From NCBI GenBank assembly GCA_003024175.1, contig MDYQ01000078.1, positions 124,001 through 188,000 of the forward strand: a stretch of DNA of 64,000 nucleotides, read 5' to 3'. The DNA is from Planoprotostelium fungivorum (taxonomy: Eukaryota; Evosea; Variosea; Cavosteliida; Cavosteliaceae). Positions within the stretch are counted from its first letter, which is position 1, and each line of letters starts with the position of its first letter. Made by a program: the position numbers and the translations under genes. Under the pieces are notes generated by a model that saw only the letters and a program-made list of their open reading frames with translations, made no database searches and was not told where the DNA came from. Positions 1 to 64,000 of this stretch are shown here, piece after piece.

Positions 1-2642
1 ACACGTTCCACGTGATAAATAAAATGAAATAAAATGTTCACCGAGGATTTCGTCGCCGATTTTCGTGACAAAATCGAAAGCTCCGGGGTCCTCCCTCTTC
101 TTCTTCTCTGCTTTCGTCTTGGATAAGAGTCTGGCCAATATTTTAGACACGGCCAATTCGACGGCTCGGCTCAAGAAGAGGTAGTGTCCGGCTGGATGAT
201 GACGTCAGACGATGAGAGAATAAAACGAAATAAAATGCACGCACAGATGTTGACTAGGATGTAGTTGATGAAGAAAGTGGTGACGCCGGGGACGGCGGAG
301 GCCAGGAGAGATGGAATGTTCATTGGTGATTCGAGGAGGGTACCGATGGATCTGATGGCTCATCAGACTCATCATCGATCGGTGTGCATGATGTTGATGA
401 TTCGGATGCATCACGGTTTGTGATGTGATGTCGTTTTGTGATGTGATGTCGTTTTGTGATGTGATGTCGTTCTGTGTAGAGAAGATGAGATGAGGTGATG
501 CTCACTTGTAGAGTGCACCAGAGATGACACAGACGAAGAAGACATTGAATAAAACGAAGGACCAGTAACTTCTCATGACTTGATGGTCTAAGTACAATTC
601 ACTGTGGAAGATCAATCACAACGATAAGATTCACATTCCATTATACCTGATGGGAAATGCGAGAGAATGGATGCTCCTCAGAATGAGAACGAGGAAGAAC
701 ATGAACAATCGAAGGGCCAACGTCGGCAAAATTCCTTGTATAATACCTTTCTATCGTCAATTGAAATGACTCTTTCATCACAGAAAGATGACATCGTAAC
801 TCATGAAGATGAAAGATAAATCATCTCAATAATCAATCAACGAAAACGAGAGAATATAAAAGATGAATCATCTCTTGATCATCAATAAACGAAAGATAAA
901 ACTGTGAACGAGAAACTCACCCGTCAACCAAGAAGAAGTAGCTAACAGTTTCACGAGAAAATCGAAACCGGGGATCTTCGATAAAGTGGCCAAATTCATG
1001 ATGCCAGATAAGAAGGCGACGGGTACGGGCCAGAATAAGAAGAGTGCAATGATGAGACCGATGGAAGCGATGGCTCCAACAGTTCTCACGTGTGCTCCTC
1101 GGTTGACGTTCTTCCAGATGATTGAGTCTGCGTCCTTTTTTTTGCGATCAGTCGGTGGAGAGAGGAGAGTGGACTCACCGGTGCCATGGTAACGGATAGA
1201 CTCCATCTGTGTCTGCGCCGTGTCAGTCGATGTGATGATGATGATCATCATGTCCGTGATGAGATGCTCGTCTCGATGATGACAATGTTCAATCTTCATT
1301 CACCTGTGAATCGTCTGAGATGCCATGACCGCCGCAGGTGCTCTCCTGAATACGGCAAACGCCAACGGGGTCACCTTCTTCTCGTTTTCCCTCACTCCTT
1401 CTCTGTCTCTCGTTCAGCCATCATACTAATCCACATACACTATCATTTACCTCGCTGCATCGATCTTTCTAAGCAACTCTTGTTTCTTGATCGTGTGGAA
1501 TTCTTCAGAGTCCATCTTTGGTCCACACAGACTCTCCTTGTGAGTCAATCTCTCTTCTCCTTCCTTCTTCTCCTGGGAAGGGTGAGTCCATCTACAACGT
1601 TGTAGATGGAAGTCACCGCGTTGTAGTCGATGGCGATCTGGAGGTTGTTCGATACGACGGAATATTCCTCTTGTAATTCTCGGAGTTTGGCCGCGGAAGG
1701 CACCATGACGAGAGCTCCAATGCTTCCTGTCTCTCATCAGTCATCGCGATCACCATCATCATCATGATCTTCAGAATGTGAGAAGATGATCATCACCTGC
1801 CGAGTGGATTCTCTCCATGGCGGGAAGTAATTTCTCTTCCGATCTCAAATGGACGCTGACCTGATCGCATCGTCAGAATCCATCATGTTAGAGTGTTCCA
1901 TGTCCCCACGTCTTTGATGAGCGCGGTCGACCTTCGAGTGCGGTGCTTCTGAGAATCTCTGATGGCTAAAAGGGAGCTGAGAGATGCATACTTGTACATG
2001 AAGAACCATACGGCGAAGGTGGTGAAGATGGTCAAGATGAGAGGAGCGGCGAGGACGTTCGACTTGGCTTGGAGGTTAGACATGGTCACCACGTCTAATC
2101 CCATGACGTAGCCACTGATGTCCGGGGCCAGTTTGCTATTCTGGAAGACGTGAGTGATTGGAAATGGTAGCGGTGGACTTACGGATCCCAATGTGTAGAT
2201 ACCCATCAGGAGTGGGGAGTTCATCAGAGTGAGAGCTGCAAACAAGAAGGCGGCATATTTCAGAAACTTGAGATATAATACCTAGGTCATGTCAACTAAA
2301 GATTGGAAGATGGTGGGTCACCGTCTCGAGGCCAGCGTGATTGGGAAGCATGTATGCCTCTTCATTGTAACGGAGGACGTACATAATCCAGTTGAACCAT
2401 CCCTTCGATTTGTCATAATCAGGTCTAAAAATGTCTCTTCCTTGACTGTATGCAATTCAGAAGACGTCGATGGATCTGTATGTTCACTTGGTGGTGAAGA
2501 TCTTTCTCATAAAGTATCGAGGAAACTTCTTCCTGAGAAGAACAGCCAAGATAAAGAAGACAACCGCAGTCGCTCCGGTGATAATGATGGTTGTGTACAG
2601 AAGAGACGGAGCCCCGCTGACTTGCATGCTATCGTCGCTCAT
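1..2642 (-). CDS. CSC1/OSCA/TMEM63-family mechanosensitive cation channel (3' end off window)
   Basis: This is a multi-exon gene read leftward from the ATG at 2642 (MSDDSMQVSG, then a first membrane helix ending in VFFILAVLLRKKFPRYF). Later exons match the family in order: GWFNWIMYVLRYNEEAY (about 2330-2430), the VLYLKFLKY and FAVWFFMYKYASL helices, a cytoplasmic exon (AKLRELQEEYSV), PLAFAVFRRAPAAVMASQT, IIWKNVNRGAHVRTVG and ALFLFWPVPVAFLSGIMN (about 1000-1080). After these come ILPTLALRLFMFFLVLILR (about 640-740) and RSYWSFVLFNVFFVC. The last exons reach the left edge, so the C-terminus is missing. Introns are 35-100 nt; one (1572-1615) is little more than the palindrome TCTACAACGTTGTAGA, and another (about 200-250) holds a TTTTATTTCGTTTTATTC tract. 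The family opens in response to osmotic or mechanical membrane tension and passes calcium and other cations. The assignment rests on family pattern recognition. Confidence 0.82.
418..475. repeat. 18-bp tandem repeat, about three copies, in a channel-gene intron
   Basis: The unit TTTGTGATGTGATGTCGT is repeated about three times with one late change. It lies between two exons of the CSC1/OSCA-like gene and is non-coding in that gene's frame. Confidence 0.8.
1586..1607. repeat. Perfect 22-bp palindrome filling an intron (type copy)
   Basis: The core TCTACAACGTTGTAGA is flanked by CCA and TGG, giving a perfect 22-bp inverted repeat. It forms the middle of a roughly 44-nt intron of the channel gene, with only the donor GTGACTT and the acceptor ACTCACCCTTCCCAG outside it. 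Half-sites of the same word recur across the window, mostly in introns. Confidence 0.9.
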
Positions 2643-3517
2643 CGTGTTTGTGTTCGTGTAGTGTGGTGTTGATCGTTACCGTCTCTTGGTTCAATACGAG
2701 GGCTGTGGTCCCCAACTCTGGCACTGAAAAGAATAGATAGATTGAGCCTTAGATCTATTCAGAGACGGAAGAATTCGGTGAGATATCGCGTCCCAAGGCG
2801 TTCCATGTGATACTATGCGCCAGCAAAGGTATTCCATGAAAGACAAATTCTCCGTGTGTTACTCAGTCAATCAGGCGAGGGTAATAAACTCACATAAAGC
2901 TGGTCGTGTGTTACAGGATCCGCTCGTTTTATCGGGGAGAAGAATAGAAACTGGCGGCATATGGAGACGAAGACTTCTACACATGAGGGTGTTTCTGTGT
3001 TTCTATTGAGCGGTAATGATGGGGGCGCACCTCTGTGTGCTCAACTCGGCAATGACAGTTGTTGAAAGACTACCTTTCACTGTCATCTTGCGTATCACCG
3101 CAAGCCAGCGTGATCAGACATACCTAATGCATTATGGTCCACTGTACAAAACTGTCCACTGGATTGCGGTAATACGGGATTACAGTGTAGCCTAGAGCTA
3201 TGTGTGTACGATGGCCCTCCAGAACAGTCGAAAGTGATCTGACATAAAATTCATTGCGTGGGACATCGGCTTTTTTCTCACACTCGTTTCGAGACTAAGA
3301 ATCTCGCAAGCGTGTGCGTGTGAATCGATTGACGGTCTGATCAGGCAATCACGACGAGGACCACAGCGATATGCCAGCGACTTGACTTTTTCGAGACGGG
3401 GTGGTGACAGGAGTCTCGTCAGTGTCTTCTGACTGTTTTTGTCATTCTTTGAATCTTCGACCGAAGAAGCTCTTCCGGACGAATACAAACGAGAAAGAAG
3501 AGCAATCGACAGACACG
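2643..3517. other. Intergenic region between two divergent membrane-protein genes
   Basis: No convincing gene is seen. A 64-codon ATG reading frame near 2816 and a leftward frame at 3198-3524 have no recognisable family features. A hairpin lies at 3052-3086. The region probably holds the promoters of the CSC1-like gene (leftward) and the four-helix gene (rightward). Confidence 0.5.
3052..3086. repeat. Intergenic hairpin, 13-bp stem with a bulge
   Basis: ATGACAGT, a TGTT bulge, GAAAG, a five-base loop, then CTTTCACTGTCAT pair as a 13-bp stem. Its role is unknown; it could be a chance or regulatory structure. Confidence 0.45.
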
Positions 3518-4059
3518 ATGGCACCTCAGACTATCGGATCGTATCTCGCCTTCATCCCCTTCATCCTCTCCCTACTGGCGGGCACGTCTCTCCTCATTTT
3601 GATGATGTTCAATTTGTTCTTCGCGGCATTTGCAGCACCCTTCCTCGTCTGCAGCTTCATCTTGTTCTTCTATGTCCGAGGCCTCAGAATCGCGTGTAGG
3701 ACGACAACACCGGTGAGGAGCAACATTAGATACCGTCTGTCTGACGATTTCATCAGATCACCACTGGAACCATCATTCTGGCCGTCTTATCCTGCCTCGT
3801 GATGGCGGTCGGTTTCGCTATAGCTGGATGTCTTTGGGTATTTGGCAATGGAATGAGCTCCAGCGGATGTGGACAGCTGCAAGGTTCACAGAGAGAGCAA
3901 TGTAACGACTGGCACCGCAATCACCAGTGGGACTTCCTCGCTGTCATTCCAGCTTGGATCGTCTTCTGCATCTTGGTCGTTCTTCCACTGGTACTGGTGA
4001 TGCGTCACGTGAAGAGGTGCCAGAGTGATGCAGCGATGCGTCCTCTGTATACTGTATAA
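3518..4059 (+). CDS. Small four-helix membrane protein, family unknown
   Basis: There are two exons. Exon 1 (3518-3712) encodes MAPQTIGSYLAFIPFILSLL and two strongly hydrophobic helices. An intron of 44 nt (3713-3756, GTGAGG to CAG) joins in phase 0. Exon 2 (3757-4059) encodes a third helix (IILAVLSCLVMAVGFAIAG), a Cys-containing loop (SSGCGQLQGSQREQCNDW) and a fourth helix (VIPAWIVFCILVVLPLVLV), ending MRPLYTV. The total is about 165 residues. The two cysteines between helices 3 and 4 could form an extracellular disulfide. The layout is tetraspan-like, but the CCG and other tetraspanin marks are absent, so no function is assigned. It sits between a mechanosensitive channel and a potassium transporter. 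Confidence 0.7.
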
Positions 4060-4202
4060 ATAGAGAGCCGTCGTCTTGAAATATCAAAGAGCTCGTTCTA
4101 AGCTTAGAACGTTTCAGATGGCTGATTCGATCATGTGCTGAGAGAATTCGCACGCGACTAAATCTGTTGAGCGAATCGCTCCGAAGAAAGGATACCCTGA
4201 AG

Positions 4203-6787
4203 ATGAGATGTAAAAGCTCGAAATCGAAAGAAAACACAACACCATCGCAATCATCCACGACGACCTCCATGCAAACCGACGTTGAAGAGTCGTTAATCGA
4301 TCTCGATTTTCGAGACATCTCTCCGTCTGAGATCGGCCAGATGGTGAAAGATATGCCCAATCGTCTTAGACAGGGAACGATGCAAGGGAAGAACTGGATC
4401 ATATCTAAGGTACAGTCGAAAGAGTGAAACTGATGGCAGATCTGATTGGGACACAGATCTTGGACGTATCATTCTTAAATCTACACGTGACATACTTTCT
4501 CATCCTCGGTTTCTTGGGATCGATCATACTCTTCGTCTTTGAATTGAACAACACAAACATTTCGTATGTAGATGCCTTTTTCATGTCCTTCTCCTCCGTA
4601 TGCTCTGTCGGTGAGCACATCAGAATCTCATCTACCCTTTCACATCCATCTCAACTTAATCTGATCATCATCCAATCAACCAGTCCTTCCATCTTGCAAC
4701 GTGCAGCATCTCCATCTGATCTCCCACGAGGTCTCTCCACCGTAGAAATTCATCCTCTCCATTACGCGTCTCAGATCATCTTGTTCATCCTCTTTCACCT
4801 GGGTGGTAGTGTCTTCACGACACTGGGAGTCCTCATCGTTCGTCGACATTTCTTCCGCAAGCGATTCATCTACGGTGACCTCAGTGACCTACCCCAGACC
4901 GTGAGTCCCAAACCTTTGTGCCGTCGCAAATGTTCGTGACGCCGGGGTAGGTACAGATCGAGGGGGGTGTAGCGCAAGTAGATGCAGTGAGGTCTGAATC
5001 TACACCGCGGCGATCGATAGACAGAAGAGTTTCAAATGAAATCCAGTCCAGAGCCACCACACCCAGAGTGAGACTATTCCGCGACATTTCTCGGAATATT
5101 CACGAAAATTTCGACAGATGCTCCCGCCTCCCCCGGCCTCCGTTGTAGATGACGTGAAGATCCACGAAGTAGAGTACGTATCACTTTCTAGATTGATGTA
5201 CATCGTGGTGGGCTATATGATCACCATCTACACCACATCTATCATCCTCCTCTGCATCTGGTCGTGTGAGTCCGTCGACGTCGACTTTTCCCGGATTTTT
5301 CTGACCCTTCCAGACACGGACCGTGACGCCGTGGCCGGGTTAGAGATGGATGGTGTGAATCCTTTCTTCTTCTCCGTGTTCGAAACTTTTGCTGCGTTCA
5401 ACAATGCGGGACTCACGCTTACGAAAGAGAACGCTGTGCTCTTTCATCGCTCGAGGTGAGATATCGCATCTGCGAAAAAATGCGCATCTGCGAAAGAGCG
5501 CATCTGCGAAAGAGCGCATCTGCGAAGGAGCATCTGCGATTTTAAGAGCTGATGTGACGTAGGTTCTTCTTACTGTGGATGTGTCTATTGATCACACTGG
5601 GTAACACTGGTTTCCCGATAGCCCTTCGTTTCATCGTCTACCTCTTCCGGTGGATATCGCGGAGAATTCGCGGAGAACTCACGTTACGTAGACGCTACTC
5701 TTCCACCCCTGCACCGTACAAGATTCTATTGGTACGTCCACGTACGTTGTTTACTCATCTTTTTCCCGCCACGGAGACGAAAATTCTGACGATCACTTGG
5801 CTGTTGATCACGACCACTCAGGTGCGTTGTAGATGCATGATGTAACGTCTCTTTAATGGATGACATCAGATGGTGGTGATGTCAGTGTTGGGCGGCAGAG
5901 GTACAGCGTTTGATGGTATGTCAACTTCAGATCGGTGAGTCTACAACCAGCCACGTCTTTTAGTGCATTTCGGGGAGGAGATGATTTAATCATATTTATT
6001 CTTTCGACAGAATCTTGAATTCATTTTTCATGAGCGTTTCAACCAGAACGGGCGGCTTCAATTCCGTCGCGGTCGAGCAATTGGGAGGAGGTATTTCAAA
6101 TTTCAAATATCCCGCCAAGTTAACGGTCTCTAGGTGTCCTCGTCTTGTTTGTTGTCTTCATGTACATCGCAGCTTACCCTTTTGTCGTCGCACTCCACGG
6201 CTCGGCCGTTTTAGAGTCTGATGAGTTTGTAGATGATGATGATGAGGCCTCTAAGGTGCTCCGTCTTTCTCTTCGAATCTGACCTCACAGGTACAACGCG
6301 ATGCTTACACGGGGATGCGTCTCAAATCTGCGCCGAAAGCTAGGCGCGGGATGCGAAGTCTCGTCAACGCCATATCTTTTCACACGCAATCTCTCTTCTT
6401 TCAACACATCGTTTGGCTCATTGTAGTTTGGTTCTTGGTCACCGCAGTGGAGAGTCAAAAGTGATGACGTGTGTGTGACGTATGATGACGTCATCACAGG
6501 ATCGACACCGAATTCTCCGTGGCTTTTCGAGCCATATTTGAGATCGCGTCTGCGTACGGTACGGTCGGGCTATCGATCGGTGTGGGCTACACTTCTTATT
6601 CGGGGGTCTTGACTCCCTTTTCAAAATTTCTCATCGTCACGGTCATGTTCATCGTGAGTCGATGTGATGGAGGGGACGATGCTGATGATGAAACAGGGGA
6701 GACACAGAGGACTCCCTAGTTCTTTGGATCCTGCCATCAATCTGTATCAGAAACCGAAGAAGAAGGAAGATGAGACGGCGATATGAA
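4203..6787 (+). CDS. Trk/HKT-type potassium transporter, fungal-like
   Basis: This is a multi-exon membrane protein that takes up K+ (or Na+) through four pore-loop repeats. The start is the ATG at 4203 (MRCKSSKSKE), because the frame upstream has only a TTG. The N-terminus is a Ser/Thr-rich cytosolic tail. Family blocks follow in order: LNLHVTYFLILGFLGS and YVDAFFMSFSSVCSVG (first pore loop, 4457-4610), then HYASQIILFILFHLGGSVF. Next are FETFAAFNNAGLTLT (second loop, about 5380-5420), WMCLLITLGNTGFPIALRF, LLVRPRTLFTHLFP and SVSTRTGGFNSV (third loop, about 6030-6065). The last blocks are EIASAYGTVGLSIGVGYTS (fourth loop, about 6540-6600) and the C-terminal GRHRGLPSSLDPAI. That terminal block is typical of fungal Trk proteins and sets the final exon after the intron at about 6653-6695. 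At least nine introns are present, one of them carrying a tandem repeat. Confidence 0.88.
5465..5539. repeat. 17-bp tandem repeat in a Trk-gene intron
   Basis: The unit GCGCATCTGCGAAAGAG is repeated about four to five times with small changes. It lies inside the intron between the exon ending LFHRSR and the exon starting FFLLWMCLL. Confidence 0.8.
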
Positions 6788-6985
6788 CTGTAGAGACGGA
6801 ATCTCTCGATAGAAGCGAATGAATTCACGTCAGAATGATGAGAAGTAAAATAGTGCGATATCCAGATAGAAGGATTCTCTTCTGTTTCTGATAGGAGATG
6901 AGGACTTGATAATAGACGATCACCACGAGTGGAAGTGTTAGTGTTTCTGCTCTTCCGCTCACCACAAAAGAGCAGAAGAGCGCAA

Positions 6986-7390
6986 ATGGAGGAATTCATT
7001 GGTGATGGACAAGATGAAATAGCAGGCTTTTACAGGTATTTACATTATCATCATATTGACAGGACGAAGGCTATAACCATCACAGCGAAACTGAATACTG
7101 CTGCTTCTGGACCGTCCGCCATATCGTGTGGGAGTGTATGTCTGTTAAGAAGGTAGCGGATCAAATCGGTGTGACTACCGATGGTATAGAATTAGGTCTG
7201 CGCGAGGCAAAGATGTGGTTGTTGCTGTCCCTTCAAAGTGTGAAGATGTTGTGATGCCGCGTCGCGATATCTGGTCGGACTCGAGTGTCAGGAATTCTTC
7301 TGTTTCCTGGATCTAGGAGATCCCCTCACGCCACCTCAAGCGGATGATCTATCAGAAGCTGATACGCACAGCTTCTTGGAAGGCGTGTGA
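6986..7390 (+). CDS. Possible small spliced gene, unknown product
   Basis: An ATG at 6986 opens MEEFIGDGQDEIAGFY. A 27-nt candidate intron (GTATTT to GACAG) leads into a frame reading DEGYNHHSETEYCCFW and IVWECMSVKKVADQIG. A second frame, DAASRYLVGLECQEFF to SFLEGV, stops at 7390. Joining the two needs another intron near 7190-7240 that I could not place. The composition looks coding, but there is no recognised domain. It lies between the Trk gene and a leftward small gene. The 27-nt intron is shorter than others here, so the model is weak. Confidence 0.3.
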
Positions 7391-7403
7391 TGTACCACAT
7401 CAG

Positions 7404-7850
7404 TTAGAGGCGATGATAAATTGAGGACTGACGATCTAAGATATATAACACAGGATACAACTGCTTGTCAGTATTCATCACAACATGAGTGGTAGTCATC
7501 AACACAAACCTACGTGATCGAATTTCTGCTCTTATCCTGATAAAGAAATTTATGTACACACCGACGAAGAATAGAAATATAACCACCAACAGTCGCCACC
7601 GACGCATCTCAGGCGAAGAAGGAAGATATAAACCCCTGTGTTTATTTGAACCCTCGATTAGTATACATTCGTCTTCGTTTAATACTGAATCAAATGATAT
7701 AATATATGACGATTGGGACACAGTCACTTCTAGACCCTCACCTTCTGACTCTGGAAATACTTGACTAAATTCGTCGGTTAGATGTGTGATCTTGGTGGGA
7801 TCAGCCCCGCAACACCACGAAAACACGTTTCGGAAATTTTCGAAAGACAT
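7404..7850 (-). CDS. Single-pass membrane protein, unknown
   Basis: This is an uninterrupted 148-codon frame with an ATG at 7850 and a stop at 7404. The N-terminal 85 or so residues are hydrophilic and acidic (FPESEGEGLEVTVSQSSY). One membrane helix follows (LLVVIFLFFVGVYINFFI), then a basic stretch (RIRAEIRSRR). By the positive-inside rule the C-terminal side may be cytosolic. No family is recognised. Single-exon genes are uncommon in this window, so it may be a real small gene or a remnant. The overlapping rightward frame at 7489-7764 is treated as its shadow. Confidence 0.4.
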   Translation of the reverse strand: MSFENFRNVFSWCCGADPTKITHLTDEFSQVFPESEGEGLEVTVSQSSYIISFDSVLNEDECILIEGSNKHRGLYLPSSPEMRRWRLLVVIFLFFVGVYINFFIRIRAEIRSRRFVLMTTTHVVMNTDKQLYPVLYILDRQSSIYHRL

Positions 7851-7997
7851 GTAGCAAAAAGATGAGCAGATGAAACATCTTCTGTCACAAAAATACCACC
7901 TCCGTTCTCACACGACTGGCATGAGAAGGTCCCACAGTCTCCCTCACAGAGTGTATACTCATTTTATAAATATCTCATCATCACATTGTGTTACGAT

Positions 7998-8781
7998 CAG
8001 TCTGGAAACCATTGCGTCATGGATAGATCGTACAGAGGATTCGTCAACTCCGGATGATTCGACATGATCTGACCCAGGGAGGTGTACGGCGTCTCATCTT
8101 CCCAATGATCTCCCACGTATCCTTCTAACGTCTTTCTCATGCGATTGTGCCTGACTCTTCCCCTTTCATCGACCCACGATAACTACGTCGGTCACGCGAC
8201 GTCCATCTCACATTGCATCACACCGTCATCACTTCTCGGTCTCCACGTGAGCTGCCTCTAAAGATGAATGATCCTCTTGGACGTCCGAAGAGGGTTGTAT
8301 TCGCTGCACCGACACGCATCGCTCCATAGAAACACCTTTGAAAATGATGTTCATCCCGATCGAAGGGGATCATGCTCTTATAAACCTGCCATCGTCAGAG
8401 GAGTGGTATTCTGAATTCAAGCCACCTGATGCCACGTGCATTCTGCGCTGGGAAGGATGACAATGTCGAAGTCACGCCCACACAGCTGCCGCCACAGTAT
8501 CGGACGTTTCAGCATCTCGTTCCACCTGTTCTTCTTGTTTAATGTCTTCTGTATCAATCATGGTGACAAGACGATCACCTCCGATTCAAGGATGCAAGAT
8601 TGCAGACCGAATGGATGTCACAGAAGGTCACGATGACCAATTGCACATCCACAGGTAAATCGTCCATCGAAGTGACATCATCACCGTCACCATCGCAATG
8701 ATGTCCTTCCGCCCTCTCCTTCTTTCTGGACAGATCACTTCCGCCAGACAGGAGCCTCTTCAACAGTCTCTGTCCTCTCAT
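7998..8781 (-). CDS. F-box protein
   Basis: The F-box reads DDLPVDVQLVIVTFCDIHSV followed by CNLASLNRR, then crosses a roughly 55-nt intron into WNEMLKRPILWRQLCGRDF. This matches the usual LP..V...IL.F......L..L...N+.W......LW+.L pattern. F-box proteins link substrates to SCF ubiquitin ligases through Skp1. Downstream exons (VYKSMIPFDRDEHHFQRCFY, and GYVGDHWEDETPYTSLGQIM ending MTQWFPD at 7998) show no substrate-binding repeat that I recognise. The start may be the ATG at 8781, which gives a basic leader, or the ATG just before the F-box near 8671. Exon joins at 8230-8330 are uncertain. Confidence 0.68.
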
Positions 8782-9133
8782 GCTCTTTGCCTATCGGTTT
8801 CGGAAGAAATGTGCCTGCGTGATGCAATATATATTCCATCCTATGTCCTCTGTTCTGAGTACCTCCACCGCGAAGTGTAGTCGAAATTTACTCATAGAAC
8901 CACTTCATCCTATCTCAACACATTCCTTTGTATCTATGAAACGTATCTCTGCATCCACACCAGACGATGGAGGATTGCATCACACCGCACCGCCACGCAA
9001 CACAACATCACGATGACATCACATCACGCTATTCCAATCCATCTCACACAACATCATGATGCATCTCGTCCCATCACATCGCCACGATGGTGAACATGAA
9101 GACTTGAATCTACATCAAATGATCGTAATTTAT
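8782..9133. other. Non-coding gap rich in CATCACATC-type simple repeats
   Basis: No gene is seen. The stretch at about 8970-9080 is made of irregular CATCACA, CATCATGATG and similar words, the same low-complexity style seen in introns here. It contains the 3' flank of the UGP gene and the 5' flank of the F-box gene. Confidence 0.5.
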
Positions 9134-11088
<1,955 letters not shown>

Positions 11089-11730
11089 TGTGTGATGTCT
11101 CTGTGTGCTGCTCGTGAAAATACGGCGGCTGTCGTCGGCAACGTGGGAGATCGAAAACTGGCCGAAAACTTAACATTATCTGGTTACGTAAATCCCAAGT
11201 AGAACTCCGGGACTGCACCCCTTTCCGTGGACTATAGAAGATGAGCACATCATCTCATGGATTGGACTTCGTGTCGATTATCTGTCGATTTGGAGGATGC
11301 AGAGACGAGGTCTGAGATGAGATGGATGTGACAAAGATGGTGTCGATGAACGCTCGAAAGGTAGGGAAGATATTCTGGAGAGGATATTTATAATAGATCG
11401 CGTCTGTGCAGCGACTTCATGATCAGGGCGCATCGGAACGCTCTCGTGTCGGATAAAAATGCGACAGAGAAACCGACCGATTATCGGTAGATTTTCGACC
11501 CGCTCACACTATGGGCAAATCCAGCATGATGCTATCACCCAGGGATCGCATTACCTCTAATCCCTCTGTCATGCATGATCCAGCGGTTCACGGTCGACTC
11601 TCGAAACAAACTCAAGTGTTCCATTTTTTCGATCAAAATGCGATCGCGGTGCACCGCGATCACACACACAACAAAGAATGTGCACAGGACACAAGAAGAA
11701 GACAACCGTTTCATCTGATGCTTTATATCA
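11089..11730. other. Gap between the UGP start and the Sib-like gene stop
   Basis: No gene is supported. It holds the UGP promoter and 5' leader (proximal part) and the 3' flank of the adhesin gene. A roughly 85-codon rightward frame at 11511-11768 overlaps the adhesin stop and shows no family features. Confidence 0.5.
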
Positions 11731-14700
11731 TTAAAAAGCGCTGGTGCTCTCGTAGAGGGGATTTTTGACGTCCGGGTTCTCGGTGTAGAGAGGGTTATCC
11801 ACCACACCGGCGTCCGCAAAGTCCAGCATGCTGCCAAATACCTCCGTAGGTGGTTTCCTGATGAGTCTGGCCACGGCAGCGACGGCAGCACCTGCCACGG
11901 CGGCACCGGCGGCAGATCCAACGCCGATGGTCCAAGTCAGACTTCTAGAAGATGAGGCGGGGACCGTCTCCGTCTGAACGGTGACGTTGCACGTGGCATT
12001 TGCGGTGAGAGAGGAGACGTTTCTGAGATCGACATCTGCTCCATCACCGAGATCATCGACGAGCCAAGACACTTGGAAGGTTCCAGATTTGGCGGGAACC
12101 AACTCGAGCGTGGAGAAGATTGACCTGAGGCCTTCCTGAGTCGACTGGCAGCGAACGGACGCGTTGTAGAAGGTGCAGGGGGATACTTTCATCTTGTTCA
12201 AGGCGGGAAGCCTGAGAGTGCCGGCTGTTTCGTCTGATAGAGTGACTGTGACGTTGAATTTGATACCGCTGGCGTCGGGGTCTCCGAGGGTGAGGGGAGG
12301 TAGGGGGAGCGTGGCGTTCAGCGTGGTGGTCAACGACTCGTTGACCGATACGTACGGGGCCTCGTTGATGTTACGTACTCGAATCTGGAAGGGTAACAAG
12401 TTGGATGGGGCGGCGTAGTCGTCACGCAGAACAAAAGAAGGTGCGGCGTACAACTGTTTCTCGTCAGGATACTGAATTTCGACGAGTTTTCTCACCAGGC
12501 GAGAGGTGTTGGCCACGGGTACGAAGAGCAAATTCCACACGGCAGCAGTCGAGTTGACGTAACTGGGAGAAATCACCGAGTTTTCCGTTCCCAAGAGGGT
12601 GCCCCTCTGACATTCTTCCGTTGTTCCGTTGTCGCAAGTGTAGAGTGATCCCATCTGTACGTACTTGGTGATACTGGCGGTCAACGAGGTCAACGGTGAA
12701 TCCGTGTCCGTTCCCACGAGCGTAATGACCGCCTCCGTGTTCTTCCACAGAGTGATAAATGTGGCGGGAGAAATCAAGGCGGGGGCGGCGTTGACGTGGA
12801 TGACGTCAACTGTGACGACATAGACGGAGGTGAGGTTCTGCTCGTCCGAAATTTCGATGGAAAATCGGGTGAAATTGACTCCGTAGCCGGTGGAGGGTGG
12901 GGTGTATCGCAGTACGTTCGTGTTGCCGGATAATAAAACGGGGACCGTTGTAGATGGACCGAAATACTGCAAGGTCGCCCCCGTTTCGGAATTGAGGAGG
13001 GAGACGTTACCGTTGGTGGGTGCATCTACAAGCTTGTAGATCAATCTGGATGCGGGGGTGATATCATCCAGACCGTTGAGGGTGAGTGTGACGGGGGAGC
13101 CCTCGTACGTAACCAGGTGGGTGGGGAACAGTCCCGTGGGAGGCGTAGATTGTAGGGTGAGACGTACGTACACGGTGGACGGTCCATCAGTTGTCCTTCC
13201 AAAGATATCGGTGGCGGTCAAGTTGAACTCCTCGGCGAATCCCGACGTAAGTCCGGAGGGTCCGACGTAATAGAGAGGGGTGAACTCGTCGTAGAAAGTG
13301 GCTCCCGATGTGAGACAATTGGACAATTGAGAATCCAAGCAGATCCTCCCCTGAGTGGGGCTGTTGAGCTGCACGGTGAGCGTACCCGGTCGATTACTGT
13401 GGTCCGTAACGTTTGCGTAAAATCGGATTACATTCTTTACGTCTCCAGACAGTGTTGTGGGTCCTGCCGTGGGAGCCGCTCCGGGGTTGGCGACGTAGAT
13501 ATTCGCCGCGTACGTCGGAGAATCTTGCTTTCCGTTCGAAAAGTGGAACGAGAAGGAAGTCAGAGGTGAACCGCTCGTGGCCAGAGGTGAAGCGTAAGTC
13601 AGGTACTTGTTCCACTGATCTTGGGATAAGGCGAGAGAATTCCTCTTTGTCAACAGGATCGGCAGGCCCGTGGGGCTCATTAGATCTCCCCACTGTGGTA
13701 ACGAGTCTATGTAGAGGGTGAGGGGTAGGCCTTGTGGATCGTTCGCGCTGAATTTGTCGACAGAAAGGCTGTCGCCGGCGTTCAAGAAGAGGTCGAAACC
13801 TTGTCCGGCGGGAGGCAGGATGACAGCGGTGACGTTGATCTGAGCGGTCAGGAGGGCGGAGACTGTACCGGTGGGGTCGACAAGTCTGTACTTGAAAATG
13901 TCGACACCGTTGAAGGTCTGGGGGGGCACGTACGAGAAGGAGAAGGTGGTGGTGGGTGGGTTGACCGAGTTGTCGACGTTGTTTAGAGAATAGACCAATC
14001 GGCTGCCGGAGGTGAGGGAGGTACCGTCCGGGGTGGAGAGGGTGCCATGGCTCGTTGTAGTGGACAGGATCAAGGTCAATTTACCTCCCTGAGTTCCATC
14101 CTTGTCTGTTGCCGTGACGGAGAAATTGAGGGCAATTCCTCCGGTGGCGGACAGAACGACTCCCTGGTCGAATCTGGGTGTCACGGTGTAAGGCGGCCTG
14201 GATGGTGCGGCAGTTACCGTGACCGTTACGTTGGATGACGTGGCGTTCGATGCGTCGAGAGCTTGCAGGGTGAAGCTTCCCAGGGGGCCCACGATGTAGT
14301 CGTCAAAGGACAGAGTGAGATCCGTGCTGCTGCGGGAAGACAGTCCCGAGGCCACATCGTAGAAGCCGTAAGTCAAAATTCCGGCGGAAACCACGTTGAG
14401 GTCGGTGGAGGTTCTTCCCAGGAAAAATCCGGTTACGTTCTTCGTGGGAACGGAGAAGAGTCTCAAAGTCTCAGAGTCTCCGTTATCTGAATCGAAAATG
14501 TTGGCCGTGATGGAGCAGCTACCGCCGATGGGGCAGACGACCGAGCTGACGCTAGAGAGGCTGGGTGGATGGTTGACCGCGTTGACCAGTACGTTCACGG
14601 TACGTACGGCGGAGTTGGAGCCGTGAGGGTCGGTGACGTAAACGGAGAAAGAGTCCGAGCCGGTGTACGCACCCGCGGGTACGTACGTTACGTTCCAATT

Positions 14701-17700
14701 GGAAGAATCAACCCCGTTGAAATTTCCGGGAGTGTTCGCCGAATAAGGCAGCGTCGATCCGGCCGTGAACGTTACACCTCCCACGTACAACGTACCGTAC
14801 GTCGGAGAATTGCTGAGGGTCAAGTTGAGGTTCTGTCCCTCTCCACTGTCTTCGTCCGTTGCCGTGACGACGATTGCGATACCGATGGAAGACTCTTGGT
14901 AGGTAACGAATGACGTGGTAGAGTCCGAGGGGTAGACGATGGCGGGAGGGTGATTGATTGGGGGTGGGGGTGGAGTGGATGTGGTGGCTGGGGTGGTCGT
15001 CGATGATGTGGATGCATCAGAGGTGGATGATGTGGATGCATCAGTGGTCGATGATGTGGATGCATCAGTGGTGGATGATGTAGATGCATCAGAGGTGGAT
15101 GATGTAGATGCATCAGTGGTCGACGATGTGGTAGCTGCATCAGAGGTGGAGGATGTAGATGCATCCGATGTGGTGGATGATGTGGATGCATCAGTGGTCG
15201 ATGATGATGTGGATGCATCAGAGGTGGATGATGTGGTAGCTGCATCAGAGGAGGAGGATGTGGATGCATCAGTGGTCGACGATGTGGTAGCTGCATCAGA
15301 GGTGGATGATGTGGATGCATCAGTGGTCGATGATGTGGTAGCTGCATCGGATGTGGAGGATGTCTCAGAAGAGGATGTCTCAGTTGATGAGGTGGATGAT
15401 GTCTCTGTGGATGAGGTGCTGGTCACATCCGTGGACGATGTGCTGCTGGTGGGATCCACAGTGGAAGATGTCGTCAATGCATCCGATGTAGAGGACGATG
15501 TGGTTGATGATGAGGTCGATGCATCCGATGTGGTGGACGATGTCGTCGACGATGATGTGGTGGACGATGTGCTGGATGATGTGGTGGACGATGTGCTGGA
15601 TGAGCTGGACGATGTGCTGGATGATGTGGTGGACGATGTGCTGGATGATGTGGTGGACGATGTGGTAGGTGGGGCAGGTACAATGGATGCCTTGACGTTG
15701 ATGTTGATCGTCTGAGAGGCTTGACCTCCGTACGCATCGGAGATACGCAGGGACAATTTACCCGCGAAGGGGTTCGTCAGGTAGCTGATGTTGAGGGACA
15801 AGCTGTAACTGGCCTTGATGGGTCCTGCGTCGACGATTTTGGCGGGAACAGAGGGTACCACGGCCGAGGCGAAGAGTACAGTCGAGTTGACGAGTTGTAG
15901 ATCGTCGATGAATACGCTGACGTTGTCGTTGATGTCTGGGTCTTGTACCGAGAAGGGGAGGGCACACAGGCTGTCGGCAGAGCATTGTAGATTGACGGGT
16001 GCCGTCAGGGTGGGAGGTGTATCGACGAAGGGCACGATCAATTGGACCTGTCCGGTTGTAGATCCAGATAATACGTCGGTGAAAGTGTAGGACAGGGTGA
16101 AGTTTCCGACTGTACTCGATCGGCTGTACGTGAAGGTGTAGCGAGAAGTCAAGTCCACGGGGGAATTGAGAGAAGTTGGCACGGTGTAGACCGAGTTGGG
16201 TGGTAAGACCGTACCATCCGAGGTAGTGAGCGTACCGTACGCCGGAGTCACGATGCTCAGCGACAACTTCTTTCCTTGCGTTCCGTCCACATCAGAGGCC
16301 ACCAGCGTGAAAGTCGTTGACCCGTTGACCGTTGTCGACGCCAAGTTATTCGTCGACAATGTGGGGTTGTTGTTGGGGGATACAGATACGTACACAGTGA
16401 CCGGATCGGATGCCATGTTGTAACTGTCGACGGCTGACAGCTGGACGGTTCCGATGCTTCCCTGGGCCGTGTCGTCCGTGCTGAGAGTTACGTAACCAGA
16501 CGTACCGGGCTGCACGGTGGGGGTCAGTGTGGCAGCTCCGTTGGTGGTCACGCTCGTATTCGCTCCTCCGTTGAGGCTGTAAGTGGCGGTGGCGTAGCTC
16601 AGGCCGGTCGTCAAGGTAACAGTCTCGGTGTCTGGGCTGTCGACGTCGACAACGGTGAAGGGTATGGTGCATTTACCACCGATGGGACAGGTGACGTCAG
16701 AGGGGGCGTTGAGTGTGGGGGCGTGGGGTGCAAACTGTACGGCCACTGTGACGTAGGCGAGGGCCGATTGCGACCTCGCGTTCTGAACGTAGTAGGAGAA
16801 GCTCGTGTTTCCCACGAAATTTCCGGTGTAGAAGAGTACGGTACGGTCGTAGGCCACGTAGTAAGGTGAGATGTCGTACGAGTTGGGATCGGTCAACCTG
16901 CCGTTGCCAGGCAACGAATTGATCAGCACGGAGGGGTAGTTCGATGTCTTGGGCACGTTGGTTGCGTAATTCGAAAAGTCGATGACATTCGGTTGGCTTC
17001 CTTGCTGTACGACCAGGGTAATGTTGGACGCCTGGGGTGGATAATAGACGGGGGCCACGACGAATGTCACGTTGTAGACGGTGGAGTAGGCACAGCCGTC
17101 GTAGAGAACGAAGGACAGGGTGGCGTTTCCGTTAAAGTACTGATTTCCCAGGAACGAGTAGGAGAAGNGGCACGTTGGTTGCGTAATTCGAAAAGTCGAT
17201 GACATTCGGTTGGCTTCCTTGCTGTACGACCAAGGTGATGTTGGAGGCCTGGGGTGGATAATAGACGGGGGCCACGACAAATGTCACGTTGTAGACGGTG
17301 GAGTAGGCACAGCCGTCGTAGAGAACGAAGGACAGGGTGGCGTTTCCGTTAAAGTACTGATTTCCCAGGAACGAGTAGGAGAAGGTGGTGTAGAAGGTAT
17401 CGAGGCTGGCCCTCGTGTTGTTATCTACAACGGTCACGTTTCCTTGAGAGGGTAACGTCACGAACTTGAGCTGGAAGAGAATGAGTCTCGTCGTAGATCC
17501 ACAATAAAATAGAATAAATGTCACCTTGAATTGATTTCCATCGGAGTCGCTGCCGGTCAACTTGAAGGGGAAGGGTGAGTCTTGCGTTGGAAAGAAGACA
17601 GTGTTCTTGCTCTGAGGGGGATGGTTCATGTCTACAACGATGGACTGTGTTCCCCAGCCCCAAACGCTGCAAGTGATAGAGGGCACCTGCAGGCCCAGAG

Positions 17701-20331
17701 TGAGCGCGGCTTGAACGCTCGCGGAGTTTCCAAGGGAGAGGTTGAGATTCAATCCCGCGGAGATGCCGAGGAGGGGTGTGTTCAAAAGCGAGGATGTACT
17801 GTTGAGAGCCGTCGTACCACCTGTCGCACGTCATCACGGAGATTCCGCGGTGATTCCTCACTGTAACACTTGACTCGGAGGAGGGTAAAGAGGTTGGGCA
17901 GGTTGACGATGACTGAAGTACTCCAACCAACAGACAAGAGTCCACCTCCCAAATTGATCACCACACCCAGGCCGGTAGTGTCCACGATGTTCTGGTAGTA
18001 TGGAGCCAGGGCGGGAGTGCATACGTACATTACGTTCGCTCCCAGGGGAATGAGGGAGCTGTAGTAGGGGGTGGGGTCGTCGCTGGGACGGTTCCTGGGA
18101 ATGACCACGATGAGCTTGTACGTGTTTTTACGCCAGCCGATGGAGCTGGAGCCGCACTGGGCCAGGTTCGAAAAGAGCGGGAAACTTCCGGAGGTGCTAT
18201 AATTAGACTGTAGAAGGCCCAGGGAAGCGGTCAGGTCGAGACCGACCGAGGTGAGTGGTCCGTAGCTGCGGAAGCTGCGAACGCGTGAGTACGTACGTCT
18301 ACAACGAGACATCACCTGTTCAGAGAGGCTATGGCCATTCGACTGCCAGGGTAGACACCCACGAGTGACGTCAGCAGAAGGGGTGCAGATAGAACCAGAT
18401 CCGCCAGATCTTGAATGGGGTTCGAACCGGAGTTATCGAATGCCAATAATAGATCCACGGCGGGTAATACGGGTAAATTGACTTTGAGACCCAGTCCCAA
18501 ATTCTTTCCCGCCAGAGAAGCGTTGGCTCCCACGAATAGATTCGTCAAGATTGGGTTGATGAAGGAAGTGGGCGACAGGGTCACACTCTCTACGTAAGAG
18601 CTGTTGATGTAGGAGCTGCTGCAGTACCCGTTGGGTATGTCACAATTGACTCCCGTCCATCCTTTCTCACAGGTGCAGGATCCGTCTCCGTACTTTCCAT
18701 CGTTGCACTTACCGTGAACGCAAGTGCAATTCGCACATTTGTTACCGTAATAGCCGGGACGGCAGCCCGAGCAGCGAGAGGCGGGGTCGAAACCGATGCT
18801 GAGGGAGATACAAGTGCAGCAGAGGAGAGGATTAAAGAGGATGGGGCAGACGATGCCTTGGACGAGAGAGCCGGAGCCGCAGTCTGTGGGAGTGATCTCG
18901 AGGGTGATGCAGAATTGGCGGGTTGTAGTCGGAGGAGAAGTGGCGGGTTGTAGAGCGCCGATGCAGATGGAGTTGGTGCCGGCGAGGGGCGTGGGCCAGT
19001 TGAAGGTGACCGACTACAACGCGTCAGTTGCGATTCAAACGAATTAAAATCTCGTCCACCTGAGGGTTCTTGCAGTTGAGCGTGGGACACTTGACCGGGC
19101 TCGTTGTAGACAGACTGGCCCCGCTGGGAAGTGAAGATGCGAAGATCTGCACGGCGTTGCCCATCACCGTATCGTCCGCCACAATGGTGAACGTGAGGGG
19201 GCTAGATGTGTTTCCCAACAGCTTCAGAGGAGAAGTCAAGAGGGACAAGAGGTTCGTCCCGGCCGATAAGATGACTGGGTTCGAGAAGCCACAAGTGCCG
19301 GAGCCCCCGCAGCACTGCGAGTTGGCCGTGCAGCTCGCTCCGTTGTTATTGAAGAGGAGGCTGGTGCAGATGCAGGCACCGACGGGAGTAGAAACGTTGA
19401 CGAGATAGTCCACAGAGACGGAGCTGAAGCTGTCGTAGAGGATGTGCTGCAGCTGATAGACGCCGGGTGAGGTCAACTTGGAGGCATCGAATGTGACCGA
19501 GCCGCCGGGCGTGATGGTGTATAAGTTGCAGAGGCTGCCTGCATTACCGGCACCGACGGTCTCGGCTAAAGTGGATGGACGGAAGAACGCGGGGGTCGAG
19601 TTTGTGAATGGGATCTGGAAGGTGGCCGTTTGACCGATCTGGACCTGCTGGATGGGAATGGAGGTCGATGTGGGTGAGTTGATGAGGAGAGAGGCGGATG
19701 TGCCTGGAGGGTAGACGACTGCCTGAATGGAGGTGAGATGCAGGAGATATGGAGAATGCAGATGGGCTCACCTGACATTGGATGTTCCAGAAGGCGTTCG
19801 CGTTGTTCGTTAAGAAGTTGGGACGGCTGCCGCGATAGTGGGTGATGGTGTATGTGAGCGGGCGGTCTGCAATGGGAAATTGATCTGATGGAAAATGAGT
19901 CGTCTTCTTCAACGAGATGGTCGATGTGAGACGGAGGGGCAGATACTCACGTGACGTTGTGAATGATACGGTGATATAATCTAAAGCTATGTTGACACCG
20001 GTTACAACGCCGGCAGACAAGTCGTCCGAATCAGTGTATGTACCGTTGGTGTATAGAAGGGAATAAGAGGGGCTGCCGTCCAACAGGTTGATGTTGACGG
20101 AGGACCCCACAACGATGGAGTCTGGGAGGTTGAAGAAGCTCCTCTTGAAGGCGAATTGAGTCGTCACGACGATAACGTGAGGGTTGCTGTCTGATTCTCT
20201 CGCCCAGGAGATGGTAGCATAGCGAGCGGGGTTCGCTAACGTGCATCAGCTTCCACGTTCGCCTTCATTCGCTCACCTTCTACAGCTAAGAGTACAAGGG
20301 ATAAGAATAGTACAACAGAGATGAGCTGCAT
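11731..20331 (-). CDS. Giant Sib-like (similar to integrin beta) adhesion receptor
   Basis: This is a predicted type I surface protein of about 2,700 residues. It starts at the ATG at 20331 with signal peptide MQLISVVLFLSLVLLAVE. The order from the N-terminus is: extracellular Ig/cadherin-like region; Cys-rich EGF-like module (KCNDGKYGDGSCTCEKGW, about 18650-18780); an integrin-beta-like A domain with the MIDAS-type DNSGS motif (VDLLLAFDNSGSNPIQ, about 18405-18455); many repeats of roughly 100 residues with cadherin-like DxDG and TATDEDSG motifs; a Ser/Thr mucin stalk (14970-15680); further repeats; a glycine/alanine membrane helix (GVGSAAGAAVAGAAVAAVA); and a tail with two NPLY motifs (VVDNPLYTENPD, VKNPLYESTSAF). 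NPxY tails bind talin in integrin beta and in Dictyostelium Sib proteins. The gene probably mediates substrate or prey adhesion. An unresolved base at 17168 sits between two near-identical 216-bp copies, a likely assembly artefact. Confidence 0.85.
14970..15680 (-). repeat. Mucin-like Ser/Thr-rich coding repeat in the adhesin
   Basis: Repeats of short words such as SSTTDASTSS, SDAATTSS and TTSSSTSS fill about 235 codons. This is typical of an O-glycosylated extended stalk between folded modules. The opposite strand shows a long open frame rich in VDDVDASE words, which is a by-product of the repeat. Confidence 0.9.
16952..17384. repeat. 216-bp near-identical direct duplication around a single N
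   Basis: Copy 1 is 16952-17167 and copy 2 is 17169-17384, separated by the only ambiguous base in the window (17168). I count about four mismatches, roughly 98% identity. The duplication repeats the coding block NVTFVVAPVYYPPQASNITL inside the adhesin gene and breaks its frame at the N. Most likely two contig ends or two alleles were joined without being merged. Confidence 0.85.
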
Positions 20332-21070
20332 GATGGGTTCGCTCTCTCTTTGCCTGATAAAGTATGTTTTTGCGGTTGCTGTTCGGCCGACCCCCTTAGC
20401 GTTTGTGCTAACAGTCGCTAGGGATCATGCACCACGGGACGTGCCAGAGCCTGACAGTCAGTGGGTACACAAAGCAGATTCGGATTTAACAAAAATATCC
20501 GTTGCCATCATTCTTCAACGACAGGTATCAGTTCAACGCTTGGAAGCCAATAGAATCACTCCCAATGCTTCAGCAGGAAGCATGGATAGAGGGCCCAAAG
20601 AGGTTTCGGCTGTGGCTGTGACATGTCGGCGCGTAAGGAGAAGTGTGTGGCGTCAAGAGGCAAGGCTGGACATGAGAATGTACGGTGGAAATTAACCTAT
20701 GTAATGGTGGGCTCGCGTGGGCTCCTGCCGACGAGCATGGCAACAGATCGATCCTACCGCAGATGCATGGACACGACGTTTCTTTATAAATGTTTATACC
20801 GTGACGGATGATGGGAGTCTCCGTATTAAATTTGAATCTGCAGATCCGATTGGAGACTCTAGCGGCCGATTCAGCTGAGGTCGGTTGGGCTAAGAGGGCA
20901 ATCAGGTTCTGAAATCATCTGGGTCGATGAGAAATGTCTTTGTGATGAAGGTGTGATGAAGAGCTATCGGTGGCACTTGATTGTAAAAGTGGAAGAAAAG
21001 GGTGTAGAAATGAGATGATCTACAATGAATAATTCGACCATTTGGAGTAAACGGAACGTCTTCAACATAC
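20332..21070. other. Divergent intergenic region between adhesin and paladin genes
   Basis: No gene is seen. Short frames (for example 20321-20695) lack any family pattern. It presumably contains both promoters. Confidence 0.5.
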
Positions 21071-24000
21071 ATGACGACGATAAAGAGACAAGGGTCCCTC
21101 GTGGGATCAGGAAACCTGAGCGACAGAGTGCAACGTGTTGTCACCACGAGAAGAGGGGATGTTCTGGGTAAGGGAACCATTCTCAAGCTCGATCAGTACG
21201 CGAAGAAGTCACCCTTAGCGGATGGATTTCTTAGAAATGTGAGTTTGTGTGGAGATCCATTTCCATCTATCTTGAAATGGAGATTTCGAGTGACTCAAAC
21301 GACACAGATCGTTCTGTCGGGTGCTCCCAACTTTCGTTCGGTAGAGAACGAGAAGGTGCAGCGGATCCATTTTGTCTCTCGGTTGATGTGCAATATAGGT
21401 ATACGGAGTCGGACAACCCACAGAGTTCGGCATCGGTACAATCCTCAATCACATTCGTTACGGAGGAGACAGTGAGTTGATCCATCGAATGTAATTTTCA
21501 ATCATCATTAGACACGACTCGCGAGGGAGAAGAAGGAAGTGAAAGCGGCAGCAACCGAGAGAAGAGAGTCGTGTGGATCAACATGAGAGAAGAGCCCATC
21601 CTCTACATCAACAAGAGGCCTTTCGTTCTTCGTGAACTAGACCATCCCACCATCAACATGGCCACTTATTCCGGTGATCATCTCATCACGATCACAATCG
21701 TCGTTCTTATCCTCATATTCACATGCTCATCATCATTGACAGGTGTTACGGCCTCATCCGTAGAAGAGATGGAAAATCGACTGAAAATCGACGTGTTGAA
21801 AGAGAGCCAGAATTATGGCGGGAACATCCTCGTCCACGATGAAATTGACGGAGAGATCATCCCCTGTTGGGAGTACATCTCGGAGAGTGAGTGTCTCGTT
21901 GTAGATGGAAGATGACGTAGCAAAGATAACGTGCAGACGCCCAAGGACGTGTACGAAGCCAGGTCGGATCAGGTGAGACTACACTGTTGTAGATCGTTCA
22001 AATCATCAAAAAATGACGAAATACGGTACACATCATTTGAGAACAAAAAATTCAAAGTTTCTTGAAAGAATTTCGAAAAGCGAAAGAAAAACGAAAAAAT
22101 GAAGGAAAGAAAAATGATGAAGAAAAGAAAAACGATGAAGAAAAGAGAAAACACATTTCATATCTCATTTACTTATCCTCTTCAAGTTGAAATACGTGAG
22201 ACTACCAGTGACCCCAGAACAATCCATTCGCTCCACCCAAATCGACGAGATGCAAGATCTACTGGCCGATATACCCGATGACGTAATATGACGTCATCAC
22301 ACACGATCGACCCATTCTCGATAGGTACACGTCATCTTCAATTGCCAGATGGGTCTGGGCAGGAGCAGCTGTGGAATGAGCATCGCACACATGATTCGCT
22401 ATTTTAAGAACCAATCGAGCCGCGAACTACTCACCCACAAGATGGAAGAGAGGGAGAAGACGAGAGACGAGAAGACAAAGGTGAACATGGATGATGACGT
22501 CATATGACGTAATGTGACGTCATCAGGAGTACATGAGGGCGGGAGACAGTGAAGGTCTGACCCGTTTCTCTCTCGAAGAGGGAGAGTACAAACCGGTCAT
22601 GAGTTTCTTACGTCTCGTTCCCAACGGGTTACGCATCAAACGAGCAGTGGATGTCATCTTGTCAGAGTGTGGGTCGTACTACATCGACATGAAGGGGGAT
22701 ATTTTCGTCATGAAGTGAGGGGAGGAGAGGAAAAAAAAGTGACGCGGGCAGGGATCGATACGAGAGAGCGCCGAGGTCGGAGGCAAGGATGTTGCTGGGA
22801 AGGGCTTCGAACTATCTGGAGAGATATCTGCTCTTGATCGTGTTCGGTGCTTACACGGTGGAATATAACTCTGCCAAAGGTGGTGATCGATCATCAAGAT
22901 GATCATCGCGATCACATCGTGATCGCGATCGTGACACGAAAAGATTGACTCGTTGTAGACAGTGGACAGCCTTCGAAGAGTTTTTCCGAGTGGATGAAGG
23001 AGAGACCTGAGGTATCATCCCTCTTTTATGACATCAGAAATCGTCCAGAAGAAACACTCAAGCTCTCCCACGCTTCCCAACAGCCGAGTGAGAAAAGATT
23101 TTATTCTATTTTATTCTACCTTGCGTGACGTCCATCAGAGCCGTTACTCCTCAAACAGAGCACAAATTCCATCAATTCACTCAGCGTCGGCCGCCGCGGA
23201 GACATCCTCAGTGAGTCGATCGTCTACAACCAGCCGCTCCTGACCCTCCCCCAGATCACAGCATGATATTGAAGAGTGACCTGTACAAGTTGGAGTTGGG
23301 ATCAGACGAAGATGGAAAAATCGATACACCGAGAGACCAAGGAAAAGATCATTTCAACTTGAGAAAGATTTCCGGCCAAAATTCGTGGGGAGTGGCCTCG
23401 TGCACGTACAAGGGCATCAAACAGGTGACATTCGACGAAATTTCGTGATTCTGAGGAAATGATGCAGATCCTGGGAATGATCGTGTCCGAGAGACTGAAG
23501 AACGATCGTGGAACGGGAGAAAAATCGACGAAAATTCATTGGATGAACTTGAGGGAGGAACCGGTTGTCTACGTCGACAACAAGCCTTACGTGTTGAGAG
23601 ATTCAGCTCATCCCTTCCACAATCTGAAAGCATACCGAAACATAGAGCCGTCCAGGGTGGAGACCTTGGAGGACAGATTCAAAGAAGAGGTGAAGATGAA
23701 AGTGATGACGTGTGATGACGTCATAGCAGGTGATGAACGAGGTCGCATTCTTCGAAGGAAAGTTGTACGTTCACGATGAGGTAGGTTGATTTACCATCTA
23801 CAACTTTGTAGATGGATCAATCGATGTATTCATTTGTCGATTTACATGCTGTAGATCGGAGAGCACAAAGCCGTGGGCACTTGGCTCAACGTCAAAAAAT
23901 CGAACGGTATCTATTTTATTCTATTTTATTCTTCCTGACCCCTACAGAACGATACGACGTATACACCCCCCACGAGGAAATTTCGAATGCCAATTCTGCC

Positions 24001-26835
24001 TTCAACGATCAACAGAAGAGCATTCAAGGGGGAATAGAAGTCAATCTCGTCTACCACAGGCTACCTCTCGCCGTCGGAAAATGCCCCACACCTAAGGTGG
24101 GATGACTCGTTGTAGATCGAATTGTAAGGTGTGAAATTTCGTCAGGATTTCGAGCGCCTGATCGAGGCGTTGGTGCCATTGGACGTCAATGATGACGTAC
24201 TCTTCTCCTGTCAGATGGGTGAAATCTCGTGGAGAATTCGTGGGTCAGAATTGACGTGTTATGACAGGTAGAGCGAGGAGCACCGTCGGTACCACCATCC
24301 ACAGTCTCATCAATTTGTGGAAAAATGGCGGGAAAAATTTCCCCATACCTCCCGGGGGAATCAAGCGTAGGAAGTGTGAGCCACACTTGCATCCGATATT
24401 TTAATCTGATTTATTTATGATCTGACAGACGAGTACGGAAGCATTCTCCACATCATCCGTGTCATTCCAGAAGGACAGAAGAGGAGAACCGAGGTGATCG
24501 ATCTGCAACGTTGTAGATGGATCGAAATTCATTTTCATCAGGTGGATGCAGTCATCGACGCTTGTGGTGAGACGTACAATCTCCGCGGAAAAATCGATGA
24601 AATGAGGGAGAAATACGAACGCAGTCGCACGCCCGAGGAGGTACCATCTACAACGATGTAGATGGATTGCTGAATCTTCTGACAGGTCACTTACTTTAGA
24701 AAAGTTCTACTTCATTTTGTCTCACGTTACGTTTATATCATCATCATCAACTCTTACCTGTCTCAGCAGGTGATCGAATTTTCTTCCAAATTTCTACCGA
24801 ATTTCTATTTGTCTCGTATGGTCGCAACGATCTGACTCGTGATATCATAGGTCGAATGCCTACGTAAAGGGGAACTTTCTGTGAAATTTCATCAGTGGAT
24901 GGAAGAGAGAACCGAGATCGAACTTTTCATGGAAGAATTTCACAGCGACGCAGAGAAATCGTGAGTTTCCCGCCTTATCTTCACGTTCGAAATTCAAATT
25001 CCGCAGCATCCGCATTCTCAAGGACGTGGATGCGTTCGATCCTAGCGTGCACATAGTCACGGACAATTGGGCCACTCCGTCCAAAGAGTTTGTGTCCAAG
25101 GTGAGATCATCACGTCAGTCATCACATGCATCACATGCATCACATGCATCACATCATCGTATGTGATGACGATCACGATGAGTGACACACACAGGTGGTA
25201 TCCTCCAGGAGAGGAGATGTATTAGACCCCAGCACCATCATGAAGTCAGATCACTTCCCCGGATGTCAGAAGATGAGCATCTTACCTCACCTGCCCGGTG
25301 CACCCAATTTCAGGTGATGACGTCATCACACGTCATCATCCTGATTTGATTGTAGATCCGTCCCAGGCATGAACGTGTACGGCGTTGCCATACCAACCTA
25401 CCAGGGCATGAAGAACGTACTGGACCATCTGAACCCCGGAGGTGAGCATTCTACCCGTCTCAATTCGTCGAGAATAAAATCACGAAAAATCATTTTATTC
25501 ATCTCCTTCCAGCGGGTGGAAACATGAAGAAGGCCGTGTGGATCAGCTTAAGAGAAGAACCAGTCATCTACATCAACGACAGACCCTTCGTTCTCAGAAC
25601 CTTAGACAACCTCTTCGCCAACTTAGAGTGAGTTAGATTACGTGCGATGACGTCACGTGACGTGGCAAAGGTACACGGGCATCAACACGAAGGGAGTAGA
25701 AGAGATGGAGAGTCGATTGAAGGAAGACGTAATCCGAGACGCGAAGAAATATGGCGGGAGGTTTTTGATTCACGATGAAGGCACCGATGGGACCACCATC
25801 GCCACTTTCGAGCAGGTGGGACAGAAACGTCGCGTTGTAGATGGATGGTGACGAGAGAACAGTTGACTTCGGTGTTGACACCCAGGGAAGTGTACGGAGA
25901 GTTGCAGAAGCATGGATACCACGTGGATTATCACAGAGTCGCCGTGACAGACGAACAAGCCCCGGAAGAGAAGGTGACACGTCATCATCTGATCTCCACA
26001 TCACATCATCCGGCAACATCATCTCATCGATCACGTCGCATCATCATCATCATGCTGAAGACAAGACAGGACTTTGACGACATCGTCAAGAGAGTCCACG
26101 ATGGAATAGGGGGAGACAAAGACACTCACATCATCCTCAACTGTCAGATGGGACGAGGTAGAACCACCACCGGGTGCGTGACACGTCGCTCATCTACAAT
26201 CGTCCTGATTCATTTTCTTCAGCATGGTCATCGCAACGCTGCTCATGTCAAGAGAAGAGAACATCCAAGTGGAAGAGAAGGAAGGCACGTCTTACGCGGG
26301 GTACGAGGGAGGAGAGTACAAGATCATCCTTCGACTCATTCGAGTCTTACCCAAGGGCAACGAGAGGAAGGTGAGACATCGACACGAACGATGATGTCCA
26401 AGGAAGATGATGATGATGATGATGATGACAGAACCTCATGGATCGTTGCATCGATAAGAACGCTCAATTTCAAAATTTGAGATCGGATATTCTGCAGTGG
26501 AAGACGAAATCGGAAGATGAGAAATCGTCCGAGAACGGTGATCACTCGTTTTTTCACAACTTCACGAGAGAGACACGTCTGACCGGAACACAGCGAGGAG
26601 ATCAGCTCTCACGCGTGGCATCGGATATCTAAAGAGGTGAAGATGTCATGATGATGATGCGGCGTGTGATGATGTGAGCTGACCTTCTCTGAGGTATTTC
26701 TACTTGATCGCATTCAGTGCTTTCGTCATGGAGGGGAGAGAGGCTGGATTAGAGTCCAAAGATAGACTCTTCACTCAATGGATGAGTCAGCACCAAGAGC
26801 TGTACAGCTTACTAGACAGCATCGACCTCATGTGA
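21071..26835 (+). CDS. Paladin-like protein with three phosphatase-type CX5R modules
   Basis: The ATG at 21071 opens MTTIKRQGSLVGSG. The paladin signature blocks repeat: RRGDVLGKGTILKLDQY, then SGAPNFRSV, VYGVGQPTEFGIGTIL and WINMREEPILYINKRPFVLR; later WMNLREEPVVYVDNKPYVLR; and finally RRGDVLDPSTIMKSDHFPGC, LPGAPNFR, VYGVAIPTYQGM and WISLREEPVIYINDRPFVLR. Three phosphatase loops are visible: FNCQMGLGRSSCG (about 22337), SCQMGRARSTVG (about 24205, split by an intron) and LNCQMGRGRTTTG (about 26135). Each keeps the Cys and Arg of CX5R. Paladins are cytosolic phosphatase-like proteins; animal PALD1 has been linked to receptor-kinase and phosphoinositide signalling. The gene has more than 20 introns, and these are the densest source of the TCTACAAC and TGACGTCA words. 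The end YSLLDSIDLM stops at 26835. Confidence 0.9.
23794..23815. repeat. 22-bp palindrome copy, one mismatch, in a paladin intron
   Basis: CCATCTACAACTTTGTAGATGG is the type palindrome with its centre changed from CGTT to TTTG-like spacing, split here as CCATCTACAAC and TTTGTAGATGG. It lies in an intron after the exon ending KLYVHDE. Confidence 0.85.
24644..24665. repeat. 22-bp palindrome copy in a paladin intron
   Basis: It reads CCATCTACAACG followed by ATGTAGATGG, one base from the perfect palindrome. It directly follows the donor region GAGGTA of the exon ending RSRTPEE. Confidence 0.85.
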
Positions 26836-27617
26836 TGATGATAACAGAAAACATAAATAATGTCATTTCTCTCCCTTCGTTATTTCTTTTGTGGATATGG
26901 CACAGAATAGCAAGCGATAGAAAGACTTACACTTACGAACGCTTATGCCTATAGTCCACTTCAGCTCTTCAGACTCTTAGTAGTTCGATAATTAGGAGCT
27001 GGACATGAACACGCGGACATGACATGGCACACGATCATTTCTTCCACCATGGATGAGATGCTGTCTGATTCAATCGATCTTCATGTTGGAACATCTCCCC
27101 GTTTATTCTCACAGGTGTTCAGGGTAATATCAGAAAGAGATGTTAGAGCTGAACCGCTCGAATCACCGAAAAACCAGCAGTATGCTCAGCCAATAAGCGA
27201 TGGATGCTAAGCTTTTCATGGATTCAATATGTGATGCTGACTTCTTTTCACCGATCATCTGAGCAGTCAACTTCGCACGTATCACCGACAAAGGACAAAG
27301 GTAAGTCTTTCCAGCTGCCTATAAACATCCTGGACGTATCATAAATCAGTCCCATACGTCCTGTATTGTATTGATGATATATTGTTTGTGATTTTTTCGC
27401 ACGGTGAATGAGTTGTCCTAGCAACGACGTAACCTGATGATGTACTCTAAGGTATGATCATACCTTTCCCCTCATCGGTTCAGATAAACAAATCGATAGA
27501 CCAGGGGCTGGATGTGCCAAATTGGCTGATAAGAGAAGTTTAAAAGCGGTCGCTTCTCCCCGTTTCTGTGAATTCGGATAATTTCAGACATGAATCAGAT
27601 CATCATCATTGCCCTCG
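26836..27617. other. Intergenic gap, no gene seen
   Basis: Only short frames without family features occur (for example 27019-27210). It holds the paladin 3' flank and the upstream region of the small secreted-protein gene. Confidence 0.5.
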
Positions 27618-28257
27618 ATGCTTCACGCGCTGCTGGTGCTGCTCTCTATCGTGAAGATCTCCGTGGCGGAAGATTCTTCCGCTAGCTACATGATCGTCCA
27701 ACAGTATGGGACAAGCAATTGCACCAATTCAACCATCATCAGCACCACCTATTATCCTCTTAACGTGTGCCTGTCTAATGCTGATGCAACGATATCCAAT
27801 TTCCACGTTTGTGATGATGGAGCCCCAGTTACGTATGTCTTTCAGTCGAGCTGCGGTGAGTTAAGAATTACCTCCGCATGAGCTGACTATGATGTCACAG
27901 ATTCTACACCTGATAATGTCTATGTACGACCGAAGGGCTGCGTGAGATCTGTCCGATATGGATGTGTAAATGAGTTGCCATCCGGAACGGGGATGATGGT
28001 CAGTACCTCTTACCAGAAGAAAGACTGCACGGGAGATCTCTTGAACGTCATATATCGGTGAGCATGATGCGATATAGACTCTGTCCGTGATAACGATTTA
28101 CGACAGAGAATCGACCGATTGCAAGAGTTCCAGCACGTGTAAAGATGGAACGAAAACCGTCTGTCGTGCATCAGATTCCATCATGATCTCACCTTTCTAC
28201 CTCCTCACTCTTATCTTTACGTTAGCGGCATGTGTACATAAACGAATCGAGAATTAA
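27618..28257 (+). CDS. Small secreted cysteine-rich protein, unknown
   Basis: There are three exons. The ATG at 27618 gives signal peptide MLHALLVLLSIVKISVAE, because the frame upstream only offers a TTG. The mature part has regularly spaced cysteines (GTSNCTNSTIISTTYYPLNV, NFHVCDDGAPVTYVFQSSC, then RPKGCVRSVRYGCVNE and KKDCTGDLLNVIYR). A Cys-rich stretch follows (STDCKSSSTCKDGTKTVCRA), then a C-terminal hydrophobic tail (ISPFYLLTLIFTLAACV) before a short basic end. The tail could be a GPI-attachment signal or a membrane helix. Introns are about 45 nt (near 27857-27900) and about 47 nt (near 28059-28106). I do not recognise a family. Length is about 180 residues. It may belong to the secreted-protein set that includes the neighbouring leftward gene. 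Confidence 0.65.
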
Positions 28258-28641
28258 ATTTTGAAAATGCAGCGCCACTCAGTTCGTCAGCGTTGTTCCG
28301 TTCGAATTTGGGTCTTGTCGTTCACGGATAAAGAAGTAAGGATACAATTCATTTATTGATCCAAATGCCTCTTGCTGCTGATCATCATCGTTATGATGAC
28401 GAGCAACGACATCAAGAGTGGCGAAGTGACGCTTAGTCTTAAAGATGTGGCTACAGAAGGGATCAACAAGGTTGTCTCTACAGCGCTCCCAACGTCAGTG
28501 CTGCCGGTTACGGTGACGTTCACAGGACAGGCTGATGCAGATTTGAAAATCAATATGTAGTCGTCTGCCGAAACTCCCCTCTTATATGTAGTAGAATCTA
28601 GTCCCTTGACAAGAGGATCACAAAGAAGGAGCTGTAGGTGT
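28258..28641. other. Gap with a small uncertain frame
   Basis: A rightward frame to 28560 (DIKSGEVTLSLKDVATEG, STALPTSVLPVTVTFTGQAD) looks peptide-like, but its only in-frame ATGs are internal (near 28393). An overlapping leftward frame at 28353-28553 is equally open. I do not call either as a gene. Confidence 0.35.
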
Positions 28642-28689
28642 CATCATCGTGATCATCATCGTGATCATCATCGTGATCATCATCGTGTG
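28642..28689. repeat. 12-bp tandem repeat, four copies
   Basis: TCATCATCGTGA is repeated about four times. In the leftward frame it would read MMIT repeats at the 3' end of the MRH-like gene, but it may be non-coding. Confidence 0.8.
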
Positions 28690-28699
28690 CGTCTCATTG

Positions 28700-29246
28700 T
28701 TACCAGGTGCTGTCATATAACTGACACCCTCTGAATCGATGTCCTCAGGCAGCACCACCACCTGTGAGCCATTGAATTTTCCGATGGGCTCTTGAAAGAC
28801 CCCTTTGATGCAGACACTGACCAGATCATTCGAATCACATGGCGTGATTATGGGGCGAAGTGGGACTCCATCGATATCTCTACCAGGGTGATAGAAGAAG
28901 TGCATCTGCAGAAGTTGGGCCATCACGCTCTGTCCTCTCTACTCACTCCCTGTAACCACTAACTTGGCTTCATTGAACAATCCAATGGGCTGTTCGGCTG
29001 GATTGCTAAGGCAGATACCGACGGTGATGTCGAACTGCACGAGTGGAAGGTAGGGCGACAGAAGTTGACTACATATTCTTCCGTGTAGTTTGTCGAAGGT
29101 GACTTGATCTGGAAAGAGTAGTCTCCATCATCTTTTCTCAGGGGAGTCAAGTCATACTCTCGGCCGGTGAGATCATCTCTGAGCTGACACGGTTGCAAGG
29201 CTGACCCTAACGAGAGGAGAGATAAGAGGAAGAGGGTTCTTCTCAT
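28700..29246 (-). CDS. Secreted protein with MRH (mannose-6-phosphate receptor)-like modules
   Basis: The ATG at 29246 gives signal peptide MRRTLFLLSLLSLGSALQ. Then comes CQLRDDLTGREYDLTPLRKD and SPSTNYTEEY, resembling the C...YDL.PL...Y start of MRH domains. These domains bind mannose-6-phosphate or other N-glycan signals in lysosomal sorting and ER quality control. A 38-nt intron (GTAGTC to GCAG) gives FDITVGICLSNPAEQPIGLF. The next exon reads MHFFYHPGRDIDGVPLRPII, TPCDSNDLVSVCIKG and VFQEPIGKFNGSQ. The two VCI..EPIG-like blocks suggest two tandem modules. The 3' end is not resolved: the frame runs into a 12-bp repeat at 28642-28689, so the lower limit is approximate. No sorting tail was seen. 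Confidence 0.5.
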
Positions 29247-29402
29247 CTTGGGAGGAATGTTGTGAGCTGGATCTTTTCTTGAGGCAGCTGTCACAACAAG
29301 AAGTCGACTTCTCCTCTTGGACGAGCAGCTCCTTATTGGATGGAGATGAGGTGAAGGTCGCGGTGAAAGCTTGAAGATGAACACACGTAAATCTCCTCTA
29401 CA

Positions 29403-30754
29403 TTATATATCTACATTTTCTATCGCAAAAGTTGTGTCGGGCCTCTTCAGCTCCTGGATGACTCGCTCGTCCTGCATCAGTAGTTCGACGACGTTCTTGT
29501 GTCCCCTCTCGAACGCAGATCGAAGGGCTTCGTTTCGTTGACCCCAACACTGTCCGGCGGCACAAGGATCACTTCTGTGGTCCATCAAAAGTTCTCTGAC
29601 CACCTGATCGTCATGTGTCAATCATCGAAATGATGTTCATCGATGATGATGAATCGGGTCTGCTTCTCTCACCTCGGTGTGGCCGTATTTCGCCGCCAAT
29701 CGTATCGATTGGTTGTTATCAGAAGAAGGGTTGACTCTCGGATGACACAACAACATGGACACGATCTCATCGTGACCCGATGCCGATGCATTTCTGAGCG
29801 CTTCATCTTTCTCAGCCCAACAAGAACCTAAACCCGATGTGAGAATCTCTCATCACAATCATCCTCTAAACGTTGAAAGATGATGGTGGTGTCGCATCAC
29901 CTTCTGATGGATCGATCCTCGGATCAGCCAATAAGACTCGCACGACTTCAGTGTGGCCGGCAGCTGCTGCCATTCTCAACAGAGAGTTCCTCTGAAAAGA
30001 AGGATCACAACGCGGATGGGCCATCATGACCGAAACCATGTCGGCTCTCCCCATCTTCGCCGCCGCAGTCAAGGCAGTAGACAATTCCTGTTCGAGATGA
30101 GAAGACGATGCGACGTGATGGACATCACATCGACGGAGAGCTCATCGTGGCGCAATAAGAGCTGCACGGCTGAGACGTGTCCGCTGTGGATGGCGGCTTC
30201 TAATGTGTCGGGGAGTCTCTGATGGAGTAGGGGAAACGAGCTGGGATTCTGTGGTGAAGGGTTGCTGCAGCTCGGTCAATCTACAATAGTGTAGACGAAG
30301 CATGGCTGCCCTACCTGGGAGGAGCCACCTGAGGTGAACGACCGAAGAAAGGGATGACCATAGACGATGAGAGTTTGGCTCTACCCGAAGTACCATCATT
30401 ATTTCTGATGGGTATGCGTGGTGATATGGCGAGCGATGCCTGGTAGGAATCTGGAATCTCATCGGGCTGCTCGCTGGCCACTCGGAGGAATGGTAGACCA
30501 CCGGAATGGGTTGCAGACAACTTGCGAGGTTTCTCTTTGCTTGAGGGTTCGACAAAGTTCATGAGAGAGGAGGACTTGGATATCTGCCTTTCTTGAAGGT
30601 CATCCTGGTCGAAGTCAGATACCAAATGTGCGAACATTGTATGAGAATGAGGGACTCTTACCACAGTGATGACGGTATCGATATCTTTCTTGTTGGAGGG
30701 TCTGAGACGACCGAGAAACGAGAAAAGACCGCTAGTTTCGATTTCTTCACGCAT
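29403..30754 (-). CDS. Ankyrin-repeat protein
   Basis: The ATG at 30754 opens MREEIETSGLFSFLGRLRPS. A polar, Ser/Pro-rich N-terminal half (EKPRKLSATHSGGLPFLRVA, then RAKLSSSMVIPFFGRS) precedes ankyrin repeats. Visible repeats are LEAAIHSGHVSAVQLLLRHD, STALTAAAKMGRADMVSVMM, LLRMAAAAGHTEVVRVLLAD, RNASASGHDEIVSMLLCHPR, SIRLAAKYGHTEVVRELLMD and LRSAFERGHKNVVELLMQDE. The stop is at 29403. About five introns of 40-60 nt fall between repeats, one holding TCTACAATAGTGTAGA near 30280. Ankyrin repeats bind partner proteins, so the specific role is unknown. No kinase or E3 domain is attached. Confidence 0.8.
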
Positions 30755-31221
30755 GTTTGTCTGTAAACCTTCTCAAGGTCAGTCAAGCACGCTCCTCTAT
30801 CTCAATTCACCTTCTAAAAGCAATGTGTTCTGTATGGATGATGCTTATCAGTTTGAACCACGCTGCCAGTATTCTAGTTCTGACGGATATATGTTCTCTA
30901 AAATACAAGGTGTGTTGGGTGATGTGGTCCACTTGTGCGGCCTGTTGCCGTGATGCCTTCTTACAAACCTGAAACTTCATTCAACAGATTACGGATGATT
31001 TTCTACAGACAGCGGGATATTTATCATCAACCGCCATTCCGCTCCCTATCCATTCCCGCGATGAAACCAGGCCATCACTGTGCCCTCTTCCCATACACCT
31101 ACACTACCTCTACTGTATGTCTATACATCCTATTCTTCATTATATCACGCTCACTTGATAGAACACAATGAACCACGATGAATTGCATATAAAGCTCTAT
31201 TAAATTTCATATCACGGCGTG
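30755..31221. other. Gap between the ankyrin and kinesin genes
   Basis: No gene is seen. It lies between the start of the leftward ankyrin gene and the stop of the leftward kinesin gene, so it should hold the ankyrin promoter and the kinesin 3' region. Confidence 0.5.
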
Positions 31222-34200
31222 TCACACTGCAGTACAACTGACAGCGGCAACATCTACAGGTGCTGGCCGGCGGGCCTCTGCGGCACTGCCCTTCGTGGCT
31301 GCGCCGGGGCTTTCGTGGGCGTTCTGCTCGGCGCTCTCGTTGGGATTCTCTTCGTACCACAAGTGGGGACCGGTGGCTATAGAGGATGAGTCATCATGAT
31401 GTCGGTGTCGTGAGATCACCTTGCGTGCGGGGAGAGATATCGTCTTATCGGCTGCTGTGGTGACGCTGGGTGTCACGCGGTTGGGTACAGAAGGGGCCAG
31501 AGGTCGCTTGACTTCTAAAGTCACCGTTGCAGCCGGTGGAAGTAGAGATGGAGGTTGTTCCGCTTTTCTCTTCAGAGCTGGAAATAGAATGAGACGAGAC
31601 ATCAGAAGAGATGACTCACATGATGATAGACAGGTGGTGCTGCTGAGGGGGGTGAGAGACGAAGACAGGAAGGCGGCCGATGGACATCTCGGCTCGTCTG
31701 GGCTGTCTTGTTGAATGGGAGAGCAGAAGCGAACCGATTTCGATCTCTTTGGAAGTTCGAGTGTAGAGGTGAGGTCACTGATGACATGTCAGATGAGATG
31801 CAGATGACAACGTCGCATGGGCTCACTTGTAGACTTCGAAGGCATTACGAATGGGGCTCTGTGGCTTGGTCTGGGCTAATTCGAGCGCCTGACGCGTCTG
31901 TGTCGTTCAGACCTTCATCCATAATCACGTCTTCACACCTCTCTCTCCTTCTTCAAGGTGGTCACGTAGTTCTCTTCCAATATCTTGGCCTTCTCTTCAG
32001 AACTCTGCAATCGGATCCTCAACTGTTCGTTCTCCGAATCTCTGTTCTTCAGCTCTTCCTGCAGCCTCTTGATCTGTGACCACTCGTCAGCTCTGCCATC
32101 GAGGATGAACGGTTGTCACCTCGTCTCTACCCTTGAGCCCCAGGTCGATGTGTTGCTTGGCCGCTCCCTCTACGTTACGAATGCGAGAGCCGAAGCCAAG
32201 AGATCCGATCGTTTCCTTTTCTGAAATCGAAGACGGTGCGATCTATCATCGCGATCAGATCATCATCATCGCACGGTGCATCATGTCATCGCGATCATCA
32301 TCTTCTCACCTGAAGTAACATGAGAGTCTTCGAATCTCCCCCGAGAGAATCAGACAAGAGCCAAGTCAACTTGGAATTGCGGTAAGGAATGTGCGAGTTC
32401 TTCGCGATGAGAGCCGACACGACGTCGCCCAAGGCAGAGAGGGACTTGTTGATGTGCTGTGCTTCCTTCATGCGGTCGCCGACGGCACCCGATCGGCTCA
32501 AACGTTCGGAGCTGAGGAGGTGAGTGAGGATCTACAGAGTTGTAGATGGAGAATATTCTTTACCCTGCGAGATCGATGAGGGTGAGCTTGGCAATGGTGG
32601 CCGGCGCTTCGGTGAACGGTTCATTGATGACGGTGATCTGTAGGAGGGAGTGGGATCTGTTAGAGTGAGAATTTGGCTCGTTGTAGACGAACTCACCGGC
32701 TGGAGTGTTCGTTACAGTCCGTGGCACTCATCGCACGATTGCGCTGACCTACACGAAGGGCTGATAGGACCTGTCAGATGTGTCAGATCGTGGCATTTCA
32801 ATGAAACTCTATCACCTCGTCGACGTTTTCTACGGTCAGGGCCTTCAGTTCGGGTACGTAAACGCCTTCAGCGCTCGTCTTTATGGTCAACCTGTTATCG
32901 ATGAGTTTTCTGTGATTTTCCGATGACTTCTCACTTCTTGTCGCTGGTAGTGAGAAGGTCTCTCACTGTCTCGTTGTAGATCTCCATCATCGAGATGCTG
33001 ACTGTGTATTTCGAGTACCTCGATCTCTCTCCGATCCACTCGAACAATTTCTGCACGCCGTTCAAAATTCAAATCTCCGCGCTTTCTCACCTGCACCGCC
33101 CTGATGTTGACACCCCTATCATTTTCTGGACCCTCCATGGTGTACGTCTTTCCTGCACCTGTGGCACCGTAGGCAAAGATGCAAACGTTGTAACCATCCA
33201 TCACAGAGCGCACGAGAGGCTCCACCTCTGCAAACACCGCGGCTGAAGAGAGATTCAATATCGAGCGTTGTAGACGGACGACATCTCACCTTGATCGGCC
33301 GACGGATCGAATACGCGATCGAATTCGAAGCGTTTCTTACCGTAAACGAGCAGGTTAGTGTTACCGGGTATGCACTCGGTTAGATCCTCTGAGACGTCCC
33401 TCTCTTGAGAAGCCATGGGACGCACTCGACAGAAGACTCTGACGTTGCCTGGACGTTTCAGAATGGAGAGGGCAAGTTGTCTCACCCTTCAGCTCCAAGA
33501 GTTGGTTGTACAATTTCTTCCTCAGTTTGCTCTCTTCGATGAATTGTTCTGTGATGTCCTGGTACAAGTCAGCGGATCTTTTCGCCGTTCGTGTGGATCG
33601 GTGCCCACCTTGATCTTCGCGTAATTCTCTTGGTTGACCTCTTCGGTGATGATGAGACGCATCTCTTCCTGTCTGGTCTGGGCGATTTCTAGCTCAGCTC
33701 GGGCCGCTGCGACTTCTTCTTCCAACTTCTGAATCTTCTGGAGGCTCTCCGTGAGCGAATTCTCCCTTATGCATCATCAGAAGATGGTCATTTTCATCAT
33801 TCGATCTCACTTGGCATCGAGCTGAACTCGAAGCTCGTTGGTGAGCGATCTCCTCTTGGTATCTGCGTCAGAGACTCTCTCCACCTCCAGCGTCTTGAGG
33901 AGAGACCTGCTGTTTCTCTCCATCTCATTTTGGGTCTGATTGAGGTCGAAGAGGGTCGACGTTCGTCTACGCTTGAGGCTGGCATCGGCCGCAACAACGG
34001 GAACCTTTTGGGCCAATTCATCGGCTTTCTAAAGGGAGGTCAGAGAGGCATTTTGTAGCCGTTTCACCTTGAATTCCACCTTGTAGTGCTCGATCTTGGC
34101 CTGTCTCTTCAATTCGTTCTGTTGCAGTTCCTTCAGTCGGTTTTCAATGACAACCTTTTCCGATTCTTCTTGCATATGTTGTCCGAGAAGGCGTTCCAGC

Positions 34201-34633
34201 TGAGAGGAGACTTTATCGAGAAATTCTTGTTGAACTTGGAAGATCTAATCAGTGTCAGAGGAATGCATGAATCACATTTTCTCACATCTTGGATGACCTG
34301 GAAAGATCTGGGTGTCTGAGCTTGAGAGGTATTGACATCTACTGATGGCGTCTTGGGTGTTCTCACACCTCGAGGTGTGGTCTCGGTATCGAGAACACGA
34401 GCAATTGGACGAGCGGGGCTGATATCCATGTTATCATTGTTGCTCTTGCTCTTTTGATCCCATGCTTTGACCAGACTCTGAGCTTTGAGGATGGTCCTCT
34501 GAATGGGGGATGCAGGAGTGCCCATTTCAGTAAGGACTAATGACTTGACCGGCGTCCTGAAATCGATCTGCATGGGAGAAGACATCGAAACCTCTTCCTC
34601 TTTGCGGTTGGGGGTGCATGGCGCCTCCTCCAT
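31222..34633 (-). CDS. Kinesin-14 (C-terminal-type motor) with an extra C-terminal tail
   Basis: The start is the ATG at 34633 ([16 protein letters not shown]); an in-frame ATG at 34762 would run through the E2F-like site and is less likely. The N-terminal region has many TP sites ([26 protein letters not shown]), then a coiled coil ([37 protein letters not shown]). The class-14 neck [10 protein letters not shown] leads into [10 protein letters not shown]. Motor motifs are [16 protein letters not shown] (P-loop), [13 protein letters not shown] (switch I), LIDLAGSERL (switch II) and [16 protein letters not shown]. Unusually, about 250 residues follow the motor: a coiled coil ([20 protein letters not shown]) and a Pro/Ala-rich tail ending [11 protein letters not shown] at 31222. 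Kinesin-14s are minus-end motors in spindle organisation. About a dozen introns occur. Confidence 0.9.
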
Positions 34634-34672
34634 CGCTCGCGTTGATTTAAAATTGAAAATGTTCGAACCGCC

Positions 34673-34687
34673 TTTTTGGCGGGAAAA
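34673..34687. promoter_or_regulatory. E2F/DP-like site upstream of the kinesin-14 gene
   Basis: TTTTTGGCGGGAAAA matches the E2F consensus TTTSGCGSGAAA and lies 40 bp upstream of the chosen ATG at 34633. A second half-like site, TTTTTGGCGAAAG, lies at about 34695-34707. E2F sites commonly drive cell-cycle genes, which suits a mitotic motor. Caution: GGCGGGAA words also occur in introns elsewhere in the window. Confidence 0.5.
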
Positions 34688-34846
34688 CGGACTTTTTTTT
34701 GGCGAAAGATGAGCACGTTGAGGCAGCAAAATTCGATCATCTGGATTTGAAAGTCGATTCATGTAAAACGAAGATTATTCGAAGGCTTGTGTGGTTATAC
34801 AGGGCCGGTCATGGCTGTGTGCAGATCTATTGGCTTTGGCAAAAAC

Positions 34847-34918
34847 AGGGCCCACCCGGGATTGAACCGGGGACCTGCCGGACTGCAGCCGGATGCTCTA
34901 CCACTGAGCTATGGACCC
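34847..34918 (-). tRNA. tRNA-Cys (GCA)
   Basis: Read leftward, the gene starts GGGTCCATAGCTCAGTGG and ends in CCCGGTTCAATCCCGGG followed by TGGGCCC. The acceptor stem pairs over seven positions with one G-U wobble. The D arm is TAGCTCAGTGGTAGAGCA and the T arm is intact. The anticodon loop CTGCAGT puts GCA at 34884-34886, giving cysteine, and base 73 is T, the usual discriminator of tRNA-Cys. The outer pair of the anticodon stem (27-43) appears mismatched (T and C). There is no intron. A run of five T follows (34841-34845 on the opposite strand as A), suitable as a polymerase III terminator. Confidence 0.93.
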
Positions 34919-35681
34919 GGGATGTTTGCTCGTCCTTATATATCAATGAACAATTATTAACAGCTAAAGATCCTCTAATTTATTCTCATTAGAACTTAGA
35001 ATACTCGTTGACTATCTTGCTGTCTAATAGACTGTCGCAGCCTCAGACAAAGGGTGAGCTCATCCTTCCCATCTTCTGTTCCGATCAGCGTATCCCTGGA
35101 TTACTCACTTTCTTCAGCTTCTTACAACTCTCAACGTCTTCTTATCCATTAATCGCTCACGGAAGAGGTGCAGTCTGTACGCTCGTGTTGTTAAAAGTTG
35201 CATTCTATCGTGCGGCCCAAGTGATTAATAAAACTTTTTTAAAAAAGGGCGTTAAGAAGACGAGCATCCATGGTGCTTTTGCGTATTTATCGTACCGCGT
35301 GCTAAAGAAAGGTAAATATTCGCATGGCCGCACAATACGATTGTCAGTTTTATGCGCCAGCAACAGTTCAGCAAAATGCGTATCTCCACACCATGACGAT
35401 AAAAAGAAGCGATGGCGTCGGCGGTTGGTTTAACGCCTTACAATTCTCTGGGAATGTATGAAGTAACCGATTGACATTGCGCTTCAATCACCGAATGCAG
35501 GCAAGGTCGATCAATCTTTTTACATATCAAATAACATTATGGGATATATCTCATGTATAAAATGCATGGTACCACGCTGCTGTCAATTCTTCGTATGAAT
35601 GCATCGCAGTAAGACAAGAGGCACTGCGACAATCTACGTCAAACTTGAACTTTTTCGCAACGATGATCAACAGAGGAGGGG
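34919..35681. other. Intergenic stretch between tRNA-Cys and a MITE
   Basis: No gene is supported. A 141-codon rightward frame (35008-35433) has no ATG anywhere in it, starting only from TTG, and no family pattern. Confidence 0.5.
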
Positions 35682-35689
35682 CAAGATTC

Positions 35690-36062
35690 AAGGGTGGTGG
35701 CTAAGAGGCAGGAATTATACGCAACATTTTCTAAATCGCATTTTGGTCTCTTAACACTATGGGATGATGCATTATGCTCTGAAAGTACTCTATGTGCTGT
35801 TGGATTGATTTTTTGAAAAGTTTTTTGGTACTCTTGGTGATGATTTTCACAAAAAGCTAAACAGCAGAAGCGATTTAGCTCTGATACTGGGAGTGCTTAA
35901 GCGATATCGCTCCGCAGAGGAATCAGATGATCCATACACTATGCACTTATGGTCACAGATTGATCCCATAGTTGTTGGTAAAGCTAAAGCGATTTAGCTG
36001 AAATGATGAACGCGATTTAGCCCAATGTTGCGTATAAACCCTGCCTCTTAGCCACCACCCCC
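35690..36062. mobile_element. MITE: 373-bp non-autonomous DNA transposon with long TIRs and 8-bp TSD
   Basis: The ends are imperfect inverted repeats of about 50 bp (35690-35739 and 36012-36062). Both share GGTGGTGGCTAAGAGGCAGG, TTATACGCAACATT and CTAAATCGC. The 8-bp word CAAGATTC flanks both ends directly (35682-35689 and 36063-36070), a likely target-site duplication. Internally, GCGATTTAGCT-like words recur at about 35869, 35985 and 36012, perhaps subterminal transposase sites. It has no coding capacity. An 8-bp duplication fits hAT, Merlin or P superfamilies; the TIR ends do not settle which. It sits 179 bp past the stop codon of the presequence protease gene. The near-intact TIRs and perfect TSD suggest a fairly recent insertion. 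Confidence 0.85.
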
Positions 36063-36240
36063 CAAGATTCTATTCTTTACTATTCTATGCATTCAATTAG
36101 AGACGATCACTCCTATGCGAAGGATGCAGGTTCGGACATGTACTGAGCGATTCGAGAAGAAAGTCCATAAACATCCGCTTCGTCACAAGCAAATGAAGCG
36201 ATATGTCCATCATATAGAGAGAAAGAAAGAGAAGCAAGTT

Positions 36241-39200
36241 TTATTCTTCTTCCTCTTCTTCCATTTCCCCTGCCTGGGCCGTCTCTAGATGCCTCACCGT
36301 CCACCCCGGAAAGTTCTTCGAATAGTGAGCCTCCTGCAGGGCCGCCACCTCCTCCGGGCTGGCATCTACCCCATTCAGTCCATCTACAACGAGATATCCC
36401 ATCTAAAAATAGCTCCCTACCTCCGGGCAGTTGTAGATCGCGGTCCGACCCAAATATGACGAGAGACCCCTCCCTCCTCAGATACTTCTCGGAAACTTCC
36501 ACCAAGTCCTCCTTATCCGTCTCGAATATTTGGTCCCTCCTCTTCTGCCTCATGTCTAACGTCATGTTGTGCAGCCATTCAGACAGACCCTTCTGTGAGG
36601 GAGGTGTGGGCCTGTCTAAACTTCCAAACAGGCTCAACTTCATCTCCTTTACGAGGGACTCGCTGCACTTTTCGCTGGAGGCAAAGTCGGCAACCTTGTC
36701 GAATGTGTCGAGTGTTCTCTTTGTGTTGGGGTCACGGTAAGAGTAGAAGGACCACACTCCTGTGCCGCTGTTGGCGCCAGAGCCGTATGCACCTCCCTTC
36801 TCCCTGATTTCCGCGTGGAGCGGATTCTGCGACAGCGTTGTAGACAGCAACTGGAATCATAAATCTTCCCGCCAATTTTAACAATTTGAACTCACGGCCA
36901 ATTTGACATAATCGGGGGAGCTCCATTCTACCGTAGGAATCGATTTCGTCACGTAATTCACAGAGCCAGGAACGAGGAAGAAGGTCTTCTCCGCTTGAAA
37001 CGTCTCCGTGGGGTCCTGATCTCACGTTCAATTCGAATCGGAAGAGGTTAGACTCACGCCGATGTTGCTGTTGTCCGTTCTCTTCTTCGGCAGAGTATCG
37101 ATGAGAGAGAGGAGGGATCTGAATCAAATGAATTCCATTGGATTTTTAGAATAGAATTAATTATTGAAATTCATTTGCTTACCTCTTCACGGCAGGGAAA
37201 GATTTTTCTTCTCCGGTGACCAAGATCTTTTGGATCGGACGATTCAATAATATCTTACCGATCCTCTGTTCTATCTTTAGAACGTCTCGTTGTAGTGCCA
37301 CTCACCTCCAGCTTCTCGACTAATCCTTGTACGTCGTCTTCCTGGGCTAAATTCTGCAAGAAAGAAACCTGTCGAACGTCAATCTACAAATCTCCTTCTT
37401 GGTTCGTTGTAGATCGTTTCACCTGAGTGAAACCTCCGAATATCTCCGATAATCTGGCAGATCTGTGTACAGATGCAGATCCGTAGGTCCTTCCAAAGAC
37501 ATGTCCATCACCCACGAGTGCCTCCTGCATCTCCGTCGCTCTCTGTCTCCAAGTCAATCTTCCGTATTCTTCCGAAATTTCCGTGACATTTCACCTGGTT
37601 GAGTAAGGTGGTGAGGAGTTGCGTTTCGTTCAAGCGTGGGCCCGTCAGCAGCTCTTTCAGTAGATCAAACATTTTTTCAATGTTCCTCTCCAGGCAGGAA
37701 GAAGTGAAGAGGAGATGTCCCGTACACTTTTTCAGGTTGTCATGGTCCATTTCGTGACTGGAAGGGGTCGGCAGGTTGTAGATGGATGGACTCACTTGAT
37801 GCTGACGCTGATACCACCGGTGTACAGTTCGGATTGCGAGGAGAATTCGCGGAAATTCATTCCCTTCGTTCCCAGTTGGGTCATGATCTACGACGCGTCA
37901 GGATCCATTTGAACGGGAATAATATGGCGGGAAACCTCATACGTACCGACACGAACATGGGTAGGTAGGGTAATAACTCAGTGTCCAAGTTGGGAATTGA
38001 GATGAGAGATCGATAGAAGACCAGTCCATTCGTCGGTTGATTGTTCCAAAAGATTCCATTCTCTACCCTCTCCTCCATTTCCTTCCCGAGTCAGTTCCCG
38101 CCAAAATGTCGACGTCGACACCTTCTGCAGCTCGTAATCCTTGATGAGTGTCCTCGGAACATCCTGGTCCACGTGCAGAGTGGGGAGGCAGCTGACCTGT
38201 CGTCGCATCAGATTGAAACGGATGACGTAAACTGACGTCATCATTCTTCTTTGATTCTTGGTGCTCTCTCAAGGTCTTGTACTGTTGGATGATTTCCTTC
38301 TTCTCTGACTCGCTCAGTTTCTTCTGAATTTCGTCCAATTTCTTCCTCTCTCGGTCGGCCTTCTGAGCTGCGTGTGTGGGATCTACAACGCGAGATGAGA
38401 AATATTGAAAATTGATTTCGAACACAGAGAAGGCGACACGATGGATCATCGATGATGTGATCGTGATCGATGATGTGATCGATGATGTACGATATGTCAA
38501 TATTGATGAAGTCAAGAGTGATCATCACCTGGGTTCATGATGATGGTGAGTTTGTGTGGATTGTTGATAAGATACTTTTCAATCAAACTCTCAAAGTAAG
38601 GCCCCTCTGCCAATTTCTTCCTCAGATCGGAGATGTACTGAAATTTCTCTCAGTTCTCCGTCACATCTCTCGACTCACCTTGTCGACACGCAAGAAGTCG
38701 ACAACGTCACTATCGTGCACCCAAGCAGAAGAGATACCATTCAATATAGACATTCCGTACTTCGTCGTCACCTGGTCGCCGTCAGTATCGTCGCGAGATT
38801 TCCACGAAATCTCTCACATTCTTCTGGGAAAGTTCGATCTGGTGGATGACGGACTCGATTCTCTTCTTGTCTAGACCTTCGTCTACAACGCGCCTGAGTG
38901 TATCATCTATGATCTGCCTGACGCGTTCCACGTCCCCTTCCTCAATGTCCTGCAAGCCGATACCGAAGGAGGCTTCCCTGTGAAATTTCAACGAAATTTC
39001 ATTTCGTACGTATGTTACGTACTTGCCGTAGGGGCTGTAGCCTGTTCCCGGGCAGTAGTCAGAGCCGATGTTGGGCTCGATGAGAGATTTGAAGAAGGGA
39101 GAATTTGGACCGTCTGTCAACAGAGTGGATAGAATGTGAAGGGAGTTGACTTCCATGGCATCCTGTTAGGGTGAGAAAATGGCGGGAAGATTTTGGCGGG

Positions 39201-40815
39201 AGAATTTTGGCGGGAAACGCTCACGTCGAGGGGGTTGGCCAGAACGGTGACCAAGACTTTCGTCTGCTTCTTCGGGTTGATCACCACTGTTCCCATCAGT
39301 ACGACATCTCCATTATCCGTCATGATATCATACGATCGACTCACTAGCAGATGGTGGACCCGTGATCCTGACAACTCGCGGAGAATTCCATCTTTCTTCC
39401 GATCTTACGCTCGTGTTGGGGTCGATCTTGTCGAATCTAAATTTAGATCAGACGATGATATCGTTACGACAAAGGAAGACGTCTCACCTGGACAAGACAC
39501 CCTCGTCGATCTTCTGAAGGTGTTCGGATAACGGTAAGTCACCTGCGTCTCAAATGAATGGTTGGTCCGATCTACAACGCGATACGTACCGTAAGTGTAG
39601 AAACGACTGTTGGAAGGGTGATAATGCCTCGCGTGAAATTCTTTCAAGTTTTCGTAGGTTAGATCCGGAATATTGAGAGGATCACCACCGGAATTAAACT
39701 TGTACGTCTCAGAGGTGGGGAACAGATGTTCGTCCACTGTGTAATGGAAGACGTTACTAGGCTCCGACTGAACGATTCAGAATGGAGAGGCAAATGAAAC
39801 TCACCAGGACACCCTTCATCTCGTTGTAGACGACACCTTGGTAGACCAGTGGACTGTTGGAGTCTGTCCAAGTCAGTGGGTTCGAATCGTTGAGACGGTA
39901 GCGTTGTAGATGACTCACCCTCGGCCTCTTTGAATTCGAAGCGGTGTCCTTCCTGCAAGAAATCTACGAAATATCAGAGAAATTGTGAAATATTTGTGTG
40001 GCTCACCCAAGTGTCTCAAGCGGGGGAAGAAGGTTGCATCCAGGTAGACAGACAGCAAGTTGTTGTAATCCTTCTTGTTTTGAGTTGAGAAGGGATAGCT
40101 CGTGTGATCGGATGCTGCGTTCCCGATCAGCCATCACATCCTCATGCTTCACGTCATCCCGTTGAGCTGTAACGTTGTAGATGAGACTCACCCGTCCATG
40201 CGTTCATGAAAGTGTTGACACTTCTCTTGATCATGTTGAAGAAAGGATCACGCACTGGATATTTTTCGGAGCCACACAGAGTCGTATGTTCTAAGATGTG
40301 GGCCACTCCCGTGGAATCTTTTGGAATCGTCTTGAATACGACACTGGCATGTGATCAATCGGGGATGATTTGATTATGATTCGAACCTGAAGACATTGTT
40401 CGTATCAGCACAGTCTACGTGCAGATGTTCTGCACCCGTTTTTTTGTGTTCGAGTCGAATGATGGTGGAGTTCTTCTCTGGAAGGGGTTCTATCTGTTAC
40501 GCGAGTGAGAATGGAAGTGAAAACGAGGCGTCGCACCTTCTTCACTTGATAGCCATGAACCACATCTCCCACTTTTCCAGTGAACCGAGGTCGAGCTGAA
40601 TGATACATCAGAAACGATAAGGACAATCAATAACACGAACATTCTCCTCGGTTGACCTCGCCTGAGAAACCCGAAGTGGCTGGTATGGCAAACTTCGCTC
40701 CTGTCGTTGAGAAAGAACGGTCCATCCCACGATTCGATCTGGCGATGGTAGATAGACTTAATGGAGAAGACACGTTCTGTGCATTGTGCTTGATGAGCCG
40801 TGCAGCTCTCAGCAT
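36241..40815 (-). CDS. Mitochondrial presequence protease (M16C metallopeptidase, PITRM1/Cym1/PreP family)
   Basis: The enzyme degrades cleaved targeting peptides in the mitochondrial matrix. The ATG at 40815 opens a basic, Ser-rich leader ([20 protein letters not shown]) suited to mitochondrial import. Blocks follow: [32 protein letters not shown], and the inverted zinc motif HILEH in [20 protein letters not shown]. Next are [49 protein letters not shown] and [18 protein letters not shown] linker ([20 protein letters not shown]) joins the second half: [52 protein letters not shown] and [16 protein letters not shown]. The acidic end (EMEEEEEE) stops at 36241. The length of about 1,000 residues is usual for the family. 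More than 20 short introns are present, many with TCTACAAC words. Confidence 0.93.
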
Positions 40816-41032
40816 GATTGATCGAGTGTGATTGTGATGTGATGTGATCGTGACACTATCTACAACTCGTATCCGTCACGAAATCAGAATTGTCTAACAC
40901 ACAACTCTTTATTACAATTACGATCCACTCATAGAGTACAGTCTTCAGCTCCTCATCGTCACCGTGACTTCACATCCTTCCACTTTCCGCTGCGTCCTGG
41001 TCTGCATCAGCCTCATGCCGTTCTATAAATCT

Positions 41033-41602
41033 TCACCTCGCTCTTCGATTCTGGAACCAGATCTGAATGTGTCGTTGGCACGTGTGAAACCTTCTGGCGA
41101 TCTGCTCTCTCTCCTCTAGAGTGGGATACGGCGTACGCAGGTACAGATTGGACAGCTCCTCCTTCTGTCTTGCGGAGAAAGACTTTCGTGGGGTCTTCTT
41201 GACTTCTGCAAAGAGTCAGAGATGCTATCGTCCTCTATATCCACCTTTTCGGCTGTTTAGGGTTGTGGGGTGGTGATCGTAGAAGAAGATCCGAGCGATG
41301 GACACTTCCTTGGTGCATGACCACTCGACGGGGTTGATCAGTGATGAGATATCCATCGGTTGTGTGTGAAGTAGGATTGGACTGAATGAATCGCTCCACG
41401 TTCATCCTATTTCGACATTTCAAATCGTGACGCCATCTGATCCTGTCAGAGGTCGCCCAGACGACCTACCACGACCTCTCAGCGACCGCAGTTTACCTCT
41501 AAATTTGTCATAGTCCACATTTTGGAGGATTCTACTTAGCACCGCTTGACATCGCGTTTTGATAGAGAGCCCCGAAAATGTCAAGGATCGAAATGGTTCC
41601 AT
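41033..41602 (-). CDS. Homeodomain protein
   Basis: The C-terminal exon encodes KKTPRKSFSARQKEELSNLY, LRTPYPTLEEREQIARRFHT and CQRHIQIWFQNRRAR. This is a typical-length homeodomain with the helix-3 core IWFQNRRAR (Trp, Phe, Asn and Arg conserved). There is no three-residue TALE insertion. Exon 1 starts at the ATG at 41602 (MEPFRSLTFSGLSIKTRCQA); a middle exon follows (NVERFIQSNPTSHTTDGYLI, VHRSDLLLRSPPHNPKQP). Introns are about 54 nt and 40 nt. The frame stops at 41033 directly after NRRAR, or splices into a further short exon (a GTGAAG donor overlaps the stop), so the end is uncertain. The predicted protein is a small nuclear DNA-binding transcription factor; targets are unknown. Confidence 0.83.
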
Positions 41603-41960
41603 TGCATTTGTGATCGAATGAGGTGAGAATCGGTTCCGAGATTATGGATTAAGTAGAAACGGTGGGTTTCAGTCGATTTCTAATCGTGCAAGGTGGGCTT
41701 CTCATCCACGGATTGTCAATCGTGAGCCAGTGGGAATCAATCACGCCAAATGATTTTCGGTTAAGGTGTCGAATTAATAGAACGACTGGGAATGATATGT
41801 GACCATACAAAGTGAGCGTATCGTTCTGAGTAAAAGTAAAGAGGCCATGTCGTAATTTGATCATTTCCCTCCAAAACGAAAGGGTGGCCAGATTCACGTG
41901 GTTATTCACAGTCGCCGTCTCCTCTTACTTATTTATTACAGTGTGGACCTCTGGACGGAT
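41603..41960. other. Gap between the receptor-kinase stop and the homeobox start
   Basis: No gene is called. An 86-codon leftward frame (41649-41909) begins only at GTG and has no family features. It could contain an upstream homeobox-gene exon, but I cannot support one. Confidence 0.4.
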
Positions 41961-44900
41961 TCACTTCCTCCTCTTGCTCTCGATATTATAGACGAGAGAG
42001 GTGAAGGTGTGGCAATCATCCAGCCATGTCAAGATCATCTCAAAGTTGGGTCTCTCTTCGGGTGGAGTTCGGATGCACTCTTTGAAGATGTCTTGCATCT
42101 CGTCGCTCATCTCGGGAGGAGGTCGAAGGCGGAGGGGCTCGTATTCATCTCCGACACGTGTTGCAGTCTCTATCGGGCTGTATTCCGGGTATGGATCCTG
42201 CCTGCGAGGTGTCGGTGATGATGGAAGACGTGTTGGGTCAGATGATGATGTTCGAGATGAGATCACCTGGCGAAAATCTCCCACAGAGTGACACCAAAGG
42301 CCCAAACTACAACGAGTCAGGTACATTTGGCGGCTTGTAGATGGATCTCACCGTCCGATTTCTCGGAATAAACGGAGCTTCTGAGGCATTCTGGGGCCAT
42401 GTGCTTGAGAGGGCCGACGAGGCTGGTAGTTCTGAACATCGTGAGACATCCACTCTCTTCTCGACGTACTCACTGTGCTTCTCCACCTCCAAAGTGCATC
42501 CTAGAGAGACCGAAATCTGTTCGTCACTTGAGCCTGATTTCGTAATCGATAAAGGCAGAAGATCACACCCGATACTTTTGGATTCAAACTCTTATCTAAT
42601 AAGATATTTCTAGCCGCCAGGTCTCTGTTTGTGTTCATTTTATGGATTCAGAGAAAAACGATTCGATGATCACCTGTGTATGACTCCCTCCGTGTGCTGT
42701 AGAAATGTCAGTCGAAAGATCCCTCATCTACAACTCACCAGGTGAAACATTCCGGCGGCGACACCTCTGATCACGTGACTGACCGTGTTGGGAGATATTA
42801 TCTCATTCGAATGCAACACTCTGTACAGAGATCCACCATCACACAATTGCGTCACGATGAACAGCGTACTGTCCGTCTCCGAAATGCAGACACCCAGATA
42901 CTGTTCATCCGTCGACAATCGAAATTCTCCCCACGTTCTCACCTGTACAACGTTGACGTGTGGCCTTAAGGTTTTCATGATGTCCACTTCTCTCATGCAC
43001 TCTTCGGTACGATTCTCATCGTCCGCGTAGAAACTCTTCACGGCCACGTCAGACGACCTCCACCTACCTCGGTACACCACACCAGACGCCCCTGATGACG
43101 TCATCATTCGTCATCAGCGTGTCGAATCACCTGCACCGAGCTGTTCTCCGATGTAGAGGTCTCTCACATCGATCTGGTGGTTCGCTTTGTACTTGGCCAA
43201 AAAATTGACGGGGGCGGGCCTCGATAGCGCGGCGTCGTAGCGGAAGTCCGTGCTGTAAGGTGCCTTGAATCCTAGAGAATGGCCTGATTCCTGGGAAGAG
43301 CCCGAGGATTTCGAGTATTGAGTGGAGGAGCCGCTGCCGTCTGAGACGAGCCTGACGTTCATACTCTCTCCCTCTCTGTGAAATTTAGATCTCGTTCATT
43401 ATTTTCCATTTCGATGATTCACGTATTGATGCTATTATATCTTTCTCTTCCACTGTTCTATCTTGATGATGAAATGAATAGAAATAATATAACGAACAAA
43501 TAGATAAAGTATAGAATAAAACGAAACGAAATCGTAAAACGTCTCACCCTTCCGCATCTCGATTGCGAATGTACAAGATGACAAAGATGATTCCGACAAT
43601 GACTAAAACTCCCACCAGACTCCCCACAGTGGCACCAACGATGACAGGCACTCTACTCTTTGGTGCACTGATTCCACCACCACCGGAAGATGTGACGTTA
43701 CCACTGTAAGATGGTCGGTGAAAACTCGACGAGAATTCGATCACGTGTTGTTGTTGTTCAAGAACGACCAATAGAAAGAAGTGAGGGTGTTGGACTGGCC
43801 CACCGGCCTGAAAGCTGCGCCTGCGAGTTGTAGTTTGCGAATCAGATAGGCTTTATCCGAAATGGTCTGACGATTCTCGTAGCCGATCCATTGTACACCT
43901 GATTTTATTTCATTTTATTCTTTTGTGAATTTCTCTCGATGGACTCACCTGAATACATGTAATACATCTTCATCGTCTCGTTGTAGACGGACGTGAAATT
44001 GGAGGATTGTTGTGCGCGATCGATCTGTGGCGGTTAGAATGATTTCAAAATTCAAATGCGTCACTTCGGCGGCAAGCCAACAACCGATACCAAAGGTGAG
44101 GCAGCCCCGACTTCCCACTGTAGCCGGCGAGCCCGGCATATTCGCATTCGCATCTCTAAGAACGTAATTGATTCCGTAATTTCCGATACTGTACAGTAGC
44201 TGTCTCTCGTCATTCATTCAGATAAGTAAAAACGATCACGACTACTCTTCTCGTGAAGACGAATGTATCGAATCGAATCGGATGATGTGGTTCTCACTTT
44301 AGAGGATGGCACCTCGTTGAGGTAATATTTCAACGTCTGCATCGTATAATCGATGGGAGACAAAGACATGGCACCATAGGCCTGCACCGTCGCATTGTTG
44401 AATAATTCCGTGTTGTCTAAAATCAAATAATCCACTTGTGAAATCAGTATCTCGTGTGAGTGTGATACGATATACCTTGAGGGTACATGTTGGAATAACT
44501 GACGTTCGAATAGATGGAACGGTCTGCAGAGACAGAGAGGGTGAGCATAATCTTCTTTCCGGTCGTGTTCGCATGATCGTCGATGGCTGATCGGATGGCG
44601 GATGTGAGGAGGAGACACGTGGGCTGTCGAAGATGAATAAAAAGTCCACAGATGATGGAGGATGGACTCACTGCATTGTCGGTGGTCCAGTGCCATCCAA
44701 TGTCTATTCCGTCGAAGTCGAAGTCGGCTGTGTATCGGATGATACCTCGCGCGAAATTGGGAATGATGGACGCATTCCGTTTCATTTCATCGGCCAGTGC
44801 TATGGCATCAGCATTCACGCCCATCGTGCTGATCTGATCGTGATATGTCATGCAGGAGTCTCACTAGATGTCCCACCAGAAATTTGAGATCTGGATTCTT

Positions 44901-45220
44901 CTTCTTGGAAAGCTGCTTCAATTGGACGTAAGTACCGGTGGGGCCAGTGGAAGATGATGATTGAGGTGAGAATGTACCAGAGGACACATTGTAATTGGCC
45001 ACAAGTACCGTGAGATGAGAGTATTGGGAGTAATCGATCTGGTCTCATTAGAAGAGATCGTGAAACGTGGACTGACCTTTGATGGATCCAAGTAGCAGGC
45101 ACCTCCGAGATATACATCCCAATCTTCAATATACCCAAAAACAGTGGGAGCTGAAGAAGTCGCATGTATCAAAGTGAGCACAAAGACAATCAGGTGAGGC
45201 CACAGCTGCCGTGATCCCAT
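41961..45220 (-). CDS. Receptor tyrosine kinase with a degenerate GH18 chitinase-like ectodomain
   Basis: The ATG at 45220 gives signal peptide MGSRQLWPHLIVFVLTLIHA. The ectodomain is GH18-like: PTVFGYIEDWDVYLGG, DYSQYSHLTVLVANYNV, then FARGIIRYTADFDFDGIDIG followed by WHW. Here the family DGxDxDxE motif is changed to DGIDIGWH, so the catalytic Glu is His and the adjacent Asp is Gly. Later GH18 blocks are KKIMLTLSVSADRS, AYGAMSLSPIDYTMQTL and VQWIGYENRQTISDKAYLIR. One helix follows (VPVIVGATVGSLVGVLVIVG), then a Ser-rich juxtamembrane segment. The kinase is complete: IGEQLGAGASGVVYRGRW, SDVAVKSF, FIVTQLCDGGSLYRVLH, VIHRDLAARNILLD, KVSDFGLSR, GPLKHMAPE and SDVWAFGVTLWEIFARQDPY. HRDLAARN marks a tyrosine-kinase type loop. 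It is probably a plasma-membrane receptor for chitin-type ligands. More than 15 introns are present, several with CGTTGTAG words. Confidence 0.85.
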
Positions 45221-45494
45221 TTCTGTTTGGTGATGTGCCGATCGGCACATGACATTTTGAAACTGACACGAGTGTGACTGCTGTGCAAATAAACCCAGAT
45301 CAACGGATGTGTATGTGTGCAATCCTGGTTCTATGTCTTGTACCTACAGCTTTCGAGAAGACAGAAGAGAGGAATCGGTTTCTCTGGTGCCTACCTTTCA
45401 TTCTTCGGGCGACTAGGGGCATCTAAGTCGCTATCATCAACCTCGTTCGCTTCGATGGACGAATATGCATTGCAAGTACACTGTCACATTTTAT

Positions 45495-48400
45495 TCATGA
45501 ACCAATCGCTTGGATTACATTTGAAGAGATGAGGGTGCTCGTGTCATCTGACGACAAGGCTGAACCTCCAGAGACAAACTGCGAATTACTAACGATGGCG
45601 CCTCCTCTGCTGAGCTGGAAGACGGGAAGAGACCCTGTCTGGGCGAAGTTTTCGTTGTAGACGATGGATGCGCCAGACACAATTTCGGTTGTTCCTTGTC
45701 CTCTCAGAAGGTGCTGGTTGCCCGATTGGATCAGACTGCCGGTAGATACGATGATGTTGACGTCGTACGAGTCGAATGCATTATTCGTCAGAATAAGAGA
45801 TCCAGCGTTGTAAAGAGTTCCTCCTTGTGTCGTGGCATTGTTGTTCGACTTGTGAGGGTGAGAAAGGAGTTCGAGGATGAGATGGATGAAACTCACAAAG
45901 GTAGATGAGAAGACTGTGGCGCTACTTCCATATAGAGAAAGAACGCCGCCAGTGCTCGCTAAGTTCCCTGAAGCGATCACGGAAGACATCCGGACTTGAC
46001 CGACTACATGACGTCAGTCGTGACATCGTACATCAGCATACGTACTTGAACTGTACAGGACACCACCGCTGCCTCCCGCCTGATTTCCCGCGTAGTAACC
46101 GCCGTTGATTGATGTCACATTTTTGCTCCATATAGCTCCTCCGTCGTTGATCGCAGAACAAGAAGTGAGGTTGGTCTGAGTCGAGAGGAGTGTACCGTAG
46201 ACGTAGAAGCATCCACCGTAAGTAGCCCTGGCCGCATTGATGACACATGAAGATAAGGTCAATATACCTTGATTCTCCAGATAGATGACACCTATCAGAG
46301 TCAGGTGTGCAGCTACACGGCGTAACTCTTACCTCCACTGTTAGAGGAACGATGATTCGTGAAGACGTCGGAGAAGTGAGAGAGAATTCCACCATCCGAA
46401 TAGATGGCACCGCCGTTACCCGAGGCAGAATTGTTATTATACAAGTTGTAAGAGCTGAACAGAGAGACTGATCTCCCTCGCAAGCTGATCACTCCGGACG
46501 TACCAGAGTTCGAATTGAAAGAAGAATTTTTGATATTCACAGCAGATGGTTGATTGTTGGTGATGTCTAATACCCCTGACGATGTGTCATGATACATACA
46601 ACACAATTCGAACCAGACGAATCAATGCACCTGCAGAAGATGTTGATGCGATATTACTGAAGGAGCAGCTGGTGATAGAGAGAGATCTCAATCCATTCAT
46701 GATATAGAAGAGACCTGGGTGAAGAATGAATTAGAATCCACATCTATCGCCCAATATCTCACCTGGTGTGCGGATCTGCGAGAAATTGGACGCAGAGAGA
46801 GAAATAGTGTTTACATTGTTTCCATACAAAACGGTAGAGTCACCGGTCACATTCGCGATGACCACCCCGATCATCTGACGACCTTCAACATCCAATTCGA
46901 TAAGCTTTCCTCTCACCGAAAACTGAGTGATATTGTACAAGCTGAACGACACGTTACCCTGAATCGTTGCAGAAGACCCCACGAGTGTGATGTTATTCTG
47001 ATATCCAGTGTAATTCACGTGAAACGAATCAAACTGCCCCGACAGATAGATCGTTACGTTACTGCAAGCTGCAGCGGCCACATTGAAATCTGTCGCATTC
47101 AGAGGATAACACAATCGACCTCTTCACCTTGTAAGATGTTGTTCGTGGGAGTGAATGACCAGATGCAGATGGCCGGGCATGGAGAAGCCATGGATGCCGA
47201 GACGTCAGATTGACACGGAGATGGTGGGAAACATCCCATGGGATTCCCACGCAAATCACACGTTCCCACGCTGCTCGGTACAGCGGTTGCGTTGTAGAAG
47301 CTGAGATTATTGTGGCTCAGGTCGATCGTTTGCAAGAGATTCCAAGCGGATAGAGAAGGTATGACCCCGTTGATATGATTGAATCTCAGTATCAGACTCG
47401 ACAGGTTGCTCCTCTGAGGTAGATACACGACACCCGACAGGTTGTTGTACGATAGATCTAAGACCGAGATCTGAGACGTGAAGAGGGTGGGAGAGAGTGA
47501 GCCGGATAGAATATTGTTCGAGGCCGTGAACACTTGTAATTGTGGCATACTGAAAGAAGGTAACGCTCCCGTGATGACGTTGTAATCCAAGCGAAGCGTT
47601 TGCACTGCGAATCCACTCAGATAATTTGGAATGGATGGGATGAGATTGCGTGAGAGATCCAAGTAAGTGAGTGAAGTGAGATTGGTGAAATCAGGTATGG
47701 ACGTCAGGGCGTTACTGTTGAGATAGATCGTCTGCAAAGAAGAATTCATGGTGTTGTTGACTGCCGCGATGATGTTGTTCTGAATGTCCAAGTAGGTGAG
47801 ATTCTGCGAGGTCAAGTAGGAGGGATGGATCGTCTGTAGTTTGTAATTCGAAGCCATCTCGGCTCGTTGTAGAGAGGGGAGCAGTGATATATCCGGCGCG
47901 CTGCCGATCAATCCACAAGCTGTCAGCAGCCTGTCAGTGGTCTATTCATAGATACCATCTACTCACCGTACATGGACAATACCGTCAAACGTGGTAGATT
48001 GAGCTGTACGGAATCCATCGTCCAATGGTTCAGGTTGCGACTCAGTCTCAGCTGCTGTAGGCTCGTCATCGTGTTGACGACGTTGGGAAACGCAAAGAAA
48101 TTGTTCGCGCTGACGTCCAGAATGGACAGGATCGGCATGGAGAAGGTAAACGAGGGAGTGGACTCGTTCAGTAGATTACCAGAGATGACCAGGCTCGTCA
48201 GGGCGGGAAAATTTCCCGCCAATAATGGGACTTGCCCGGTGATACCGTTTCCGTCTATGTTGACTCCCTGCAGACGATTTGACACCGCGCTCGTGTTGGG
48301 ATTGATGCTGACGGCGGAGAACCGACAAGCTGACATGAAGAGAAATTGGAGACTGGGGAGGAAGAAGAGCTGATAAGGAATGGTCCCGTTCAACAGATTG

Positions 48401-49841
48401 CTAATACGTGTGAGATGATGACAACACGATGTGATGTGACTCACGATCCGAGTTGAATGCTTTGAAGATTGATGAGATTAAATAGAGAGGGTAAATTTCC
48501 CGTCAGACGGTTCGAGCTGTGTCGTGTCACCACATCATCACCGCCATCGTGCATCATCAACTCACTCCAGATCTAAGAGGCTCAAGAGTGTCAACTGATT
48601 GAGTTCTGCAGGGATCGTTCCGTTGAGCTGACAACCTCTGCAGCCAAAGGACTACGACGATCAGCTGCATGTCTTCACATGTGATCTCACCGTCAGATTC
48701 ACTAATCTACCGATACCCATCAGATCCCCGGACAGAGCATTGCCAGTGAGTGTAACCTCCTGAAGAGATGTCTGTGTGGGGTTAGAAAGAGATGAGGGCA
48801 AGTTCAAATGAAATGAGTGAGAATCATGGGATGAAATGAATTCAGACGTCACGATCAGAAATAAGATGAGACGTACGAGGTTGCCGATCCATGTCATGAG
48901 AGTTCCACTGAGACCACAGCTCCTGCGGGGTACTCAGACGAGATGATGACGAGTCTTGAATGCGAAAACTCACCAGCACTGTAATCTCAGAAGGGAGGCA
49001 GGGAGTGTTGGAAGGTACGCTGTAAATGAATTGAAACTGAGTCTGTGAGCATCTCATCGGGTGATGCCCCGATCCATCTCACCCGAGCTCGAGAAATGTG
49101 AGGCTGGTCATCTGTCCGAAATCAGGCAGTTGACCGCTGAGCTGATTTGATACGGCGTGAAATTCTTGAAGGGTAGTCATCGATCCAATGGATGATGGGA
49201 TCTGTTTCAAACATGAGTTCTCTTCTAAAATGAACGGTGGGAGAGCCTCACAGTGCCAGTTAATTGTGCACGATTGAAATTGAGATATGTGAGAGACGTC
49301 AGATTATTGATGCAACCAGGGATGGAACTGGTGAAAGAATTTCTGTTTAGATTCAGTCTATGGAAGAGGTCGGCGAGCCCACGATGACAGATCCAGGTAG
49401 GTCATGTTTGTAAGATAACATAGAGTGGTTGGGATGGCTCCTCTGATTTTGAGGTTGCTTAGATAGATCTTACTCACTCGACCACCCAGTGATCCAATGG
49501 ATGGATCGATGATGCCACCCCCAATCAGGCTTGAGACAGCGATGAGATACAGCTCATATCCTCCAGGGCCACAAGTGAGGCCATTGAAATCTGAATTACA
49601 GGGCTACGGCATCGTGAGCACATTATGCAGGGCAACATCGATCTCACATCAGATCCTGTCCAATAATTTGGATTGCCTGAGGAGAAATGAGTCTGAATTG
49701 AAATCCACAGAAGGTGCCCTCACCTCCTAAACTGATCCACACCCTATTGAGTATGATTGCATCGTCTGAGGGTGATGTAATGGCTACAGGAATGAAGAAG
49801 ATGACTAAGACAGCGAGGTAATACAGGCGCTCCCCCACCAT
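45495..49841 (-). CDS. Secreted protein with leucine-rich repeats and a beta-helix (pectin-lyase-like) domain
   Basis: The ATG at 49841 gives signal peptide MVGERLYYLAVLVIFFIPVA. A plant-type LRR cap follows (PNYWTGSDFNGLTCGPGG), then many LxxLxLxxNxL(S/T)GxIP repeats: LTYLDIQNNIIAAV, LTYLDLSRNLIPSIP, ISVLDLSYNNLSGVVYLP and LQTIDLSHNNLSF. From about 47110 downward the sequence becomes right-handed beta-helix-like (NNITLVGSSATIQGNVSFSL, NSGTSGVISLRGRSVSLF, NNNSASGNGGAIYSDGG, INGGYYAGNQAGGSGG). The frame ends LISSNVIQAIGS at 45495 with no membrane helix or kinase. It reads the same way as the GH18 receptor kinase and ends 275 bp before that start codon. LRR plus beta-helix ectodomains normally sit on receptors, so this may be a secreted co-receptor or a receptor that lost its kinase. 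Exon joins at 48400-49500 are approximate. Confidence 0.75.
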
Positions 49842-50128
49842 CTTGTGCTTCAGATTCCACCGTTTTGCTTTATAGGGCTCTGTGTCAAGCGGGTCGTCAC
49901 GAAACGGAATGCCATGTCGTAGCGCTGTCAGATGTCACCGGTGGAGGCGTGCGCTCAAAATAATCTTCGAACTCCTTGTCCCAAGGGCTGTTGATAGGCT
50001 ACAACCACAGCTTTTCTTCGTCAAACAGATGGATGCGTTGTTGACCGTAGCTTTATGACGATAACATATAGTGTCACATATGACGAATGGGCTGGGTCGC
50101 GGTCAAGAAGAGAAATAGGCTTAGGCTG

Positions 50129-51181
50129 TCAATGTATTGCATTCCATCTGCAGCTGCCTGTGTCATAGCGGATGATGATGGGAACCAGTCGTAGAATGAG
50201 ATGGACGAAGAGAAGGAGGAAGAAAGTGACGATCAGGTGGCCGATGCCAGGGCATCTCTTCATCTTCAGCCACCCAATCTGAAAGATATATTCCGGAGAG
50301 CTGAAATATCCACCCGTCTTGTCACCATGAGAAGCTGCTTAGTATTAGACTATGGTCTCTTCAGCATTTAGTGGACCCACATGTCAACTGTTGCTGTAGG
50401 AAGGTCTCGAAGGCCGCTGAGACTTGTCCCGAACGAGTGAGATCGATCGCCGATTTCAGTGCCTGCGAATTCTCCTGTTTTTTCTGAAAGTGAGGTGTAC
50501 CGACGAACTGCTTTGGTTTAATGCATGGTGAGACCTACTCATTCACCTGGTAAACTAGAGCGGAGATCATATTGACCACAGTGCTCGTGACATAGATCAA
50601 CACCAACAGTCGGATGAAGTCCAGTGCCACAGCAGTGTAACCGTCTTGAAAATTCATCAGGGTCGTCACTAGCATCGTAGTCTCTGTCTCGATTCAATCA
50701 CTGTTCATGAATGCCATCGTTACCGTTAGTGGGAACGGAAGAGATGAAAGAGGGGGTGAGTCTGGGTACCACCTCAGTGCAAGCGTTGATCTTCAACCAG
50801 AAAGAGACGGCGTGTTGAATGTTCTGCAGTAGATTGTACCAGACCGTGATGCAGAAGACTAACTATGATCAGTCTCTCTTTGATTTCTTCCAGCGTACGT
50901 TCTCCGACCCACCACGCACCAGACGTGATCTCTGCATTGTTTCCTGACAGTTGGGAGAGCGTCGCATGGATGGCTTCACCGGGGCCACAGCTGCACCTCG
51001 AATAGGAGGACAAGGCGTCTAAAAGGTATACTCCGATGGACATGTTAGTGTTGTGTTTTGTGTTTATGTGTAATAGTGAGAAAAGTCCGTCTATTGTTTC
51101 GCTTTCAATCAATCCATCGAGGCGAAGAAGTGTCAATCTACACTGCCTTCCGGCAGAATAGATCTCACTATCATCAGACAT
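50129..51181 (-). CDS. Multi-pass membrane protein, unknown
   Basis: The ATG at 51181 opens MSDDSEIYSAGRQCRLTLLR. A hydrophobic segment with cysteines follows (IGVYLLDALSSYSRCSCG). After an intron near 50865-50910 come FCITVWYNLLQNIQHAVSFW, then TAVALDFIRLLVLIYVTSTV and an amphipathic stretch (NSQALKSAIDLTRSGQVSAA). The last exon has a strong helix (IGHLIVTFFLLLFVHLILRL) and ends RWNAIH at 50129. Three or four membrane segments are likely. I do not recognise the family. Splice joins were chosen to keep hydrophobic frames and are tentative. It diverges from the inositol monophosphatase gene, sharing a promoter region of about 60 bp. Confidence 0.5.
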
Positions 51182-51244
51182 CGATGTCGGGTATGTTACA
51201 TGATCGAGAAGAAGATGACTGAAGGAGAGTGATAAGATACAAAC

Positions 51245-52363
51245 ATGAATCATACCGAATACTTGGATTTTGCCATTGAGCTCGCTCGTGAGGCGGGTGT
51301 CAACATTCGCGCTGCGATGGTTAGACCAAAGAACATCGAATACAAAGGATTGATTGACATGGTGACTAACACCGATAAAGAGGTGATTCATCATTTCAAA
51401 TCCGTATATCAGAATTGACTCCTCCAGGTTGAGGGAAGAATCATCTCGAAGATCAAAGAGAAGTATGTATCTGTCTCATCTATCTGTTGCACTCAATTCC
51501 CTCAGATATCCTTCTCATAAGATCTTAGCAGAGGAGAGCTATACACCTCAAACGGCCGAAACGAATACAACAGGAAGTCAATACATCTTTGACGATCAAC
51601 CAACCTGGGTCGTCGATCCCATCGATGGTACCACCAATTTTGTCCACGGGTAATCATCGAACCTTCTCCTCCCCTCAAGACCTCATCAGATACATCTTCG
51701 TCTGCATCTCCATCGCTCTTTGCATCAACAAGAAACCCATCATCGGCGTCGTCTACAATCCCATCTTGGATGAGCTCTACACGGCCACCAAGGGAGGCGG
51801 AGCCTTCTTGAATGGTCAATCTATCAACGTGTCTAAGACGACCAGCGTCACCCACAGCGTCGTATCTACAAACTACGGTTACGATCGAACTTCTGAGGGT
51901 GCAGACTTTATGTTGGGGTGAGTCCTCTCTTTGGACGATGTCGATCATGCAGCATGGTGGATGATGACGGTGATGCAGTAACGTGAAGAGTCTGCTGATG
52001 AATAACGTCCAATCGATCCGATCAGAAGGTTCAGCGGCCGTCGCTCTGTGCTTGGTGGCAGCAGGCAGAACGGAAGCCTTCTACGAATTTGGAATGTGAG
52101 AAGTTCATCATCATCACCCCATCCACGAGCCAAGTTTTCGTTTGCACAGCTGACTGCTCTTTAGACATCCGTGGGACATTGCAGCTGGTGTTCTGATGAT
52201 CGAGGAGGCCGGTGGCGTTATGTTAGACCCATTGGACGGCTCAGAACTACATTTAGAGAGCAAGAGAGTTTTGGGTGCCACGCCCGGGGTAGCAGACGAG
52301 CTGATGAGGTTATTGAAGAAGACACCTGTGCCGAATAAATACGCGGTGAAGCTTCGATTGTGA
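51245..52363 (+). CDS. Inositol monophosphatase
   Basis: The ATG at 51245 opens [20 protein letters not shown]. The metal and substrate motifs of the family are all present: [31 protein letters not shown] (about 51605-51652), [20 protein letters not shown], and [17 protein letters not shown] with LDPLDG near the end. The enzyme hydrolyses inositol monophosphates to myo-inositol and phosphate with Mg2+ in the cytosol, and is the classic lithium-sensitive step of phosphoinositide recycling. Length (about 275 residues) is normal. Five short introns, roughly 40-65 nt each, cut the gene, and the stop is TGA at 52361-52363. Confidence 0.95.
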
Positions 52364-52598
52364 GGCGGAGAGTGTCTTTCATTTCTATGTGTTTGCGTAT
52401 GACTTGGAACGTGAACACGGTGAGAGATCAAGTAGCTGGTCAAGAATGCATTCTCATAAAGAGGATACCATTGTGTGATAAGTGGCATACTTCTTCTGGT
52501 CATCAATGAAGAAGACGATGATCCATGAGACTGGCTGGCAGACAAAATGCGGGACTACAAACTGACATGACAGAAGGGCGATCTCACATCACAATCAC

Positions 52599-54171
52599 AT
52601 GAGCGACCCGATTGACCATGTTGAGAAGTGCATCATCACTGGACAGATTTGTCACTCTCGACGATGCAATCGTTGGATCTTCTTCTTAGATTTATTGAAA
52701 CAGGATGACAGTAAGGAGCAGGTCTTGTAATGTACAGTGAAAATCAGTTTTCTAACTCAGTTCCAGGTCATCTTCAGACGTGATGATGGTAGTTTGGATA
52801 ATCACCTATGGGATGATCTATGGCGAATCGTCCGCAACGGAGACATCATAGAAGCAACTGTCGGTCCACTTCTGTCTGAATTTGATAAACAAAGAGGTTA
52901 CAAGGTATTGAGTGATCCATTCTGAAAACGATCTGACTGAAAACCACCAGGCTTGGCAAGGATATCACATCAATGTTATAGAACATTACGACGCCACCAA
53001 AGACCCTTTCCCCGCTCATGTTTCGATGGTGCATTTCATCATCATCAATCCTTTCTTCTAATGACGATGAAACAGGGTGCCACAGTCGTATCCACTGATT
53101 CTATCTCCAATAAAGAAGGAGAGAGGCAACCCTGCCGTTACATGATCAATCTCGGCCAATGTCACAGAGGAGATGAATGTCCCTTCTTACATCCCAAAGA
53201 AGAAGAATTGAAAGAAATCAAGAGGCGATGGGCAGAAGAAAGAACAAAGACGAGAAAGGTATAGACATCACATCACCATCACATGTCAACTTGTATTCAC
53301 GATCGATGAACAGGACAGAGTTGAGAAGGGAGTCGATAAACATTCTCACTCGGGTGGAAGCGAAGCCTCCGAAAGAGCTCTCATCTTCGTGAGGTGATCA
53401 TCCATCGAGAGACCGTCTGACTCGTGTAGGTGGCTCGTCGATACCTTCGGTGTGGAAAAGTTGAGTGGTGGCTCTGGAGTCTTAGACATCGCTGCGGGAA
53501 AAGGACAGATCGCTCAGTTCTTGGCAGAAGCTTACGGTGTGAACAGTACCACAGTGGAACCAAAGATAAGACATCGCAGCAAGTGAGATCTTCTCGTGAA
53601 CAATCGGAAGACAAGAAAGACGTCAGAAGCTGATGACAATAGAACGTACGCGAGGAAGTTGAGGGAGAAGGTGAAGAAGGAGAGAGAATCCCGCGAAATC
53701 TCGCGACCACCTACCACGGTGAAGGAGGTGACTCCATCTACAACGCGCCACTTCTCACCGCCCCACGACAGATCCATTCGATGTTCGACGGACACTTCAT
53801 GACGAACCACGGAGACCTCCTCAAGAGATCATCGGTCATGATCGGCATGCACAGTGATGAGGTCATCGTCTATCCAGTCTGTCGCATGACATGAAGACAG
53901 GTAACGGAACCAATTGTAGATGCAGCCATCGCTGCGGGAGTGGCATTCGCTGTGGTCCCCTGCTGCGTCTTCAGTTCCCAGAATCGACACCGGAGGACTC
54001 GAAATGGAGAGGAGGTACGTACGTTACGTCGGACGTGGATGACACGACAAGGTGACCAACACCACGACATTCATCGAGTATCTATCGGAGAAGACAGAAG
54101 GTGTACAAACCGCTTCCCTCGATTTTTCCGGGAAAAACACCGTAGTCTTCTGCAAGGGTAAAGGAGAATAA
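52599..54171 (+). CDS. OB-fold / CCCH zinc finger / SAM methyltransferase protein
   Basis: The ATG at 52599 opens MSDPIDHVEKCIITGQICHS, followed by an OB-fold-like block (RWIFFLDLLKQDDSKEQ, FQVIFRRDDG, RIVRNGDIIEATVGPLL) like tRNA-anticodon-binding domains. Next is a CCCH finger, CRYMINLGQCHRGDECPFLH (C-X8-C-X5-C-X3-H). A Rossmann methyltransferase follows: RWLVDTFGVEKLSGGSGVLD, then IAAGKGQIAQFLAEAYGV (SAM-binding glycines). Later blocks are IGMHSDE, EPIVDAAIAAGVAFAVVPCC and TTTFIEYLSEKTEGVQTASL, ending KGKGE at 54171. The PCCVF motif near the end is shared by a group of fungal and protist methyltransferases. The combination suggests an RNA, perhaps tRNA, methyltransferase; substrate unknown. 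Seven or more short introns are present. A TTTTATTTCGTTTTATTT tract lies just after the stop. Confidence 0.75.
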
Positions 54172-54204
54172 ACGGTTTTATTTCGTTTTATTTTCGAGGG
54201 AGAA

Positions 54205-55392
54205 TCACTTGAGGTGCCAGGGATTCATATCTCTTGGTTTGTGTCGTATGGCATCCATTGCTCTCGGTAGTAATCTCGCTCCCACTTGTCGGTGGACTTG
54301 GCTCAAATTGCAGCGTGGACGATTCTTCTTGATCTGTCATCACGTCAGATGAAAAGTGTGTACGTGTGTGATGATGAGATTGGTCATGTGATGGTATTGA
54401 TGATCACGTTGATGATGGAGAAGATGAGGGTGATGGCTGACCTTTCTCAAAGCGTCTGGTAGATCTTGTGCCACTCCCTTCATCACCATGAGCAAGGCTA
54501 AGAACAGAACACTGCGACCGTGACCGGCTGCACAATGGATGTAGATCGATCCCTGCTTGCGTCACTTTTCAACCATACAGATACTCTTCACCTTAGATAG
54601 ATCCCAGTCGAAAGCATACAAGAGCTCTTCCAGTATATTGTCGTCGTCTGTGTGGAAGGATGTATCTAAACCGGGCAGACAACGATATGTCTTATTGTGG
54701 ATGAGTGCATCCACCTGGAGATGTGAGATGATGTGTATGTCCAAAGTTGAATTCACCTCTACGAATTCGCATGTGAGATCGATGATGAGGCCCACGTGAG
54801 GTGGGAAGGGAGTCCTCTCTCTGTCTATCTTCTCTTTTGTTTCCTTCTTACTGGAGCGATGTGAGATCGATCCGGTGACAGACGAATGACTCACGATTGT
54901 CCCGCAAGGTCTTCGTCTAATGTAACTTGGAATCCAAATAAGAAGGGAAATCTTTGAGAGGTCAGACGACTGCGACATGATCATCGACACGAACCTGCCC
55001 ACGTAAACTCTGTCACACACTTCCTCATAAATTGGCTCGTCGTGATTAAACCTGGCTCTGATGGCCCAAACTCCCCACAACTAATCGACTTGAACATCAC
55101 ATTGACGAGTAAATGCTACTTCACCTCTGCATAGACAGGTGCCAACAGAGCCAGATTCCACAGAGGGATCTTCCCAGTCTTTCGATCTGACCTCGAATCA
55201 GAGAAGATCTGATAAAGTGGATGGACAATATTCACCTTTACAAGTGATTCTATAATCATTCAGAACGTACGCAGTGGCGAATATAGCATGCGACACGCAT
55301 GCCCAAGCGAATACGGGGGATACCTTTCTGGACAGAATCCCATATCCCACTGCTATACCGAAGAAGACGACGCCCAGTGCTTTGTATTTCAT
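54205..55392 (-). CDS. Membrane-anchored dual-specificity phosphatase
   Basis: The ATG at 55392 opens MKYKALGVVFFGIAVGYGIL, with two N-terminal hydrophobic segments (SPVFAWACVSHAIFATAYVL). The catalytic half reads YEEVCDRVYVGRFVS, then VGLIIDLTCEFVEV, TYRCLPGLDT and the PTP loop IHCAAGHGRSVL (about 54495-54535), with the HCX5RS Cys and Arg intact. Downstream is RCNLSQVHRQVGARLLPRAM and the end DMNPWHLK at 54205. The layout (membrane N-terminus, DSP-like C-terminus) matches a family of predicted membrane phosphatases found in protists, plants and bacteria. The substrate, protein or lipid, is not known. Five or so short introns occur. It converges with the methyltransferase gene, whose stop is only 33 bp away. 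Confidence 0.8.
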
Positions 55393-55686
55393 CGTGATGG
55401 ATCAGATCTGTGGATCTTTACCTTCGAACAAATTTCGTCCGTACATTTCGATAATCTTTCTGGTGTACCTGATGCTAAGCTCGAATGACAATTAGAGAGC
55501 AAGGAAGAGCGTGGTAACAAAGAGATTGGCACGGGACGTATAGACGACCATGAAGGTTACAGATGACCTCCGGACAGCCAAGACAATTGTCTCCCCCATA
55601 TACAACGTTTAACTTGCGATCTTCCTACTCCCGTGCGATCCATGTCCGTTCATCATGATCTCAACCATCCAAATCATGTGTGCGTC

Positions 55687-57038
55687 TCACAGGGTCTGAT
55701 TTATAGACAAAAACCGATACCGTGATTCTGGCATCTTGACTCCACTGAAGTGATACCCGAGTGCAAACTCCTTCGCCGTGCTCGTCCTGTGGTTCTCCAC
55801 GTGAAACTGTGACACCCCCACCCATCCCCCCCTGCACCTCACGAACACGATCTCCTGCTGGATGTCATACTTGATCATCCCTGGCTCGTACTGCCCTTCA
55901 AACTTTTCGACGTTCTTGTAAGAGATCTTTGTATCGGGTGGGCACACTTGGCTCAATTTGACTTGATTTCCGTTGTAAGCGAAGAGACAGTGGACACCGA
56001 CCGTGTCTCCCAGGGCCCTCCATATCCTGTAGACGTCCTCCGCCGTGTGTCTGTTCCAATCGATGTAGCCCATGGATCTGTCGGTTTCAATGTGTGGTTC
56101 TACCTCTCTCACTCACCGGTTGATCTTTCCCGCGTAAGAAGCTACGTGTGGCATGTCCTTCTGATCCCTCGCCTGCCTCCTCTTCTCTTCTAAATGACAC
56201 AGGACCTGTAGAACTTGAGTTTCTACTTTGATTGGTGCACCTCACGTCCATGATGGCGTGAGAGCCACTCTCGGCCAGACGGTCTCTCAGTGATGTGAAC
56301 GTGTCGTGTGGATGTATGGACTGGGAGGATCAATGAATGTCTTTACGTCTCTCTTCTCACGTGCTCTGATTGGTGAAGTATTTTACCGACGTCGAATTTG
56401 CCTCGGCTGAGTTCAATGACGGAGATGCCGGTCTGATGATCGTTGTTTAAGAGGGCATGATAGACGGGTGCCGCTCCTCTGTATCTGTGATGATGAGTGA
56501 TGGAAGTGGAGGTGGATTGGATGGTTACTTGGGGAGGAGGGAGGGATGCATGTTGATGCCGTTGAGGGGAAAGAGATCGAGAACATGATTGGGAATGAGA
56601 TGTCCGTAAGAGACGACGACTGCTATATCTGGGGGAACGTGAAACGATGGCTTCCATGATTTTAATGATTCTGGCTGATGGATCGTCATCCCTTCTTTCG
56701 ATGCATAAGAAAATACAGGTCCTTGTCAAGAATTCAATAAATCCATGAAAATGACACTCATACCTGTTTGGTTCTGTGGTGTGAGTACCTCTAAATGTCC
56801 AATTACTTTTGGTCGGTTATCTCTCCCGGCTGCATCATTGTCAGTCTCAATATCATACAATTATCCACGCACTCTGATTGATCCTCAATTGCTCTAACGT
56901 TTTGACAGAGACCTGATCAGTCCCAAAGAAGAGGACATTATATTGGCGAGTGCTGTTGCATCGAACTCTGATCGGCGATCCAAAGAGGTTCTGGGATAGA
57001 AACAAGGATCTCCTGTTCAATAAATAGAGTCGATTCAT
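55687..57038 (-). CDS. MTFMT: Methionyl-tRNA formyltransferase, mitochondrial
   Basis: The start is the ATG at 57038 (MNRLYLLNRRSLFLSQNLFG), because the longer frame upstream begins only at TTG. The basic N-terminus suits mitochondrial import. The formyltransferase fold follows: YNVLFFGTDQVSVKTLEQL, LNGINMHPSLLPKYRGAAPV (loop binding 10-formyl-THF; the Asn and His of the family are in this region), YHALLNNDHQTGISVIEL and KFDVGKILHQSE. The C-terminal OB domain contains IDWNRHTAEDVYRIWRALGD, with WN typical of the family, and the end FLSINQTL at 55687. It formylates initiator Met-tRNA for mitochondrial translation. Several short introns are present, one with GTTGTAGA near 57075. Confidence 0.9.
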
Positions 57039-57562
57039 CCAGATGTGATTCGAGGGGTGATGTGATCTTCGCAGTTGTAGACAAAGTAGCCACCGGACGC
57101 AAACGACTGACCACAAGCCCCTAAATCATTCGCTGCTTAGTATTAATCAGTCTCGATATTCGCTGTTTAGTGTGAATCGTTAGTCATTGGCCATGACAAT
57201 GATGTGATACAATCAGATGTTGTACGACATCAGATTGTTGAAATTCACGATGCAACGAACGCGTACACATCCAATGTTTTCTTCTAGGAGATAGTAGTAC
57301 AGTGCCATTGATGTCACAACAACCTACGACACGCCAGTCGATTTAGCTAACACGCTGACTCTCTCTATCTCCACGGCTGACCCAATGCTTTCCCTCGAAC
57401 ACGTCAAACCCCTCCTCTTATTGGCTTATTCGGAGGTGTCTGAGAAGCCAAGTTGAATGGTGTTTGTCACAACGGTCACGGAAAATGGGGCTAAGAATAG
57501 AATTGTGATTCACGAAACAGAGGATCAAAGGATCATCCTTCCATCCGTTACAAGGCATCCTC
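57039..57562. other. Divergent intergenic region (MTFMT and CCT4)
   Basis: No gene is seen. A partly duplicated word (ATTCGCTGCTTAGTATTAATC and ATTCGCTGTTTAGTGTGAATC, each about 21 bp, cited here in two parts) lies at about 57126-57180. The region probably carries the two promoters. Confidence 0.45.
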
Positions 57563-59660
57563 ATGTCTGAATCCAAAGCAGCAGCATCAGCATCGTCCAA
57601 GAAGGAGACGATATCAGGAAGAGTCCAGGGTGAGAAGGCCAAGGACGTCCGAACATCGAACATTATCGCGGCGAAAGGTGATTGAAAATCATGTGCAATC
57701 GAGGAGAGTGAACAGATGTCAACGATACACAGGTGTTGCAGATGCAGTTCGTACCAGTCTCGGCCCTCGTGGCATGGATAAAATGGTATGTATTGGGTCA
57801 CATTCTATGTTATAATCAAGGGATTTCTATCGTTTATTGATAGTGATTTAGATCGTATCACCGAATAATGAAGTCGTGATCACAAACGATGGTGCCACGA
57901 TTCTGAAGCAATTGGAGGTCAACCACCCTTGCGCTAAAATGGTGAGGAAAAAACATAATTGACCAAGAGCACAATGAATTCTTGGCACGATCACATTTCG
58001 AAAATCATATGATAATCTCGGAATGCTCATCAGAAATCAGCTCGTCGATCTGTCTCACGCACAAGACGTTGAAGCCGGTGATGGAACCACCACCGTCACT
58101 GTTCTCTGCGGTGCTCTCCTCGGTCAAGTCCAGAAGCTGCTCGCCAGAGGAATCCACCCCTCCACCATCAGCGAGGCCTTCTTAGAGGGTGAGTCCATTT
58201 CCCGCGAGACCACACGTGACCTCCATCAGGCGCACTCCAGGCCGAAGACATCATGCAGAAGATGTCCAAGCCCGTCGACCTCTCAGACCGCGAATCCCTC
58301 CTCAGCGCTTCCAACACTGCTCTCTGCTCCAAGGTCGTCTCCCAAAACACCGCCACACTCTCTCCCATCGCCGTCGATGCCGTCCTCAAGATCGTCGACC
58401 CCATCAAGGACACGAACGTCGACTTGAACAACATCAGACTGGTGAAGAAATTGGGAGGAACGATAGAGGAGACCGAGCTTGTGAACGGACTCGTTTTCAC
58501 TCAGAAGGTTGCACACGGTGCCGGAGGCCCCACGAGGGTCGCTAACGCCAAGATCGGACTCATTCAATTCTGTATTTCTCCACCAAAGACAAACGTGAGA
58601 GGAAAACCGTCGAATGCACGAGCTGATGTGGACAGATCGACAGCAACATTGTCATTTCGGATTACCAGCAGATGGATCGCATCTTGAGAGAGGAGAGACA
58701 ATACATTCTCGACATCTGCAAGAAGATCCAGAAGAGTGGATGCAACGTCCTCCTCATTCAAAAGTCCATTCTCAGAGACGCCGTGACCGATCTCTCCCTC
58801 CACTATCTCGCCAAGCTCAAGATCATGGTCATCCGCGAGATCGAGAGAGAAGACATCGAGTTCATCTCCAAGGTGAATCCTCTCCATCTACAACGACTGA
58901 CCTTCACAGACCCTCAAGTGCACCCCCATCGCCAGCGTAGAGTCGATGGAGGCCGACAAATTGGGCAGCGCCGAACTCGTTGAGGAAGTTGCCACGGGTG
59001 ACGGAAAGATCGTCAAGATCACCGGTGTCCCCAGCAAGTCCACCGTCTCCGTTCTCGTGAGAGGATCGAACAAGTTAGTCCTCGACGAGGCCGACAGATC
59101 TCTCCACGACTCTCTCTGCGTCATCCGCTGTCTCGTGAAGAAGAGGTGAGAGGAATGAGACGCACGGTGGACTCACCCCTCTAGATTCTTGATTGCCGGA
59201 GGTGGAGCACCCGAGACGGAGCTGTCCCTTCAGTTGGGTCAGTGGGCGAAATCGCTGACGGGGCTCCGCAGCATCTGCATGTCTGCTTACGCCGATGCCT
59301 TTGAGGTCATTCCTTACACGCTCGCTGAGAACGCTGGATTGAACCCCATCGCCATCGTTACGGAGCTGAGAAACCGACACAAGAAGGGAGAGGTGAGGAT
59401 AGAGAGGTAGAGAGGGGAGCTGATGAGGGTAGGTGAACGCGGGAATCAACGTGAGGAAGGGAACTATCACCAACATATTGGAAGAGAATGTTGTACAGCC
59501 ACTGTTGGTCTCCACCAGCGCTGTCCGTCTGGCTACTGAAACAGTTGCTATGATCCTCAAGATTGACGACATCGTGAGTGTCATCTCTTCTCATCATCAC
59601 CTCTTCTTCTCATCTTCACCTCTTCTTCCTTCTCACCACCCTCAGATTGCTGTAGCCTAA
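57563..59660 (+). CDS. CCT4: T-complex protein 1 subunit delta (chaperonin CCT4)
   Basis: CCT4 is one of eight subunits of the cytosolic chaperonin TRiC/CCT that folds actin, tubulin and other proteins. The ATG at 57563 opens [20 protein letters not shown]. Signature blocks follow: [134 protein letters not shown] and [20 protein letters not shown]. The GDGTT and GGAPE nucleotide motifs are intact. The protein ends ILKIDDIIAVA at 59660, after an intron, slightly different from the usual IDDI plus short tail. About nine short introns are seen. Confidence 0.95.
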
Positions 59661-60170
59661 TTTGAATAAAACACGTATCAAAAACTCTTCTCTTGTTTTC
59701 AAATGCGCTGGTTTATGAATAGGACGTTGTGATTCGATGCAGATAGAGGAGACTGTGCGTAGTACCTTCCGCTTCTATTTCCGTCCTCCGTGTGGATCTC
59801 AGGAAGCGAGCGAGGCCTTTAGAGGGGCAGAGGTTGACTGGAGATCTGAGAAAATCGGATCAATCGATAGTTCCGCAGTGTGGAGGACGAGAAAGTCACC
59901 TTTAAGCACCTCATGGACGTCCGCAGAAAGAATGCGGAAAAAAGCGGGCTTTCTCAGGCAGGAAGGATAGCGCCATCGCATAGACACAAAAAAGCCGACC
60001 GACACATAGACCGCCAGGCAGTGAATGGTACTGAACCCTCAACCGACACCCTTATTCCACGACATCGTCTCCACTGCCTCTTGAGTGAGTGACGTCTGCA
60101 GATCAGCCGCTAACCGATTATCATTCATGGCTAATCTTGTGACAGATAGTGAATCGCGATCTGAATAGAC
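59661..60170. other. Gap with uncertain small frames
   Basis: Two overlapping frames at 59737-60092 (for example VEDEKVTFKHLMDVRRKNAE) look peptide-like on the + strand but lack a family pattern, a clear start or a splice route. No gene is called. Confidence 0.35.
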
Positions 60171-61463
60171 ATGTTCGACATCAAATTATCCGCTCGTTAC
60201 ACCGCCTTGTTCGCCCACCTCTGTCTCATCGTGGCTGAGATCTTATGGGGTAGCATGGTGGTATTCAGCAAGAGTGGCTTAGAGACCATCCATCCCTCCG
60301 TCTTCTCTTGCCTCAGGCTGTCACTCGCTGCCATCATCTTCTTCATAGTCGCCTCCATCACAGATCGAGAGAAGCTATACACCAAGCCCACCGAATCCGA
60401 ATTCAAAAACTACCTTGCCATGGGCATCCTGGGTGCGTACCTGTCATTATGAGTCTGCCTTCAAAGTTGACACGTTCGCAGTGGGACTCTTCACCATCCT
60501 CTTAACTTTCGGTCTCCAATTATCGACCGCCACCAATGCCGTCATCTTAGAGATGACTTCCATTCCATTCACATCAGGTATCGCCATCTGTCTGGGAAGA
60601 GAGCCCTTCTCTCCCCTCCGTCTGTTGGGCGTCTTCTTAGGTGCCGCCGGTGGTCTCATCATGGTCGAAGTGGAGAAGCTGCAGCTGACCGGACCCTACT
60701 TCCTCGGTAACATCCTCCTCCTGATCGAAGGCCTCATCTTTGCCATCTACCTCATCATGGGAGAGGTCGTCTACAAGACAAAACCCGCGACCGTCGTCAA
60801 CTTGTGAGTCAGAGACATCTCACACTCTCCTCACCCTCTACAGTTACACCAACACCTTCGGTGCCATCCTCAACATCGCTTACACCGGTGTCGCCCACAG
60901 AGACCTTTTCAAATTAGACACTCTCATCTCCATGGACATGTGGACGTGGGCTTCCATCATCTACTCGGTCCTGATCGGTTCCGTCATCGCCTACCAGATC
61001 TACTCGTGGGGTCTACGCAACACTTCGGCCGTCATCTCTTCCGTCTATTTTCCGGTGAGTCTAAGACACCCACCATTCGACTCACTCTGTGCAGGTGCAA
61101 GCTCTATCGGGGATGGTGTTAGCTGCTCTCTTCTTAGGAGAACACATGGCCCTGCGAGTGGTCGTGGGTGGCTTCACAGTGTTCGTGGGGGTGCTGGTGG
61201 TGCTCTACACACAGAAGAAGAGGGAGGGAGAAGAGAAGGACTGCAAGTATGAGAGCGTGGATGGAGGGGAGGACATCGAGCTGAATGCACGTGGAGAGAG
61301 TAAGACACAATTGGAAGTGAGGGAGGAGGAAGAGAGGGAAGAGGAGGAAGAGAAGGAGGGGAAGGGATTAGAAGTGGTGGTGGTCATCGAGAGCGTACCC
61401 ACGGAGGGAAACGACTTCAACATGAGACAGACCCTGGACTTTGTTCCGCAAGGGAACATTTGA
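60171..61463 (+). CDS. EamA/DMT-family transporter
   Basis: This drug/metabolite transporter superfamily protein has about ten helices in two EamA repeats. The ATG at 60171 opens MFDIKLSARYTALFAHLCLI, then VAEILWGSMVVFSKSGLETI. The first repeat continues through an intron after YLAMGILG (GTGCGT to GCAG, about 49 nt) into VGLFTILLTFGLQLSTATNA and IPFTSGIAICLGREPFSPLR. The second repeat includes GPYFLGNILLLIEGLIFAIY, WASIIYSVLIGSVIAYQIYS and VQALSGMVLAALFLGEHMAL. The tail is highly acidic (REEEEREEEEEKEGKGLE) and cytosolic. The substrate cannot be told from sequence. The stop is at 61463. Three short introns are seen. Confidence 0.88.
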
Positions 61464-61758
61464 AGAGACGAAGATAAAGACGTATTTAATCAGGAATTCA
61501 TCCATCGATCACGAGTGAAAGCTGTGTAAAACGGCTAAGAGCGACGATGCACCAAGAGTTACGAAGAAGAACGTGAGAGGTGCATTGAACACAGAGCTGA
61601 CGTCTATCGGTGTGGATGTCTTCCTTCTTCCACCGCTCTCCTTGTGTTCAGCGTCTGAGTTCGAGGAAGAAGCTCCACCAAAGAGGAAGGATCAGGAGAA
61701 TGGGAGGTACATGCAGATGTACTGAGGAGTTTGCAAGAGTTTTTATCATTCTGTGTCT

Positions 61759-62320
61759 TCACATCCTGTTCCTCTTCCCTAACACATTGCGACAGTTTGG
61801 GCAGACGTGAACTGTATCCTGGGTTGATTCCAGGCAGAAGGGGATCAAACAACAACCGAGCCAACCTCCAAAGAGGCAGATTCCACCTTCAGAGTGTCAA
61901 GAGAGCCGAATCGAACGAATGGACGCACCAGCGGCGAGCCAAGTCAAGGATCCTGGTTCATGGCTGGTTTGAGTGACAACTTGAGCGTGACAAAGTGGGC
62001 ACGTGGTCGGTTGACCGCTATCATCCTCTTAGGGTGAATCTTATTCCAAACACTCACACATCATGCTGCCATCGATGCATTACATACGCTTGTGGAGCAC
62101 ATGTCGTATAGGACGGCTGAGGTTGATATTGAGGCTGTATATATTGAGGTTGTTGGTATTGGGGTTGTTGGTACTGCGGCTGCTGATAAGCCTGCGGCAC
62201 TGGAGGAGATTGAGGGTGTGGTTGAGGTGCGGCTCCATTCAACAGGGGTTGATTCTGTCCTTGCTATCCATCGTTAGACAAACGTGATCCGCTTTAGACT
62301 GCTCTCACAGGTTCAGCCAT
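61759..62320 (-). CDS. LITAF-domain (LPS-induced TNF-alpha factor-like) membrane-associated protein
   Basis: There are four exons. The ATG at 62320 gives MAEP, then a 45-nt intron leads to QGQNQPLLNGAAPQPHPQSP and a Pro/Gln/Tyr repeat (PQYQQPQYQQPQYIQPQYQP). The LITAF zinc domain reads TTCPLCHAQVVTQTSHEPGS, with LTWLAAG across another intron, then the hydrophobic insert GICLFGGWLGCCLIPFCLES and TVHVCPNCRNVLGKRNRM, stop at 61759. The CPxC and CPxC pairs that bind zinc are intact. Such proteins attach to late endosome, lysosome or plasma membranes by the amphipathic insert. The PQYQ repeat may bind ESCRT-type partners. The open frame alone misses the start because the first exon is only four codons. 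Confidence 0.9.
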
Positions 62321-62436
62321 GTCGATGCTTCTTGTGTGGGGTTTGTTTTGGTTGGTCTTCCGAAATTCGTGGGTCGTCGCGACATTTCTGACAATTTTAT
62401 CAACTTTAAATAAATAGGGAAACAATCATTTTATAT

Positions 62437-63022
62437 TCAACAGTTGACGTAGAGCTCGTTGATTTGATTCTGACGTGCCCTGAGGGATGCATAATACGAT
62501 TGCAGAGCTTCCTCCCTCTCTCTCCTCTTTTCATCCAGTAACTACATCCTATCAGAACAGAATCCATCGACCTCCCCACCCTCTTCCTGTATTGGATCAA
62601 ACTCGGATTTTTGATCAACATGTAAGCCAATCTCCATCGAATGACGGCCCTCGGTGTGTGTCCTGTGTTGGCTGCATCGGGGAAAGTCTCGTACAACTTG
62701 GTCAGTTTCCCTGTACCACGTCAGCGACCTCTTCGAAGCCTTCTCTTCACCTCTCCTCCTGTGAAAGAAATCGATGGTGTTGAGCAGTGGGTTCATCGCC
62801 CTCTCCACTTTCTTCGGTCGAATGAATAGAACGAAGATCTGCTTGACGGGGCTGGAGAGAGTGAGAGAAGTATACAAGTGAGTACGTACTGGTTGTAGTG
62901 GACGTCTGTGATCACGGCACCGTTCCAAGCTCTCCATCCGGAATCTAAGATGGCCAGTGAATCAGGCATCCTGGTGGCGTCAGCTGTGATAAGAGGAAGA
63001 GACTTTGATGACGATGAGTGTA

Positions 63023-63058
<36 letters not shown>

Positions 63059-63994
63059 TGTCGTAGGATCTCACATGGGCATGTCAGTTCTAGGGAACAA
63101 GATGATCGTTCCCATGATCGAGATAATGAAACGAACGGAACCACCCATCAGACCCGAGATACTATGTGGATGTCATTTCACGGTGGTACAGTCGTCCACT
63201 CACACAGAGGTGAAGGTGGCGAAGAAATCGAGAGCACCAAAGAGGCCTCTGAATCGAATCTCCATTCCTGAGGTGATCAACCGGAAAGCACTGCAGGTCA
63301 TCAGACAACGAACGAGCTCGACGGATGATGCATTCACATTCTCTTCAACATGGCGATGAGTAAACCGACACCAAAGATACCCAATAAGAAGGCCCAGAGG
63401 TCATCCTGTCATAGTGAGTGAGAGATCAATGATATTCAGATGGTGAAGACGATCGTACCCTCAGCCAAGCTTTGACAGATTCCAGAGTGCAAGCAGTGAT
63501 GATGCACCACCACATGAACCAATTGAGCATGAAACCGATGAAGCTGTACATGCCTTGGATACCGATGTAAGAAGTGCAGTGGTACACTTTGAACTGACTC
63601 CTTCGTATCGGCCACTCCCCCATTCTCAGTCGGTGACTCTGATCATCGTCAGTCACCGTATCTCTCTCCACTCACCCATCTGATCGTGTTCTTGATCAAG
63701 AATAACCAATTGAGGAGAATGATGGGTACCACAGCCTGAGAATGTGTCAGCCATGATCGCGTCTTCTATCGTGAAGAGAGATGGAGGAGAGAACGGAAGA
63801 CGTACCCCGAAAGCGTGATAACCAGAGTGGACGGCATTGATGATGAAGATTCTGGCGAAGGTGACCCAGTCAGCCAACTGTTGATCCAACTCGGCTAATT
63901 TGTCCAACTCCGTCGTGTCCATGTGGAGTGAGCTGGCTACCCCCGAAGCCTGTCTAACGGCCGACAGAGAGTGCTGTTCTCGTTCAGATGACAT
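62437..63994 (-). CDS. STRA6-like multi-pass membrane protein
   Basis: The ATG at 63994 opens MSSEREQHSLSAVRQASGVA; the true start could lie outside the window. Membrane segments follow: WVTFARIFIINAVHSGYHAF, VVPIILLNWLFLIKNTIRW, YSFIGFMLNWFMWWCIITA and DDLWAFLLGIFGVGLLIAML. Then come GLFGALDFFATFTSV, GGSVRFIISIMGTIILFPRT and DMPITADATRMPDSLAILDS. STRA6-type marks are the D.G...N.A...D.HYNPV stretch (LDSGWRAWNGAVITDVHYN, PVKQIFVLFI) and the C-terminal block AVIRWRLAYMLIKNPSLIQY. A basic tail (LLDEKRREREEALQSYYASL) ends at 62437. STRA6 is the vertebrate retinol-uptake receptor; related proteins exist in protists with unknown ligand. Exon joins near 63290-63360 are uncertain. A GAT microsatellite lies in one intron. 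Confidence 0.7.
63023..63056. repeat. GAT microsatellite in an intron
   Basis: About eleven GAT units in a row lie in an intron of the STRA6-like gene. It is likely length-variable between individuals. Confidence 0.9.
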
Positions 63995-64000
63995 CGTGTC

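Follow-up and report, generated by a model that had tools for sequence, protein, structure and literature searches.

A predicted receptor kinase with a degenerate GH18 (chitinase-like) ectodomain and a probably tyrosine-specific kinase domain in a microbial eukaryote

The gene described here lies on the minus strand of the 64,000-nt window (the whole stretch of DNA that was analysed), with its ATG at position 45220 and its stop codon ending at 41961, exactly the span that an earlier sequence-only reading of this DNA had assigned to one leftward gene. Spliced by hand, the model has 18 exons and 2307 coding nt that form one continuous frame of 768 residues (Table 1). The introns were placed by eye, and splice statistics computed afterwards as a check showed that all 17 are GT-AG introns of 31–172 nt, intron 2 being very short (31 nt) and intron 9 the longest (172 nt); nine of them begin with GTGAG and four with GTGAT, 15 end in CAG and two in TAG, and GC content is 0.505 in the exons versus 0.408 in the introns. 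An alternative placement of intron 6 at 44090–44025 was rejected, as it broke the frame. An AATAAA was found by reading within some 30 nt past the stop codon.

Table 1. Features of the receptor kinase gene, in positions of the window
Feature	Coordinates	Strand	Content and basis
Whole gene	41961..45220	-	18-exon model of a 768-aa receptor kinase; gene model and Pfam
Exon 1	45077..45220	-	Predicted signal peptide, roughly residues 1-23, then the first part of GH18 (FGYIEDW); alignment to chitotriosidase
GH18 ectodomain, exons 1-8	43745..45142	-	PF00704; match to residues 27-349, ending about 43810
Exon 3, degenerate active-site motif DGIDIGWH (residues 147-154)	44672..44833	-	Model, alignment and raw ORF 44444-44860
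Intron 8 (41 nt), between ectodomain and membrane exon	43704..43744	-	Stop right after the GH18 domain if retained
Exon 9	43548..43703	-	Gly/Ser linker, one predicted membrane-spanning helix at roughly residues 390-414, then basic YIRNR; model and hydropathy
Exon 10	43131..43375	-	Juxtamembrane segment with Tyr 443, 463, 469 and 485, and kinase start; model
Kinase domain (Pfam residues 498-747) plus brief C-terminal tail, from the last part of exon 10 through exon 18	41961..43152	-	PF07714 and PDB matches
Exons 13 and 14, catalytic loop HRDLAARN (residues 615-622)	42569..42696	-	Loop split by intron 42673-42625

Downstream of the receptor gene is a homeodomain ORF (41033–41215, minus strand; PF00046, 1.5e-16). 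The next gene upstream, also on the minus strand (45498–48477), encodes leucine-rich repeats in ORFs 47102–47941 (LRR_8, 2.3e-19) and 47962–48477; its later ORFs (46731–47123 and 45498–46013) had no Pfam match and look repeat-like by eye, and near 45498, where the gene seems to end, we recognised by eye neither a helix nor a kinase at its 3' end. Elsewhere in the window are part of a PreP-type presequence protease (36116–36856, minus strand; PreP_C, 1.7e-19), an ORF with a match to PTPlike_phytase (25779–26477, plus strand; 1.8e-16) and a minus-strand ORF of 1850 residues (11734–17830) with a Cadherin_3-like match (1.3e-09), which lies in a high-GC, G-skewed region at 12–20 kb. The translation of this long ORF has an X near its start, and the residues that follow the X recur at the end of ORF 17135–17830, which may mean that sequence was duplicated at a gap in the assembly; opposite it, on the plus strand, runs an Asp/Val-rich low-complexity open frame of 253 residues (14954–15712). 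A tblastn search of the 64,000-nt window identified no second copy of the receptor, the only other match being one of 28 residues to the kinase (E-value 0.74, 13516–13433). With the ectodomain as query, tblastn at 1e-5 gave no match in plasmids or phages, and a scan of viral contigs gave nine pattern matches with none confirmed; as all of these collections are poor for eukaryotes, the lack of matches says little.

A Pfam search with the spliced protein matched residues 27–349 to Glyco_hydro_18 (PF00704; 4.1e-24, 86.2 bits against a cut-off of 29.6, positions 2–311 of the 317 in the profile) and residues 498–747 to PK_Tyr_Ser-Thr (PF07714; 2e-65, positions 3–256 of 258). Since splicing by hand might favour the wanted answer, nine unspliced stop-to-stop ORFs were scanned as a control: one of them (44444–44860) matched GH18 at 7.2e-07, its 29.6 bits being just equal to the curated cut-off, two matched PK_Tyr_Ser-Thr (1.1e-13 and 1.2e-05), one had only sub-cut-off matches to unrelated families and the remaining five had no match. 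Searched against the PDB, the whole ectodomain matched 102 distinct sequences at an E-value of 1 or less; among the best 60 of these the top matches were to YKL-39 (9.9e-14) and acidic mammalian chitinase (3.9e-13), followed by chitotriosidase (2.3e-12) and the plant chain At4g19810 (4.2e-12). When its halves were searched separately (E-values of 0.01 or less), the C-terminal half matched 55 sequences and the N-terminal half 35, and judged by name the matches of both halves were chitinases or chitinase-like proteins, MGP-40, BP40 and SPP-40 being taken by us as alternative names of CHI3L1. An NCBIfam search of the ectodomain gave no match. The signal peptide and the membrane helix were called from a hydropathy scan of the gene model, in which two hydrophobic segments rose above the cut-off, residues 10–28 (the predicted signal peptide) and 396–414 (the predicted helix, with basic residues after it); nine of the ten N-glycosylation sequons are N-terminal to the helix. 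The protein thus has the layout of a receptor kinase (predicted signal peptide, one helix and a C-terminal kinase) and, more specifically, that of CHRK1 (GH18 ectodomain, helix and kinase), and the combination of signal peptide, GH18 domain, one helix and kinase put forward in the sequence-only reading was recovered in full in one continuous model. We regard this predicted GH18–helix–kinase architecture as well supported, and it is an uncommon one.

The GH18 domain carries DGIDIGWH where active members of the family have DxxDxDxE. In the alignment to chitotriosidase, Asp138 is replaced by Gly152 and the proton donor Glu140 by His154, so that the earlier claim of a lost catalytic Glu and a lost neighbouring Asp holds, and the protein has the GH18 domain without catalytic Glu that characterises chi-lectins. 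At the same two positions YKL-39 has Ser and Ile (DGLDVSWI) in the PDB alignment, and a search of the receptor protein with the GH18 active-site pattern gave no match. The motif lies within exon 3 and is therefore independent of splice choice. A sequencing error in the motif was rejected, as by their codons Gly and His together are four bases away from the catalytic residues. By analogy, the loss of catalysis thus appears well supported.

On the cytoplasmic side, VAVK (520), HRDLAARN (615), DFG (635) and APE (661) are present together with Lys523, Asp617, Asn622, Asp635 and Glu663, which bears out the complete set of kinase motifs (VAVK, HRDLAARN, DFG and MAPE) described earlier; HRDLAARN and DFG are each assembled across an intron (42673–42625 and 42568–42517, respectively). 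That the protein is a receptor kinase thus seems well supported. As to the kind of kinase, VIHRDLAARNILL at 613 fits PS00109 (tyrosine kinase) and there was no match anywhere to PS00108 (Ser/Thr), the two active-site patterns of PROSITE. HRDLAARN is without the Lys typical of Ser/Thr catalytic loops, and in the P+1 loop (GPLKHMAPE) Pro656 and Lys658 align with the PIKW that EGFR and the Src/Abl ancestor share, whereas CTR1 has GTPEW there. However, measured against the tyrosine-kinase form P-[IV]-[KR]-W-x-[AS]-P-E, this loop keeps the Pro and the Lys but has Leu for Ile/Val and His for Trp, and Tyr is missing from the activation loop, which does contain Thr and Ser. In a PDB search with the whole kinase domain the best single-domain match was to CTR1 (152 bits), a Ser/Thr kinase of the TKL group, slightly ahead of the Src/Abl ancestor (144 bits), an EGFR chain ranking first only by virtue of two kinase copies at 94 bits each. 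These three points (the P+1 Trp replaced by His, the activation loop without Tyr and CTR1 slightly ahead) make the tyrosine-kinase claim weaker than the sequence-only reading had it, although its tyrosine-type catalytic loop stands, and we consider tyrosine specificity likely. The same three points would fit a protein of the same architecture whose kinase belongs instead to the TKL type, with Ser/Thr or dual specificity and a catalytic loop resembling that of tyrosine kinases, in other words a CHRK1-style receptor-like kinase. The survey of Physarum in the portion of PMC4758236 drawn on here, in which 29 proteins bear tyrosine-kinase identifiers and only four have the full consensus, also speaks for such an enzyme. 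The catalytic loop and the PIKW-like Pro and Lys speak against it, and we rate it as possible but clearly the lesser prospect.

The chitin-stacking Trp positions of chitotriosidase, which we take to be Trp31, Trp99, Trp218 and a Trp on strand 8, are retained only in part. Trp31 and Tyr27 are both kept in the alignment (as Trp34 and Tyr30), and in the MAFFT alignment Trp99 is replaced by Ser108 and Trp218 falls in a gap; Trp is absent between residues 34 and 153 and again between 155 and 290 of the model, so these two losses are independent of alignment details. The strand-8 Trp is uncertain: four of the five printed HMMER alignments (acidic mammalian chitinase, chitinase-like protein 4 twice, and YKL-39) place Arg350 there, the fifth (class V chitinase) places Phe349, and MAFFT introduces a gap and aligns Trp363 with it. 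On strand 3 the ectodomain also lacks the SxGG motif. Replacing a Trp near the C-terminus with Ala abolished activity in class V chitinases of legumes (PMC4967823), the Trp concerned probably being that of strand 8, and a lectin from plants that is a relative of class V chitinases is described in PMC6272470 as binding high-mannose N-glycans. Given the partial loss of chitin-stacking Trp residues, carbohydrate binding by the receptor is putative. The more specific suggestion of the sequence-only reading, that the ectodomain serves as a receptor for chitin from fungi or insects, has on its side the GH18 homology, the replacement of catalytic residues as in YKL-39, the retained Trp34 and Tyr30, and the report that both tobacco mosaic virus and a fungal pathogen induce CHRK1 (PMC10573068). 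Against it are Ser108 in place of Trp99, the lack of any Trp near the position of Trp218, the missing SxGG and the Arg350 or Phe349 of the HMMER alignments, for which MAFFT offers Trp363; we find a chitin receptor rather unlikely.

The link between the GH18 domain and the kinase depends on introns 8 and 9. The intron 8 that we chose begins with GTGAT, as do three other introns of the gene, and ends in CAG. We listed 19 GT-AG joins from exon 8 to the helix exon that keep the helix in frame, but as the list was filtered for in-frame joins it shows only the number of alternatives, so that the link does not depend on any single splice choice, and is no independent proof of the fusion. No Met precedes the helix within its ORF (43852–43544), so that a separate kinase gene with the helix would be without an evident start; GH18 and kinase as separate genes were rejected on this basis. 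If intron 8 were kept, the reading frame would run ...NNNNT and then stop, directly past the GH18 domain, giving a secreted GH18 protein as the main or an additional product. This we think improbable, as retention of 10 of the 16 other introns also gives an in-frame stop, which makes that of intron 8 ordinary for this gene, and as exon 9 and the kinase exons have open frames, a helix and intact kinase motifs. That the gene is a decaying pseudogene, as the lost catalytic and ligand-site residues of its GH18 domain might suggest, is very improbable in view of the 2307 nt open in the model, the intact catalytic residues of the kinase, the strong domain scores and the GC contrast between exons and introns.

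From the layout of the modelled gene, the degenerate active site and the intact kinase motifs, all of which are read directly from the sequence, our favoured interpretation, which we hold to be fairly probable, is a single-pass surface receptor kinase with a glycan-binding dead GH18 domain outside and a kinase, most likely tyrosine-specific, inside; the receptor role would follow from this anatomy. With the proton donor and the supporting Asp lost, the GH18 domain should bind rather than cleave, and its ligand would most likely be a glycan, from prey, from a neighbour or from the cell's own wall. Binding or clustering of the ectodomain at the presumed cell surface would bring the cytoplasmic kinases together in a putative dimer, where they would phosphorylate one another and their substrates, most likely on tyrosine, and the juxtamembrane Tyr residues would be candidate docking sites for SH2 proteins as possible downstream readers. 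We speculate further, and only tentatively, that in a microbial eukaryote a true tyrosine kinase may have been joined, independently, to a dead GH18 domain resembling that of chi-lectins, the product serving as a pattern-recognition receptor for fungal or other wall glycans during feeding. If true, the use of a decatalysed chitinase domain as the sensor of a membrane kinase would have arisen with a kinase of a different type from the plant one, and probably outside plants; it would also provide a testable example, from a microbial eukaryote, of a receptor tyrosine kinase that senses glycans, bearing on the roles of such receptors before animals.

Several known systems share parts of this design. 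The chitinase-related agglutinin of PDB 4uri, which we take to be from Robinia, is a relative of class V chitinases used as a lectin, and the ectodomain matched it at 9.1e-08 (among the best 60 of 102 matches); to our knowledge it is not joined to a kinase, and its catalytic machinery is reportedly conserved, going by the title of one study. The GH18 domain is common to the receptor and to the animal proteins YKL-39, YKL-40, YM1 and chitinase-like protein 4, of which YKL-39, the best PDB match among those 60, also departs from the active motif at both of the positions changed in the receptor. However, YKL-39 has Tyr at the position of Trp99 where the receptor has Ser, the loop after strand 6 of chitotriosidase is missing in the ectodomain, and the animal chitinase-like proteins are secreted and are not known to have a helix or a kinase. 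On the kinase side, receptor-type tyrosine kinases of Acanthamoeba and Physarum likewise combine a predicted helix with a tyrosine kinase in non-animal cells: helices are predicted in seven of 22 protein tyrosine kinases in Acanthamoeba (PMC4053784) and in three of four in Physarum (PMC4758236), both as given in the portions of these papers cited here. The same portions describe no GH18 ectodomain for these kinases, and no word beginning with "chitin" occurs in the main text of the Acanthamoeba paper (PMC4053784).

The closest parallel in layout is tobacco CHRK1, proposed as such in the sequence-only reading and borne out by two reviews, in the parts we cite: CHRK1 joins a GH18 ectodomain lacking the catalytic Glu and chitinase activity to a cytoplasmic kinase (PMC10573068), and 91 plant sequences have a predicted extracellular GH18 domain and an intracellular kinase (PMC5485988). 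The second review, in that same part, predicts these plant ectodomains to be enzymatic and excludes the proteins from the lectin receptor kinases (PMC5485988), so that a lectin is not the agreed reading even in plants. One soybean homologue of chitinase-related agglutinin carries a helix and a kinase, according to the available text of PMC6272470. We found no GH18 receptor tyrosine kinase in the open-licence literature, an absence that is weak evidence. The receptor-like kinases known from plants have a kinase domain of the Ser/Thr type. The receptor described here therefore shares with CHRK1 and the plant GH18 receptor-like kinases the joining of a GH18 ectodomain to a kinase, and with CHRK1 the missing catalytic Glu, but differs from the Ser/Thr kinases of the CHRK1 type in its tyrosine-type active-site pattern and in having no match to PS00108. 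Judged from the kinase type, an invention independent of that in plants is plausible; GH18 receptor-like kinases are an established kind of plant protein, from which the present one would differ in kinase type and probably in lineage.
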